Origin: Sipunculus nudus
Taxonomy: Eukaryota; Annelida; Sipuncula; Golfingiida; Sipunculidae
Assembly (NCBI GenBank): GCA_026874595.1
Contig: CM049313.1
Span: 33,166,008 to 33,230,007, forward strand
Length of the DNA: 64,000 bases
Direction of reading: 5' to 3'
In this document: one piece after another, positions 1-64,000 of the stretch
Position numbering within the stretch: position 1 is the first letter of the stretch
Layout: every line of letters starts with the position of its first letter
Translations under genes and position numbers: made by a program
Notes under the pieces: model-generated
Told to the model about the DNA's origin: nothing
Databases searched by the model: none
The model's input: the letters and a program-made list of their open reading frames with translations, nothing else

Positions 1-194
1 ATGGAATAAAGAACATAGTGAGATTCTTGTGTTGTTACAAGTTTACAAGTGTATTACCTAGTCTTCATCAAACCAGAACTGCCATATCGTCTAATTAACA
101 AGGCATGTCATCTCCCTTTCATTTAACCAAAGATGTTTGTTGGAACCGGGCTTTGTCCCCCTTCTATAAGAACGAGATATCAACATTTTAAGCT
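1..194. other. non-coding flank
   Basis: No gene or repeat recognised. The last five bases (AAGCT, 190-194) are the left target-site duplicate of the short element that follows. Confidence 0.4.
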
Positions 195-399
195 CAGGAG
201 CGGATCGAGGGGAGGGGCCCAGGGGGTCCGTACCCCCTTTATCATCCGCTGCAAGCTTTTTATAAGGGTTTTAGACAAAATTTTGTGGTCTGGACACCCC
301 GCTTTTCCGGACCTGGTGATTTTTTTTTAGTTTTTTTTTTTTATGAATCCTCCTTGGTTGGACCCCCGCCCCTTTTCCTAATTCCTAGATCTGCCCCTG
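195..399. mobile_element. short MITE-like element with 5-bp target duplication
   Basis: A 205-bp non-coding element, much richer in G/C than its surroundings. Its left end starts CAGGAGCGGATC and its right end finishes GATCTGCCCCTG, so the termini are imperfect inverted repeats. It is flanked on both sides by AAGCT (190-194 and 400-404), consistent with a 5-bp target-site duplication. The interior has G-rich and C-rich tracts (about 205-240 and 360-375) that could pair with each other. It has no coding capacity, so it must have moved with a partner transposase in trans. The superfamily was not identified. Confidence 0.6.
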
Positions 400-721
400 A
401 AGCTTAATATTAGGGAGCCCCGTTCCCTTTAATTAATACATAACTATATTCAACACAAATAAGACACAACACAGAAATATTAACCAAGCTGTTTATTAAG
501 TATTATCTTTACAGAAGTTGCATAGAATTTGCACAGTTCCCACAACGAAAAACAAAATATCCCGTACCCTTTCATCAATTTAAAACTGGTGTTACATAAA
601 ATGATTAATTACGCTGACTAGTGACAAATGTAATTTTCTGTCTTCCACTGGTGCTGAAATACCAGGCAAAAAATTTCTTTAAATGCTTTTAACAATACAT
701 TCCCTTACTTTCTGTAATATG

Positions 722-723
722 AT

Positions 724-806
<83 letters not shown>
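722..806. repeat. (TA)n microsatellite
   Basis: About 85 bp of nearly pure TA dinucleotide with one AA interruption. Its apparent open frame on the minus strand is a tyrosine-isoleucine artefact of the repeat. Confidence 0.95.
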
Positions 807-807
<1 letters not shown>

Positions 808-1087
808 GTGCAAATTCTGATGTAAAGCAATTGTAAGTTCAGATGACATGTTATACTACTGATTTCTAGCATTTTGAACTTAATTTCTTGGTCTTTTTGG
901 CTTTTTTGTGCTATAAGGTGATTTCTCAAGATAATGCAGATTGTAACTTCATTAATCACACCTATTTTTTCTAGCTTTTGAAGGCTACAATAAATCAACA
1001 TGCCTTTTTTACTAATTAGAGAAATAAAATGAAAGTACATGATGCAGTCAGGGTCACAATGAACATTATAGTGTTGCCATGATCTAA
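807..1087. other. non-coding, no feature seen
   Basis: AT-rich single-copy-looking DNA. Nothing was recognised on either strand. Confidence 0.35.
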
Positions 1088-1312
1088 ACATACTATCATC
1101 ATCATCATCGTTGAAAGCATCATCAGCATTATCCCAGGAAGACCAAACACGTACTGGTAGAGAGCGTTATTTAAATCAGAACCTTATCTTATGTCATCAT
1201 CATCATTATTATCATGGTCAACACTCTTGTCAATGCTACCATCATCATCACTGTCACCATTTGATAACAATCATTGTTGGCATCATCATCCTCACCATCA
1301 TAATCACAACCT
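1088..1312. repeat. CAT/ATC trinucleotide-rich tract
   Basis: Interrupted runs of ATC/CAT triplets (1095-1110, 1195-1210, 1240-1290) give a histidine/isoleucine-rich artefactual frame on the plus strand. This is a degenerate trinucleotide microsatellite; there is no evidence that it is translated. Confidence 0.7.
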
Positions 1313-1855
1313 TTTAAGAACAAAGCACCATCAAATTAACATTCCTTCAACCATTATATATACATAAGTATATGAGCCACAGTATCATAATACCTCATTT
1401 AATACCTTAATATCATCTCATAACTTGTTTCTTTATACCAATCCTCCAACTACCTATTTCTTAAATTAAGTATAGTAAGTGTACAATAAAAGCTTGATTT
1501 CCACTGAATGAATACTACTGTGACATGTTGTACATTTGAGCAGGGTAAGTGATCAGTGAAATTTGTTAAATATTTAAGAGACTGGGCGTAGTAATGCACT
1601 GTGATTTGATTCTCTGCTACTGCTTCCTTTACACCATGTGCCCTGGCAAAATGCATGATAATGCAGCAAGGTATTTGTGGACCAGAATCAGCAACCACTG
1701 ACAGGGCTTCACATGAAGAGCCGTCAGATTGCCAATGACCAGTGAAACTACCATATTGACAACCAGACTACTTCACAGCACTTGCCTTTGCTGCATGCTG
1801 TGATGAAAATTTTAGAGACTTGGGTTCCACGGGAGATGCAGGCAGTTATAACGGG
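1313..1855. other. non-coding, no feature seen
   Basis: An 82-codon frame runs on the minus strand at 1450-1698. It has no recognisable domain and no credible splice or codon-use signal, so I do not call a gene here. Confidence 0.35.
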
Positions 1856-2605
1856 GCCAGGTAAAAATGCCAGAAGTAAAAATGCCTAGGGCAAAAAATG
1901 CTAGAGGTAAAAACGCAAGATTTAGTGTCAGCTAAGTTTTAATCAATGGTTCACTCTACAGAATAAAATTACATAAGATGGAACATAGTGTAAAATATTA
2001 CTCTGTTTATTAAGCATTATGTGGTCACAGGTAACCATTGCTAATTAGTACCCTTTGATCAGGACTATGGTAATGTTTGTGTCTCTCTTGGCACAGAGAT
2101 GGCTGCCAAATGTTTATAAAAGAAAATCTCACTGAAGTTTAAAATTGACAGATTAAGAGATATTTATCAACAATACTTCCAGTATAAATAAAAATTTGTC
2201 ATTGACAACAGGCAATAATTACAAAGCACACTTGGTGAAACCAGATAGATATATCTGAATGACTTAAATGAATTTGAAATGTGAAGTATAACATACATTA
2301 CAGAAACATTTTATATTTAATACATTTTATTTGATAAAATATTAATGGCCAATCCCATAATCAAAGGAACAATTTGTTCAAAAAGGAATACTACATTGTC
2401 ACAACATTCATTCAGATCAAAGAGCATTAATCAGCCATGGCCATCCATGGTCGGTAAATGCCATCCATCCAAAACCATTGCATGTTTCAATTCACATTAA
2501 TTTAACAATTCTTTAAACAGAAATCAATCATTACCATCATAAGAAAAAAAACGACATATTAAACCTGGCATTTTACCCTCGGCATTTTTACCTCTGATAT
2601 TTTAA
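1856..2605. mobile_element. non-autonomous inverted-repeat element (about 750 bp)
   Basis: The two ends are imperfect inverted repeats of about 45 bp, each built from reiterated short modules. The left end (1856-1918) repeats 'gtaaaaatgcc'-like blocks three to four times. The right end (2560-2605) carries the complementary 'ggcatttttacc' blocks. The AT-rich interior has no ORF. This arrangement suggests a foldback or MITE-type DNA element. I saw no clear target-site duplication, so the exact ends are uncertain by a few bases. Confidence 0.5.
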
Positions 2606-4754
2606 CACATTAATACCATATGGTATATATATTCATTAATACCATCTAGTAATCAACTCTCAAGGAACTGGGGGAAATAGGGCAGTGCATATTAGCAGAT
2701 GCTTTTATCTCACCTACACATATCAGTATTAATATGTACCAATATGAGCCATGATAGATAGTGATGGGTGTTCATAATGTTTGACAGAGTGCTAAATCCC
2801 AAAAGACAAGTATCCATTAAATCAGAATTAGACTAAAAATTGAGCTGCCTCTAAATGAATTGACTGTAAAAATATCACCCAGGAAATTTTATTAAATTCT
2901 TCAGAAAGATGTGAGAAACTAAGAATGAGCCCATATTTAGCAGAGGGTTTTTTTTATGAGAGGTTTTAATAGCAAAATATGGATGGTACGGCATCAAAAC
3001 ACTTTTTTTTGCAGCTTTACAGATAATGAACAAAGATTGGATAGTGTGTGCTTAACTTTGAATTGGTTCCAACGCATTCTTGGTGTTAACATGGTAATTC
3101 AATAAGCTAGTATTTACAAATTGGTTAAGTCCAAACCATTTAGCATTTGCTCAAAAGAAAAAGACCAGAAAGTCTTGGCACATATCCACATGAACCGTGG
3201 AACATTAGTGCACAACTGTTTTGCATTGATGTGCTGTTCCATACAAACAAATCTTTGTACAAGGCGCCATTGGCAGTTAGGTGAAGCTTTATATAAGGGT
3301 GAACTCACTAAATATTTTAGAGCGGTTTTCTTTTATTTAGACTGTCCAGTACCTTTTTAGAACATTTGTACATGAAGGGTTGTGCCTAAATCAAGATATT
3401 TTTGTAAGTACATACACACCAGTCTATTTTATTTGAGGAACAAATCTGTAAAGCCATTCTGAGGTTCAATTATCATCTTGTTTTGGCAAACATTTTAATT
3501 CAAACAATGTCAGACTTTGGCCAGTGCTTATTTTATACCAGGAGTATATTTTAAAATATTTTGTATTTTGCTCATCTCAGCGATCTATATGTTCATACCT
3601 GTGCAATAAGCTGTTTATAAATATGTTCCTTTACTTTGTATGACATGGTATCCCCCAGAATAAATAATTTTAATATGTATGATCATATGTTTTTTGTTTC
3701 TTCTCTTGTCATCATCCATTAACCAGTAAATATACCTGAATTTTCCTTCGTTTAATTATTTTCTTATATATGGGGGTAATGGGGGGGGGGGGGGGGGGTA
3801 AAATATTAGAACACCAAACAAAATTGTGTAAACTCTATTTTAATAAATTATCAGAAAATGTAACAGCCTCAGGGTTCAACCTTCAACCAAATAAAGGTAT
3901 ACTCAGAACATTGGAACATCCAGTTTTTTTCAATTTTACAATGCCATGTCTTGTTATTATGAAGTGACATAAATTTTGGATATGATACACTTTAATGCAG
4001 AGAATGATGATATAAAATCACCTTCACAAATATTAATATATACCAACAATGGCTGCCTGAACTTAATGTATAAAACACGTTTCCCATGTAAAGCACATAA
4101 GTAAACTCAAAATTATAGTAATACAAAAATTTCATACCTTTAAAGTTTGCATTACCTCAAAATAACTGTTGGCAAATGCATTTTTTGTAGTTTTGTAAAT
4201 GATATATGCTTGGATAAAAATATGTACAAATCCACAAAATAAAGTAATTTTGTTCATTCTTATAAAATGATGAGCCTACACATTAATCATCAGACTATAC
4301 AAACCAATCCAACTTAAATCTAACTCCATGTTCTAAATCCTTTTTCATGTGACACAAACATTTTTCAATGCCTGGTCATGGTCTATGGCCTGAGTAAATA
4401 TTATCATGGAAAAAATGTCATGCCAATAGAGCTTATAATCTTCAATTTAACATATTCATAAAGGTTTTCTTCATACAGGTGATTGCAATTTTTATTTTAG
4501 TCTGCAGTGAGTTTTTTGTGTTAAGTTACTGAAATCAAAACTCACAGTGGAGCCTCTATAAAGGACAACTCCTTCCTAAAGATAATCTCCATTAACAGAC
4601 TCAATATACAGGTCCCTCCAAAAGCTGGTTCTTCATTCATCAAAGCACTGGTCATCTGACATCCAATATTAACTGAAATGCTTGATGTTTCAATGTTTTT
4701 TTTTTCCAAAGTCTTGTCAAATGACAGTTGACTCAACTGGCCACTTAACTTACT
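2606..4754. other. non-coding region with an 18-G tract
   Basis: No gene was recognised. The one notable feature is an uninterrupted run of 18 G on the plus strand at 3781-3798, preceded by another G5. The rest is AT-rich unique-looking sequence. Confidence 0.4.
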
Positions 4755-5035
4755 GTCTTTAGGATGTGCGCATTATCTTTAACATCTGAATAATGTTATC
4801 ATCTGACCATCATTACCTCTAGGTTCTGAACATAAGCTTTCAGGTTTGACCATTATCTTTACATCTGACCATTATCTTTACCATATGTAATTATGTACAT
4901 CTTCTTTATCATATTAACATTACCTTTAACTTCTGAGCACCACCTTCCACATTTGATCATAATCTTTTGCATCTGAACATTATATTAATTGTATGTGTAT
5001 TATCATTAGCATCAGAAGGTTAGCTTATGAATCTA
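4755..5035. repeat. degenerate minisatellite, about 20-30 bp unit
   Basis: Reiterations of a unit resembling 'catctgaccattatcttta' occur around 4785, 4845, 4865 and 4955, with increasing divergence towards the right. This looks like an old, decayed tandem repeat. Confidence 0.5.
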
Positions 5036-7394
5036 TACATTTTCTTCAATATTTTCTTTCTTTATTCTTTTCTTTATTCCTCTGGTATTTCAAAGTCAAC
5101 CTCCGCACATACCAGTACAACTATCACTTTGTCTAAATGCAATGTACAGTTCCACAGCTAGTATTGGTATATGTTCACTTAAATGTCTTTTTGTAAGACA
5201 CTAGAGTTTATATCAGCATACTAAGCTTTTCACAAAAGTCTTATGCTGCACTGTTATAAATCTATGCAACTGATTACTAGCGTGGTCTAGCCCCTACTGT
5301 TCTATAAAGCTTAATGCTTCTTCAATCTAATATTTTGGCAAGAAAAAGAAGTCTTTAACTCAATACTTAAGTATTTTTGCTGATAAGCCAGTGATACCCT
5401 TTAAATCACTAACTGGGTATTGATATACTGGCTGAATGAAAGAGTAAGGCTGATTGAAATATGATCCCTTGTTTCACATGTAAAACACTTGGTTCCCCTC
5501 CTAATATCATCTTTACTCAATGTCATGACAATATCATGACCTAAGTAACAGTTATATATATATATATATCACAAGTTCTATCATAGATATCAAATTTAAT
5601 CAAAATCAAATGTAAGGGTACAAAAAATAAGTGTATTTATTTCCCCATGGAGGTTTGCCCAATTTCTATTACACTTTTTGAGTTGTAATTATAAATAATT
5701 AGTTTTTTTTATTTTAGAATAGCGTAATATTAGATACAGGAATTGCATCAAAAACTGCATGTCATGAATTTAGGAATTTCCACATGTTCATATGTCATGG
5801 ACATCTGTGCACTTTTGAGTAATAGCAAGAGGCACATAAAAGTATTCAGATCTGCTGGAAGTTGGTTTGCAGGTTTTAACAAGTAATAATGGGGAAATTC
5901 TGAAACACAGTATTATGATATACAGTAATACCTAAACTGCCTTTCAGTGCCATCTAGTGTTAAATGTTAATACTTAGTATAAATAGCTATTGTAAATATC
6001 AACTGGTATGGACATGACAATGCTGTCCAGTGGTATACTGGTACCATTTGTAAAACATCTATATTCTGGAGATTATATATAAATCTTCCTCAGAATAACT
6101 TTAGTCCACTAAATGAACACTAGGGGCACTGTTGAGCAAATGAAGTATTACTGTAAGTAATAATAGCCACAGCTGTTTGCCATTTATGAACCTGCAGTTG
6201 TTTGTCATTTAAACTATAAATAAACACTACCCTGACCTATTAAAAAAGTTTTCTGGCCTTTTTTGTCCTGATAATGTCATTAATTTTAATGAAACTATAA
6301 TAATCTCTCACCAAAGGTAAACAGGCATGTTAATAAATACAATGACGTCATTGTATCAAACGGAAAAAGTTATCATCAAATGATACGCATATAATGATCA
6401 CAGTAGTCTACAAGACAAATCCCAAATCCTAGAATCACTGATTGGTATAAGGTGCAATATATCATTATATTAATCAATGCAGCAAACAGGTATAATCTTC
6501 CCAAACTGTGCCACTTTTATTTTTTTTTAAATAACTGCAGTAAAGATATAAAGAACCTATAAGGTATATTTAGGCAAGTTTTATTGCAGCTGAAATATCA
6601 GGCATTTTTGCTCACTTCATCATTTTTCATGTGACTCAATTGTAACCTATATGGGTTTTGTTAAAATGGTGAAACATTTTACCAATCATTACACATTACC
6701 TGAATAACTCTTACAGATTCTGTTGGCAAACAATTATATCAATATTTTATTGATAACTGTTCAGACTGATAATGATATTCTACTGACAACTGTAAGCTAA
6801 CTTGGCTTAGTGATTAATAACAGGCCAAGACATTTCATACTGTGACACCCATGGCTTAATAATAAAGTATCAATCATTATCATAAAGTTATCTTCATCCT
6901 TATCCAGCAGGTAGGGCCACCTGCTGGCTATTTTTAAAACAAAGAACAGATATATCTTACTGTTAAACATAATTCATCCTAAAATCTCTGATATCCTTGT
7001 ATCATGTACACCTTGTATTGAGGACAAAATCCCTGGTCCCAATGTCCTTTACAATCAGTATAAGATATATATATATATACATAAGCAAGAAAGAAATGTT
7101 ATTATTATCATTATTATAATTTTTTAATTGTTATAAGATACTTAGTAAATCCCCTAATGCAAATAAAAGTATGTCTTTATCATCAAACATTATGTTTTGT
7201 TAAAATATGACATTTAATATCAAAATAATCATTTTCCTTGTCAATTTAATGCCATAAAATTAATCTTACCAATTACCCTTACATAAATGTTATACAAATG
7301 ATAAAAAAATTATTTACACACATATACAACACTATGCCAAGTCAGGTAACACAAAATATTTGCATTTTTAGTAATGTTCAAATGAAGCACATGT
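5036..7394. other. non-coding region
   Basis: No gene was recognised on either strand. Short TA microsatellites occur near 5552-5570 and 7064-7080. Part of this and the neighbouring non-coding DNA could be 3' UTR of the minus-strand Homer gene, since an AATAAA on the minus strand lies near 6577. I cannot assign a cleavage site. Confidence 0.35.
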
Positions 7395-8070
7395 ATTGTT
7401 GATATACTGCACTGACCAACAACACTTTATATGTTGGCCTCCATGCAGTACATGTGCAGTATGTATGCAGTAAGTATGAGTATGCATGCAAAAACTGGAC
7501 ATTTATATATAAGAGATTTCATTATGGCAGATGTGTATGTGAATGCAGCATTTTGATCACTTACTGCTGTGACTGAAGATGCATCATCATTAAAACATCC
7601 AGGGGTAATCCATGGTTATTACATGGTGGTCTCATTAAAGTGACATTTTGTACATGCATATGCATTAGATACGCAATATGTATGCAGTATGTATGGAGTA
7701 AGTATATGTTTGCATACAAAAATTTGACCCTTAACATATGAGAGATTTCATTATCACTTATATGTGTATGTAGCATGATTTGATTTCTTACTGTCACAAC
7801 TGTAAATTGCACACTTAATACTTGACAGATTTTGTTATTACCGAGGTGTAACAGAGTTGACCAACCTCTATATATGGTGGCATTCCATGCAGTTCATATG
7901 CAGAATTTATGCAGTATGTATGCAGTAAGTATGCATATGCATACAAAAACTGGACAATATCAGAGTGATTTCATTACTGGAGATGCATATGTTTATGCAG
8001 CATGTTTTAACTGCTTACTGTTGCAAGTGAAGGTGCATCCTCATCAAACAGCCAGGGGTATTCCACACTT
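7395..8070. repeat. three-copy diverged tandem repeat (about 200-bp unit)
   Basis: Three diverged copies lie head to tail at roughly 7395-7610, 7615-7820 and 7830-8070. Each has the order 'tatgcagta' repeats, a 'tgcatacaaaaactgga'-like block, 'agagatttcatta', 'gtttatgcagcat', 'cttactgt' and then 'catcc(a)ggggtaatcca'. The copies differ by many substitutions and small indels, so the array is old. The apparent ORFs in it are artefacts of the repeat. Confidence 0.7.
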
Positions 8071-10409
8071 TGACAGTGTATTCCCCTTTTTTGACCTCTT
8101 CAACTTTGTGTTTGTGCAAGATCCATCCATGAAAATAATTTCTGCTCATCTAGGTTGACTAACCCATACACAATAGCAGGGAGATCAAGAATCTGAATCT
8201 TAGCAGAGGAAACCAATACACTTTATAAATATATATATATATATATATACAAATTTTTCATTTTCAAAATTACTGAAGGTTGTGTAGCACATGCAAGTAG
8301 GGGGACAAAGACCTATGTGTTTGCTGTATTAATACATCCCACATATGCTTAAGTACTAATGGAAATACAGGCATCAATTTTTTACAGCGCACCCATGTGT
8401 ACCCATACATACTGATTTTGTATATATACAATATCCTAGTTTTACTGATATCTTGAAGATATCCAACAGCAATATCTAGCTTTTACCAAGACAGGCCTGT
8501 GATATCTCAGTGTAATCCAAAAATACTTTTCAGGCATGCAATGGGCATCTAAAAGATATTCAAAATATTATCATGTATTTATCAATGTCAATACATGGTG
8601 GGGGTATTTCTCACAAAAAAAAAAAAAAACAAAAGTGGACTGGGTGATGGAAGAATAATTAATATTCATGTGCTTTATGATGTCCCTGATATTGTGACAT
8701 TCATGATAATAAACCAAAGTTAACTTGAACCTTGGTTTCTGTCACAAGCAAAGGGATGGTCACATGGAAAGAAATATTCTGGGGCTCTCACTGAGTATAA
8801 AATAAGCACAACCTGACAGTGGTTTAGTTCAATTCTTATGCTTATCTACAGCAGCATCAACAAAGTATAAAAGTTACATGATGAAAATGAGTTTGTGATT
8901 ATGCTCACAGATGCAGTTTGTGTGGTGTATACAATGCTCAACTTTGATATAAAATAGGGTATATACTCACATAAATATGTAGAAAGTGATGTTAAGTTAT
9001 AAAATCAGTATGTTCTTGTGGATCACAGTGAATGTGAGCAGCCATGCTTGTCATGTTCTGGTGAAAAAGTGAAAGAAATTACATATTTTCCTTGCTACCT
9101 AGGAATTCACGGACCCTGTACTTGGAACTAAAACAAAATATGTTGGTGCTGACATCTGGTGAATCAATCAAGAATCACGTTGATAGGACTGATAGTGATG
9201 ACACCTGGTGTTGAATCCAGGTAATACTATCTCACTTGGTCATGCTGTTGTTGGGTTATTCATAAACAGTTAAGTGCTGTTCACTCAATTTTCTTTCCCC
9301 AACATGTTTATATAATCAGGAAAACAAGGTGCCCTGAGTTGCTTTGTGAATGATGCAATAACTTACAAAAAAAGGGGCCCATGAATGCCCCTTAAACCAA
9401 TTTTAACATGAAAACAAATAGACATAATTCACATAACTATATGAAATAAAAGTTAATAATGTGACACATTTGTTCCCTGGCCTTCTAGCCAATCTCCTCA
9501 TGTTGTCCAAAGTATCCCCTTGGATGTATAGTGAATGTAGCTCCAAATGTGATTGCGTGTATGTATATTATATGCATACAAGGCTAACTGAAGGCATCAG
9601 GTAATTCACAATTGGAATTTTTTTTATATGTTATTTCCCAAATACTCAGTCTGCATAAATTACATTTACATAAAATGTGAACATTGAAATTTGTCTCATC
9701 CATATATTTAACCATCACAACCTATCAGTACTCAGACACAAAGAGGTTCAGATATTGCGCATACAGGACAACACATTAACAGTCCCTGTTATTTCAAATC
9801 TACCAACTCCAATCTTATGACTGACCAAGTCATGGCCCAGGTCATCTATGCAATTACACCTATGCAGACATATGATTTCAAAATCCCTTAACATTACTGT
9901 GTAATAACATTATGGTATATAGTAACATTACTGTGAAATACCTTTCCAGTATATCTTCGTTCATTAGCTACTCATTCACAAACAAAATTCACCCATGCTG
10001 AAATTTTAACATGCAAGCAGTGGGCAAGAGGAATGAGTTAGGATGGATGTAACATGACCACTACAGTGAATAAAGAGTGTAGTGCCGCCCTGGCTGAAAG
10101 GAAAAATATAGCTATGTGAGAGAACAAGGTTATACTGTGAGTTGGAATCTGTGCGCATGGTCCTTACATTGGTACAATATAAACCGAACATGAATCAAAA
10201 GCACCTTCAAATACTGGCATTAAAACCTTATTTTTTCAGGTTATAAGAAAAGTGGGTTAAAACAGTGAGAAATTTTAGTAAAAGTTATTCATTCATATGT
10301 GCAAACTCGATAAGAACTTGGTCAAGTATTTTATCAACAGTAAAGGGAATGCCCTTCATGGAGAAGATATTTTTCCTCAGTATTGTGTGATCTCCATGTT
10401 CTTGCTGTA
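8071..10409. other. non-coding region, possible 3' UTR of Homer
   Basis: No coding sequence was recognised. It lies directly downstream (minus strand) of the Homer stop codon, so an unknown part should be 3' UTR. No convincing polyadenylation signal stands out close to the stop. A TA microsatellite occurs at 8227-8250 and a short A-run near 8615. Confidence 0.4.
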
Positions 10410-10595
10410 CTACGTTTTCAATGACGATAGCAGTTGACTATGCATTGTGGACAGTTCGTTGATTTTGACACCAAGTTGTTCCTGAAGCTTTGCAAGTTTC
10501 TGTTTTTCTTTTCCTTGGAGGGCTTTGCTGTCGGCTACTTGCTGTTCCAGTTGCCGCACTTGACCTCGAAGACTTTCTGCTTCTCGTTCAGCATT
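10410..10595 (-). CDS. homer: Homer exon 9: C-terminal coiled coil and stop
   Basis: The terminal coding exon: acceptor TTATTTAG, then 61 codons and a TAG stop at 10410-10412. It begins NAEREAESLRGQVRQLEQQV and ends with a leucine-rich segment (INELSTMHSQLLSSLKT). That segment corresponds to the C-terminal leucine zipper that drives Homer tetramer formation. The 3' UTR continues leftward for an unknown length. Confidence 0.9.
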   Translation of the reverse strand, partial: NAEREAESLRGQVRQLEQQVADSKALQGKEKQKLAKLQEQLGVKINELSTMHSQLLSSLKT

Positions 10596-10677
10596 CTAAA
10601 TAAAAAATTAGAGCAAGTGAGAACCTACACTATACTGTCATAATCAGAATCTCGGAAACAAAGTCAAAAGTCTAAAT

Positions 10678-11428
10678 AAACTAGACATTTCTTGGCATCA
10701 CAGATGCCATAGTATTCCCAGACCCCCCCCCCCCTTCTAAAATAGGCCCCAATCTTCAGAAGCACAAACTGACAATTGGCAAGCCAACAGGGTTTCTTCA
10801 GGTGTGACCTTCCAAACCAAGGCCAATGTCATTAGTCTCAACAACTTATCATCTGACATCTTTCATTTTGATTTGCAGATAGAAACATCTATCGACTTGA
10901 GAAACAATAATTTTCACATAGTATGGAAATATTCAAAGTCAGGGCTACTCTCATAGGAAAGGTCCTGACCCAAATGTTAATACATAACATGAAAAAAAAT
11001 CTGTCCATTAGTTTTTCACTTATAATGCTCACAGTCCTGTCAAGTGGCAATGATGGGGGTATTAAAAGGCGCGGAAACAAGAAAAGGGTTAATAGGTGGC
11101 ACCACCAGATTCCAGTACATGACATCACTATCAAAAATCTTTGGTCAATTTGATTTTTGGACCAGTCCATGCCTGATTTCTTGAGATATTTAAGAATTTG
11201 TAGGATTTCCCCCAAAAATGGACCTTGAATATCATTCTCCTACTAAAGGTCATGACCCAATTTAAAATAGGCTTCTTCCTCTCACCCATACCTATGCACA
11301 GGTCAAGTTTGGTAAAGATCCACAATATATTTTTTTAGTTATTGCGTTAACAAGATTTATCTGCTGCAGCAGCAGGACCATCATGGAGCCATAGTTTTCC
11401 TCAGACTTTGTCTTGGGATAAAATTAAA
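10678..11428. repeat. dispersed repeat family R1, diverged short copy (Homer intron 8)
   Basis: It starts 'aaactagacatttcttggca' and ends with '...agactttgtcttgggataaaat', the same ends as the longer copies at 21498-22952 and 29848-31626, but with many substitutions and a large internal loss. Most of the 'tgaccttgacctttgacc' modules are missing. It also retains the 'taggtggcaccaccag' block near 11090. It fills almost the whole intron between exons 8 and 9. Confidence 0.75.
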
Positions 11429-11506
11429 CCTGTTTTTTTAGTCCAAAGTAGGTAATTGTTATGAAACATGTTTATGCAGTTACCTAGTTAACTGTCATAT
11501 ACTTAC

Positions 11507-11587
11507 CAGGACTTTTTCTTTCATACTCTTGTTTTCAGATTCTTTCATTTCCAAGCCTTTCAATTTATTTGTCAATTCCTCAATTTC
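11507..11587 (-). CDS. homer: Homer exon 8: coiled coil (short exon)
   Basis: An 81-bp exon (27 codons) with acceptor TTTGTAG and an excellent donor GTAAGT, phase 0 on both sides. It encodes EIEELTNKLKGLEMKES followed by a Lys/Glu-rich end (KEKVL). The heptads are regular (I/L at a and d). It was too short to be obvious as an open frame and is supported by its splice sites and by in-frame joining to both neighbours. Confidence 0.82.
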
Positions 11588-12095
11588 CTACAAAATAAAC
11601 ATAACAATTCAATAAACAGTAACAATATCTTACAAACCTTCTGATCTATATAAAAAAGACAAAAAACTTTCACTTGTAAGTACAATATACCTCTTGAAAA
11701 ATCCATGTGGCATTGCAGGAACGTTTTAAGTTATTTAATCATATTTTATATTTCATACAGCAAGGTTTGATCAACAACTCTCACTACCATCACAAAATTG
11801 CCATAAATAATTTATAAATCTTTTGAAACAACTAAACAGTGATAATGTATGAATTTTGCAACAAGTGACAATGTTGAAATTCCTGGAAAAATCTCAAGCA
11901 GGCATTAATATGTTCAGAGTGAAAATTAACTTGCCCCTAAATTGTTGCTTTGTGAAAATCTTAAAAAATTACATTTCAACAATAAATTACTGATTTTAAT
12001 TCAGTCTCAAATGCCTGATTATTGAACACATTTAGAATATCAAATCATAATTTTTCCCATGATGCAACTTTCTGTAGTATCATGTGACAGGTCAC
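11588..12095 (-). other. Homer intron 7
   Basis: AT-rich intronic DNA with no recognisable repeat or RNA gene. Confidence 0.6.
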
Positions 12096-12215
12096 CTGAT
12101 TTCTCTTGAGTTTCTCCCTCTCTAATAACATGATTTTATCTGTGGCTTCACCAAGGTGCTTTTGTATGGAGTGGACCTGTTCTGAGGGTGTTGTGTTCTG
12201 CTCCAGCTCTGTCAC
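12096..12215 (-). CDS. homer: Homer exon 7: coiled coil
   Basis: A 120-bp exon (40 codons), acceptor ACCCTAG and donor GTGACC, phase 0 on both sides. It begins VTELEQNTTPSEQ and ends LLEREKLKRNQ, with leucines at heptad spacing in the second half. It has no hallmark motif; assignment rests on frame, splice sites, position and coiled-coil character. Confidence 0.8.
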
Positions 12216-12923
12216 CTAGGGTCAAGATACAAGGTCATTTTGTAAGGTCAAGGTCATAATCATAAAATAAATAAATTATCATAATCCTTTATGTCATCTG
12301 TGTGATAGATTCAGACCATCCTCCATCATATTAAAAACTTTATTTAAGACTGAAAGAAGTGATCATAAATGTCTATTGTAAAGTATTATGTACAAACAGT
12401 ACTTGGATATTATTCAAGACACACTGAAGATGCAGATAAAATCATCTGAATAAACATTTTTATTATTCAGTTCACCAAATACAAAGTCAAGGTTTGAAAG
12501 ATTCCAAGTGTTTGGATTTTCTGACCGTAGAACACTGACACACCCTTTATACAGAAATGGGATACCCAAGCAGCCACAAGCCAACAAGCAATAAGCTGTA
12601 TAATGTGAGTTAAATCGAGAAAACTAGTATTGTATAGTTTCTACAAGTATTATGCAAATTTTATCTCTCATCAGTGATGTGATTATATGTAAGTGATCCA
12701 TTGGTAACCAAAAAATGTCAATTGTATAAAGCAAGTCAACTTAATCAGGTCTTTCAGATAATATGCTTCACACAACCAAATGAACAGTATTAGCTTTGAC
12801 ATGAACCTTGCAAACAAGGTTTTGCTTACGTCCATTTTTTAGGTGGCATATATTGCACGAAAAGGGCCTATTAAGAAAGAGTTCTATTAATAGACATCTC
12901 TGTAGTTGATTGACAGCACTCAC
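12216..12923 (-). other. Homer intron 6
   Basis: AT-rich intronic DNA. Nothing further was recognised. Confidence 0.6.
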
Positions 12924-13080
12924 CCTCTTTTGGAGCCTGGCACTCTCCTCTTTATAAGCTGCTAATTGTTTTTTCCATTCTTCTACATTTGTTGTACTTT
13001 CCTGTAATGCTGTGGTAAGTCTTGCATTATTGTTCTTCAACGTCTGAAGTTCTACCTCCCATTTTTTAGCATTTGCTGAG
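12924..13080 (-). CDS. homer: Homer exon 6: coiled coil, conserved KKWE/ARLTTALQES block
   Basis: A 157-bp exon: one base completing the split Ser codon plus 52 codons, acceptor CCAAACAG and donor GTGAGT. It encodes SANAKKWEVELQTLKNNN followed by ARLTTALQES and a heptad-rich stretch ending ESARLQKR. The 'NARLTTALQES' signature is diagnostic of the Homer family. The outgoing intron is phase 0. Confidence 0.95.
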
Positions 13081-13261
13081 CTGTTTGGAAAAAGGAGAAA
13101 CAGTTTTTTTAATTTAGAGTCCAGCTAAAATTACAAGAAAAAATATGAAAATGTGTTTTGGTGAACAATAACTGCATCAAATAAACTTAACAGTTAAAAA
13201 TAAAAACATTCTGTGTTGTGTCTGGTATAAACTGCAAGAATGCATAATTCGCCTATTATAA

Positions 13262-13625
13262 GTCTTGTGACCTCTGACCTCATTAAATATATGCATATTT
13301 TGCCAAGAATTGACCTCAGGTGAGATACTTTATTGGTGAAAGGTCAAAGTGAGTTTCAGCAAAATCCCCTTAATTTCTGGCAAAGTTAAAGTGGTTACAC
13401 CACAAAGCCGTCTGGTGATCTCTGACCCAATTTAATATGCACATATTTTACTCAGAATTGATCTCAGGTGAGACACTTTATCAGTTAAAATTTATTTTGA
13501 GTTTCATGAAAATCCATCAGACTGCTGGTAAGTTATAGTGAGGCCTGCTAAGGTTAACCGATGAACATTCAAAATTGACAGACCAACAGACAGACACTGC
13601 CATACGATAATAAAACAAGGGGCTA
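13262..13625. repeat. old duplicated repeat in Homer intron 5
   Basis: Two diverged copies of about 160 bp (13262-13415 and about 13420-13570) share 'tgacctc/tctgacc', 'tgcatattttgc', 'gaattgacctcaggtgaga', 'actttat' and 'gagtttca..aaaatcc'. The right part ends with 'agacagacactgccatacga'. It resembles, in style, the dispersed 'tgacctt'-rich repeats elsewhere in the window but is not the same sequence. Confidence 0.55.
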
Positions 13626-13825
13626 TAAGACAGTAAAAAGGACAGAGGTGAGTGCTTGTGTATTTGTGTGTAGAATAAGATGTTACTGAAACTAGTGTGT
13701 CTGAGTGTGCAGATGGAGAGATAACAACAGGGTTACATAGACTGATGATTTTCAATTTTATCATATTTTATTTCACACTCTGGCTGTCAGATGACAGTGT
13801 CATAGTAACTGTACACCCTTAACCA

Positions 13826-13886
13826 GCTTCTGTGGCTCAGTGGTAGAGCATATGACTCAAAGCCAGGTTAGATTCTCGGCAGAGGC
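13826..13886 (+). repeat. tRNA-like head of a SINE
   Basis: A 61-nt tRNA-like sequence. The 5' arm GCTTCTG can pair with CAGAGGC at its 3' end (7 bp with one G-T). It has a good A box (TGGCTCAGTGGT) and a degenerate B box (GGTTAGATTCT). It is shorter than a real tRNA, with the anticodon region about 10 nt too small, so I call it the head of a tRNA-derived SINE rather than a tRNA gene. Confidence 0.55.
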
Positions 13887-14677
13887 AGTGAGATCTTTCA
13901 TAGTCATCCCCCCCCCCCCAGGGTGAGCTCTCTGCAGGCTTAATGGGAAAGACCTGCAAAACAGTTGTGTTTCACTCACAAATGAGTGTGAATTTTGGGG
14001 GTTCCTCGGTGGCACGACCAAGCAATGATGACAATAACGAACCCAGGGTCCACAGGTGCAGTAGTGGTATGAGACAGCAATGGTGACGATTACACAACCA
14101 GGGTCCACAGGTGCAGTAGTCACCATGCCTGGTTAACACCATGATATAAATGAGAGGAAATGTGTGATACTGCCCTGTCAAGTAGTCCAAAACTGGAATG
14201 GAATTCTGAGGATGTACATTTAATCTAGCTTTAAAAAATTGGGACAATCACCCCCTCCCCAAAATATGACTCAAAGCCAGGTTAGATTCTCGGCAGAGGC
14301 AGTGAGATCTTTCATAGTCATCCCCCCCCCCCAGGGTGAGCTCTCTGCAGGCTTAATGGGAAAGACCTGCAAAACAGTTGTGTTTCACTCACAAATGAGT
14401 GTGAATTTTGGGGGTTCCTCGGTGGCACGACCAAGCAATGATGACAATAACGAACCCAGGGTCCACAGGTGCAGTAGTGGTATGAGACAGCAATGGTGAC
14501 GATTACACAACCAGGGTCCACAGGTGCAGTAGTCACCATGCCTGATTAACACCATGATATAAATGAGAGGAAATGTGTGATACTGCCCTGTCAAGTAGTC
14601 CAAAACTGGAATGGAATTCTGAGGATGTACATTTAATCTAGCTTTAAAAAATTGGGACAATCACCCCCTCCCCAAAA
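13851..14677. repeat. recent 413-bp head-to-tail duplication
   Basis: Copy 1 is 13851-14264 and copy 2 is 14265-14677. They differ by only about one substitution (near 14125/14538) and the length of a C run (12 versus 11), so the duplication is very young. The unit includes the 3' half of the SINE head, a C-run, an internal repeated 'gggtccacaggtgcagtagt' block and a C-rich end. The junction removes the A box from copy 2. The open frames on both strands are mirror artefacts of the duplication. It lies in Homer intron 5, just upstream (plus coordinate) of exon 5's donor. Confidence 0.95.
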
Positions 14678-14737
14678 AAAATAAAAAGAAAGAAAAGCAT
14701 CATATACATATCTTTCAAACAAATCAAAAGTTCTTAC

Positions 14738-14862
14738 CTCTGTGCCAGAGCTAATTTGAGCCTGTCATTCTCGTATTTGAGCTGAGCCTCGACTGGATTT
14801 CCTGGAAGACTGGATACCGAGCTCGTGCTTCTTCTGTCACCTTTGTCTACGTCTGCATTGTT
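14738..14862 (-). CDS. homer: Homer exon 5: linker and start of coiled coil
   Basis: A 125-bp exon: 41 codons plus two bases of a Ser codon shared with the next exon (phase 2). The acceptor is TTCTTCAG and the donor GTAAGA. A Ser/Arg-rich linker (DRRSTSSVSSLPGNP) is followed by QLKYENDRLKLALAQ, the start of the Homer coiled coil. The phase-2 boundary at this point fits the next exon exactly. Confidence 0.9.
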
Positions 14863-15166
14863 CTGAAGAAAGTACAACAGTTCAAAATAAAGTATTGTAA
14901 GTTTCAATAGTAAAGATATTAGCTGTTCTGTTGCCGTTTTCTATATTAACATTGTTCCAGATGGAAAAAAAGTATATTATTTGTCAAGCATATGGATATT
15001 ATACACTCTTTTTTTCACAATATCAAAATACAGTAGAGTGCCGTTTTTCCTAAAGGGCCGGGGGACAAGCTTTTTGTTCGTAAATTCGAACATTCGGAAA
15101 TGTTGACAAGGGTCTAGCGGCAAGTTCGTAGGGCAGTTAATGATTAAGTTCATGCCATTCTACCCG

Positions 15167-15505
15167 AGGAACACGGTGTTTCTTTTCGATCTTCGTAATT
15201 GACGACCGGGACATATAAAAGATATTGGATTATTGCCGAGCGTAATTGGCAAAGATCAGTTTAACCTGCTTTAAGGATACGTGCGTGCCCTTTTTACATC
15301 AAATTCACCAGAGGGAAAGGTCAAATGACATCGCCAAGGAACACGGTGTTTCTTTTCGAAATATGTAATTAAAGACGGGGACTTATAAAAGATATTGGAT
15401 TAATTGCTGAGCATAATTGGCAGAGATCTGTCTAACCTGCTTTTAGGATACGTGCGTGTCCTTTTTACATCAAATTCACCAGAGGGAAAGGCCAAATGAC
15501 ATAGC
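15167..15505. repeat. 170-bp tandem duplication inside the Tigger element
   Basis: Two copies (15167-15336 and 15337-15505) begin 'ggaacacggtgtttctttt' and end 'gggaaaggncaaatgaca'. They differ at about one position in ten, clearly older than the duplication at 13851-14677. It lies between the transposase stop and the left terminus. Confidence 0.8.
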
Positions 15506-16016
15506 CATTGGCGAAGCTTTGTTAGTTTCTTTATTAGCCAACAGGCGGCACCTGTGAGGCACATGCAAAACGAAAGTAAGGCAATGGAATATAAAATGGT
15601 TTGAATGATCGCCGAGCCTACCAATTAAAATGGATAATTTATCTTTTTTTTATTAAAAATTTGTTTAATCTTAATGAATACCATAACCTACTTTGCATAG
15701 TTAAACATCTTACTTTGTTTTAAAAGAATGTTTTATATTTTTTTTTAACGTCTGCATTATCGATTTTAAAAACAACGCATTCCAAACATTAAACTTTGAT
15801 TGTGCTTATAGGTAAATCTGTCTAATATATTTAGCGAAAAAAAATTAGTTATAGACATCTCCATTTTAATAAATCTATAGAAGTGATTTGAAACAAATAA
15901 AAAACACAAAACGCCTTGATATGACTATTAATTCATAAATAAAGTATGCACAGTGGTAAACATTTAAAAGAAGCACAACTGGAAGCCATGGCATAACTGA
16001 TAAAGTCCAAGAAACA

Positions 16017-17608
16017 TTAAGTAAAGAAGCGGTGTATATCTAATTGCTTGCATCTATGACTTGAAGCGCGGTCTCGGATGTATCTCAGGACCGAAAGGTG
16101 TAGAGGATCTGTGTCAGACAGGCTTTCCATCCATGAGATGAGGCTCTCAGCGCACTGGAAGGCTTGAGTTGCTGTTGGTGGAGGGACACTCTCTCCATCA
16201 TCATCATCCTCTGACTCGTCAGCTGTGTCGTTTACAGGTGTCATGACTGAGTTTACAATCTCTTTGTCCGACAAGTGTGATGTAGTGGCCACACTATCAT
16301 CACAATGTAACCAATTGCTAACATCGACAGCTGAACAGGCAGGATCCATTGCCGATGCCAGCGGTGTCAGCTCTGCTACCGCCTCTTCATCAGATTCAGC
16401 CCTGGATGCTGGCTGGTCATTTTCTGTAAGGATTGTTCTTTTCCAGCACTTAAAGATGGTGGCCGGTTTCACCTCATTCCACGCAGATCCTAGCATATTC
16501 ACGGCGTCACGCATGTTGATCATTTTCACTCGGTCCAACATAGAAAGTCCTGCATCAGAGTCATCTAGTAGCTTTGCCAGCAGCCGCTTGCAGTAACGTC
16601 TCTTCGTGCATTCAATGATTCTGGCGTCACAAGGCTGGATTTTACTTGTGCAGTTTTTGGGAAGGAATAAACATCAGATGTTCCCATCGACGGTGCACAT
16701 TTCTTTCTCCGGGGGATGCTCTGGGCAGTTGTCTACAAGCAGCAGCGCACAAGCTGGTGTCTTCTTCAGGGTTTCCCGGGAAAATCTTCGAACAGATGGC
16801 ACGAACTCTTGGTGAAACCAGTTTGTGAACACGTGTCTACTCATCCACGCAGTTTTCTGAGCTTCATAAGCGACTGGTAAATTCGACATCTTGACATGTT
16901 TGAAACATCGCGGTTTGACGGACTTGCCGATCACCAGGGGGCGTATCTTGTGGTCACCTGCTGCGTTGCAACAGTTATGCTGTTATGCGTTCTTTGCATA
17001 CTTTGTGTCCTGGGGCACTTTTTTCTGTGGAGTCAGCTAGTGTTTTGTTCGGCAGAATTTTCCAGTAGATCCCGGTTTCGTCAGCGTTGTATATCTGGGC
17101 GTCAGATAACCCCTCGCGTTCCTGCAGCTCGCGCACTCTGGACCTGAATCTCGCTTGTGTCAGCTGAAAGTGACTCCCCTTGTACCTCAAGTTGGCGTAT
17201 GCCGTGTCCCTCTTTAAAATGTCTCACCCAACCAGATGAAGCTTTAAACTTGCTCTCGCTGCCGTTGAGTTTTAAATCAAATGCTGAAGCCTTCTCCATC
17301 AATATTGGTCCAGATATGGGGCTCCCTTTCGACCGCTCCTGGATAAACCATGTGTACACAGCAGTCTCTAGCTTCTCGTCGGCCGCAGTCTGCATGTGTT
17401 TACGTCTCTTTGATTCAGGGGTATCAGGCAACTTCATCTTGTATTCGACAAGTTTCTCTTTGTTATTTTTTATATCGGTAACTGTGGACCTGCCAATGTT
17501 GAACTCCCTTGCGATGTTTGCAGGCTTGTCATCTCGGTCGAGCCGCTCAAGGATTGTCAGCTTGTCATCAAAGCATAACGCCGTCCTTTTTCTCTTCTTT
17601 GACTCCAT
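16017..17608 (-). pseudogene. Tigger/jerky-type transposase, broken
   Basis: It starts at the Met of MESKKRKRTALCFDDK (codon 17606-17608). Domains in order: a CENP-B/Psq N-terminal helix-turn-helix (LTILERL...NIAREFNIGRSTV), a CENP-B-type second HTH (about 17240-17400), and a DDE_1 catalytic core with YNADETG, LLLVDNCPEHP and SKIQPCD carrying the three expected acidic residues. An acidic Ser/Asp/Glu-rich tail ends at 16017. Breaks: a frameshift near 17150 before the catalytic core, another near 16978, and an in-frame TGA at 16674-16676 within the core. Such transposases cut and paste elements into TA sites. Related host genes (CENP-B, jerky) are intact domesticated copies; this one is not. 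Confidence 0.9.
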
Positions 17609-18299
17609 ATCTCTGGTAAGTGACAGCAAGACGATCGTGTTTGAGTTGTGTTCTTCTTGACAGTAAATATGAATGAATAAGCTGAATTATAGCGAGTTTA
17701 AGTAGATGACACAATTGCTCTTTGGATTGAACTGCTCATTTGTATGGCCAGGCCCGCATGCTATGGCCCGCACCTAAACCTGTTCGAGCACAAGCGTTTA
17801 ATGAATGATACCTCACAAATGATGATGCGAGTAAACTGCTCAGTTATTTGGCCTGACATCCTATCCCAAGCCTATGAAATATGCTTGCTTGAGTACAAAC
17901 AAGATGTGGTTGATAACACACAAGTGCTCACTGATAAAGTACTCAGTCTCTTGCTAGGGGTACAGGGAGCCGAGCGTTGCGCAGCTTAGGGTCACTACTG
18001 GGCTATACATGACTGCAGGCCTTGGGACTAATCTTATTAGGTATTTACATACTTGAAATATATTTCGGAAATACAAATAAATTTTCGGTTCCCCCATTTT
18101 AATTTTCGGAAAAACAAATTCTCGGAAATTCAGCATTCGGAAATACGGCGCTCTACTGTATAAAATAATTTTTTTTATTTCCACTTTTCCTCTTATTTTC
18201 TAGTCACAAGTGCAGAAATATCAATATATTCAAAGTTAAATTTATAATTTTGAATTCAATATCACAGATGCAAATGATACCCTAGCTTATTTAATACCC

Positions 18300-19515
18300 A
18301 ATCTTCTATATAATACCTTGATTCTACAATATCTCATTTTCTACAACATCCCAGTTTCTACAGTATCCTAGCTTCTACAGTATCCAAGTTTCTACAATAT
18401 CCCAGTTTCTACAGTATCCCAACTACAGTATCCAAGTTTCTTCAATATTCCAGCTTCTACTGTATCCCAACTTCTACAGGATCCCAGCTTCTACTATACA
18501 CCAGCATCTACAGTATCCCAGCTTCTACAATACCCTGCTTCTAGAGTAATCCAAGCTTTTTTCAATATTCCAGCTTCTACTATACACCAGCTTTTACAGT
18601 ATCCCAGCGTCTACAGTATGCCTGCTTCTACAGTGTCCCAGCCTTTTATATTTGCCAGCTTTTACGGTGTCCAAGCTTCTACAATACCCTGCTTTTACAG
18701 TTATCCCAGCTTCTTAGGTATCCCACCTTCAACAGTATCAAAGCTTCTACAGTATCCCAGCTTCTACAGTAACCAAGCTTCAACAATACACCAGGATCTT
18801 CAGTAACCAAGCTTTGACTATACACAAGCTTCCTCTGTGTCCCAGCTTTTTATGTATGCCAGCTTTTACAGTATCCCAGCTTCTACAATACCCTGCTTCT
18901 ACAGTAATCCCAGCTTCTTCAGCATCCCAGCTACTACTTAACACCAGCTTTTACAGTATCCCAGCTTCTACAGTATCCCAGTTTCTACTATTTACACTAG
19001 CTTCTTCAGTGTCTCAGCTTCAACTATATACCCTTATACAATACCCTGCTTCTAAAGTATCCCAACTACTACAATACCCTGCTTCTACACTATCCCAGCT
19101 TCTACAATACCCTACTTCTACACTATCCCAGCTTCTACAGTATTCCAGTTTCTACACTATCCCAAGTTCTAACACTATTCCATTTTCTACAGTATCTAAG
19201 CTTCTACAGTTTTCCAGCTTCTACAGTCTCTGAGCTTCTACAGTTCCCAAGTTTCTATAGGATCTCTGTTTCTACAATACCCTGCTTCTAGAGTACCCCA
19301 GCTTAAACAATATCCCAGCTCTACAGTTATTCCAGCTTCTACAATACCTTGCATCTACTGTGTCCTAGCTTCTACATTATCCCAGTTCCTACAGTACCCC
19401 AACTTCTACTATGCAGCAGCTACTACATTATTCCAGTTTCACTTTTCACATAAAACCCAAGTTTTTACTAATGAAACCACAGCTTCAACAATATCAAAGC
19501 TTCCATAAAACTCAA
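18300..19515. repeat. degenerate 17-bp minisatellite (ttctacagtatcccagc)
   Basis: About 1.2 kb of imperfect reiteration of a unit close to 'cttctacagtatcccag', with frequent variants ('caataccctg', 'gtaaccaag'). The low-complexity Ser/Gln/Tyr-rich open frames on the plus strand are products of the repeat. It is in Homer intron 4, between the Tigger element and the donor of exon 4, which begins only about 30 bp away. Confidence 0.9.
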
Positions 19516-19548
19516 GCTTTGCTTCACTCATCATCAATTGATAATCAC

Positions 19549-19698
19549 CTGTGGACTGGACGTGACAGAGGGCACCTTGGTTCTGATGGCAGGGCTGTCT
19601 GGACCATCTACCAGTATTTCATTTGCATCACCACCACCATTCGATGATGCTTGAGCTTGTTTTGTTAATTCTCTCACTTCATTGAATTTTTCAATAAA
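19549..19698 (-). CDS. homer: Homer exon 4: end of EVH1 helix and start of linker
   Basis: A 150-bp exon (50 codons), acceptor ATTACAG and donor GTGATT, phase 0 on both sides. It starts FIEKFNEVRELTKQAQ, the C-terminal EVH1 helix. It then enters a Gly/Ser/Asp/Pro-rich linker (SSNGGGDANEILVDGPDSP...) that is expected to be disordered. A 17-bp minisatellite begins about 30 bp downstream of its donor within the following intron. Confidence 0.9.
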
Positions 19699-20438
19699 CT
19701 GTAATAAAAGGAAGTATAATGTATTAATGTCACAAATCAAAAGTGCACATTAGTATATATATCTGCTTTGTATTAAGCTCCCTTTGAAATTTGTGCATTT
19801 TATTTAAACAGTTAAAATTGTGACATCTTACTTGTAAATTTGTATTTGATGATAAATTTCACAACACTTGGACAATACAGACTGGACATTTCTGAGATTT
19901 TCTAGAAGCTAATCTTATCCTCATATATTTATGAATAACTGAAGAGAGAAGAGGCATCTATTTTAGTAGATTATATATATATTTTTATATTTTTCAGTTT
20001 ACAAACAAAGCTTTGCCTTAGACTGGTTCTGATTACACACATGATTTTTAATATGAAATCAGGCCCTACATTTTCCCCAATGAGGTTTAGAAAATCAATT
20101 TAACATTTCAGTATGCACCCAAGAAAAAATAAAGATTCATTCAGAAAAGAACATTCAGACATGAGGACCAATGGCCATTAAATATCTGTATCTATGTATC
20201 TCCATATGACATCATCAAATTAGTGAGTAAAAGGTGAGTGACAGCAATATAAGAACCCTATCATGTGGAATCATCATGCATTAAATAAAGAAACCTGTTG
20301 CCACCATCACAGTCACCTACTGACCTTGTACCTTTCACTCAAAATGTGTACGTGACTGACATGGAGTAGATGGCCACTACTAACTGATGACTGGAATCAG
20401 AAGAATTAATGCCCATTCATCACTAATGGTCAGAAAGA
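19699..20438 (-). other. Homer intron 3, left part
   Basis: AT-rich intronic DNA. No feature was recognised apart from a short TA run near 19970. Confidence 0.55.
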
Positions 20439-20440
20439 GT

Positions 20441-20642
20441 ACAGTGGAACCTGTCTGTGAGGCCACCTATCTATAAAGACCACCTGTCTATAGAGACAAC
20501 CTGTTTATTATTAAGACCATCCTTACGTGAACCAAAACATTAACACTGGTTATAACTTACCTGTCTAATAAGAACCCCTGTGAATTAAGACCACTTTTGG
20601 CCAGTCTGTCCCATAGGTGGTCCTATAACACAGGTTTCACTC
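20441..20642. mobile_element. MITE with TA target duplication
   Basis: A 202-bp element with terminal inverted repeats CAGTGGAACCTGT (left) and, read inwards from the right, GAGTGAAACCTGT, flanked by TA (20439-20440 and 20643-20644). The interior repeats 'agaccacctgtctat'-type blocks and is partly self-complementary. It has no coding capacity. The TA duplication suggests mobilisation by a Tc1/mariner-type transposase. Confidence 0.7.
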
Positions 20643-20644
20643 TA

Positions 20645-21497
20645 ATAATTGCCAATTTGACCTTTATAAACTTAAGGTAATCATTTGGAGCTTTTATAAA
20701 AAGAGGCCAGAAAATGTGGATATCACCACACACAGGCTGCTTGTTTTGATTATATCAATGTATTTATAATATGTGGGGGCTTGGCAAAATAATAAAAACA
20801 ATTTCAACAAGAGCATCTGGCATCAAGTCAGACCTTTGCAAAATGAGGTTTTGCATCAAGTGACCTTTCTACCTCCTCATTTATGCAAAGTACCACCTAA
20901 GGTTAGATGTTTTTCCTTGTTTGTCCACATTGCTGTGTTAACAAACATGTTGTTGATAAACAAGTTTATACAATTTTCACAGGGGTGTTATAAGGACATT
21001 TCATAACCAGAATTACCCTAAAATATATAGACAGAGGAAGCCAGAAAGCACATTATAAATTCTTTTTCAAAAGGTAGCTGAATGGGCACCTTTAAAGCTT
21101 GCAGGACTCTCAAGTAATCAAAACTTCATGACAGAGAGGTTTTCAAAATGTTCTGACAAGAAATGCTGCACTTCTGGGTAACAGACATTTGTTCAGTCCT
21201 GCAGAGCCAGGAAAACATCATTATTCTCTCTTTGCTTTGCACATGCTGCAGTTTATGGTGTGGCTTGGCTATATCTATGTATGTGGGTCATTTGTGTAGT
21301 TGAGACTGGTCAACCCTGGACCAGGACAGAGGCTGAGATCATCAGACCTGTTAACAAGACCATGAGATTAGTGCCGAAGAACAAGACTCAGACCAAAGAA
21401 TTTGAGATCAAGACCTGAAGACCATATATGCATCCAACTGTCTACTCCCTCATACCAGAGGAGTCAATATTCCTTTCCTTAAAAAAATAATAATAAA
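20645..21497 (-). other. Homer intron 3, middle part
   Basis: No coding or repeat feature was recognised in about 850 bp of AT-rich intronic DNA. Confidence 0.5.
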
Positions 21498-22952
21498 AAC
21501 TAGACATTTCTTGGCACCGCAGGTGCCAGAGTATCCCCAGACATAGCAGCCCCCCTCCCTTTAAGAATAGGCCCCCATTTTAAGCAGCATATACTGACAC
21601 TTGGCATATTTATTGATTCTTCCATCTATCAATCCACAATCTTGTTGAAGATGTTGGTCCTGTGACCTTGATCTTTTTAAAGGTGTGTCCTGTGACTTTG
21701 ACCTTTGACCTCATGACCCCAAAATCAATTCGAGTCTTGCTTTTCCAAAGGGACATATACAAGTCAAATTTGAAATCTATACATCAATAAAGCAGGAATT
21801 ATCATCCAGAAACTAATTTTTGGACAGATGGCTCCAGTGACCTTCACCTTTGACCTTGTGACCTCAAAATTGATAGGGGTCTTCCACTCTTGGCAGGTGA
21901 ACTATATGTGCAAGATGAAAGATCTGAGACGAATTGTTTGGCTGAAAATGCATCCACAATCTTTTTAAAGATGTGTCCTGTGACCTTGACCTTTGACCTC
22001 ATGACCCCAAAATCAATTGGAGTCTTGTTTTTTCACTGGGACATATATAAGTCAAGTTTGAAATCAATACATCAATAAAAGCAGGAATTATCATCCAGAA
22101 ACTAATTTTTGGACAGATAGCTCCTGTGGCCTTGACCTTTGGCCTTGTGACCCCAAAATTGATATGGATCATCCACTATTGGCAAGTGAGCTATATATTC
22201 AAGATGGAAGACCTGGGATGAAAGTTTGGCTTAAAATGCATCCACAGTATCTTTTAAGATGCCAGTCCAGTGACCTTGACCTTTGACCTCATGACCCTAG
22301 AACCTATAGGGTTCTTACTTTAGTGGTGGGCCATACATAAGTCATGTTTGAAATCCAAATGGCTATCAACACTGGTGATATCATAAGAGGTGTGTGATTT
22401 TCACCATATATGGCAATATTCAAGGTCAAGGCCACTCTCATAGGAAAGGTCATGACCCCATTTTAAATAAACATCATCCCATAACCCATATCTATGTATA
22501 TTTATAATATAAAAGAAATCTGTCCGTTAGTTTTTGACTTATAATGCTCACAGTACTGTAAGGTGGCAATTTTGGGGGTATTAAACGGCACGAAAACAAG
22601 TAAAGAATAATAGGTGGCGCCACCAGTTTCTGGAACATGACAACCCTATCCATGATCTTCCATCAACTTGATTTTGGGATAAATCCATGCAAGATTTCAT
22701 GAGATATTAAAGAATTTGTGTGATTTTCCCCAAAATTGGACCTATTCAAGGTCAAGGACAATCTCCTAGTAAAGGTCATGACCTCATTTTAAATAGGCGT
22801 CGTCCTCTTACCCATATCTATACATATACCAAGTTTGGCAAAGTTCAGTGAAATATTTTTTGGGTTATCGAGCCAACAAGATTTAAATGCGGCGGCGGCG
22901 GGACCGGTATGAAAACATAGTATCCCCCGACTTGGTCTGGGAATACAATAAA
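21498..22952. repeat. dispersed repeat family R1, long copy in Homer intron 3
   Basis: It starts 'aactagacatttcttggcac' and ends with '...gacttggtctgggaatacaat'. The sequence gtatccccagac occurs near the left end and its complement near the right, so the element has short inverted ends. The interior is built of modules of about 290 bp, each containing 'tgtgaccttgacctttgacc' followed by 'tcatgaccccaaaatcaatt'. The same family recurs at 29848-31626 and, shortened, at 10678-11428. It has no ORF of note and is probably a non-autonomous transposon. Confidence 0.85.
21699..22289 (-). promoter_or_regulatory. nuclear-receptor DR1 half-site clusters in R1 (intron 3 copy)
   Basis: Read on the minus strand, AGGTCAAAGGTCA is a perfect DR1 (two AGGTCA half-sites, 1-bp spacer). 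It occurs at 21699-21711 and, within triple half-site arrays, at 21981-21999 and 22271-22289. DR1 is the known consensus for HNF4, RXR and COUP-TF-type receptors. Whether any receptor binds here is inference. Confidence 0.5.
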
Positions 22953-23081
22953 TCCTGGCAGAGGTTAATAACTGATTACAGTTTGATCAATGGCTTACAA
23001 TTCAATTCATCTATTCTTCAATGCATTGTTACACCCCTAGTTAAGTAAATTATAAACATGCATGGAATGAGTTGTGTATAC

Positions 23082-23213
23082 CTTGAGCAGTTCAGCTTCG
23101 GAAGAGAAACCTAAACCATACACTGTATTGGCACGAGTGTCTGACCACTGGCCGAATTTCTGGGACGTCTTGGTAAAGCTCATACTGGGTGTGATAGTAC
23201 TGTTGATCACTGC
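23082..23213 (-). CDS. homer: Homer exon 3: C-terminal half of EVH1 domain
   Basis: A 132-bp exon (44 codons) between acceptor CATACAG and donor GTATAC, with phase 0 on both sides. It begins [18 protein letters not shown] and ends FSSEAELLK. It carries the conserved [18 protein letters not shown] segment of the EVH1 core. The cut at the end of the domain, just before FIEKF, matches the usual Homer exon boundary as far as I recall. Confidence 0.95.
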
Positions 23214-24747
23214 CTGTATGATAAATCACAAATACATTTATCTATATAATGACAATCTGCTGATAATAAGTGAAACACATAAGCATGTGAACTGCCTATT
23301 TTCACCGCAAATTAACATGACTATTGTTACTAACTGAACAGACAGTTGTACAGCACGTTCCTCCATGAAAGACTTTCAATGTCTATGGTACCAAAAGCTG
23401 TTTATTAGACAAAAGTGATGTCACACTGACGTCACAAAGGTCAGTCACATATGATGTTGAATTGTCTGACGTCACCAAGCTGGAATTGCTCATTTATTTT
23501 TCAGTTCACCGTTGATGAACATGTGACAAACATTAATTACTGTTCTGTCATATTTTGGATTATTTGTCTCACAGAAATTCAGTTCAAGGTAAAACATTAT
23601 TTTTCACTCAGACTGTTGGTGGAATAGCTCCGCCAGCCACTGGGCCAGCACTTTATGTATTGTTTGTAGCGTAAGAAAAATAATCCCGGAAAACATGTGG
23701 ACACAGGTGCTTGGACAGACAATAACAGGATTTTAAACGTCTGAGCATCAATATACTTATGATATGTCAACAGTAAACGTAATGCACTGTCCCATATTAA
23801 ACAACAGTTTCACAGTGCCACGTAAGGCACAGTTTATGAACGTCATTACTATACATTAGTCAGAAATAAATTTAACAGCATTTAAATATAAGCTATTCCT
23901 TTTTTAAATCAATTTTATTTGTGGTTTAGAAATAAATTCCATGGGAGGAAGTTGGGTAACCATTCCATGAACCAAGGCTTGGATTCCAGGGTTAACAATT
24001 TGAGTAAGATCACCAGAATATTCCAGTAGTTTTAATGGAAATCCAGCAAAATTTGGATAGCATCCGCATAATGGATGGTAATTATTTTAATAGGGTCTTT
24101 TCAAGATTGTGTTTTTGTTGGAACAATGCAATTATTATATTTGCTGTGAATGACTGTTTTTCATAGCTTATTCTCGAGTGTGTGACCCCTTGTGAATTTA
24201 GATATTACATAATAGTAAAATTTGTACAAACGAATGTAATATATTACTGTTTTTAAACCATATAACTGACATAAGTTTTTTTTTTAATGTGGGGCCCAGT
24301 AAAATCCTCTTGGAGCTTGTAAATTTTCTGTCTGGCTGGATCTCACTGTTTGGTGGAAAATTTCGAGCCCTGGATTCTAAAGTATAATATTCCTTTCATA
24401 ATAACATACAGTGTTTTGTATCATGAGTGAAGTACCAAATATGTATCGTATAGTGAGACAATCAATTATAATAGCCCCATTGATAACTGTAATGCCTTTG
24501 TGTTTTATCAAACGTCATGGAACACTGACCAAACTAGCTGCATTAATATCAGACAAGTGTTTTTCTGTAATTTACCCAATTAGAAAGAGATTCTGACCTA
24601 CAAATTATTTTAGGAGATCACATTGCAAACTTCAACAGGGAAAGTACATGCTAATCTTATGACAAAACACCTTCTTTCACATTCCAATTATACCAAGCAA
24701 TGTGTATTCTACACTTGTCTAAACAATAAGAGAAATATTCATCTGAC
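23214..24747 (-). other. Homer intron 2
   Basis: About 1.5 kb of AT-rich intronic DNA. No repeat, RNA gene or additional exon was recognised. Confidence 0.55.
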
Positions 24748-24904
24748 CTTTGACCCATCGACTGATATGATTCGGTATGAGTTCCTGGTACTGTCGTAAT
24801 AGTAAGCCACACTGATAGCTTGAGAGCTGGCTGGAAGCCATTTTTTCTTCGTGTTTGGGTCTATCTGGAAAACGTGCGCCTTGGTGGCAAATATGGGTTG
24901 CTCC
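24748..24904 (-). CDS. homer: Homer exon 2: N-terminal half of EVH1 domain
   Basis: A 157-bp exon after a pyrimidine-rich acceptor (TTTTCAG), with donor GTCAGA after a Lys codon. It begins with one base completing a split Gly codon and then encodes 52 residues starting [15 protein letters not shown] and ending IISVDGSK. These are the first strands of the Homer EVH1 fold and include the aromatic ligand contacts Phe14 and Trp24 and the YYYDSTRN stretch. The incoming intron is phase 2, which predicts a tiny first coding exon ending ATGGG, as in other Homer genes. The outgoing intron is phase 0. Confidence 0.95.
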
Positions 24905-25374
24905 CTGAAAAGAAACCAAGAAAACATCAGAGCAGATCTTAGACATTTTGCATTTCATACCTTACTGTGAAGAATACATAAGTTCTGTACCATTCACCCT
25001 TGTTACTATCTGCTTTCTTTGTGAATCTATGGGTACATTAATCAGGTTGTTTTGGTTTTACATAGATTACATTTATAAATGGTAATAATAGGTAATCATA
25101 AAAGTAAACCTCATTCTTGACTTCAAAAGAAATTATTAGCAAAAGTAACTTTTCTAATTTTTCATAATTTATAGGAACATTCAGGGATTTGACAACGTCA
25201 GGTTATCATGTTATCTGCTCTTTAGCATAGGGCAAGGTAGGTAAGGCACTTGTCTTCAGAGGTGAAAGTAGCCAGCTAGATCATCCTCTATGCTAGTGCT
25301 ATTTCAGTCCTCTTACATTACAGATTCTACAACCAGGACACAGCCTTCACATCCTTCAATGAGGACCACACTGT
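24905..25374. other. non-coding, probably Homer intron 1
   Basis: It begins at the acceptor of Homer exon 2. No first exon was recognised here. Confidence 0.45.
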
Positions 25375-25590
25375 AAGATGCTATGAGGATGCAACTATTT
25401 CATCATTTTTAACAATGCCTCATAGCCTTCAAGTACGCTGTCTATTGACATAAATTAGACCAATCATTAGCTTGTATAGTATACTTTCTAACAACAACTA
25501 CCATGTGCCAGAAAAAATTCCAAATTACTGAATTTCTGACCATATGAATGCAAGCAAGGCTAACACAGGTTACTGGATGAGAGTCAACTT
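25375..25590. repeat. dispersed repeat family R2, copy 1
   Basis: It shares the order 'gaggatgcaa..attt', 'aacaatgcctcatagcc', 'ttagaccaatcattag', 'ccatgtgcca' and 'catatgaatgcaag..ggttactgg' with copies at about 35580-35800 and 44805-45075. The copies are strongly diverged. The element class is unknown. Confidence 0.55.
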
Positions 25591-25752
25591 ATACATGATT
25601 AGACGTAGGCCACATTAGTAAGATCAGACATAGGCCACACATTTGCACCTGATATTTAGTTTTGACCTTGACCTTATTCAAAAGGTCATATAACCTATAG
25701 CTGATTCCCCCATATCATTCAGTTGTGGGCCTCTGTGTGTGTGTCAGGTGAG

Positions 25753-26649
25753 TAGTGATGGCACGATTTGAGTTTTTGATATCATAATAATCATTTGAAT
25801 TTTAACATGATATACCGTGATATCATGATATCATTAACACTATATAAAGTCATTTATGAGCAATCAATGATAATAACAGCAGTGTACTTTACGGTCTTGA
25901 TTTTAGACAAGTGGTTGTACATTAATATCATAAAACCCAATGTGTCAGTATCACAGGATCACTCAGTAAGTGATGTAAATTGCATGAAGGCGCTGCAGGT
26001 GTTCAAGCTTGAGGTGCAGGAACTCCTGCCCTAATCATCAAATTACTGGTAAGCTTGTCAGAACTTTCAACTGTATGTTTCCTATAACTAGATAAAAGCA
26101 GGAGAATCCTGGAGAGTTTTTGGAGAGCGTGTCTTAACCATAACGTCTAAATATTCCAACCCCCATTTTATATGACAAAATAGGCAACCCTTCAGGAATG
26201 TTGGATCCTGTGAGTGACACTTTTACATTGCCATTTTCTTTCAATGTAATAAAAGGAAAAATATGTTTTATTTATTGCTCTTTCTTTATGATGTTATTTT
26301 CTCCTGGAATTCTTTGGTTATTGTCCTCTCTAATTGTCCTGCTACTTCTAAAAATTTCCGACTAATCTAAAGTCAGTAAGCACACGGTTCAACACACACG
26401 CAGGTGTTCAAATGCATGTGATTTATAAAAATTAGTATGCTTCTTGAAAATAAATGTTATTCTGAACATGGACAGAGCCTAATGATGCCAGTTTGCCCAG
26501 AAAATACACTTCAAGGGCTTACTTGTGGACCAAAATCATGGACATAAATACATATTGTAATATTGCGATAATAGGAAAGTTGGCGGTACAATAACCGTAG
26601 TTGTCAGATATAGTGAAAACACTGTATACCGGTAACTGTCCCAACCCTA
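25753..26649. mobile_element. possible hAT-like non-autonomous element
   Basis: The left end TAGTGATGGCACGAT and the right end, read inwards, TAGGGTTGGGACAGT are imperfect inverted repeats, of a kind often seen in hAT elements. AT-rich, self-complementary subterminal sequence (gatatcatgatatcat near 25818) follows. An exact 8-bp target duplication is not visible and no transposase remains, so the call is tentative. Confidence 0.4.
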
Positions 26650-28229
26650 GTGGTGGGTGTGTGTGTGTATGGGGGGGGGGGGGGATCGGCTTCCAGTGAT
26701 TGCTTGATGATTACACACATCTTGTTTTTACTGATTCATCACGGCTGCAAGGTTTCTTTGTCATTTCCACAGTGGTTGAAACCTCAGTGGCTAAACACTT
26801 ATAGAAGCAATCAAGTATGATTGTGGTTAATTAGATAATGGATTAGCAAGGGAGGAATCTTTTAAATGATTAGTTCTGCATACTTGAAAGACATGACACA
26901 TCTGCTGCTGTGAAAATGACATTCCTTTGTGGAATAATTCACTTAGTTGAATCTCTGCATCTGTATCAATAATAATCTGTATCAATAATAAAGTATTCTT
27001 ATCTGCATGAATACTGAGTGCTGATTGGGATGCTATTTATATACACTTTGGTAAATGATTGGCATTTTTCTGACACCAGTTTTACTAATCAAGAAACAAT
27101 GATGGCTATAAATGTAGGCAAAATATAGCATCATTTTCATTTTCAGTTCATTTAATTTGCCTTTATGAAGACAAATAACAATATAATAGCTCCTTTTCTG
27201 ATCTGCAGAAACATAAACTTACATTTATCACCATGTACAGCGGAGATCTTAATTGGATAAACACAACTATTTTTTGCTAGACTTTCTGAATGGCCTGACC
27301 TAAAAAGTAGAATGTTATGCTCCAGTGGCTTATATTACACATATGGTGTTGAATTACTCTGCTATTTCTTCTGAACCAAAAGATTTGTATATGAATGCTT
27401 ACTACCCAAAATCTTTGCATACTGAACCAAGCATTGTCAGGTTTGACAGGTGTCCAAACAAATCTTGAAATTTATCACCTTTAAATGACCAACAGGGAAC
27501 CCTTAACAATAAAAATTGTTTTGTTATAATTTTATTCAGACTGGTATTTAAAAACAGTGATTACTTGTCAGTGCTGTAACACAGGCCCTTGAAATTATCA
27601 GTAACACTTCCTTAAAACCCCTTGGTAAAAAAAGGGACCTGTGGGTCACGGGGCTCAGCTGAAATTGATTCTGAGAAATTGAAATAAAATCTTTGCACTT
27701 TTATCTACTAAGTGAAAGATGCAGGAGCATCTCAGGATCATCAAAAATATCAGTATTTCAACTAAGTGACTGTAATATGCATGTAAATATATACCCACAG
27801 GGGACTCATGAAACCCTGTAAATGATAGAACAATGGGTATGAGCTGAAGTATATTAATACAGTTTAATTTAACTTAAATCAATTATATAAAAAAATAAAA
27901 TTTTCCATCTTCAAATGAGCATATACTAAATTTGATAAGCATGTTAACACAATCAATTAGGTATACATTGTACAGTGTAAGAAAGGAAAAGTGTGGCCTG
28001 AAACCTACTCTTTGGTGATATCCAAGTAATATATATATGACTGCCAAAAGGTACCAAGGGATCATGAATATCTGTTTCTGGACTGCCATCAATGATACAG
28101 GCTGTACCTGGTAGTTAGATTTGACTATGGCAGTTTTGATGAACACAAAACTAGAATATGGGTGCCCATGCAGTCATCAAGTGACTACAGATATCTGCCA
28201 AATCAGAGAGGCATGGATAAAGTGAGGCA
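26650..28229. other. non-coding region with G-run
   Basis: It opens with a GT microsatellite and a run of 14 G (26671-26684). The rest is AT-rich with no gene or repeat recognised. Confidence 0.4.
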
Positions 28230-29310
28230 TTAAATCTCTCCTAACATGAAAGCCCTCCAAATTTGTGACATCAGAGATACCCAAGTATCCAAAGACACAC
28301 AAATAGATGAAACTAAAGATACGTCAAACCACTCTTGCGATAAATGCATAAATGTATTAAATGAACATATGATTGTAGGTGGCACCACTTGTCTTGTGTA
28401 TGAGAAATTTATCCGAGATGGACAGACATGCAAAATTTCAGGTGGATACTTCAAACCAATCCTGAGATTAATGCCTGAATGTATTCTAAAAATACAGGAT
28501 TGTAGGTGGCACAACCAATCTTGTGTTCCAGAAATCTACCCTAGATGGATCTCGTTCACAATTTCAGGCCAATTCACCAAAACACTGTGGAGTTATGTTT
28601 GATTTTTGCGAAAAACAGATGGACTCGGGATGAAATTGATTGTAGATCACATTACCAGTCTTGTACACAAGATAAATCATTCCAAGATCTATGGACATGC
28701 ACATTTTCAGGCTGATACTTCAAACCACTCCTGATAATAGGGCATCAATGTATTCTATGAAAATGGAACTGTAGGTGACACCAACTGTCTGGCTTATGAC
28801 AAAGCTATCCACGATGGATTAACATTCAAAATTTAAGGTTGATACATCCATCCACTCCAGAGATATGTGCAATGTTTACCAAAAAAAGATTTATGGATGG
28901 AAACTATGTGAATACAATTGTAGGTGGCAACTCCAGGCTTGTGTAAACGATGAAGGTATCAGAGACCTAGGTAAGTGGCAACAGCTGTCATGTATACAAG
29001 AAACCATGCCATATTTCAGACAAATACCTTGAACCACTCCTGAGATGTGAGTGATTTCACCCAAAGCAAAAACACGGATGGATGCCACTGAAGGCAATAA
29101 TGCAGATGGCATCACCAATCTTATATGAGATGGACGTATTCAAGAATTATGTGCAAAATTTCAGCCCAATATGTTGAACCACTTCTTTTATCGCTAAAAA
29201 AAAGACCCACAGATGGACATTGTTACAGGTGGCAACACCAATCTTTTAAACACCAGTTCACATGTGACCCAAGAATTATGCCAGGTTTCAGAAAGATCTG
29301 TCCAGGGGTC
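28230..29310. repeat. degenerate tandem repeat, about 125-250-bp modules
   Basis: The block 'gtaggtggca.cac.a.tcttgtgta', followed by 'atcc.agatggac..acat.caaaatttcaggt..atacttcaaacca.tcctgag', recurs about eight times (for example near 28375, 28500, 28645, 28770, 28920 and 29225) with heavy divergence. The 'taggtggc-ccaccag' and 'ctatccaagatctt' pieces resemble the right third of repeat family R1, so this may be an expanded R1 module. The open frames on both strands are relics of the periodicity. Confidence 0.65.
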
Positions 29311-29847
29311 TCAGAGGAGTTCTCCAGAAACAAACTTGGCGGAACTCGGCTTAAAACTTAGTATCTTCAAAACTCTGTTTTGGCAGGTACAATTAACTCA
29401 TGTTATTGCCAATTACCGCTAATATGTATTGCTAATAGGCAGGAACTGATTCTGAGCAATGGAGATGTGTAAACTGATCACCCTGGCCAAGACAGGCAAG
29501 GCTGTCTGATCAGACCATGAGCAGATGCCCAAAGATCAGCAGAGCTCTCATTAGTCAGCTCAATATTACTTGTGAAAACAAATTTTGCCTTTTAAACTGC
29601 ACCTTTCCCATGCAACAAATGAGAGCTCTGTGGAGCATCACTGGAGAAATCACACTTCAGTTATACCTACCTTTTTGAAGAGCTGTCTGGTTTGCATGTG
29701 TTGACTTATTTTTAGCAAGACATTGTGTGTAAATTACAGAAATAAACATTAACAAAGCATGTTAAAACTAGAGTGAAACTCAAAAGAGAAATATGCCAAT
29801 ACAGGTAACCTGCATTTCCATATTCCTAACAATTATAATTAACAATG

Positions 29848-31626
29848 AAACTAGACATTTCTTGGCACCGCAGGTGCCAGAGTATCCCCAGACATAGTAT
29901 GGCCCCCTCCTTTAAGAATAGGCCCCCATTTTTAGCAGCATATACTGACACTTGGCAAGCAATTATTGTTTCTTCCATCTATCAATCCACAATCTTTTTG
30001 AAGATGTTGGTCCTGTGACCTTGACCTTTTGACACATCAAAGATGGCTCCTGTGGCCTTGACCTTTGAACTTGTGACCCCAAAATTGATATTGATCATCC
30101 ACTTTTATATATAAATCAATAGAGGTCTAGATTTATTGATGGGCCATATATGTCAGGTTTGAAATCCATATATTAATCCAAGCTTGAATTATCATCTCGG
30201 GAACTAATTTTTGGACAGATGGCTCCTGTGACCTTCACCTTTGACCTTGTGACCTCACAATTGACAGGCGTCTTCCTCTATTGGCAAGGGAACTGTATGT
30301 GCAAGATGAAATGTCTGAGATGAAATGTTTGGCTGAAAATGCATCAACAACCTTTTTAAAGATGTGTCCTGTGACCTTGACCTTTGACCTCATGACCCCA
30401 AAATCAATTCGGGTTTTGCTTTTCCAATGGGACATATACAAGTCAAGTTTGAAATCTATACATCAATAAAAGCAGGAATTATCATCCAGAAAATAATTTT
30501 TGCACAGATGGCTCCTGCGACCTTCACCTTTGACAAGGTGACCTCAAAATTGATAGGGTTCTTCCTCTCTTGGCAGGTGAACTATATTCATGATGAAAGA
30601 TCTGAGATGAAATGTTTGGATGAAAATGCATCCACAATCTTTTTAAAGATGTGTCCTGTGACCTTGACCTTTGACCTCATGACCCCAAAATCAACTGGAG
30701 TCTTGCTTTTCCAATGGGACATATATAAGTCATGTTTGAAATCAATACATCAATAAAAGCAAGAATTATCATCTAATTTTTGACAGATAGCTCCTGTGGC
30801 CTTGACCTTTGACCTTGTGACCCCAAAATTGATATGGATCATCCACCATTGGCAAGTGAGCTTTATATTCAAGATGGAAGACCTGGGATGAAAGATTGGC
30901 TTAAAATACATCCACAGTATCTTTTAAGATGCCAGTCCAGTGACCTTGACCTTTGACCTCATGACCCTAGAACCTAATAGGGTTCTTACTTTAGTGGTGG
31001 GCCATACATAAGTCACGTTTGAAATCCAAATGGCTATCAACACTGGTGATATCATAAGAGGTGTGTGATTTTCACCAAATATGGACACATTAAAGGTCAA
31101 GGCCACTCTCATGGTAAAGGTCATGACCCAAATATAAATAGACCTCATCCCATAACCCATCTCTCTACATGTGCATAATATGAAAGAAATCTGTCCATTA
31201 GTTTTTTACTTATAATGCTTACAGTAATGTCAAGTGGCAATTATGGGAGTATTAAAAGGCGTAAAAACAAGAAAAGGATAATAGGTGGCGCCACCAGTTT
31301 CCGGTTATCACAAGGCTATCCAAGATCTTCGGTCACCTTGATTTTTGGACCAGTCCATGCAAGCTTACTTGAGATATTAAAGAATTTGTGTTATTTTCAG
31401 CAAAAATGGACCTATTCAAGGTCAAGGTCACTCTCCTAGCATAGGTCATGACCCCATTTTAAAAAGGCTTCGTACCCTTACCTATATCTATACAAATGTA
31501 AAGTTTGAAAAAGATCAGTGAAATATTTTTTGAGTTATCCTGCTCACAAGGTTTTTCTGCAGGGACGGTAGCGGGACCGTCGTGAAACCATAGTATCCCG
31601 ACTTTGTCTGGGGATACAATTAAACC
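29848..31626. repeat. dispersed repeat family R1, longest copy
   Basis: Its ends match the 21498-22952 copy: 'aaactagacatttcttggca' at the left and '...gactttgtctggggatacaat' at the right. It has one more internal module than that copy. The internal blocks again carry 'tgtgaccttgacctttgacc', and a 'ggtggcgccaccag' palindrome lies near 31290. The open frames here (for example 30427-30756) are simply stop-poor stretches of the modules; no protein family was recognised. Confidence 0.85.
30372..30959 (-). promoter_or_regulatory. nuclear-receptor DR1 half-site clusters in R1 (30-kb copy)
   Basis: Perfect DR1 sequences (AGGTCAAAGGTCA on the minus strand) lie at 30372-30390, 30659-30677 and 30941-30959 as triple half-site arrays, and at 30803-30815 as a single DR1. 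Their spacing follows the roughly 290-bp module length. Function is inferred only from the motif. Confidence 0.5.
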
Positions 31627-33867
31627 CTATATTTGGTATTGTATCAGTATATATACAACACAGATACCCCTCTCACTACACACTACAATCATTATGATAA
31701 GGAAACTGTGAAACTGACATAAATTCTCAGATATTTTATGTTCCATATCAGAATTTTGCAAATTCTTAGTTGAACAAAATATAACAAAAAAGCCTGATAG
31801 ATCCATCCATTGATGATGGTGATCACAAAACATATACATGTACAAAATCACAAAAGCTAAAGAGTCAATAATAATCAGTAATAAGCCTGCCTTATTTTTG
31901 GCATCATTGAAGTAACAGTGTAACTCCACTCCTGTCCCTCCAGCACCAGGATATCAGAGTCAACAGTAATAGCTGCTTTGTATTCCAGGAAATCTTTCTG
32001 AGACCAACTTTCCCATCGCTGGTATCTCTAATACTCAGGGGCCTGCATGTCTTGGGCATAAATCACGAGTTCTAGTCAAACTGTGCGCTCCTGGGTCATC
32101 ATGGCGGAGTAAAGGGACTTCCTGAGTGATAAGTCAACCGCTCAGCTGCCAGTACTGATCAGTAAATTTCTGGAGCCAGGTGTCTTGTGCTGAGAGGGTA
32201 TTAATAGTTTTATCCTGTCCAAGATAATTTGCTTCTTGATGTTTTAGAAGCTTTGCCTCATGACTATAACAAGTTTAATTACCTGGGAAATTAGTCTTAA
32301 TCTTCTTGTCTTAATCAGCCCTGCACTGGCTCAATAAGTATATACTGTCGTACTTCCTTGCATATGTTACTACATTTACCAACATAAACTTGTCAAACTC
32401 AAAGATAAGTAGTAACATATACATACAAATACCTAGAAAACTGTATTTAATCACCATCTAGTAATCTATGCAACTGCTAAAAGGATCTGGCTTTGAACTA
32501 TCTGAAAAAGATTCATTTATTTTGTTCAGAACAAAACCAATTTTGTAATGAACACCATTACAACAGTTTTTTATCCTGTTAAAAAATTATACTTTTTTTA
32601 GAATTCCCCAGATACTACCCCTTATTCCCATAAATTTATAAGCTACAGGCTCAGAACTGATGGTTTTAAACCACCTTCTGAAGTTCTCTTATGTTATCCT
32701 ATCTATAATTATATGTTCCTGGAAATTCATATTAACCGTATCTAATAGCATGCAATCAGTAGCTTAGGCAACCTTCCATAATTCTCCAGATATTCCACAA
32801 CTTTCTTATTATCATTTTTTCGGGGGCTGCTATACACTACCAAAAGTTATGTAATTTCAAGAAACTGTTGCATAAAGCCCATGGTTTTCCATACTTAAAG
32901 ATGAACAGATGGAAAAATGGAATAAAGGTTTAAAAACAGAGTTATATTAAATGCACTGATTACTGCGGAAAGTCAGATTTAGAGCAGATTTAAACTGCAA
33001 ATAAAGAAATTCCCTGCTAATATCTGGTAACAAAATTCTTTCAAACTGCGCCAGCCATCTACATAACAAATCTTAACAAGCAAGGTCTGCCAATATCAGC
33101 ACACAGCCGTTACAGTAACCACAAAGCTTTAATGTATAATAATTATTAACGAAAATGCCAGAAACGCTAATACCGCCATTATGTGACATACGATCATGCA
33201 GTGGCACCATATTGTGGTAATCAGAACCAAATAAGAATTATTCCAAATTCACTTTTTCGGCTGTTAAATGTTTTACAAAGGTTAAAAGATTATTGAAAAA
33301 TAGATTATTGAAAAACCATGTGAAAATTTCTTGGGTGGGAGAATTCAAGTCGTGGTCTCACATTACCATATTAAAGAAGCAAACAGGTCAAAATCTTCTA
33401 GTGGGAGAGCATAATCTTATCGCATCATGTCATAGCGTCTCTGAGGCGAAGTAGCCTTAAATATAATATTACTGTACTTGTGTCAAGTGTTTGAAATGAT
33501 CAACAGCAAAACACACAAAGAGTACGTCATTACATATTTTTATATAGATGGAGACCAACCATGTTTGCCGTTTCAGTGAATACACGCACAGGAATGCTTA
33601 AGTGTGGGCCTGGTGAAGAATCATTTATGTGAAGGACCATTCAAAATTATAATTTTAAAGATACATATGTAACTGTGGCATCAATGATAGCAGTATTTAA
33701 ACAGCTTATTGAACTTATAATCCATTTAATCATGATTTTACAAGATTCAACTCTTAAAAGTATGGAGCAATTATATATCATAAAATATAAAGATAAAAAG
33801 GAAAATTCCAGAATTTTGATTTTATTAAAACGGAAAATTACTATTTATAAAACGTATAAAAATGGGG
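31627..33867. other. non-coding region; less AT-rich patch at 31930-32200
   Basis: No gene was recognised. The patch at 31930-32200 is visibly richer in G/C than its surroundings. On the minus strand it contains a Kozak-like CCGCCATG near 32100, but that frame stops after eight codons and has no GT donor. It could be an untranslated exon or an old repeat. Confidence 0.35.
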
Positions 33868-34165
33868 CTCTAGTTACCTCATGGCTTTCTGGTAACCTTG
33901 GCAACTTGTCTTGACCGTCTGATGGTCTTTAACCCAACTTCTGAAGATTCAAGTATTTATTCCTGAGGTTCAGGCTTTTAATAAAAAAGTAATATCCTAT
34001 CTTATTCTTCCTAAATATGTTCCTAAAAATTCCTAGGAACTACCTCATGGCTGCCAGGTAACCTTGGCAACTTGTCTTGATCTTCTCATGGTCTTCAAAC
34101 CATCTTCTGGTGCAACTTAAGGTATCTATTTCTGTAGTTCTGGCCGTTACTATAACTCTGCCCGG
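33868..34165. repeat. two-copy diverged tandem duplication
   Basis: The block 'tacctcatggct..ct.g', then 'gtaaccttggcaacttgtct', 'tgatggtctt.aa.cc' and 'cttctg', occurs at about 33870-33950 and again at about 34042-34125, roughly 173 bp apart. A more distant relative may lie near 32665-32720. Confidence 0.6.
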
Positions 34166-37100
34166 AAGAACATACAGTTTTACTGTTTAAGAACAAGACA
34201 CTGTTGGTATTCTTCAGTGTCTCTGCACACTATAATAACCCATTGGAAGTTGTGATTAGAGAACCTTACACAGCGCTGCAAGTTTTTACTGTGCTGATCA
34301 TGTCTGTCATCTCCATCCAATTATGCAGTGGTTGTGCCAGCCAACCTAAGCAGCCCACTAATATTGTTAGAATAAAGCCATTATGTCAGCTTAAAAGCCT
34401 GGTAACTAAAATGAACTACACAAGACAATGTCTCCTGCTTCCTGTACTGAAGAAGCACCATGCATATACTGAGTTCTATCGTGGTGGGTGAACAAACAAC
34501 TGGACAAAGTGACTAATATTGAGACATAAGGATACTGAATGGATTAACAGAGCAATATTCAGGGGTTCTAATTTTTTTTTACAATGAGGGAGGGAAGCAG
34601 TCAAACACCTTAATGCACAATTCAACACCAACTCATGGGTTGTTGCAGAAGTCTAAGAGTGAGACTAAATGACATTTCAAAACTACTCTCAGTTAATAAT
34701 AATCTAGCTTAACATGTTATTTTCATAATTAGCCACAAAATCATATATTCCTTTAATACATTAACAATTCAGCACCAACTAATAAGAGCAGTTGCTGTAG
34801 TTAAAGAGCAAATCTAAATGACATCTCAAAATTGCTTCACTTTAATAAGAATTCAGCTTGTTATTTTCATTATTAGTCACAAATTCTGATATTCCTTTAT
34901 TAACATTTCATGTTCCATTGTAAACCTTTGACATTAAAAGTTTAACCATGGCCATACAGTAATATTAGAGCAAGACCCGATTAAGAAACTTTATATTTTT
35001 AATCAGGAATAAATTTTTTCCACTGAGAATCATTTTATATATCTACCAGGATCTCACTGAAGACAATCTAAATTTATTAATTCCTGATATCACACTGGAT
35101 AAGCTGGGCTTAAACCACCAGTACCTGACATGTCCCACTGACACTGATATATGTCAGTGACAAACCTTTATTAACCTGGGGGCAGCTATATGAAATTCTC
35201 ATCTCCCCTGGCTCATTCATAAACCTAGGGAGCTATGTATAATTTAAAGGCCCAAATGCCAACATTAACAAAACATAGTGAATTTTACACATGTATGCAT
35301 TATTCACTGTACCTGTGATATCACTGAGCTGAACCTCTGTTTGGTAATCAGGTCAATTATGCATCATAAACCTGCAGATCAGGACAGTACACAGATACCA
35401 TACAATTAGAGTAACATGATCATGGTATATTGTATGTTTAGGATTTGCATTGAACAGATAACACCTTGTACTCTCAGTCTCAGTCACATAATTGGCCCTG
35501 ATTATGACTGAATTTGAATTTCCTAACCCTGAATAATAGGTAGAGAGTCTGCCTATCTGTCAGAGTGGTAGAACTTAGGACTCAAATGTTTCTTTACACT
35601 TAACAATGCTTCATAACGTTACAAGCACAATGACACTTAAAATATACTAGACCAACTATTAAGTATTGATTGTCTAGTTTCTTACTGAACCAACCATGTG
35701 CAAAAATATATTGGTATAACTTGGCACATTGATACATATCCCTGCACAATTGTTGATTTTTTACTGCTAAAAAAAAACATATCTTCTACAGGTTATTTGA
35801 CTGACAGCCATGTCATGCACAATGCAGGAAATCAAAGCAGTTACCATTGAGATGGGATTTAAATGTTCATATGCACAAATTCTTTTGTAAGTTTCTTATC
35901 TGTAGCCTTATATAAAGACTGCAAGTCTGCTATATACAGTGATATAACTGCAACAGGATCGATGACCACTGCAGTGCAGTTTTCCATAGGACCAGCTTAA
36001 CCACAGGAAGTAGGCTCTGTCAGTGAACATAAAATAGCAACTGAGTCATGTACATGTATTCATAGCGAGAAGTCAAGCTATTTCCTGTGAAAATTTGTTT
36101 TGTTCAGTTAAAAGAGGTAGTCAGAGAGTATAAAACAAGCTCCAGTCTTTACATATCCCACTAAAAACAAGAGTGAAACTTCAAGAAGAGAGATTTAACA
36201 TTCCCAAAAATTCTGATGAAACTTATGACAAATCTCAAAAGTTAAAAAATGTCCATGGACCTGAATTAGCAAGGTCTCAAAATCAGTTATACATTTAAAT
36301 AATTACAGATGACATGTTTGTATTATAAACTAAACAGAACTCTAACACAAACCTCTGCCAACTCCAGTTAACTTCAGGATTATCTTCAGGGTTTCCTCAA
36401 CTCTTCCTTGATAAGATTATACACAAATAATTGTAACAAAATCTCTCAACAGGTGTCAGTATCAGAAGTTGTTACTTTCTGGTGAAATTCCAGTAAAATA
36501 GATTTGCCTTATCACTAAAGAAATTCAATGAATTCCTATCATAGCTAATATTATAACATTATAAGTTAAACAAAGTTTACTGGTAGCAATTCTAGGTCAG
36601 TGACCAGCCCTTCTCACTGAATGTAGTGTACACTGTACACAGTAACCCTGACAGAGCTACAAAATCATTTGTCTGTGGTACAGAGGGCTGGAGTAAGAGC
36701 TCTCACAAGAGCAGACAGATAAGGAACCTTTCAGACTCCCATAAACAGCCTGTGGTCTCTTGAACAGGGTGCACTGAGATAAAGACGTGCTGCTCATATT
36801 CAGTGTATATCAATGTTAGATGTGTGACAGAAATAATTCCCTTTATAAAACACTGCATTATTAACCCAGCATTATGAGCTTTTTTTTAGAATAAATCCAT
36901 GGCCTTTTGGTGGTGCTATCACAAGCCAATGAAGGAAAGCATACAATGAGCATGGTATGTTGTTAAGAAACCTTCTGGATACCAGATTCATGTTCAAAGA
37001 GACAGATAATAATGAAGTTCGGACATGTTGTTACCATATTTGAGCAGATCTCCGGGGATCCACTAAGATTTCACCATTTTCCTCATGGAGGTACTTACAA

Positions 37101-37422
37101 ATTTCACACTTGGGACCATCAGTTCATCTGCTCTGTGGTCCTTTGCCTTCAGGTATCATTACTGTTTGAAACTCCTATATTTTTATTCAATCAATAAATG
37201 GTTTATATTCATATTAGACCCCATAAAGTAAACATTATTTTAAACCTGGTATAGTAATCTTTCTGAAAGTTTACATATTTTTTAATTTTTCACTCATTTT
37301 AACATGATTTTGTAACATTAAAGAAATTTAATTTTTAAAAAGGTACACTATTATAAGCTCCCTGACAAAATAATCTGCTCTTTAATGAACAAATTTTGTA
37401 CTACATGACAATACCTCAACAA
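34166..37422. other. non-coding region, contains repeat R2 copy 2
   Basis: AT-rich sequence with no gene recognised. Around 35580-35800 lies a diverged relative of the R2 repeat ('aacaatgcttcataacg', 'actagaccaactattaag', 'aaccatgtgca'). Its ends cannot be fixed. Confidence 0.4.
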
Positions 37423-40400
37423 CATTTTTTTGTTTGTTTTCCTCTATCATGATACTATCTTCCCTGAAACAATTTATTGAATAAATTTTAAAAGTTGGCT
37501 GTAGTTCAGTCAGCAATACTAAGTATATAGCATGATGCATTTTTTTTTGTTTGTTTTCCTCTATCATGATACTATCTTCCCTGAAACAATTTATTGAATG
37601 AAAATTTAAAAGTTGGCTGTAGTTCAGTCAGCAATACTAAGTATATAGCATGATGCATTTTTTTGTTTGTTTTCCTCTATCATGATACTATCTTCCCTGA
37701 AACAATTTATTGAATGAAAATTTAAAAGTTGGCTGTAGTTCAGTCAGCAATACTAAGTATATAGCATGATGCATTTTTTTGTTTGTTTTCCTCTATCATG
37801 ATACCATCTTCCCTGAAACAATTTATTGAATGAAAATTTAAAAGTTGGCTGTAGTTCAGTCAGCAATACTAAGTATATAGCATGATGCATTTTTTTGTTT
37901 GTTTTCCTCTATCATGATACTATCTTCCCTGAAACAATTTATTGAATGAAAATTTAAAAGTTGGCTGTAGTTCAGTCAGCAATACTAAGTATATAGCATG
38001 ATGCATTTTTTTGTTTGTTTTCCTCTATCATGATACTATCTTCCCTGAAACAATTTATTGAATGAAAATTTAAAAGTTGGCTGTAGTTCAGTCAGCAATA
38101 CTAAGTATATAGCATGATGCATTTTTTGTTTGTTTTCCTCTATCATGATACTATCTTCCCTGAAACAATTTATTGAATGAAAATTTAAAAGTTGGCTGTA
38201 GTTCAGTCAGCAATACTAAGTATATAGCATGATGCATTTTTTTGTTTGTTTTCCTCTATCATGATGCTATCTTCCCTGAAACAATTTATTGAATGAAAAT
38301 TTAAAAGTTGGCTGTAGTTCAGTCAGCAATACTAAGTATATAGCATGATGCATTTTTTTGTTTGTTTTCCACTATCATGATACTATCTTCCCTAAACAAT
38401 TTATTGAATGAAAATTTAAAAGTTGGCTGTAGCTCACTCAGCAATACTAAGTATATAGCATGATGCATTTTTTTGTTTGTTTTCCTCTATCATGATACTA
38501 TCTTCCCTGAAACAATTTATTGAATGAAAATTTAAAAGTTGGCTGTAGTTCAGTCAGCAATACTAAGTATATAGCATGATGCATTTTTTTGTTTGTTTTC
38601 CTCTATCATGATACTATCTTCCCTGAAACAATTTATTGAATGAAAATTTAAAAGTTGGCTGTAGTTCAGTCAGCAATACTAAGTATATAGCATGATGCAT
38701 TTTTTTGTTTGTTTTCCTCTATCATGATACCATCTTCCCTGAAACAATTTATTGAATGAAAATTTAAAAGTTGGCTGTAGTTCAGTCAGCAATACTAAGT
38801 ATATAGCATGATGCATTTTTTTGTTTGTTTTCCTCTATCATGATACTATCTTCCCTGAAACAATTTATTGAATGAAAATTTAAAAGTTGGCTGTAGTTCA
38901 GTCAGCAATACTAAGTATATAGCATGATGCATTTTTTTGTTTGTTTTCCTCTATCATGATACTATCTTCCCTGAAACAATTTATTGAATGACAATTTAAA
39001 AGTTGGCTGTAGTTCAGTCAGCAATACTAAGTATATAGCATGATGCATTTTTTGTTTGTTTTCCTCTATCATGATACTATCTTCCCTGAAACAATTTATT
39101 GAATGACAATTTAAAAGTTGGCTGTAGTTCAGTCAGCAATACTAAGTATATAGCATGATGCATTTTTTTGTTTGTTTTCCTCTATCATGATACTATCTTC
39201 CCTGAAACAATTTATTGAATGAAAATTTAAAAGTTGGCTGTAGTTCAGTCAGCAATACTAAGTATATAGCATGATGCATTTTTTTGTTTGTTTTCCACTA
39301 TCATGATACTATCTTCCCTAAACAATTTATTGAATGAAAATTTAAAAGTTGGCTGTAGTTCAGTCAGCAATACTAAGTATATAGCATGATGCATTTTTTT
39401 GTTTGTTTTCCACTATCATGATACTATCTTCCCTAAACAATTTATTGAATGAAAATTTAAAAGTTGGCTGTAGCTCACTCAGCAATACTAAGTATATAGC
39501 ATGATGCATTTTTTTGTTTGTTTTCCTCTATCATGATACTATCTTCCCTGAAACAATTTATTGAATGAAAATTTAAAAGTTGGCTGTAGTTCAGTCAGCA
39601 ATACTAAGTATATAGCATGATGCATTTTTTTGTTTGTTTTCCTCTATCATGATACTATCTTCCCTGAAACAATTTATTGAATGAAAATTTAAAAGTTGGC
39701 TGTAGTTCAGTCAGCAATACTAAGTATATAGCATGATGCATTTTTTTGTTTGTTTTCCTCTATCATGATACTATCTTCCCTGACACAATTTATTGAATGA
39801 AAATTTAAAAGTTGGCTGTAGTTCAGTCAGCAATACTAAGTATATAGCATGATGCATTTTTTTGTTTGTTTTCCTCTATCATGATACTATCTTCCCTGAA
39901 ACAATTTATTGAATGAAAATTTAAAAGTTGGCTGTAGTTCAGTCAGCAATACTAAGTATATAGCATGATGCATTTTTTTGTTTGTTTTCCTCTATCATGA
40001 TACTATCTTCCCTGAAACAATTTATTGAATGAAAATTTAAAAGTTGGCTGTAGTTCAGTCAGCAATACTAAGTATATAGCATGATGCATTTTTTTGTTTG
40101 TTTTCCTCTATCATGATACTATCTTCCCTGAAACAATTTATTGAATGAAAATTTAAAAGTTGGCTGTAGTTCAGTCAGCAATACTAAGTATATAGCATGA
40201 TGCATTTTTTTGTTTGTTTTCCTCTATCATGATACTATCTTCCCTGAAACAATTTATTGAATGAAAATTTAAAAGTTGGCTGTAGTTCAGTCAGCAATAC
40301 TAAGTATATAGCATGATGCATTTTTTTGTTTGTTTTCCTCTATCATGATACTATCTTCCCTGAAACAATTTATTGAATGAAAATTTAAAAGTTGGCTGTA

Positions 40401-43224
40401 GTTCAGTCAGCAATACTAAGTATATAGCATGATGCATTTTTTTGTTTGTTTTCCTCTATCATGATACTATCTTCCCTGAAACAATTTATTGAATGAAAAT
40501 TTAAAAGTTGGCTGTAGTTCAGTCAGCAATACTAAGTATATAGCATGATGCATTTTTTTGTTTGTTTTCCTCTATCATGATACTATCTTCCCTGAAACAA
40601 TTTATTGAATGAAAATTTAAAAGTTGGCTGTAGTTCAGTCAGCAATACTAAGTATATAGCATGATGCATTTTTTTGTTTGTTTTCCTCTATCATGATACT
40701 ATCTTCCCTGAAACAATTTATTGAATGAAAATTTAAAAGTTGGCTGTAGTTCAGTCAGCAATACTAAGTATATAGCATGATGCATTTTTTTGTTTGTTTT
40801 CCACTATCATGATACTATCTTCCCTAAACAATTTATTGAATGAAAATTTAAAAGTTGGCTGTAGTTCAGTCAGCAATACTAAGTATATAGCATGATGCAT
40901 TTTTTTGTTTGTTTTCCTCTATCATGATACTATCTTCCCTGAAACAATTTATTGAATGAAAATTTAAAAGTTGGCAGTAGTTCAGTCAGCAATACTAAGT
41001 ATATAGCATGATGCATTTTTTTGTTTGTTTTCCTCTATCATGATACTATCTTCCCTGACACAATTTATTGAATGAAAATTTAAAAGTTGGCTGTAGTTCA
41101 GTCAGCAATACTAAGTATATAGCATGATGCACTTTTTTGTTTGTTTTCCTCTATCATGATACTATCTTCCCTGAAACAATTTATTGAATGAAAATTTAAA
41201 AGTTGGCTGTAGTTCAGTCAGCAATACTAAGTATATAGCATGATGCATTTTTTTGTTTGTTTTCCTCTATCATGATACTATCTTCCCTGAAACAATTTAT
41301 TGAATGAAAATTTAAAAGTTGGCTGTAGTTCAGTCAGCAATACTAAGTATATAGCATGATGCATTTTTTTGTTTGTTTTCCACTATCATGATACTATCTT
41401 CCCTGAAACAATTTATTGAATGAAAATTTAAAAGTTGGCTGTAGTTCAGTCAGCAATACTAAGTATATAGCATGATGCATTTTTTTGTTTGTTTTCCTCT
41501 ATCATGATACTATCTTCCCTGAAACAATTTATTGAATGAAAATTTAAAAGTTGGCTGTAGTTCAGTCAGCAATACTAAGTATATAGCATGATGCATTTTT
41601 TTTGTTTGTTTTCCTCTATCATGATACTATCTTCCCTGAAACAATTTATTGAATGAAAATTTAAAAGTTGGCTGTAGTTCAGTCAGCAATACTAAGTATA
41701 TAGCATGATGCATTATTTTGTTTGTTTTCCTCTATCATGATACTATCTTCCCTGAAACAATTTATTGAATGAAAATTTAAAAGTTGGCTGTAGTTCAGTC
41801 AGCAATACTAAGTATATAGCATGATGCATTATTTTGTTTGTTTTCCTCTATCATGATACTATCTTCCCTGAAACAATTTATTGAATGAAAATTTAAAAGT
41901 TGGCTGTAGTTCAGTCAGCAATACTAAGTATATAGCATGATGCATTTTGTTTGTTTTCCTCTATCATGATACTATCTTCCCTGAAACAATTTATTGAATG
42001 AAAATTTAAAAGTTGGCTGTAGTTCAGTCAGCAATACTAAGTATATAGCATTATGCATTTTTTTTGTTTGTTTTCCTCTATCATGATACTATCTTCCCTG
42101 AAACAATTTATTGAATGAAAATTTAAAAGTTGGCTGTAGTTCAGTCAGCAATACTAAGTATATAGCATGATGCATTTTTTTGTTTGTTTTCCTCTATCAT
42201 GATACTATCTTCCCTAAACAATTTATTGAATGAAAATTTAAAAGTTGGCTGTAGCTCACTCAGCAATACTAAGTATATAGCATGATGCATTTTTTTGTTT
42301 GTTTTCCTCTATCATGATACTATCTTCCCTGAAACAATTTATTGAATGAAAATTTAAAAGTTGGCTGTAGTTCAGTCAGCAATACTAAGTATATAGCATG
42401 ATGCATTTTTTTGTTTGTTTTCCTCTATCATGATACTATCTTCCCTGAAACAATTTATTGAATGAAAATTTAAAAGTTGGCTGTAGTTCAGACAGCAATA
42501 CTAAGTATATAGCATGATGCATTTTTTTGTTTGTTTTCCTCTATCATGATACTATCTTCCCTGAAACAATTTATTGAATGAAAATTTAAAAGTTGGCTGT
42601 AGCTCACTCAGCAATACTAAGTATATAGCATGATGCATTTTTTTGTTTGTTTTCCTCTATCATGATACTATCTTCCCTGAAACAATTTATTGAATGAAAA
42701 TTTAAAAGTTGGCTGTAGTTCAGTCAGCAATACTAAGTATATAGCATGATGCATTTTTTTGTTTGTTTCCCTCTATCATGTTACTATCTTCCCTGAAACA
42801 ATTTTTTGAATGAAAATTTAAAAGTTGGCTGTAGTTCAGTCAGCAATACTAAGTATATAGCATGATGCATTTTTTTGTTTGTTTCCCTCTATCATGATAC
42901 TATCTTCCCTGAAACAATTTATTGAATGAAAATTTAAAAGTTGGCTGTAGTTCAGTCAGCAATACTAAGTATATAGCATGATGCATTTTTTTGTTTGTTT
43001 TCCTCTATCATGATACTATCTTCCCTGAAACAATTTATTGAATGAAAATTTAAAAGTTGGCTGAAGTTCAGTCAGCAATACTAAGTATATAGCATGATGC
43101 ATTTTTTTGTTTGTTTTCCTCTATCATGATACTATCTTCCCTGAAACAATTTACTGAATGAAAATTTAAAAGTTGGCTGTAGTTCAGTCAGCAATACTAA
43201 GTATATAGCATGATGCATTTTTTT
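37423..43224. repeat. 116-bp satellite array, about 50 copies
   Basis: A 5.8-kb head-to-tail array whose unit starts with T7 then GTTTGTTTTCCTCTATCATG, and ends 'agtatatagcatgatgca'. The distance between equivalent points is 116 bp (37655 to 37771, for example). Most copies are identical or differ by one or two bases. Variant copies recur: 'cc-a-ctatcatg' with 'ccctaaac' at about 38367, 39293, 39411 and 40801; 'ctcactcag' at about 38432, 39475, 42254 and 42602; 'cctgacac' at 39777 and 41053. The first copy is the most divergent. The array has no conserved reading frame (116 is not a multiple of 3). Homogeneity indicates recent amplification or ongoing unequal exchange. Confidence 0.98.
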
Positions 43225-44804
43225 CATATATATTTACAAATCCATAGCAGGCACATCATGAAGTGCATGTTTTGTGCTTTAAAATTAATTTAATTCCAAT
43301 ACTGTTTTGAAATTGAAAGTTCATTCTGACATGTACAGGAAACTAATTAATAATAACACAGGGAACAAAATGAGTAACTTTAAATATTTAAGAAATCCAA
43401 TTAATTTAATCTCCTGAAAATATCCCATTATTTCACAACAATTCTATCTGACTGACAACAGTAAAGGATGTTGGCTAAATGCCAACAGGAGCATTATGAA
43501 AGATCATGTGGTTTTGTAAACACTTAAAATTTTGTAGTCAGCAAAATGAAAAAGTGGCCACTGGTTATCCAATTAAAAGTCTTTTCAGAGGCAAAACTTG
43601 CAAAGTCACAGAAATATTACCATGAAGCTATGTTACCTCCTCCATTAAAGTTATGTTTTCAGCTGTGTCTGACACTGTTTTCCATGTAAGAGTTATGTAC
43701 TCTACTGAACACCATTCTATAAACAAATCATTCACACTATATTTGTAATTGTTGGTAAATTCTACTGTTAAACTTTAGGGATATTAAACTTTGTATGAAA
43801 CTGATAAACAACAGACGGAGTGGTAAAACATCACTGTAAGAAATATATAATTACTATCTATATAAATTAGCAGTAAAACCCACAATTTCGACATGCCACC
43901 TGTGACATCCGGGTTTTAGTGTACACAAAATGGCAACCCCCATGAGCAGTTATGAGATATTGGGAGAAATAAACCTATCTGAGTTTTATAAGGAAACAAG
44001 GATGCAACAGTAAAATTGCAACAGAAAACTTGGAGGCAAGGGGGTGATTGGCAAGTACGGAGCACAATAACCCTTACTCCCACCATGTCTAAATACTCAA
44101 ATCAAAGCAGGATGATCCACATCTGGTGTATGTGTTTCTAGTTCATGGTCACTCAGCTGACCATTAATTCAGTAGTTATAGCTCCAAGCTTATGAAGGCA
44201 GAGTGCATAATATATAAATCAATATATAAACCAGACTCTTGTTAATTAACCCTGAATATGACTGTAATGCTATGGGGAATAATCACTATTTCATAGCCTG
44301 AAGGTTTGTATGATCAAGCATATTTGAAACTTTCTATGAGATCAATCTTGTGAGCAATTTTTCCAACAGAATAAAGGTCTGAAAGCCTTCTCATTTAATA
44401 AAGATTTCTTTTTATATAGTCATGACTTGCAATGTGCACTGAATTAATTTTCACAAGTTAGATTTTTTTTATGACAGGATAAGTTTAGGTGCTGAATCCT
44501 GGTGCAAAACAAATAACCCTGAGCTCTTGATATACTCACTATTTTATTAGATTATTTTAAATATTAAAATTATATCATTGGATTCTAACTTTACATCTGT
44601 AATAGTCATTGTCAAGACTACAAAGGTCACCCAGTACATCCCTCTCATGCCAAATATTTTGATCATCTTTAAACCCTCCTTCTATATCATAATGTACCAA
44701 AATACTTTAAGTATCTCAGAAGTGGCTAGCACTATTTTGTTCCTCTGAAATAAAAGTCTAGCAAGATGTTAGATTACCAAGCTTAGAAATTATGAGAATT
44801 GCAC
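43225..44804. other. non-coding region
   Basis: AT-rich. A short 'ttacctcctccattaaagttatgttttc' block near 43634 resembles the start of the repeat at 56274. No gene was recognised. Confidence 0.4.
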
Positions 44805-45075
44805 CTTAAGGCTCAATGAGGATGCAAATATTTTCATCCACTGTGACAACACCTCATGGCCTGGTGTCACTTAAAATAAACCAGACCAATCATTAGATAT
44901 GTTTGTATACTTTTTACTTTTTTTACAACACTTAACATGTGCAAGAAAAGTTCACAGGAAATCAGCATATTAGTAAATCCCCATGCATGCTTGTTGAACC
45001 ACATGAATACAAGTATGTTTTGCATGGGTTACTGGGCAATAGCAAACTTGTACAATTACAAGGGACAGGCAATGA
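44805..45075. repeat. dispersed repeat family R2, copy 3
   Basis: It contains 'gaggatgcaaatattttcat', 'caacacctcatggcc', 'aaaccagaccaatcattag', 'aacatgtgcaagaaaa' and 'catgaatacaagta..ggttactgg' in the same order as the copy at 25375-25590. The open frames on both strands are not convincing genes. Confidence 0.55.
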
Positions 45076-46020
45076 CTGATTACTATACAGATGGATTTAT
45101 ACTTTGGTTTGCGAGTTCCAATGTATAGTATTCTTTTGTGTTTATTCATCACACGTAGCCTAATGTTAAGATAACCAGGTGGTTCCATAATATTGATGGA
45201 ATAGGATAGATGGCCATTGCTGTGCCTTTCCCTGTATGACTTGTGTCACGATTCAAGTAGGCTTACCAACAAACATAAAATTATCAATGCTTTAGTCATT
45301 TGTTTATGGCTTTTATGTTCAGGCATACAATCTGATCACTTATAAAGCTTCCCTCCCAGTAAGGAGTTTCTTAACTAGATGTCAGCACAAGCATCTAATC
45401 TGCCAGACAAGACAGACATATAAACAGACAAAGTATGAGAGATTAAATGCACTGTTCAATTATCTCTGTTGTTTCTCAGTAGAGTTGAGCACCGAACCAT
45501 GTTCAGGTATAGCACAATACCTCAACTTTACTTATCCAAATCAATGCTGACAAAACATCTCACAACCATCATCAATAGGTAATGCCATTGTTACACTGAA
45601 AAATTTGTGACTTGAGCATGGTACAACACATAGGTGTTACTACATGCATACACAACTGGCTGAAGCAAAATCAATCCAGAACCTTTCTTGTCCTGTTTGA
45701 TTTAAATAACATGGCACTGTAACATGCAAAACATGCTCAGCCAACGAAATGTCACTCAATTCCCCAGGGACACAGTAAGTAGAAAAAACATCTCTGCTAC
45801 ATAGGGTTTTTATTTAAGATACATAAACCCTGGAATTTCTAGCTAAATAGAAATAGGTTTTGTTAATGGTAACATACAGCCTGAATTTACTATGCTAAGT
45901 GGACACATATCAGTAACAGAGGACTTAATTACATGCAACCTTTTCAAATTCAAGATACCATATAAATCAGTTTCTAAATGTGGTTTTCAAACTTTTTTAT
46001 GAATCCATGAATTATAAATC
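45076..46020. other. non-coding region
   Basis: No gene or repeat was recognised. Confidence 0.4.
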
Positions 46021-46245
46021 TTTGTCAGTCCAAGATAGGTGGAGGTTGTCCCAATCTCTCTTAGTGAGTTTGGATATCACATAGGCTGCTTTCCTGACTC
46101 AAGCATTGATCTTGGTGTCAAGAGACAAGTTATTTGAGATCAGGATCCCAGGTATATATGTGGCTGTCAACATGGGTAGAGTTGTTGGTTGAGACAGAAA
46201 GAGGGTTTGGAGCTTCCTGAGCCTCAGTTGAAATGATGTACAGTT
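46021..46245 (-). pseudogene. fragment of non-LTR retrotransposon reverse transcriptase
   Basis: On the minus strand, 46140 down to 46021 reads ISNNLSLDTKINA, stop, VRKAAYVISKLTKRDW and then DNLHLSWTDK. This is the typical region after the RT palm/thumb of LINE-type ORFs, where 'YLG..IS.N.SLD.EI..RI.KA......L..RVW' is common. Upstream in the same frame a diverged but open stretch (SFQLRLRKLQTLFLSQP) continues to about 46245. One in-frame TGA and truncation on both sides mark it as a dead fragment. The clade cannot be told from so little sequence. Confidence 0.75.
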
Positions 46246-48659
46246 CTGTATATGGTAAGAAAATACATTACTTACATGACTTACACAAAAAGGACGGCAC
46301 GACCTCAGATCACCTATCTTGGAGATGTGCTGTGAAAGGTTGATTGAAAGAACAAGAGATGGTCATAGAAGCATAGAATGCTATTGTGATAAAAGAAAGA
46401 AGGCAACACATCCACTCAGCCTTTATCTAGCATGACAGTTAAACAGTATCTGCCACTCACTGATAGATCTTTTCACTCATTGCAGACATTATTGACAAAG
46501 CAAGGTACAGTATATCATCTCCAGAGACAAACAGAAGCAGAAAATATCTATAATCAAGGCACCAGAAAAACGATATTTGTCTTAGGTGAGTTTGACAAAG
46601 TGAGAATTTACTTTTTATATATTATTACATTTCAGTTGCACATTTAACCACAAACACAGATGATGTCTTCAATGCTGGTTTCCAAAGGCAGTCACTCAAT
46701 TACTTATTTCTATTTCTGAAGTCACATTCACAGAATCGACAGTCAGGACAAGCCTGTAGCATGATGAAGTAACATGTATGCCTGAGTAACACATGCCAAG
46801 ATGACAATACCACAAGGAGGGGGGGGGGGGGGGGGGCACCAGCTAAAGGTCAGTTGATAAATAGTCAGCAGAGCAGAAAAGAATATAAATTATGGTCCCT
46901 TTAAAAAATTCTCATTAATCAGCAATGATTACCATGCTGCAAAAAATCAGTTTTTCCCATCTGCTAGTTAAAGTCAAAGAAATTAAATTACACTTCATCA
47001 ACTGACCTTATCTGCCACAATAATTCAGTGTTTCTGCTGAATTAACTTTTCTGTGAGGGACATACTGGTCCATTTCCACATCATATGTCTTGAATTTTCT
47101 TTGTAAATCACCATCTCAACCAGTCAGAAATTCAATATGGCAACCAAGAAGCCATATTGTAAACTAAGCAAAGAGGGGACGTAATTGTAAGGGTTCCAAT
47201 CATATCCAGTTCACCGACTGTGATAACTATACATTTGAATAATAAGTGAGAATGTATATAGTGCGAAAAAAAGTTACAAGTGGCATCACTTGAACTCATA
47301 TAAAACTGTTACATTAATAATCTAAATAATAAATTCCAATGCAGCTGGGCAACTTATTTAAGATATGTCTCCCTATCCCCCTCACCCCCTGCACATATTC
47401 AATTTACAGTCAGATTTTACTATGTATTTAAATGCGAAATATGAAATTCACAAACAGCTGTTTAAAATTATCATGGTGGACTATTTTCAATCCCACCATA
47501 ACTTAAATAGGGATCATTAATTGTTAATATTCAGACCACATGCAGTGACTCAGCATGGCACAAATCTGTATGGAATGTATAATGCGTAACATGCCTTGTT
47601 CATTATTAGTATGTATAATAAAGAAAAATTTAAGTCTGCCAAGTTAAAAGCAGGGAACCAAATGTAAAGTAACAATTGTTGAAAATGAAGTTTGAAGTAG
47701 GGATCATGCGTTGATATAATTTGTACAACATGTGGGATGACTCAGCTAGGTGAGCCTACATGGACAGTAAAACACGTTGTGATAAACAGTTAATAATTAG
47801 TACATATATACACGAACCATTAATAATGGCAGTTATACAAGAAACATACCATTTCATCATGTACACATTGTCACTGTAAAGAACAGGATCACTCCTAAGT
47901 CCCCTGGCCCTGGAATCCATGCTGTGGGTCCAGTGCTGTGACCAGTTACCTAATCCTCATAACACTATAAACAGCACAAGTATCTGCTGAACCCAACCCT
48001 GCACAGTGGGTGGCATATTTTCTATGTTTAGACTCTTTCTGTTGCTATGGAAATCATGAAGAGGGGCCTTATGGGTTTTGGCCACTTATTTTGTTACAAT
48101 TGTGCTGGGCTAAAATGATACCCTCATCAACGTGATCCTGGAGTCAATTTTGTCAAACTTGCACTTTCCCCAAAATGGTTGTTCATATAAAAGATTCAGC
48201 CAGACAGAAAGACCAATATTAATTCTTCCCATTGTCAAAAAGAAATGTGTGGGTTTTCACGGAGTGCCTAGCCAGGCAGCCAAACACTGAAAACAGTAAA
48301 AGATTCCTTTTATGGTCTTGATGAGATATATTTTTTTATTGATCAATAAAGCGAGTTAAGCCAGATAACATATTGTCTCAGGCAGACTGGCCATCCAGTA
48401 TCAGATGATTATATAACCCAGAGCCCGTGAACTCAAATCAAATCACATACACCTGTTATGAATTAATCACAGTGAGCTGTCTTGAATTATCTGCTCCATT
48501 GTTTCGCTCTCCATGTTTGAATAAATAACAGCCATTTCTTTGACAGCCACTTATTTAATTCGTAAACAATGCAATAAAGAAAATGTGATTCAGCAACAGT
48601 TAAGTAAACTCTGTTACCAGGGAAAATGTCCATGTCTTATCCAATAAAGGTATAATTCA
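46246..48659. other. non-coding region with an 18-G tract
   Basis: No gene was recognised. A run of 18 G lies at 46819-46836. A possible G/C-richer patch at 47885-48080 has no convincing exon. Confidence 0.4.
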
Positions 48660-51600
48660 TATTTGTCCTCAGAACAAATACAATTCTTACCTGTTCTAGG
48701 AACAATTACAATTCTCACTTGTCCTAACTGTAACAACAATTACAGTTCTCATTTTTCCTAGGAACAACTAAAATTCTCACTTATCCTAACAACAATTACA
48801 ATTCTCATTTTTCCTAGGAACAACTAAAATTCTCACTTATCCAAACAAAAATTACAATTCTCACTTTTTTTCTGGGAACAATTAGACTTTCACTAACCTG
48901 GGAACAATTACAATTCTCACATTTCCTGTGAATAATAACAATTCTCACTTGTCCTGACTGTAACAACAATTACAATTCTTATTTTTCCTAGGAACAATTA
49001 AAATTCTCACTTATCCTACCTGTAACAACAATTACAATTCTCATTTTTCCTAGGAACAACTAAAATTCTCACTTATCCTAACAACAATTACAATTCTCAT
49101 TTTTCCTAGGAACAATTACAATTCTCACTTGTACTAACTGTAACAACAATTACAATTCTCATTTTTCCTAGGAACAACTAAAATTCTCACTTATCCTAAC
49201 AACAATTACAATTCTCATTTTTCCTAGGAACATTTCCTGTGAATAATAACAATTCTCACTTGTCCTAACTGTAACAACAATTACAATTCTCATTTTTCCT
49301 AGGAACATTTCCTGTGAATAATAACAATTCTCACTTGTCCTAACTGTAACAACAATTACAATTCTCATTTTTCCTAGGAACAATTAAAATTCTCACTTAT
49401 CCTAACTGTAACAACAATTACAATTCTCATTTTCCCTAGAAAACACTAAAAATCTCACTTATCCTAACAACAATTACAATTCTAATTTTTCCTATGAAAC
49501 ACTAAAATTCTCACTGATCCTAACTGTAACAACAATTACAATACTCATTTTTCCTAGGAAACACTAAAATTCTCACTTATCCTAACAACAATTACAATTC
49601 TCATTTTTCCTAGAAAACACTAAAATTCTCACTTATCCAAACTGTAACAACAATTACAATTCTCATTTTTCCTAGGAAACACTAAAATTCTCACTTATCC
49701 TAACAACAATTACAATTCTCATTTTTCCTAGGAAACACTCAAATTCTCACTTATCCTAACTGTAACAACAATTACAATTCTCACTTTTTTTCGGGCAATT
49801 ACAACTTTCACTTACCTGGGAACAATTACAATTCTCACATTTCCTGTGAATAATAACAATTCTCACTTATCCTAACTGTAACAACAATTACAATTCTCAT
49901 TTTTCCTAGGAACAATTAAAATTCTCACTTATCCTAACTGTAACAACAATTACAAATCTCACTTTTTTTCTGGGAACAATTACAACTTTCACTTACCTGG
50001 GAACAATTAAAATTCTCACATTTCCTGTGAATAATAACAATTCTCACTTGTCCTAACTGTAACAACAATTACAATTCTCATTTTTCCTAGGAACAATTAA
50101 AATTCTCACTTGTCCTAACTGTAACAGCAATTACAATTCTCATTTTTCCTAGGAAACACTAAAATTCTCACTTATCCTAACTGTAACAACAATTACAATT
50201 CTCATTTTTCCTAGGAACAATTAAAATTCTCATTTATCCTAACTGTAACAACAAATACAATTCTCACTTTTTTCTGGGAACAATTACAACTTTCACTAAC
50301 CGGGAAACAATTACAATTTTCACATTTCCTGTGAATAATAACAATTCTCACTTGTCCTAACTGTAACAACAATTACAATTCTTATTTTTCCTAGGAACAA
50401 TTAAAATTCTCACTTATCCTAACTGTAACAACAATTACAATTCTCACTTTTTTTCTGGGAACAATTACAACTTTCACTAACCTGGGAACAATTACAATTC
50501 TCACATTTCCTGTGAATAATAACAATTCTCACTTGTCCTAACTGTAACAACAATTACAATTCTCACTTTTTTCCTGGGAACAATTACAACTTTCACTAAC
50601 CTGGGAACAATTACAATTCTCACATTTCCTGTGAATAATAATAATTCTCACTTGTCCTAACTTTAACAACAATTACAATTCTCATTTTTCCTAGGAACAT
50701 TTCCTGTGAATAATAACAATTCTCACTTGTCCTAACTGTAACAACAATTACAATTCTCATTTTTCCTAGGAACAATTAAAATTCTCACTTATCCTAACTG
50801 TAACAACAATTACAATTCTCATTTTTCCTAGAAAACACTAAAAATCTCACTTATCCTAACAACAATTACAATTCTAATTTTTCCTATGAAACACTAAAAT
50901 TCTCACTGATCCTAACTGTAACAACAATTACAATACTCATTTTTCCTAGGAAACACTAAAATTCTCACTTATCCTAACAACAATTACAATTCTCATTTTT
51001 CCTAGAAAACACTAAAATTCTCACTTATCCTAACTGTAACAACAATTACAATTCTCATTTTTCCTAGGAAACACTAAAATTCTCACTTATCCTAACAACA
51101 ATTACAATTCTCATTTTTCCTAGGAAACACTCAAATTCTCACTTATCCTAACTGTAACAACAATTACAATTCTCACTTTTTTTCGGGCAATTACAACTTT
51201 CACTTACCTGGGAACAATTACAATTCTCACATTTCCTGTGAAAAATAACAATTCTCACTTATCCTAACTGTAACAACAATTACAATTCTCATTTTTCCTA
51301 GGAACAATTAAAATTCTCACTTATCCTAACTGTAACAACAATTACAATTCTCACTTTTTTTCTGGGAACAATTACAACTTTCACTAACCTGGGAACAATT
51401 AAAATTCTCACATTTCCTGTGAATAATAACAATTCTCACTTGTCCTAACTGTAACAACAATTACAATTCTCATTTTTCCTAGGAACAATTAAAATTCTCA
51501 CTTGTCCTAACTGTAACAACAATTACAATTCTCATTTTTCCTAGGAAACACTAAAATTCTCACTTATCCTAACTGTAACAACAATTACAATTCTCATTTT

Positions 51601-54330
51601 TCCTAGGAACAATTAAAATTCTCATTTATCCTAACTGTAACAACAAATACAATTCTCACTTTTTTCTGGGAACAATTACAACTTTCACTAACCGGGAAAC
51701 AATTACAATTTTCACATTTCCTGTGAATAATAACAATTCTCACTTGTCCTAACTGTAACAACAATTACAATTCTTATTTTTCCTAGGAACAATTAAAATT
51801 CTCACTTATCCTAACTGTAACAACAATTACAATTCTCACTTTTTTTCTGGGAACAATTACAACTTTCACTAACCTGGGAACAATTACAATTCTCACATTT
51901 CCTGTGAATAATAACAATTCTCACTTGTCCTAACTGTAACAACAATTACAATTCTTATTTTTCCTAGGAACAACTAAAATTCTCACTTATCCTAACTGTA
52001 ACAACCATTACAATTCTCACTTTTTTCCTGGGAACAATTACAACTTTCACTAACCTGGGAACAATTACAATTCTCACATTTCCTGTGAATAATAACAATT
52101 CTCACTTGTCCTAACTGTAACAACAATTACAATTCTCATTTTTCCTAGGAACAATTAAAATTCTCACTTATCCTTATTGTAACAACAATTACAATTCTCA
52201 CTTTTTTCCTAGGAAACACTAAAATTCTCACTTATCCTAACTGTAACAACAATTACAATTCTCACTTTTTTTCGGGCAATTACAACTTTCACTTACCTGG
52301 GAACAATTACAATTCTCACATTTCCTGTGAATAATAACAATTCTCACTTATCCTAACTGAAACAACAATTACAATTCTCATTTTTCCTAGGAACAATTAA
52401 AATTCTCACTTATCCTAACTGTAACAACAATTACAATTCTCACTTTTTTTCTGGGAACAATTACAACTTTCACTAACCTGGGAACAATTAAAATTCTCAC
52501 ATTTCCTGTGAATAATAACAATTCTCACTTGTCCTAACTGTAACAACAATTACAATTCTCATTTTTCCTAGGAACAATTAAAATTCTCACTTGTCCTAAC
52601 TGTAACAACAATTACAATTCTCATTTTCCCTAGGAAACAGTAAAATTCTCACTTATCCTAACTGTAACAACAATTACAATTCTCATTTTTCCTAGGAACA
52701 ATTAAAATTCTCATTTATCCTAACTGTCACAACAAATACAATTCTCACTTTTTTCTGGGAACAATTACAACTTTCACTAACCGGGAAACAATTACAATTT
52801 TCACATTTCCTGTGAATAATAACAATTCTCACTTGTCCTAACTGTAACAACAATTACAATTCTTATTTTTCCTAGGAACAATTAAAATTCTCACTTATCC
52901 TAACTGTAACAACAATTACAATTCTCACTTTTTTTCTGGGAACAATTACAACTTTCACTAACCTGGGAACAATTACAATTCTCACATTTCCTGTGAATAA
53001 TAACATTTCTCACTTGTCCTAACTGTAACAACAATTACAATTCTTATTTTTCCTAGGAACAACTAAAATTCTCACTTATCCTAACTGTAACAACCATTAC
53101 AATTCTCACTTTTTTCCTGGGAACAATTACAACTTTCACTAACCTGGGAACAATTACAATTCTCACATTTCCTGTGAATAATAACAATTCTCACTTGTCC
53201 TAACTGTAACAACAATTACAATTCTCATTTTTCCTAGGAACAATTAAAATTCTCACTTATCCTTACTGTAACAACAATTACAATTCTCACTTTTTTCCTA
53301 GGAAACACTAAAATTCTCACTTATCCTAACTGTAACAACAATTACAATTCTCACTTTTTTCCTGGGAACAATTACAACTTTCACTAACTTGGGAACAATT
53401 ACAATTCTCACATTTCCTGTGAATAATAATAATTCTCACTTGTCCTAACTGTAACAACAATTACAATTCTCATTTTTCCTAGGAACAATTAAAATTCTCA
53501 CTTATTCTTACTGTAACAACAATTACAATTCTCACTTTTTCCTAGGAAACACTAAAATTCTCATTTATCCTAACAACAATTACAATTCTTACTTTTTTCT
53601 GGTGGCAATTACAATTTTCACTTTTCCTAGGAACAATTACAATTCTCATATTTTCTGGGAACAATAACAATTCTCACTTGTCCTAACAAAAATTACAATT
53701 CTCACTTTTGCTAACAACAATTAAAATTCTGATTTGTCCTAGGGACAATTATAATTCTCACTTGTCCAAGGAATAAATGCAATTTTCTTCATCCTGGGAA
53801 CAATCAAAATTCTCATTTGTCCTAACAAAAATTAGAAATCTCACTTCTACTGGAAACAATTTCAATTCCACCTATCTTAACAGCAATAACAATTCTTGCC
53901 TTTCCGAGGTTCCTAGCAACAATTACAATTATCACTTTTGCAGGGAACATTTACAATTATCACTTGCTCTGGGTATTTTTGTAATACTCATTTATCCTGG
54001 GAGACTGGGAACAATTAAAATTCTCACTCCTTCTTCAGACAATTATAATTCTCACTTATCCTGTGAATAAATTAGTGATTTTCATGTCTCCTGGGGATAA
54101 TTACTATTCTAACTTGTCTTCATAAAATCTGAACTTCTCACACCTGGAACAATTAAAAATAATTCTCAATAACCTTTATTACAATTCTCATTTGACCAAG
54201 GAACCATAATAAATCTCTTTGTCTTTGGAACAATTGTAATTCCTATATGTTCTGTAAAAAATTATATAATTGTCATTTGTCTGTGAAAATAATAATTCTC
54301 ATTAGTCCTGGAAAAAATTCTAATTCTAAC
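48660..54330. repeat. 28-31-bp minisatellite array with higher-order repeats
   Basis: About 5.5 kb built from a unit close to 'aacaattacaattctcactt' followed by 'ntcctaactgt' or 'tttcctagg'. Variant units occur in a fixed order (for example the 'cctgtgaataataacaattc' unit), giving higher-order repeats. Markers at 49845, 50023, 50325 and 50507 recur about 1,393 bp later (51236, 51418, 51720, 51903). Those at 51236, 51418, 51720, 51903 and 52082 recur about 1,089 bp later. Both edges, especially after 53600, are strongly decayed while the centre is homogeneous, the usual pattern of unequal crossing over. The open frame at 49168-49383 is a repeat artefact. Confidence 0.97.
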
Positions 54331-56273
54331 TTGTCAATGGCACAATTTCAGTTCTAGCGTTTTCCAGGGAATGGTGGAAATTCCCATTTATTGAATGCAG
54401 ACAGGAATTATGATTTTAATGTTATCTCAGGAAGAACAACAATTCTCATTTGGACCTGGTGCTTCAGTTTCATTTTATGTTTTTGTTTGTATTCATAATC
54501 CAACAACTTGATAAAGTTTATTTTTCAACCCCCTCCTCTGAAATCCTGGGTCCGACCCTGTCTGTATCTGACTTGAGTACTATCATTTTGACCTTACAAT
54601 CTGGGAGACTCACGTTAAACTGCAATTTTTATTCAGAACAACCCTTAAACATTTTGTGAGATGAGGCTATTGAGCCAACATGCTAAGCTTGAAAAGATCC
54701 ACACAGGTTGTACTGAGTAACTTAAATAAAAAGAGCATATTGTGACAATGTTCAGGAACATGGCACCTGTAAGATAACACCTGGCTGTAAAACTGTGTTA
54801 ATTAAAAGATATAAAATAATATCAGAACCCAGATATGCCAGTCTAGTAATATATATATGACATGGTACCCAACCAGGTGCCTTGTCAATATCTAAAACAT
54901 TCATTAATATATGCAAATTGTGAGTCATATTATAGGTATGGTTAAGTTCTCTGTGTGTCATGCAGAGGTGGCTGTTGTGTCAGCAGATTAAAAATCCTTA
55001 ACAACAGTCTCCAGACTTAATAAAAACAAAAATATTGACATGTTGAATATATTTTGTATGGATATTTTACTTTTATGTCAAATGAAAGATTTCTCTCTCT
55101 CTCTCACTGCTGATAAACTGGAAAAGTCGAAAAATTAAACTGTTTACACAACCAAAGAAAGAGGGCATATCTAAACCAATGACAAGAAAAAAATATCTTA
55201 TCAGGCCACACAAAAAAACTGACTGTTCAACAGATTCACCACTCCCAATTTTCAATACATATATTTTTTACAAATGAAGACTAGGTCCTTGGTTATTTGC
55301 TATTTTGCGATTTTGTGCATTAAGGTAATGTGTGGTTGACCTTTACACTCTGAATCAATGCTTCCTTGACTTTCCCTGCCATATAGTGCCAGATGTGGCA
55401 ACTAGATGTCAGCACTACTGCACTAATGAAAGACACACAAACAGACAACTTCACATTTACAGACTGTACTCAAATATTAAAATTTATAAATGCCTGAGAT
55501 TTTCAGGCATTTTATAAATTCACTGAAAAATCAGCCAGTGTATTTGACATATTGACTGAATGGATAAGAAAAAATCTTTAGGTTCACATATCTCATTATT
55601 AAGAAACAAACTTTTGAGTAAAACAGGAAATAATTTGTCAGTAACATCACCCGGACCTGACACTAGCATCCTGTCTTCAATTAGTGAATTAAATCTGTGG
55701 AATAGGATAGTCTTGTGGCCCATAAGTCAAGTTAATGCTGGATACAAGTTGTTGACATGCAGATTCTTTACAGGCAGGTTTATTCAGTGCATGAAGAACA
55801 AGGTCAACAGTTAATACATTTGGTCCTGTTTTTACCGTGTCCAAAAAAGTAGCACACAATAGATACAATTAAGAATGTGCTTGATCATAGGTTTCAAACA
55901 TGGCTACAGCTCACTCTCCATGCTACGCTGCTCAGAAACGCTATACTTATTGTACACATTACCCATAAGCATTCAGTCATCTTCAGTTAATTGCATGCCT
56001 GAGTGCCCCTACACTGTACTGCTGGTACCAGTCCCCTGGCACGCATCTTATCATGATTTCAAGAAGCTTAGTCTGACATCAGAGGCAGCTTTACCACTCC
56101 AATGATAAAGATGGACATAGGAGTGGCAATAGATGATGTCCAAGAATTGAACTGAAAATTTCCTGAAGCAGCAGATCTGCTATTCATTATCTTACACTCA
56201 TTTACTAATATCAGATTTATTACTCTCAAAATTATTCATCTTTTAAGTAAAAGGTATTAGTTTAATTTATTAT
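54331..56273. other. non-coding region
   Basis: No gene was recognised. Overlapping open frames on both strands at 55520-55814 have no domain signature. A CT run at 55092-55105 is the only simple repeat. Confidence 0.4.
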
Positions 56274-56480
56274 TACCTCCATCAAGGAGGTTATGTTTTC
56301 CCAATGTCTATCTGTTTGTTTGCCTGTAAGCATGATAGTGTAAAAATGACTAAACAGATTTCCATGAAACTTTGTGAAGGAGTAGAATATGAGCCAGGAA
56401 GAACACCATTAAATCTTGGATTATTTTGTCTTTTTGAAGATTACACTGTACATGTGCCACATATGTTTACAATAGTACTT
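56274..56480. repeat. fragment of a 'ttacctcc-atcaaggaggttatg' dispersed repeat
   Basis: It opens 'attacctccatcaaggaggt', a short palindrome (acctcc...ggaggt). It is followed by 'tatgttttcccaatgtctat', a TGTTTGTT-rich stretch and 'catgaaactttgtgaagga'. This layout is familiar from repeats in many invertebrate genomes (recollection, not a database result). A shorter relative lies near 43634. Confidence 0.5.
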
Positions 56481-56754
56481 CAGGGTTTTGTAAAAAATTA
56501 TTAAACAAAACTTGAAGCTCCTTCTAACTTTGATGGATCATGCTTATTAAAGTATGATTTAAGTTTCAGTAGTGCTCTCCAGGTGGGAACTGTGTCTAAG
56601 ACTCTATCAATCTATAAACGGACATGGGATAACTGAAAACTAAAGGAGGACAAGTAGTTTGTTACATCCACTAGCCCTGAGCTTTGTATTTTCAAGACTT
56701 TATTGAGCCCTGTGTTTTTGGTCACTCACCCAGTTTGTTGGATGAAATTTTTTG

Positions 56755-56939
56755 GTGGACAATTAGTGTAATTGGATGTTAATTTTGAAGGCAGGGCACC
56801 AGTCTGCGGCACGTGACGGGCGGTCACACGTGACCGCCAGTCATGTGACTTAGTTGTGCTGGGTTGGGATATTTTCCTGGATGGGGCATTCTGCAAATCT
56901 CAGCCCAGGCGGGCAGATAGAATCTACAACTGGCAACCC
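56755..56939 (+). repeat. Ngaro split repeat A1
   Basis: Matches A2 (60879-61066) almost base for base from 'gtggacaattagtgtaattg' to 'ctggcaaccc'. A2 has one 3-bp insertion (extra CAA). Substitutions cluster in the central hairpin. It forms the left end of the element. Confidence 0.93.
56810..56847. repeat. hairpin in A1
   Basis: Nested inverted repeat: outer arms CACGTGAC and GTCATGTG (one mismatch), inner arms GGCGGTCAC and GTGACCGCC (perfect), loop AC. The equivalent in A2 is at 60934-60971. It may be a recombinase site or an RNA structure; neither is shown. Confidence 0.7.
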
Positions 56940-58280
56940 AGAAAACTGTCTAAGATAGCAACTCAAGAGAAAGGAGATTCATCCAACGCACCCCCATTAT
57001 CGCCCGCCGAACGAATTAAAGCCTGGGCTGAGGATCACATGATAGATGCGGCTTCAGTGGATCTACTTGCCAAACATGGATTCACATCTATCCAAGCCCT
57101 ACAGTTACTGGAGGCAGAAGATCTTCCTCAGAAATTGCCAAGAGGGCAACAGAAGTTAATTCTGAAGGCAGTCGGCTCGCTCCAAACACATTCACAGCGA
57201 ACTGTACCACATGTTCCAGCCATGCCACAAGCGGCCCTTCAGTCGCCCATTATGCAAGCGGCCCAAGATCAACAACACAATATGGCCGCCACGCAGGTAG
57301 AAATCCCAAGTATCTCCACGCCGGGTACACCTCTAAACAATACATCAAATACCGGGAGGATAGCAGCAGGGGAGGATCCATACACAGCCGAAATTCTGGG
57401 ATTGTACCAACAGTCGCAACAAGGAACCCAGAGAGAGGGACCATCATCCGCCATACCTGAAGCCGCCGCCATTGTGGGTCAACAACGTGATGACTGTCCC
57501 CAGGGCCAAGAGATGCTCCTCCAGGCATTAACGCACATGGGACTCATATCTGCGGATAGCCATGCGGATTTATCCAGAAACAGAACGGCCACAAGAAGAT
57601 TAGATAATCATCCCGCTGTCAACGACGTCTCGTGTATCGGCCCACAGATCCACTTGAACTCTTTGTCTCAAGGTAGGTCCCCTAAGTTTCTAGACATAAC
57701 CGATTTTGTTGACTACGCGGGGGCCACCCAAGAAACGGTGGTTTTGCTTCAAATGATCACAGGGGACAACCCCAACTTTTGCTTAGGGCGGGAACTAGAA
57801 AACCGAAAATTGATACAATCACACTTGGACAATGGTCTCTTGCTAATCTGGCTATCATGAAAGCCTTGTTGGCGGATGAGTCTTTAAATGGACAACAGGG
57901 TATGACAGATTATCTTTCACACACTTCACGTGTATACCCTCTTGAAACTGCATGAGCAGACCTCAGTGTGTCTTTGGGACCACGAATATCGCAGACTTCA
58001 ATCTATTCTCAACTTTAGATGGGGTACAGCAGTGGCCCACCTTCAGGCTGCATGGCTCCGCCCCAAACAACTTGCTTACCTCCCAACCAGACCCCCACGT
58101 CAACAAAATCAGTTTCGTCCTAGGGGACCCCTGAGCACAAACAATGTTGAAATATGTAGAGCATACAACTCCAGAGCAGGATGCAAGTATAGGAATTGTA
58201 AATTTGCCCATACATGTGCTCACAATGATTGTGCCCAACCGCACCCAGTCTGGAAGCATGGTGTAGAGAATTCTGAATAG
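56856..58280 (+). pseudogene. Ngaro ORF1, Gag-like protein with CCCH-type motif, frameshifted
   Basis: A continuous frame runs from inside A1 to 57860. No ATG is obvious at the 5' end (the first codons follow a GTG at 56856), so the true start is uncertain. The N-terminal part has a SAM-like helical stretch (AERIKAWAEDHMIDAASVD and following residues) and then a Gln/Pro/Thr-rich linker. Near 57832 the frame shifts by one, and near 57929 it shifts back, so the protein resumes in its original frame. The end carries C-x8-C-x4-C-x3-H followed by another C/H pair, the metal-binding knuckle typical of Gag in DIRS-order elements. The frame stops at TAG 58278-58280 and is in the same phase as the following RT frame. 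Confidence 0.85.
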
Positions 58281-60651
58281 CTACAGCATCATATTGCTAA
58301 CTATCACAATAGCCTGATAGCGGATGCATGGTCATATTATTTAGATAATGACATTGACAGAGATTATATCATGAAAGGAGTGATACAGAGTTTTGATATT
58401 GTTGATAATAGTGCAGTTCCACTACAAACGTATGTAAAAAATCATAGCTCAACAAAGCAATTTGATAAACTTGTTCATGATCAAATCACAACAGAAGTAG
58501 CTTTTGGCAATTATGAATTATGTACTACCAAACCTGTTATTATCAGCCCACTTGGGGCCATACCTAAGACAGATGGGTCAGTAAGATTGATCCATGATTG
58601 TAGCGTCCCACCAGGGGCAGCAGTAAATGACTATGTACTGGAGGTTAGTAAATGTACATTTAAAACTGTTGATGATGCTGCATCATTATTGACTAGCAAT
58701 TGTTTTATGGCAAAAGTAGACCTTAAGTCTGCCTACAGGTCAGTTAGGATAAGCAAGCATAGTCAATTGTTTACTGGTTTAAAATGGCAAGATAAATATG
58801 GTAAACCCATATATCTCAGAGATACTAAACTCCCATTTGGCTCAAGAATGGCGCCAAATATATTTCAGAGACTTTCACAGGCAGTCACCAGGATTATGTC
58901 AAGATTAGGACACGACAGGGTTGTAGCATATATATTTAGATGATTTCTTAGTGATTGGTGACACGTTTGAAAGTTGTAAAGCTAGCTTAAACACACTCAT
59001 CCAGGTTCTGCGGCAACTAGGCTTCAGTATTAACTGGAACAAGGTCGTTGACTCATGTCAGCCATTAACTTTTCTGGGGGTCCAGTTAGATTCTGAAGAC
59101 ATGGCTCTCAGTATCCCCCGAGATAAACTGCAGGATTTGAAGTTAGAGCTTTTATCCTTAAGTCAGCTTCACAGTGTCAAAAAGGCAAATTCAGAGTGTA
59201 GTAGGTAAGCTTAACTGGGCCAGCGCTGTCATTAGAGGTGGACGAGTGTTTCTCCGCCGGCTGATTAATGCAGCAAACAGCATGAAAAAGAGTTCTGACA
59301 GACGGCGTCTGTCATCAGAAACACGTGAAGATGTTAAATAGTGGTTGGCATGCATGTCAATGTTTAAGAACTGGTCACTCATTCTTAACCCATCCCCAGT
59401 CACCGGGCTGTACACTGATGCATGTGATGAAGGGGCTGGGGGGTTGTATAAGGGGGACTGGTTTTATTGGTCATTTGACCTCCCTTCCTGCACAAACTTG
59501 CATATTAATAGTAATAGTAAGGAAACACTGGCAGTAATACTTGCAGTGCACCGCTGGAGCCCACACTGGCAAAACAAAAGAATTTTGGTGCTATCAGATA
59601 ATAAAACAACAGTCGCCACCATCAATAAAGGTACCTCCCGCAACTCTTTTATCATGGGAGCTCTCAGAGGTCTTTTTTGGTTGTCAGTAGTATACAACTA
59701 CACCATTAAGGCATGTTATGTACCAGGTAGATTTAATGTGGTGGCGGATTGCTTGTCAAGGTTGCATAGTAAGACCCACAGGGAGAACTTTAAGCGTTAC
59801 TGGCCTGAATTGCCCATTCATGTACTATCATACCATATGTCTTATAAAGCTGCTAAAGTTTTTTTTGGCAGGACCAGTACAGAGAGCACCAGTGCAGCTG
59901 AGAGAGGAGTTGGATAGACTGGTGGGGACCTACATAGGTCAGGCCCTCTCAAGAGCAACAGTCAACACATAGAAACATACCTTAAATCTTACATGTCCTT
60001 CTGTACCTCTTTGTCCATTCCTCTGGTCCCCCTAGATGCCTTAAATCTGCAAAGGTATATAGCCTTTCTGGCCTCCAAGTTAAAATTTAGCTCCCTTAAG
60101 TACACTCAACCTGTCTCAATCCAGGGACCTCAAATCTAGTGCCTGCTTCTGCCTCAACCCCCCATTCAGGACATTGTCTTGTCAGGAGTGATCTGTCCTT
60201 TTTCCCAAACTTTGTGTTGTTACAAATCAAGAGTACAAAAACCATTCAATGTAGAGAAAGGAAGCTGCACATTCCACTCCCCCGCATTCCAGGGTCTTAC
60301 CTTTGCCCTGCCCAGGCGCTCTTGCTCCTCCTGAAAGTTACTTCATCACCCAAAGACTCCCCGGTCTTTCTGTTCAAGTTGAATTCGAAGCTACAGGTGA
60401 TGACTTATAAATTATTCATAGAACAGTTGAGATCCTCCCTTAGCCGCATTGGTATCTGCCCTCAAGACTTTGCAGGTCATAGTTTTAGGAGGGGTGGGGC
60501 CACACTAGCACTGAAGAGTGAAGTACCAGTAGACCTAATCAAAATCCATGGAGACTGGGCTAGCCAGGCTTACCAAAGGTACCTGGCCCCAAACTTGCAG
60601 GATAGACTTAAGGTAGCATGGGCATTAAAGCATCAAGCAGAAATTTTGTAA
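58281..60651 (+). pseudogene. Ngaro pol: reverse transcriptase - RNase H - tyrosine recombinase, broken
   Basis: Open from the codon after the ORF1 TAG; the first ATG is at 58371. RT motifs: SPLGAIPKTDGSVRLIHD, the first catalytic Asp in AKVDLKSAYRSV, and LPFGSRMAPNIFQ. RNase H carries its four acidic positions (YTDACDEGAGG, SKETLAV, LSDNKTTVA, VVADCLSR). The C-terminal tyrosine recombinase keeps HSFRRGGATLA, IHGDW and the AYQRYL tyrosine. Breaks: a frameshift in the TA run at the YxDD motif (about 58935), another near 59190, a TAG at 59338-59340, a shift at the T-run near 59860, another near 59960, and an internal deletion near 60130. The deletion removes the core-binding part and the first catalytic Arg segment of the recombinase. 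Such proteins copy element RNA to circular DNA and insert it by site-specific recombination. Confidence 0.92.
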
Positions 60652-60664
60652 TTAAGGGAACAGG

Positions 60665-60712
60665 TGTTATATATATATATATATTTAATATTATTATTTT
60701 TTTTTTACTACA
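60665..60712. repeat. TA microsatellite and T-run between pol and B1
   Basis: (TA)8-like run at 60669-60684 followed by a T9 tract. It lies between the recombinase stop codon and repeat B1. Confidence 0.85.
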
Positions 60713-60736
60713 TCCTACCTGGTTTGGGCTGGTTTG

Positions 60737-60878
60737 GAGGAATGTTTACATATTGTTATTGGATTGTATGTGTCAAGCCCAGCAGGCACCAGCAAGATTA
60801 GCCTCTGCAGAGGAAATAAACCTTAAGCCCAAACCAGTGTCTTGTGTTTATGCATGCTTGATCTGCCTGAGAAATTAA
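60737..60878 (+). repeat. Ngaro split repeat B1
   Basis: Matches B2 (61320-61453) from 'gaggaatgtttacatattgt' to 'gcctgagaaattaa', with two small indels (6 bp near 60803 and 2 bp near 60862). It carries AATAAA at about 60817 and may hold the RNA 3' end signal. Confidence 0.92.
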
Positions 60879-61066
60879 GTGGACAATTAGTGTAATTGGA
60901 TGTTAATTTTGAAGGCAGGGCACCAGTCTGTGGCACGTGACGGGCGGTCACGTGTGACCGCTAGTCACGTGACTTAGTTGTGCTGGGTTGGGATATTTTC
61001 CTGGATGGGGCATTCTGCAAATCTCAGCTCAGGCGGGCAGATAGAATCTACAACAACTGGCAACCC
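60879..61066 (+). repeat. Ngaro split repeat A2
   Basis: Second copy of A, directly abutting B1. The hairpin at 60934-60971 has perfect outer arms (CACGTGAC/GTCACGTG) and one mismatch in the inner arms, the reverse of the state in A1. Confidence 0.93.
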
Positions 61067-61319
61067 CCACCCACCCACACCTATTTTACTTAAGCTTTCT
61101 AGTATCTGACGAATTATATACCCCTGCAGGGGTTGCTTTGTACAGCAGGAGTTGCTTTCCATGATTTTGCTGCTTGTTCTTAATGTTATTTTTCTTAGTT
61201 TAGTTAAGTAGTTTTCAATGGTAGTCTTCTCTAAGGTTTATTTCTGCCTGGATCACATTATGCACTATGTCTAATATATATAATCTGTATATTGTCTTGT
61301 ATACTTAATGTGATATATT
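61067..61319 (+). other. A2-B2 spacer of the Ngaro element
   Basis: About 250 bp of non-coding DNA between the right-hand repeats, beginning with a CCCACC-type tract. It is not repeated elsewhere in the element. Confidence 0.6.
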
Positions 61320-61453
61320 GAGGAATGTTTACATATTGTTATTGGATTGTATGTGTCAAGCCCAGCGGGCACCAGCAAGATTAGCTGGGGAAATAAACCT
61401 TAAGCCCAAACCAGTGTCTTGTGTTTATGCATGCTTGATGCCTGAGAAATTAA
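61320..61453 (+). repeat. Ngaro split repeat B2 (right end)
   Basis: Second copy of B, ending 'gcctgagaaattaa'. The homology stops abruptly at 61453, which I take as the right end of the element. Confidence 0.9.
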
Positions 61454-64000
61454 TTGGCCATATAATCAGAGAAACACTGCCGAGAACTGTCTTGACCTCA
61501 CAAGGGGCAGTTAATACAGAGATTGCACTTACCAGGTAACACTGTGTTATCTTTTTACATATTGGTTAGTAATTCATTATCCAATAATTTCATGATTATT
61601 GTAGTTTTCAAGAGATAAATCGTAAAAGTAAAAATTTTGAGAGAGTGCTGCTTTTGTTATGACTTTCTTTATGACTTCGAGACCGCTCCTTTCAGGCAGC
61701 CTATAGTCTGTCCCCCTTACAGTTCCATCACCCTCTGGTCACCCTTTTTGGGAAACATTTCATTATTGGAAGGTTCTTTTAGAAAATGCATGTTGCAAGG
61801 AAAACCTAAAGGACAGACCTAAATTTGCAAAAGCAAAATAAAGTTACCCTTACACAATACTTAAGAAAAGAATCATTTAAAAGTATGAGAAACCAGTCTA
61901 TATTTTACAACATATCAGCCCTATTAATTTTTTATTGGCAGTCAAGGTCATTTGTCAAATGCAAAGAAGCCTAAGTTGACAGCTGCTGATTGGTGAAGTC
62001 ATGTAAACACTCTAAAAATATAACAAGCAGAAACAAAGATGGCTTCTCATGTTGAGACACATCTGGTCTATCAGATCATTGGGAAGTCTAAAAAGTAGTG
62101 AAACATTAACTGGAGATATATTTAAAATCCTTGATTTTCATATTATGTCATCACTTCCATAAGCAGCTTTCAAGGAAATCATTGATAAAATATTACTTTT
62201 TTTTCAGAAATTCTCTCTTTCAGCAGGAGGATACAGGTGGATGGAACAGATGCATAAAATAATTGCTAGACTCTGATGATGCTGGTTATATAAATACTTT
62301 GACCATCACAATGTTAAGCCTGTGGTGTCCCTCATTAACATGCACTGCTACAGCTACCACCAATACTGGACGAAAAGTAATGATAAAAAAAAACAAGGAA
62401 CTTGTAATTTGCTATCCTCCAGGTACTGCAGTAAAGAATGTTTTATCTCTCTGATCTGGGGAAAATATACAAGAAATATCACGGCATTCTTTGAAGTTAT
62501 GAATACAAGGTGATAAAAAACTTAAATGGTCTATAATGCACTTCCATCTTTAGAGAATACCATGGATCAACATTAACATCCATTAAGCTGCCAAGGGCTA
62601 GTTAAATTATAGCAGGAATAGATGTGTGTGCATAGCTTGATCCACCAGTGGATGCTCATTGAAACTTGGAGATTATTCTCTTAAACTTAAATATTATCAC
62701 ACATTTGACACTGAAGCTAATGAGGAAGCAAAGGCCTAATATGAGATGTTAAACTCCATAACAAAAACCAGTATTTATATTTTGTATTTATTCAGTTTTC
62801 ACCAAACAATGATGTTGAGAATCCAGAATATACAAAATTCACAAATTTAAATAATGATCATAAGTACCTGGTTTTATGGCTTTTATTTATATTAAAAAAA
62901 ATGTAATATATTAATTTTGGACTAATTTCACAACAATGTACTAACTATAGACACAGAAGAATCTAGATAATAATATTATCAACTGCATCTTTGTCTATCA
63001 TTAATTGCCTTCATTTGATCCCTAATGATTAGTAATGAATAATATGATTTACTTTTTTATCATTAAAATTGAACTGGAAAATACCATAGGTGACTGCATG
63101 GTGTTATTTGGAATATGTGACATTCTATCCATATATACAAGATTCTTATATCATCAATAACTGCAAGTTAATTTTCTGTTATTATCAACTAACAAATTCC
63201 TTTTCTATTTTTCTTTAATTTGTTATTAAAAACCAATAAAAATTTATTAATTTATTGTTTATTGTTATGTTGTTGGTTGAAACTACTAGATGAGTTGGGT
63301 TGGACACCTGGATCAACTGTGGCTGGCCATTATATAATAAGCTGCCTGGAGCCCCAGTTTATGCCTCCATGCATAATTTGCTGAAAGTTCAACAAGGTCA
63401 ACATACAGGTGACTCAAGAGGTGCTACAGAGAGCCAAGGTCTGACATGGTCTCATAAAAACATTAATAAAAGCTACAATTTTTGGCCAATTTCTTTCAGC
63501 TTTTAAAACTAAAAAGCTGAAATCTTTATGTGTGCATGATATGAAAATTATATTAACAGTGCTCACAGGAAACAAACATGCCATGGTCAAAGTTGGGCAA
63601 AATTTAAGGTACTAATTTTATATTTATACTAATAACTTATAAAATTTGAAAAATTCAGAACTAATTTTGGGTATTCAATTGAATCTTGATTAAATAATAT
63701 TACATCCCTGACAAAAAATCTCTAGCTTCAGCAATCCTCTTGTTAAGGGAGTAAATATATTTCTTGATTTTTTACAAAGTGCATTATGTTTGGGCCCATA
63801 ACTTAAAACAATTACGCAATACTGACATCATTTCTGGCATGTGCATAGAGAATGTATAGAAAAATATGTATATTATATATGATTAAAGTCAGATCAGTGG
63901 TTTTGATATTAGGCAGTCTTGAAGTGTAACAATGGGTTTTTAATGGAAAAATGAAGTTTTTCATTAATATCTGGAAGGTATTAAGTCCTAGTGACCAAAT
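61454..64000. other. non-coding region to the end of the window
   Basis: AT-rich sequence with only short, unconvincing open frames on the plus strand. No repeat, RNA gene or coding exon was recognised. Confidence 0.4.

Follow-up and report, generated by a model that had tools for sequence, protein, structure and literature searches.

How does a retrotransposon that carries the same poly(A) site twice come to yield an RNA that would extend to the second one? The question is raised by an element in a 64,000-nt stretch of Sipunculus nudus DNA (the window), in which two direct repeats, A and B, are laid out around the coding region as A1–ORFs–B1–A2–spacer–B2.

The repeat search aligned A1 (56755-56930) with A2 (60879-61054) over 176 nt at 97% identity, and B1 (from 60737) with B2 (from 61320) over 66 nt at 98% and 56 nt at 96%, at a spacing of 583; gapped alignment extends the A copies to 56939 and 61066 and the B copies to 60878 and 61453 (Table 1). 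In the gapped alignment, the two A copies differ by six transitions, at least half of which fall in CpG, and one 3-nt gap, a divergence that indicates an insertion of moderate age, and the two B copies differ by one substitution and eight gap columns. Both repeats lie far beyond chance since clean-ended copies of each occur at other places in the genome, and the clean left end of A1, GTGGACAATTAG, is common to other genomic copies. A comparison of the flanks of this copy (...AAATTTTTTG and TTGGCC...) revealed no target-site duplication. The four split direct repeats, the abutment of B1 and A2 to the base and the A2–B2 spacer of roughly 250 bp that a preliminary description had proposed are all borne out, the spacer measuring 253 bp, whereas its designation of the element as complete holds for the repeat frame but not for the reading frames, which are broken.

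Table 1. Features of the element, in window coordinates.
Feature	Position	Strand	Basis or content
Entire element (degenerate Ngaro), A1 to B2	56755..61453	+	Repeats, domains, ends shared with other copies
A1, left terminal repeat	56755..56939	+	Repeat search and gapped alignment
gag remnant, CCCH-type zinc knuckle near its end	56988..58280	+	39.9% identity to gag of relative L040
Reverse transcriptase (RT), two frames	58305..59184	+	PF00078 and comparison with relatives
RT end and RNase H, in-frame stop near 59340	59174..59875	+	PF17917 and comparison with relatives
Tyrosine recombinase (YR) remnant	59927..60651	+	PF00589 and comparison with relatives
Stem arm 1 (CTGGTTTGGGCT), unique segment just 5′ of B1	60719..60730	+	Arm comparison across families
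B1 repeat	60737..60878	+	AATAAA at 60815, arm 2 (AGCCCAAACCAG) at 60826-60837, then GU-rich tail
A2 repeat, adjoining B1	60879..61066	+	Repeat search and gapped alignment
C-rich box (CCCACCCACCC type), A2/spacer border, not after A1	61064..61076	+	Family comparison
A2–B2 spacer, 253 bp	61067..61319	+	Also in two solo A–spacer–B copies
B2 repeat	61320..61453	+	AATAAA at 61392, arm 2 at 61403-61414, no arm 1 ahead

The coding region retains matches to all three of the activities previously attributed to it: RT (PF00078, E 1.6e-7 and 4.2e-7, in two frames), an RNase H-like domain (PF17917, E 3e-4) and a tyrosine recombinase (PF00589 at 60100-60648, E 0.003), the last lying in the same orientation and in place of a DDE integrase. 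Relatives in the same genome carry a gag ORF with a terminal zinc knuckle, an RT–RNase H ORF and a YR ORF. In the window copy, gag has no start codon left and is disrupted in its mid-part, and RT contains two frameshifts, with a stop codon ahead of RNase H. Its YR, which shares 55.6% identity over 171 aa with the 349-aa YR ORF of relative L040, has lost about 78 aa between 60109 and 60130 and keeps the HxxR motif (GHSFRRG). The copy is therefore a dead element, with gag and RT frameshifted and YR partly deleted.

We assign the element, with near certainty, to the Ngaro superfamily of tyrosine-recombinase retrotransposons, in which it is an ordinary, degenerate member. PAT elements of the DIRS group share the split direct repeats and the YR but carry a methyltransferase domain (PMC4157794), which separates PAT and DIRS from Ngaro in the available parts of the literature (PMC4157794, PMC9210276). 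A Pfam search of the window element returned no methyltransferase match, and the interval between the end of the RNase H match (59875) and the start of the YR match (59927) offers no room for such a domain, which rules out PAT. The placement in a "Ngaro/PAT branch" made in the preliminary description thus stands for Ngaro, on repeat order, RT/RNase H and YR, and falls for PAT. A DIRS1-like element, with inverted terminal repeats and an internal complementary region, was also rejected because the ends carry direct repeats only; the sole long inverted pair arises where a palindrome inside A is matched with the second copy of A. Nor does the element show the full identical end repeats, DDE integrase and target-site duplication of an LTR retrotransposon.

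Within the 1.43-Gb genome, the window family is sparse, its A or B repeats matching at about a dozen places, and related RT and YR matches number more than 100, a lower bound. The family, with its few copies in this genome, may plausibly be new. The order A1–ORFs–B1–A2–B2 is also found in L035 and L040, and the relatives retrieved from the host genome, the search that had been suggested for this locus, carry neither LTRs nor inverted terminal repeats. Immediately downstream of YR, 11 of 12 top-ranking YR loci carry a B1/B2 pair whose starts are 526-624 bp apart, and the sequence after A2 spans 179-292 bp in relatives where A1 is comparable. The A2–B2 spacer is regularly present in the clade, as its comparison with relatives establishes, and A2 and B2 belong to the element. 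Two solo A–spacer–B copies were detected (C4:71966078 and C9:11067840; spacer identity 88 and 92%), as was one A...YR–B copy without A2–spacer–B2. Although A–spacer–B thus also occurs alone, it is very improbable that A2–spacer–B2 is a second element, nested or in tandem behind an A–ORF–B element, because the same junction, order and spacing recur across unrelated families, which identifies the module as group architecture and the solo copies as by-products. Recombination between two A...B units, by YR or by homology, could have generated both the solo copies and the copy lacking A2–spacer–B2. A distant Ngaro family has 3′ ends at 21 places, C17:32023301 among them, that are almost identical to one another, a sign of recent spread. 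An RT search of IMG/VR for relatives outside this genome returned none.

Two further features are shared by most families. The C-rich box where A2 meets the spacer, which reads as a strong G-quadruplex motif on the opposite strand, is present in the window element, L035, L055-L064, L066, L068 and L071, and TCAC[GA]TGA-type E-box palindromes occur in the A repeat of the window element, L035, L055-L063 and L068, where they are perhaps a shared promoter element. Elsewhere, the window contains a tandem satellite array from about 37426, whose ~116-bp unit is repeated 49 times or more; many units share 99-100% identity, and diverged units make up a higher-order pattern. It also holds a DDE_1 transposase remnant of pogo/Tigger type with CENP-B_N and HTH_Tnp_Tc5 (16017-17686, minus strand) and a tRNA-like Rfam match (RF00005, 13826-13887, plus strand, 32.7 bits, near threshold) that may be a SINE or a pseudogene.

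The two B copies differ in their surroundings by a conserved inverted repeat, one arm of which (arm 1) lies upstream of B1 and is absent upstream of B2, while the other (arm 2) lies inside B. Arm 1 is located 11-16 bp before B1, and arm 2 12-18 nt past the poly(A) signal in families with an identified signal. The core of arm 1, GGTTTGGGC, precedes B1 and its reverse complement, GCCCAAACC, lies within B, in these families 12-17 nt from the beginning of AATAAA. The inverted repeat is present in eight families, compensatory changes included, and B itself is unalignable between families, except for L060 and L035. Genome-wide, the main arm pair at this spacing gives 19 matches, 18 of which lie just downstream of a YR match, and control patterns with reversed arms or swapped order give 0 matches each. 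The match not beside a YR (G000:C4:9699255-9699382) is itself a palindrome, long and almost perfect. Variant arms still pair: CTGGGTTTGGG/CCCAAACCCAG at 5 places, GGTGTTGGGCT/AGCCCAACACC at 21 places and GTGTGGTTTGG/CCAAACCACAC in L066 and L071. Among seven distant 3′ ends chosen before inspection for the stem, three (from two families) possess it, L067, L068 and L070 do not, and in L069 a weak candidate of 9 bp is all that was seen. Neither arm is present in L067 and L068. The candidate stem of L087 is imperfect. The arm pattern yielded 15 matches in IMG/VR, which we judged to be about chance level.

Over the eight families, the 11-bp helix comprises four pairs with double changes, its covariation score exceeds those of all 500 shuffles, and 92% of cells are paired, versus 17-56% in slid controls. 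The alignment is small and hand-anchored on the arm cores. All its rows come from related elements in a single genome, and the changes counted can therefore not be taken as independent. In local folds, arm 1 is the partner of arm 2 of B1 with P 0.86-1.00, whereas arm 2 of B2 pairs with its own upstream stretch at 0.00-0.23; for the window element, the B1 stretch has a z of -2.3 and the B2 stretch of -0.3. When the whole 3′ module is folded, the partner of arm 1 is arm 2 of either B1 or B2, depending on the family: B2 is favored in the window element (P 1.00), L060 (0.89), L064 (0.84) and L066 (0.83), and B1 in L057 (0.96), L058 (0.84) and L063 (0.83). In most families, the predicted stem can join the unique segment 5′ of B1 to the cleavage zone that B1 contains, and B2 has no such partner beside it.

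B, with its AAUAAA, cleavage zone and GU-rich tail, reads as a poly(A) site in full that occurs twice per element, although no canonical AATAAA was found inside B of L065. In the model proposed for this group, parts of the repeats pair during reverse transcription. An RNA running from A1 to B2 would be copied, the B1–A2 junction would provide the sequence by which the two ends are joined into a circle, which YR would insert. The spacer, which is unique to the A2–B2 gap, persists in many copies, from which we infer that the copied RNA was read past the B1 poly(A) site and probably ended at the like site in B2. We tentatively favor, at somewhat less than even odds, that the stem would form once B1 is transcribed and hide the B1 poly(A) site, so that transcripts would run on and full-length RNA would end at B2. 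Because the whole-module fold is undecided between the B1 and B2 partners, masking would rely on the order of transcription, in which B1 comes first. The lack of arms in L067 and L068, the weak candidate in L069 and the imperfect one in L087 speak against masking. It is possible, though we put it forward with reserve, that at least one large Ngaro clade uses a stem by which the B1 poly(A) site, and not that of B2, is silenced, as a split-repeat answer to the retroviral two-LTR problem. Retroviruses choose between poly(A) sites in two LTRs, and the HIV-1 polyA hairpin is involved in this choice (cf. PMC3432602). We regard the hairpin as a works-like analogy only: both cases combine a repeated poly(A) site, an upstream copy that is (here, putatively) ignored and a local RNA stem, but the HIV-1 hairpin lies inside the repeat and is present at both ends, whereas here one arm lies outside the repeat and accompanies the upstream copy only.

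The main rival to masking, which we consider rather unlikely, is a role of the stem in reverse transcription. After transfer of the cDNA from A1 to A2, the polymerase copying back into B1 would be stopped at arm 2, where the 5′ end of the cDNA would lie if the RNA 3′ end is in B2; alternatively, synthesis would switch from B1 to B2 at arm 2, the spacer would be copied and the circle closed. Such a role agrees with the location of arm 2 at the expected RNA 3′ end and with the restriction of the stem to B1, and regaining the spacer needs a stop or a switch there, but the polymerase would already have passed the same stem during its first passage through B1. It is improbable that the RNA 3′ end, at arm 2 of B2, folds back on arm 1 to prime reverse transcription or to join the two B copies. 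The whole-module folds that favor arm 2 of B2 are in line with such a fold-back, whereas those of other families favor B1. Priming at arm 1 would also produce copies without A2–spacer–B2, and 11 of 12 YR loci keep this module; self-priming there is therefore unlikely, as the spacer would be lost. We likewise see little chance that the arms are protein binding sites or shared ancestral sequence whose complementarity serves no function. The cores GGTTTGGGC and GCCCAAACC are indeed identical in several families, and related elements can covary without structure; however, the arms of L056, L064, L065 and L066 differ and yet pair, and the covariation score tops all shuffles and all slid versions.

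The architecture described here agrees with that of known elements. Ngaro elements of Cafeteria (PMC8547959) and Xenopus (PMC9210276) have, in the available parts of these sources, the same A1–[ORFs]–B1–A2–B2 order, gag, RT/RNase H and YR, and no methyltransferase; these parts mention neither a spacer of ~250 bp nor a stem at B1 only, and write B1A2B2 as if contiguous. Isolated AB repeats reported in the same parts for Cafeteria Ngaro (PMC8547959) resemble the solo A–spacer–B copies. Similarly, VIPER of Trypanosoma cruzi shows A1 ... B1–A2–B2 as here, and SIRE, which consists of A2, a unique stretch of ~30 bp and B2 of VIPER, is like the solo copies (PMC6681497). VIPER and SIRE differ in their much shorter spacer, in ORF order and in RT lineage (PMC6681497). 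The SGNH hydrolase ORF of known Ngaro elements is absent from the window family and present in L069 (C5:33698900), where a GDSL/SGNH hydrolase ORF (105-641; PF13472, E 7.7e-8) lies downstream of YR, as in amphibian Ngaro.

The literature searched yielded no description of such a stem for Ngaro, although an earlier mention may exist; as far as this literature shows, the B1 stem may be the new part of the finding, and it is the part worth following. As far as the same literature shows, the split-direct-repeat mechanism rests on models that have been proposed, not on experiments. The spacer naturally marks copied RNA that runs past B1 to B2, and the B1-only stem provides a concrete, testable candidate for site choice or circle closure. 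A search by the arm pattern alone located Ngaro 3′ ends across 1.43 Gb of genome, one of its 19 matches being unexplained, and as a signature the pattern could help to annotate Ngaro elements and their true ends.
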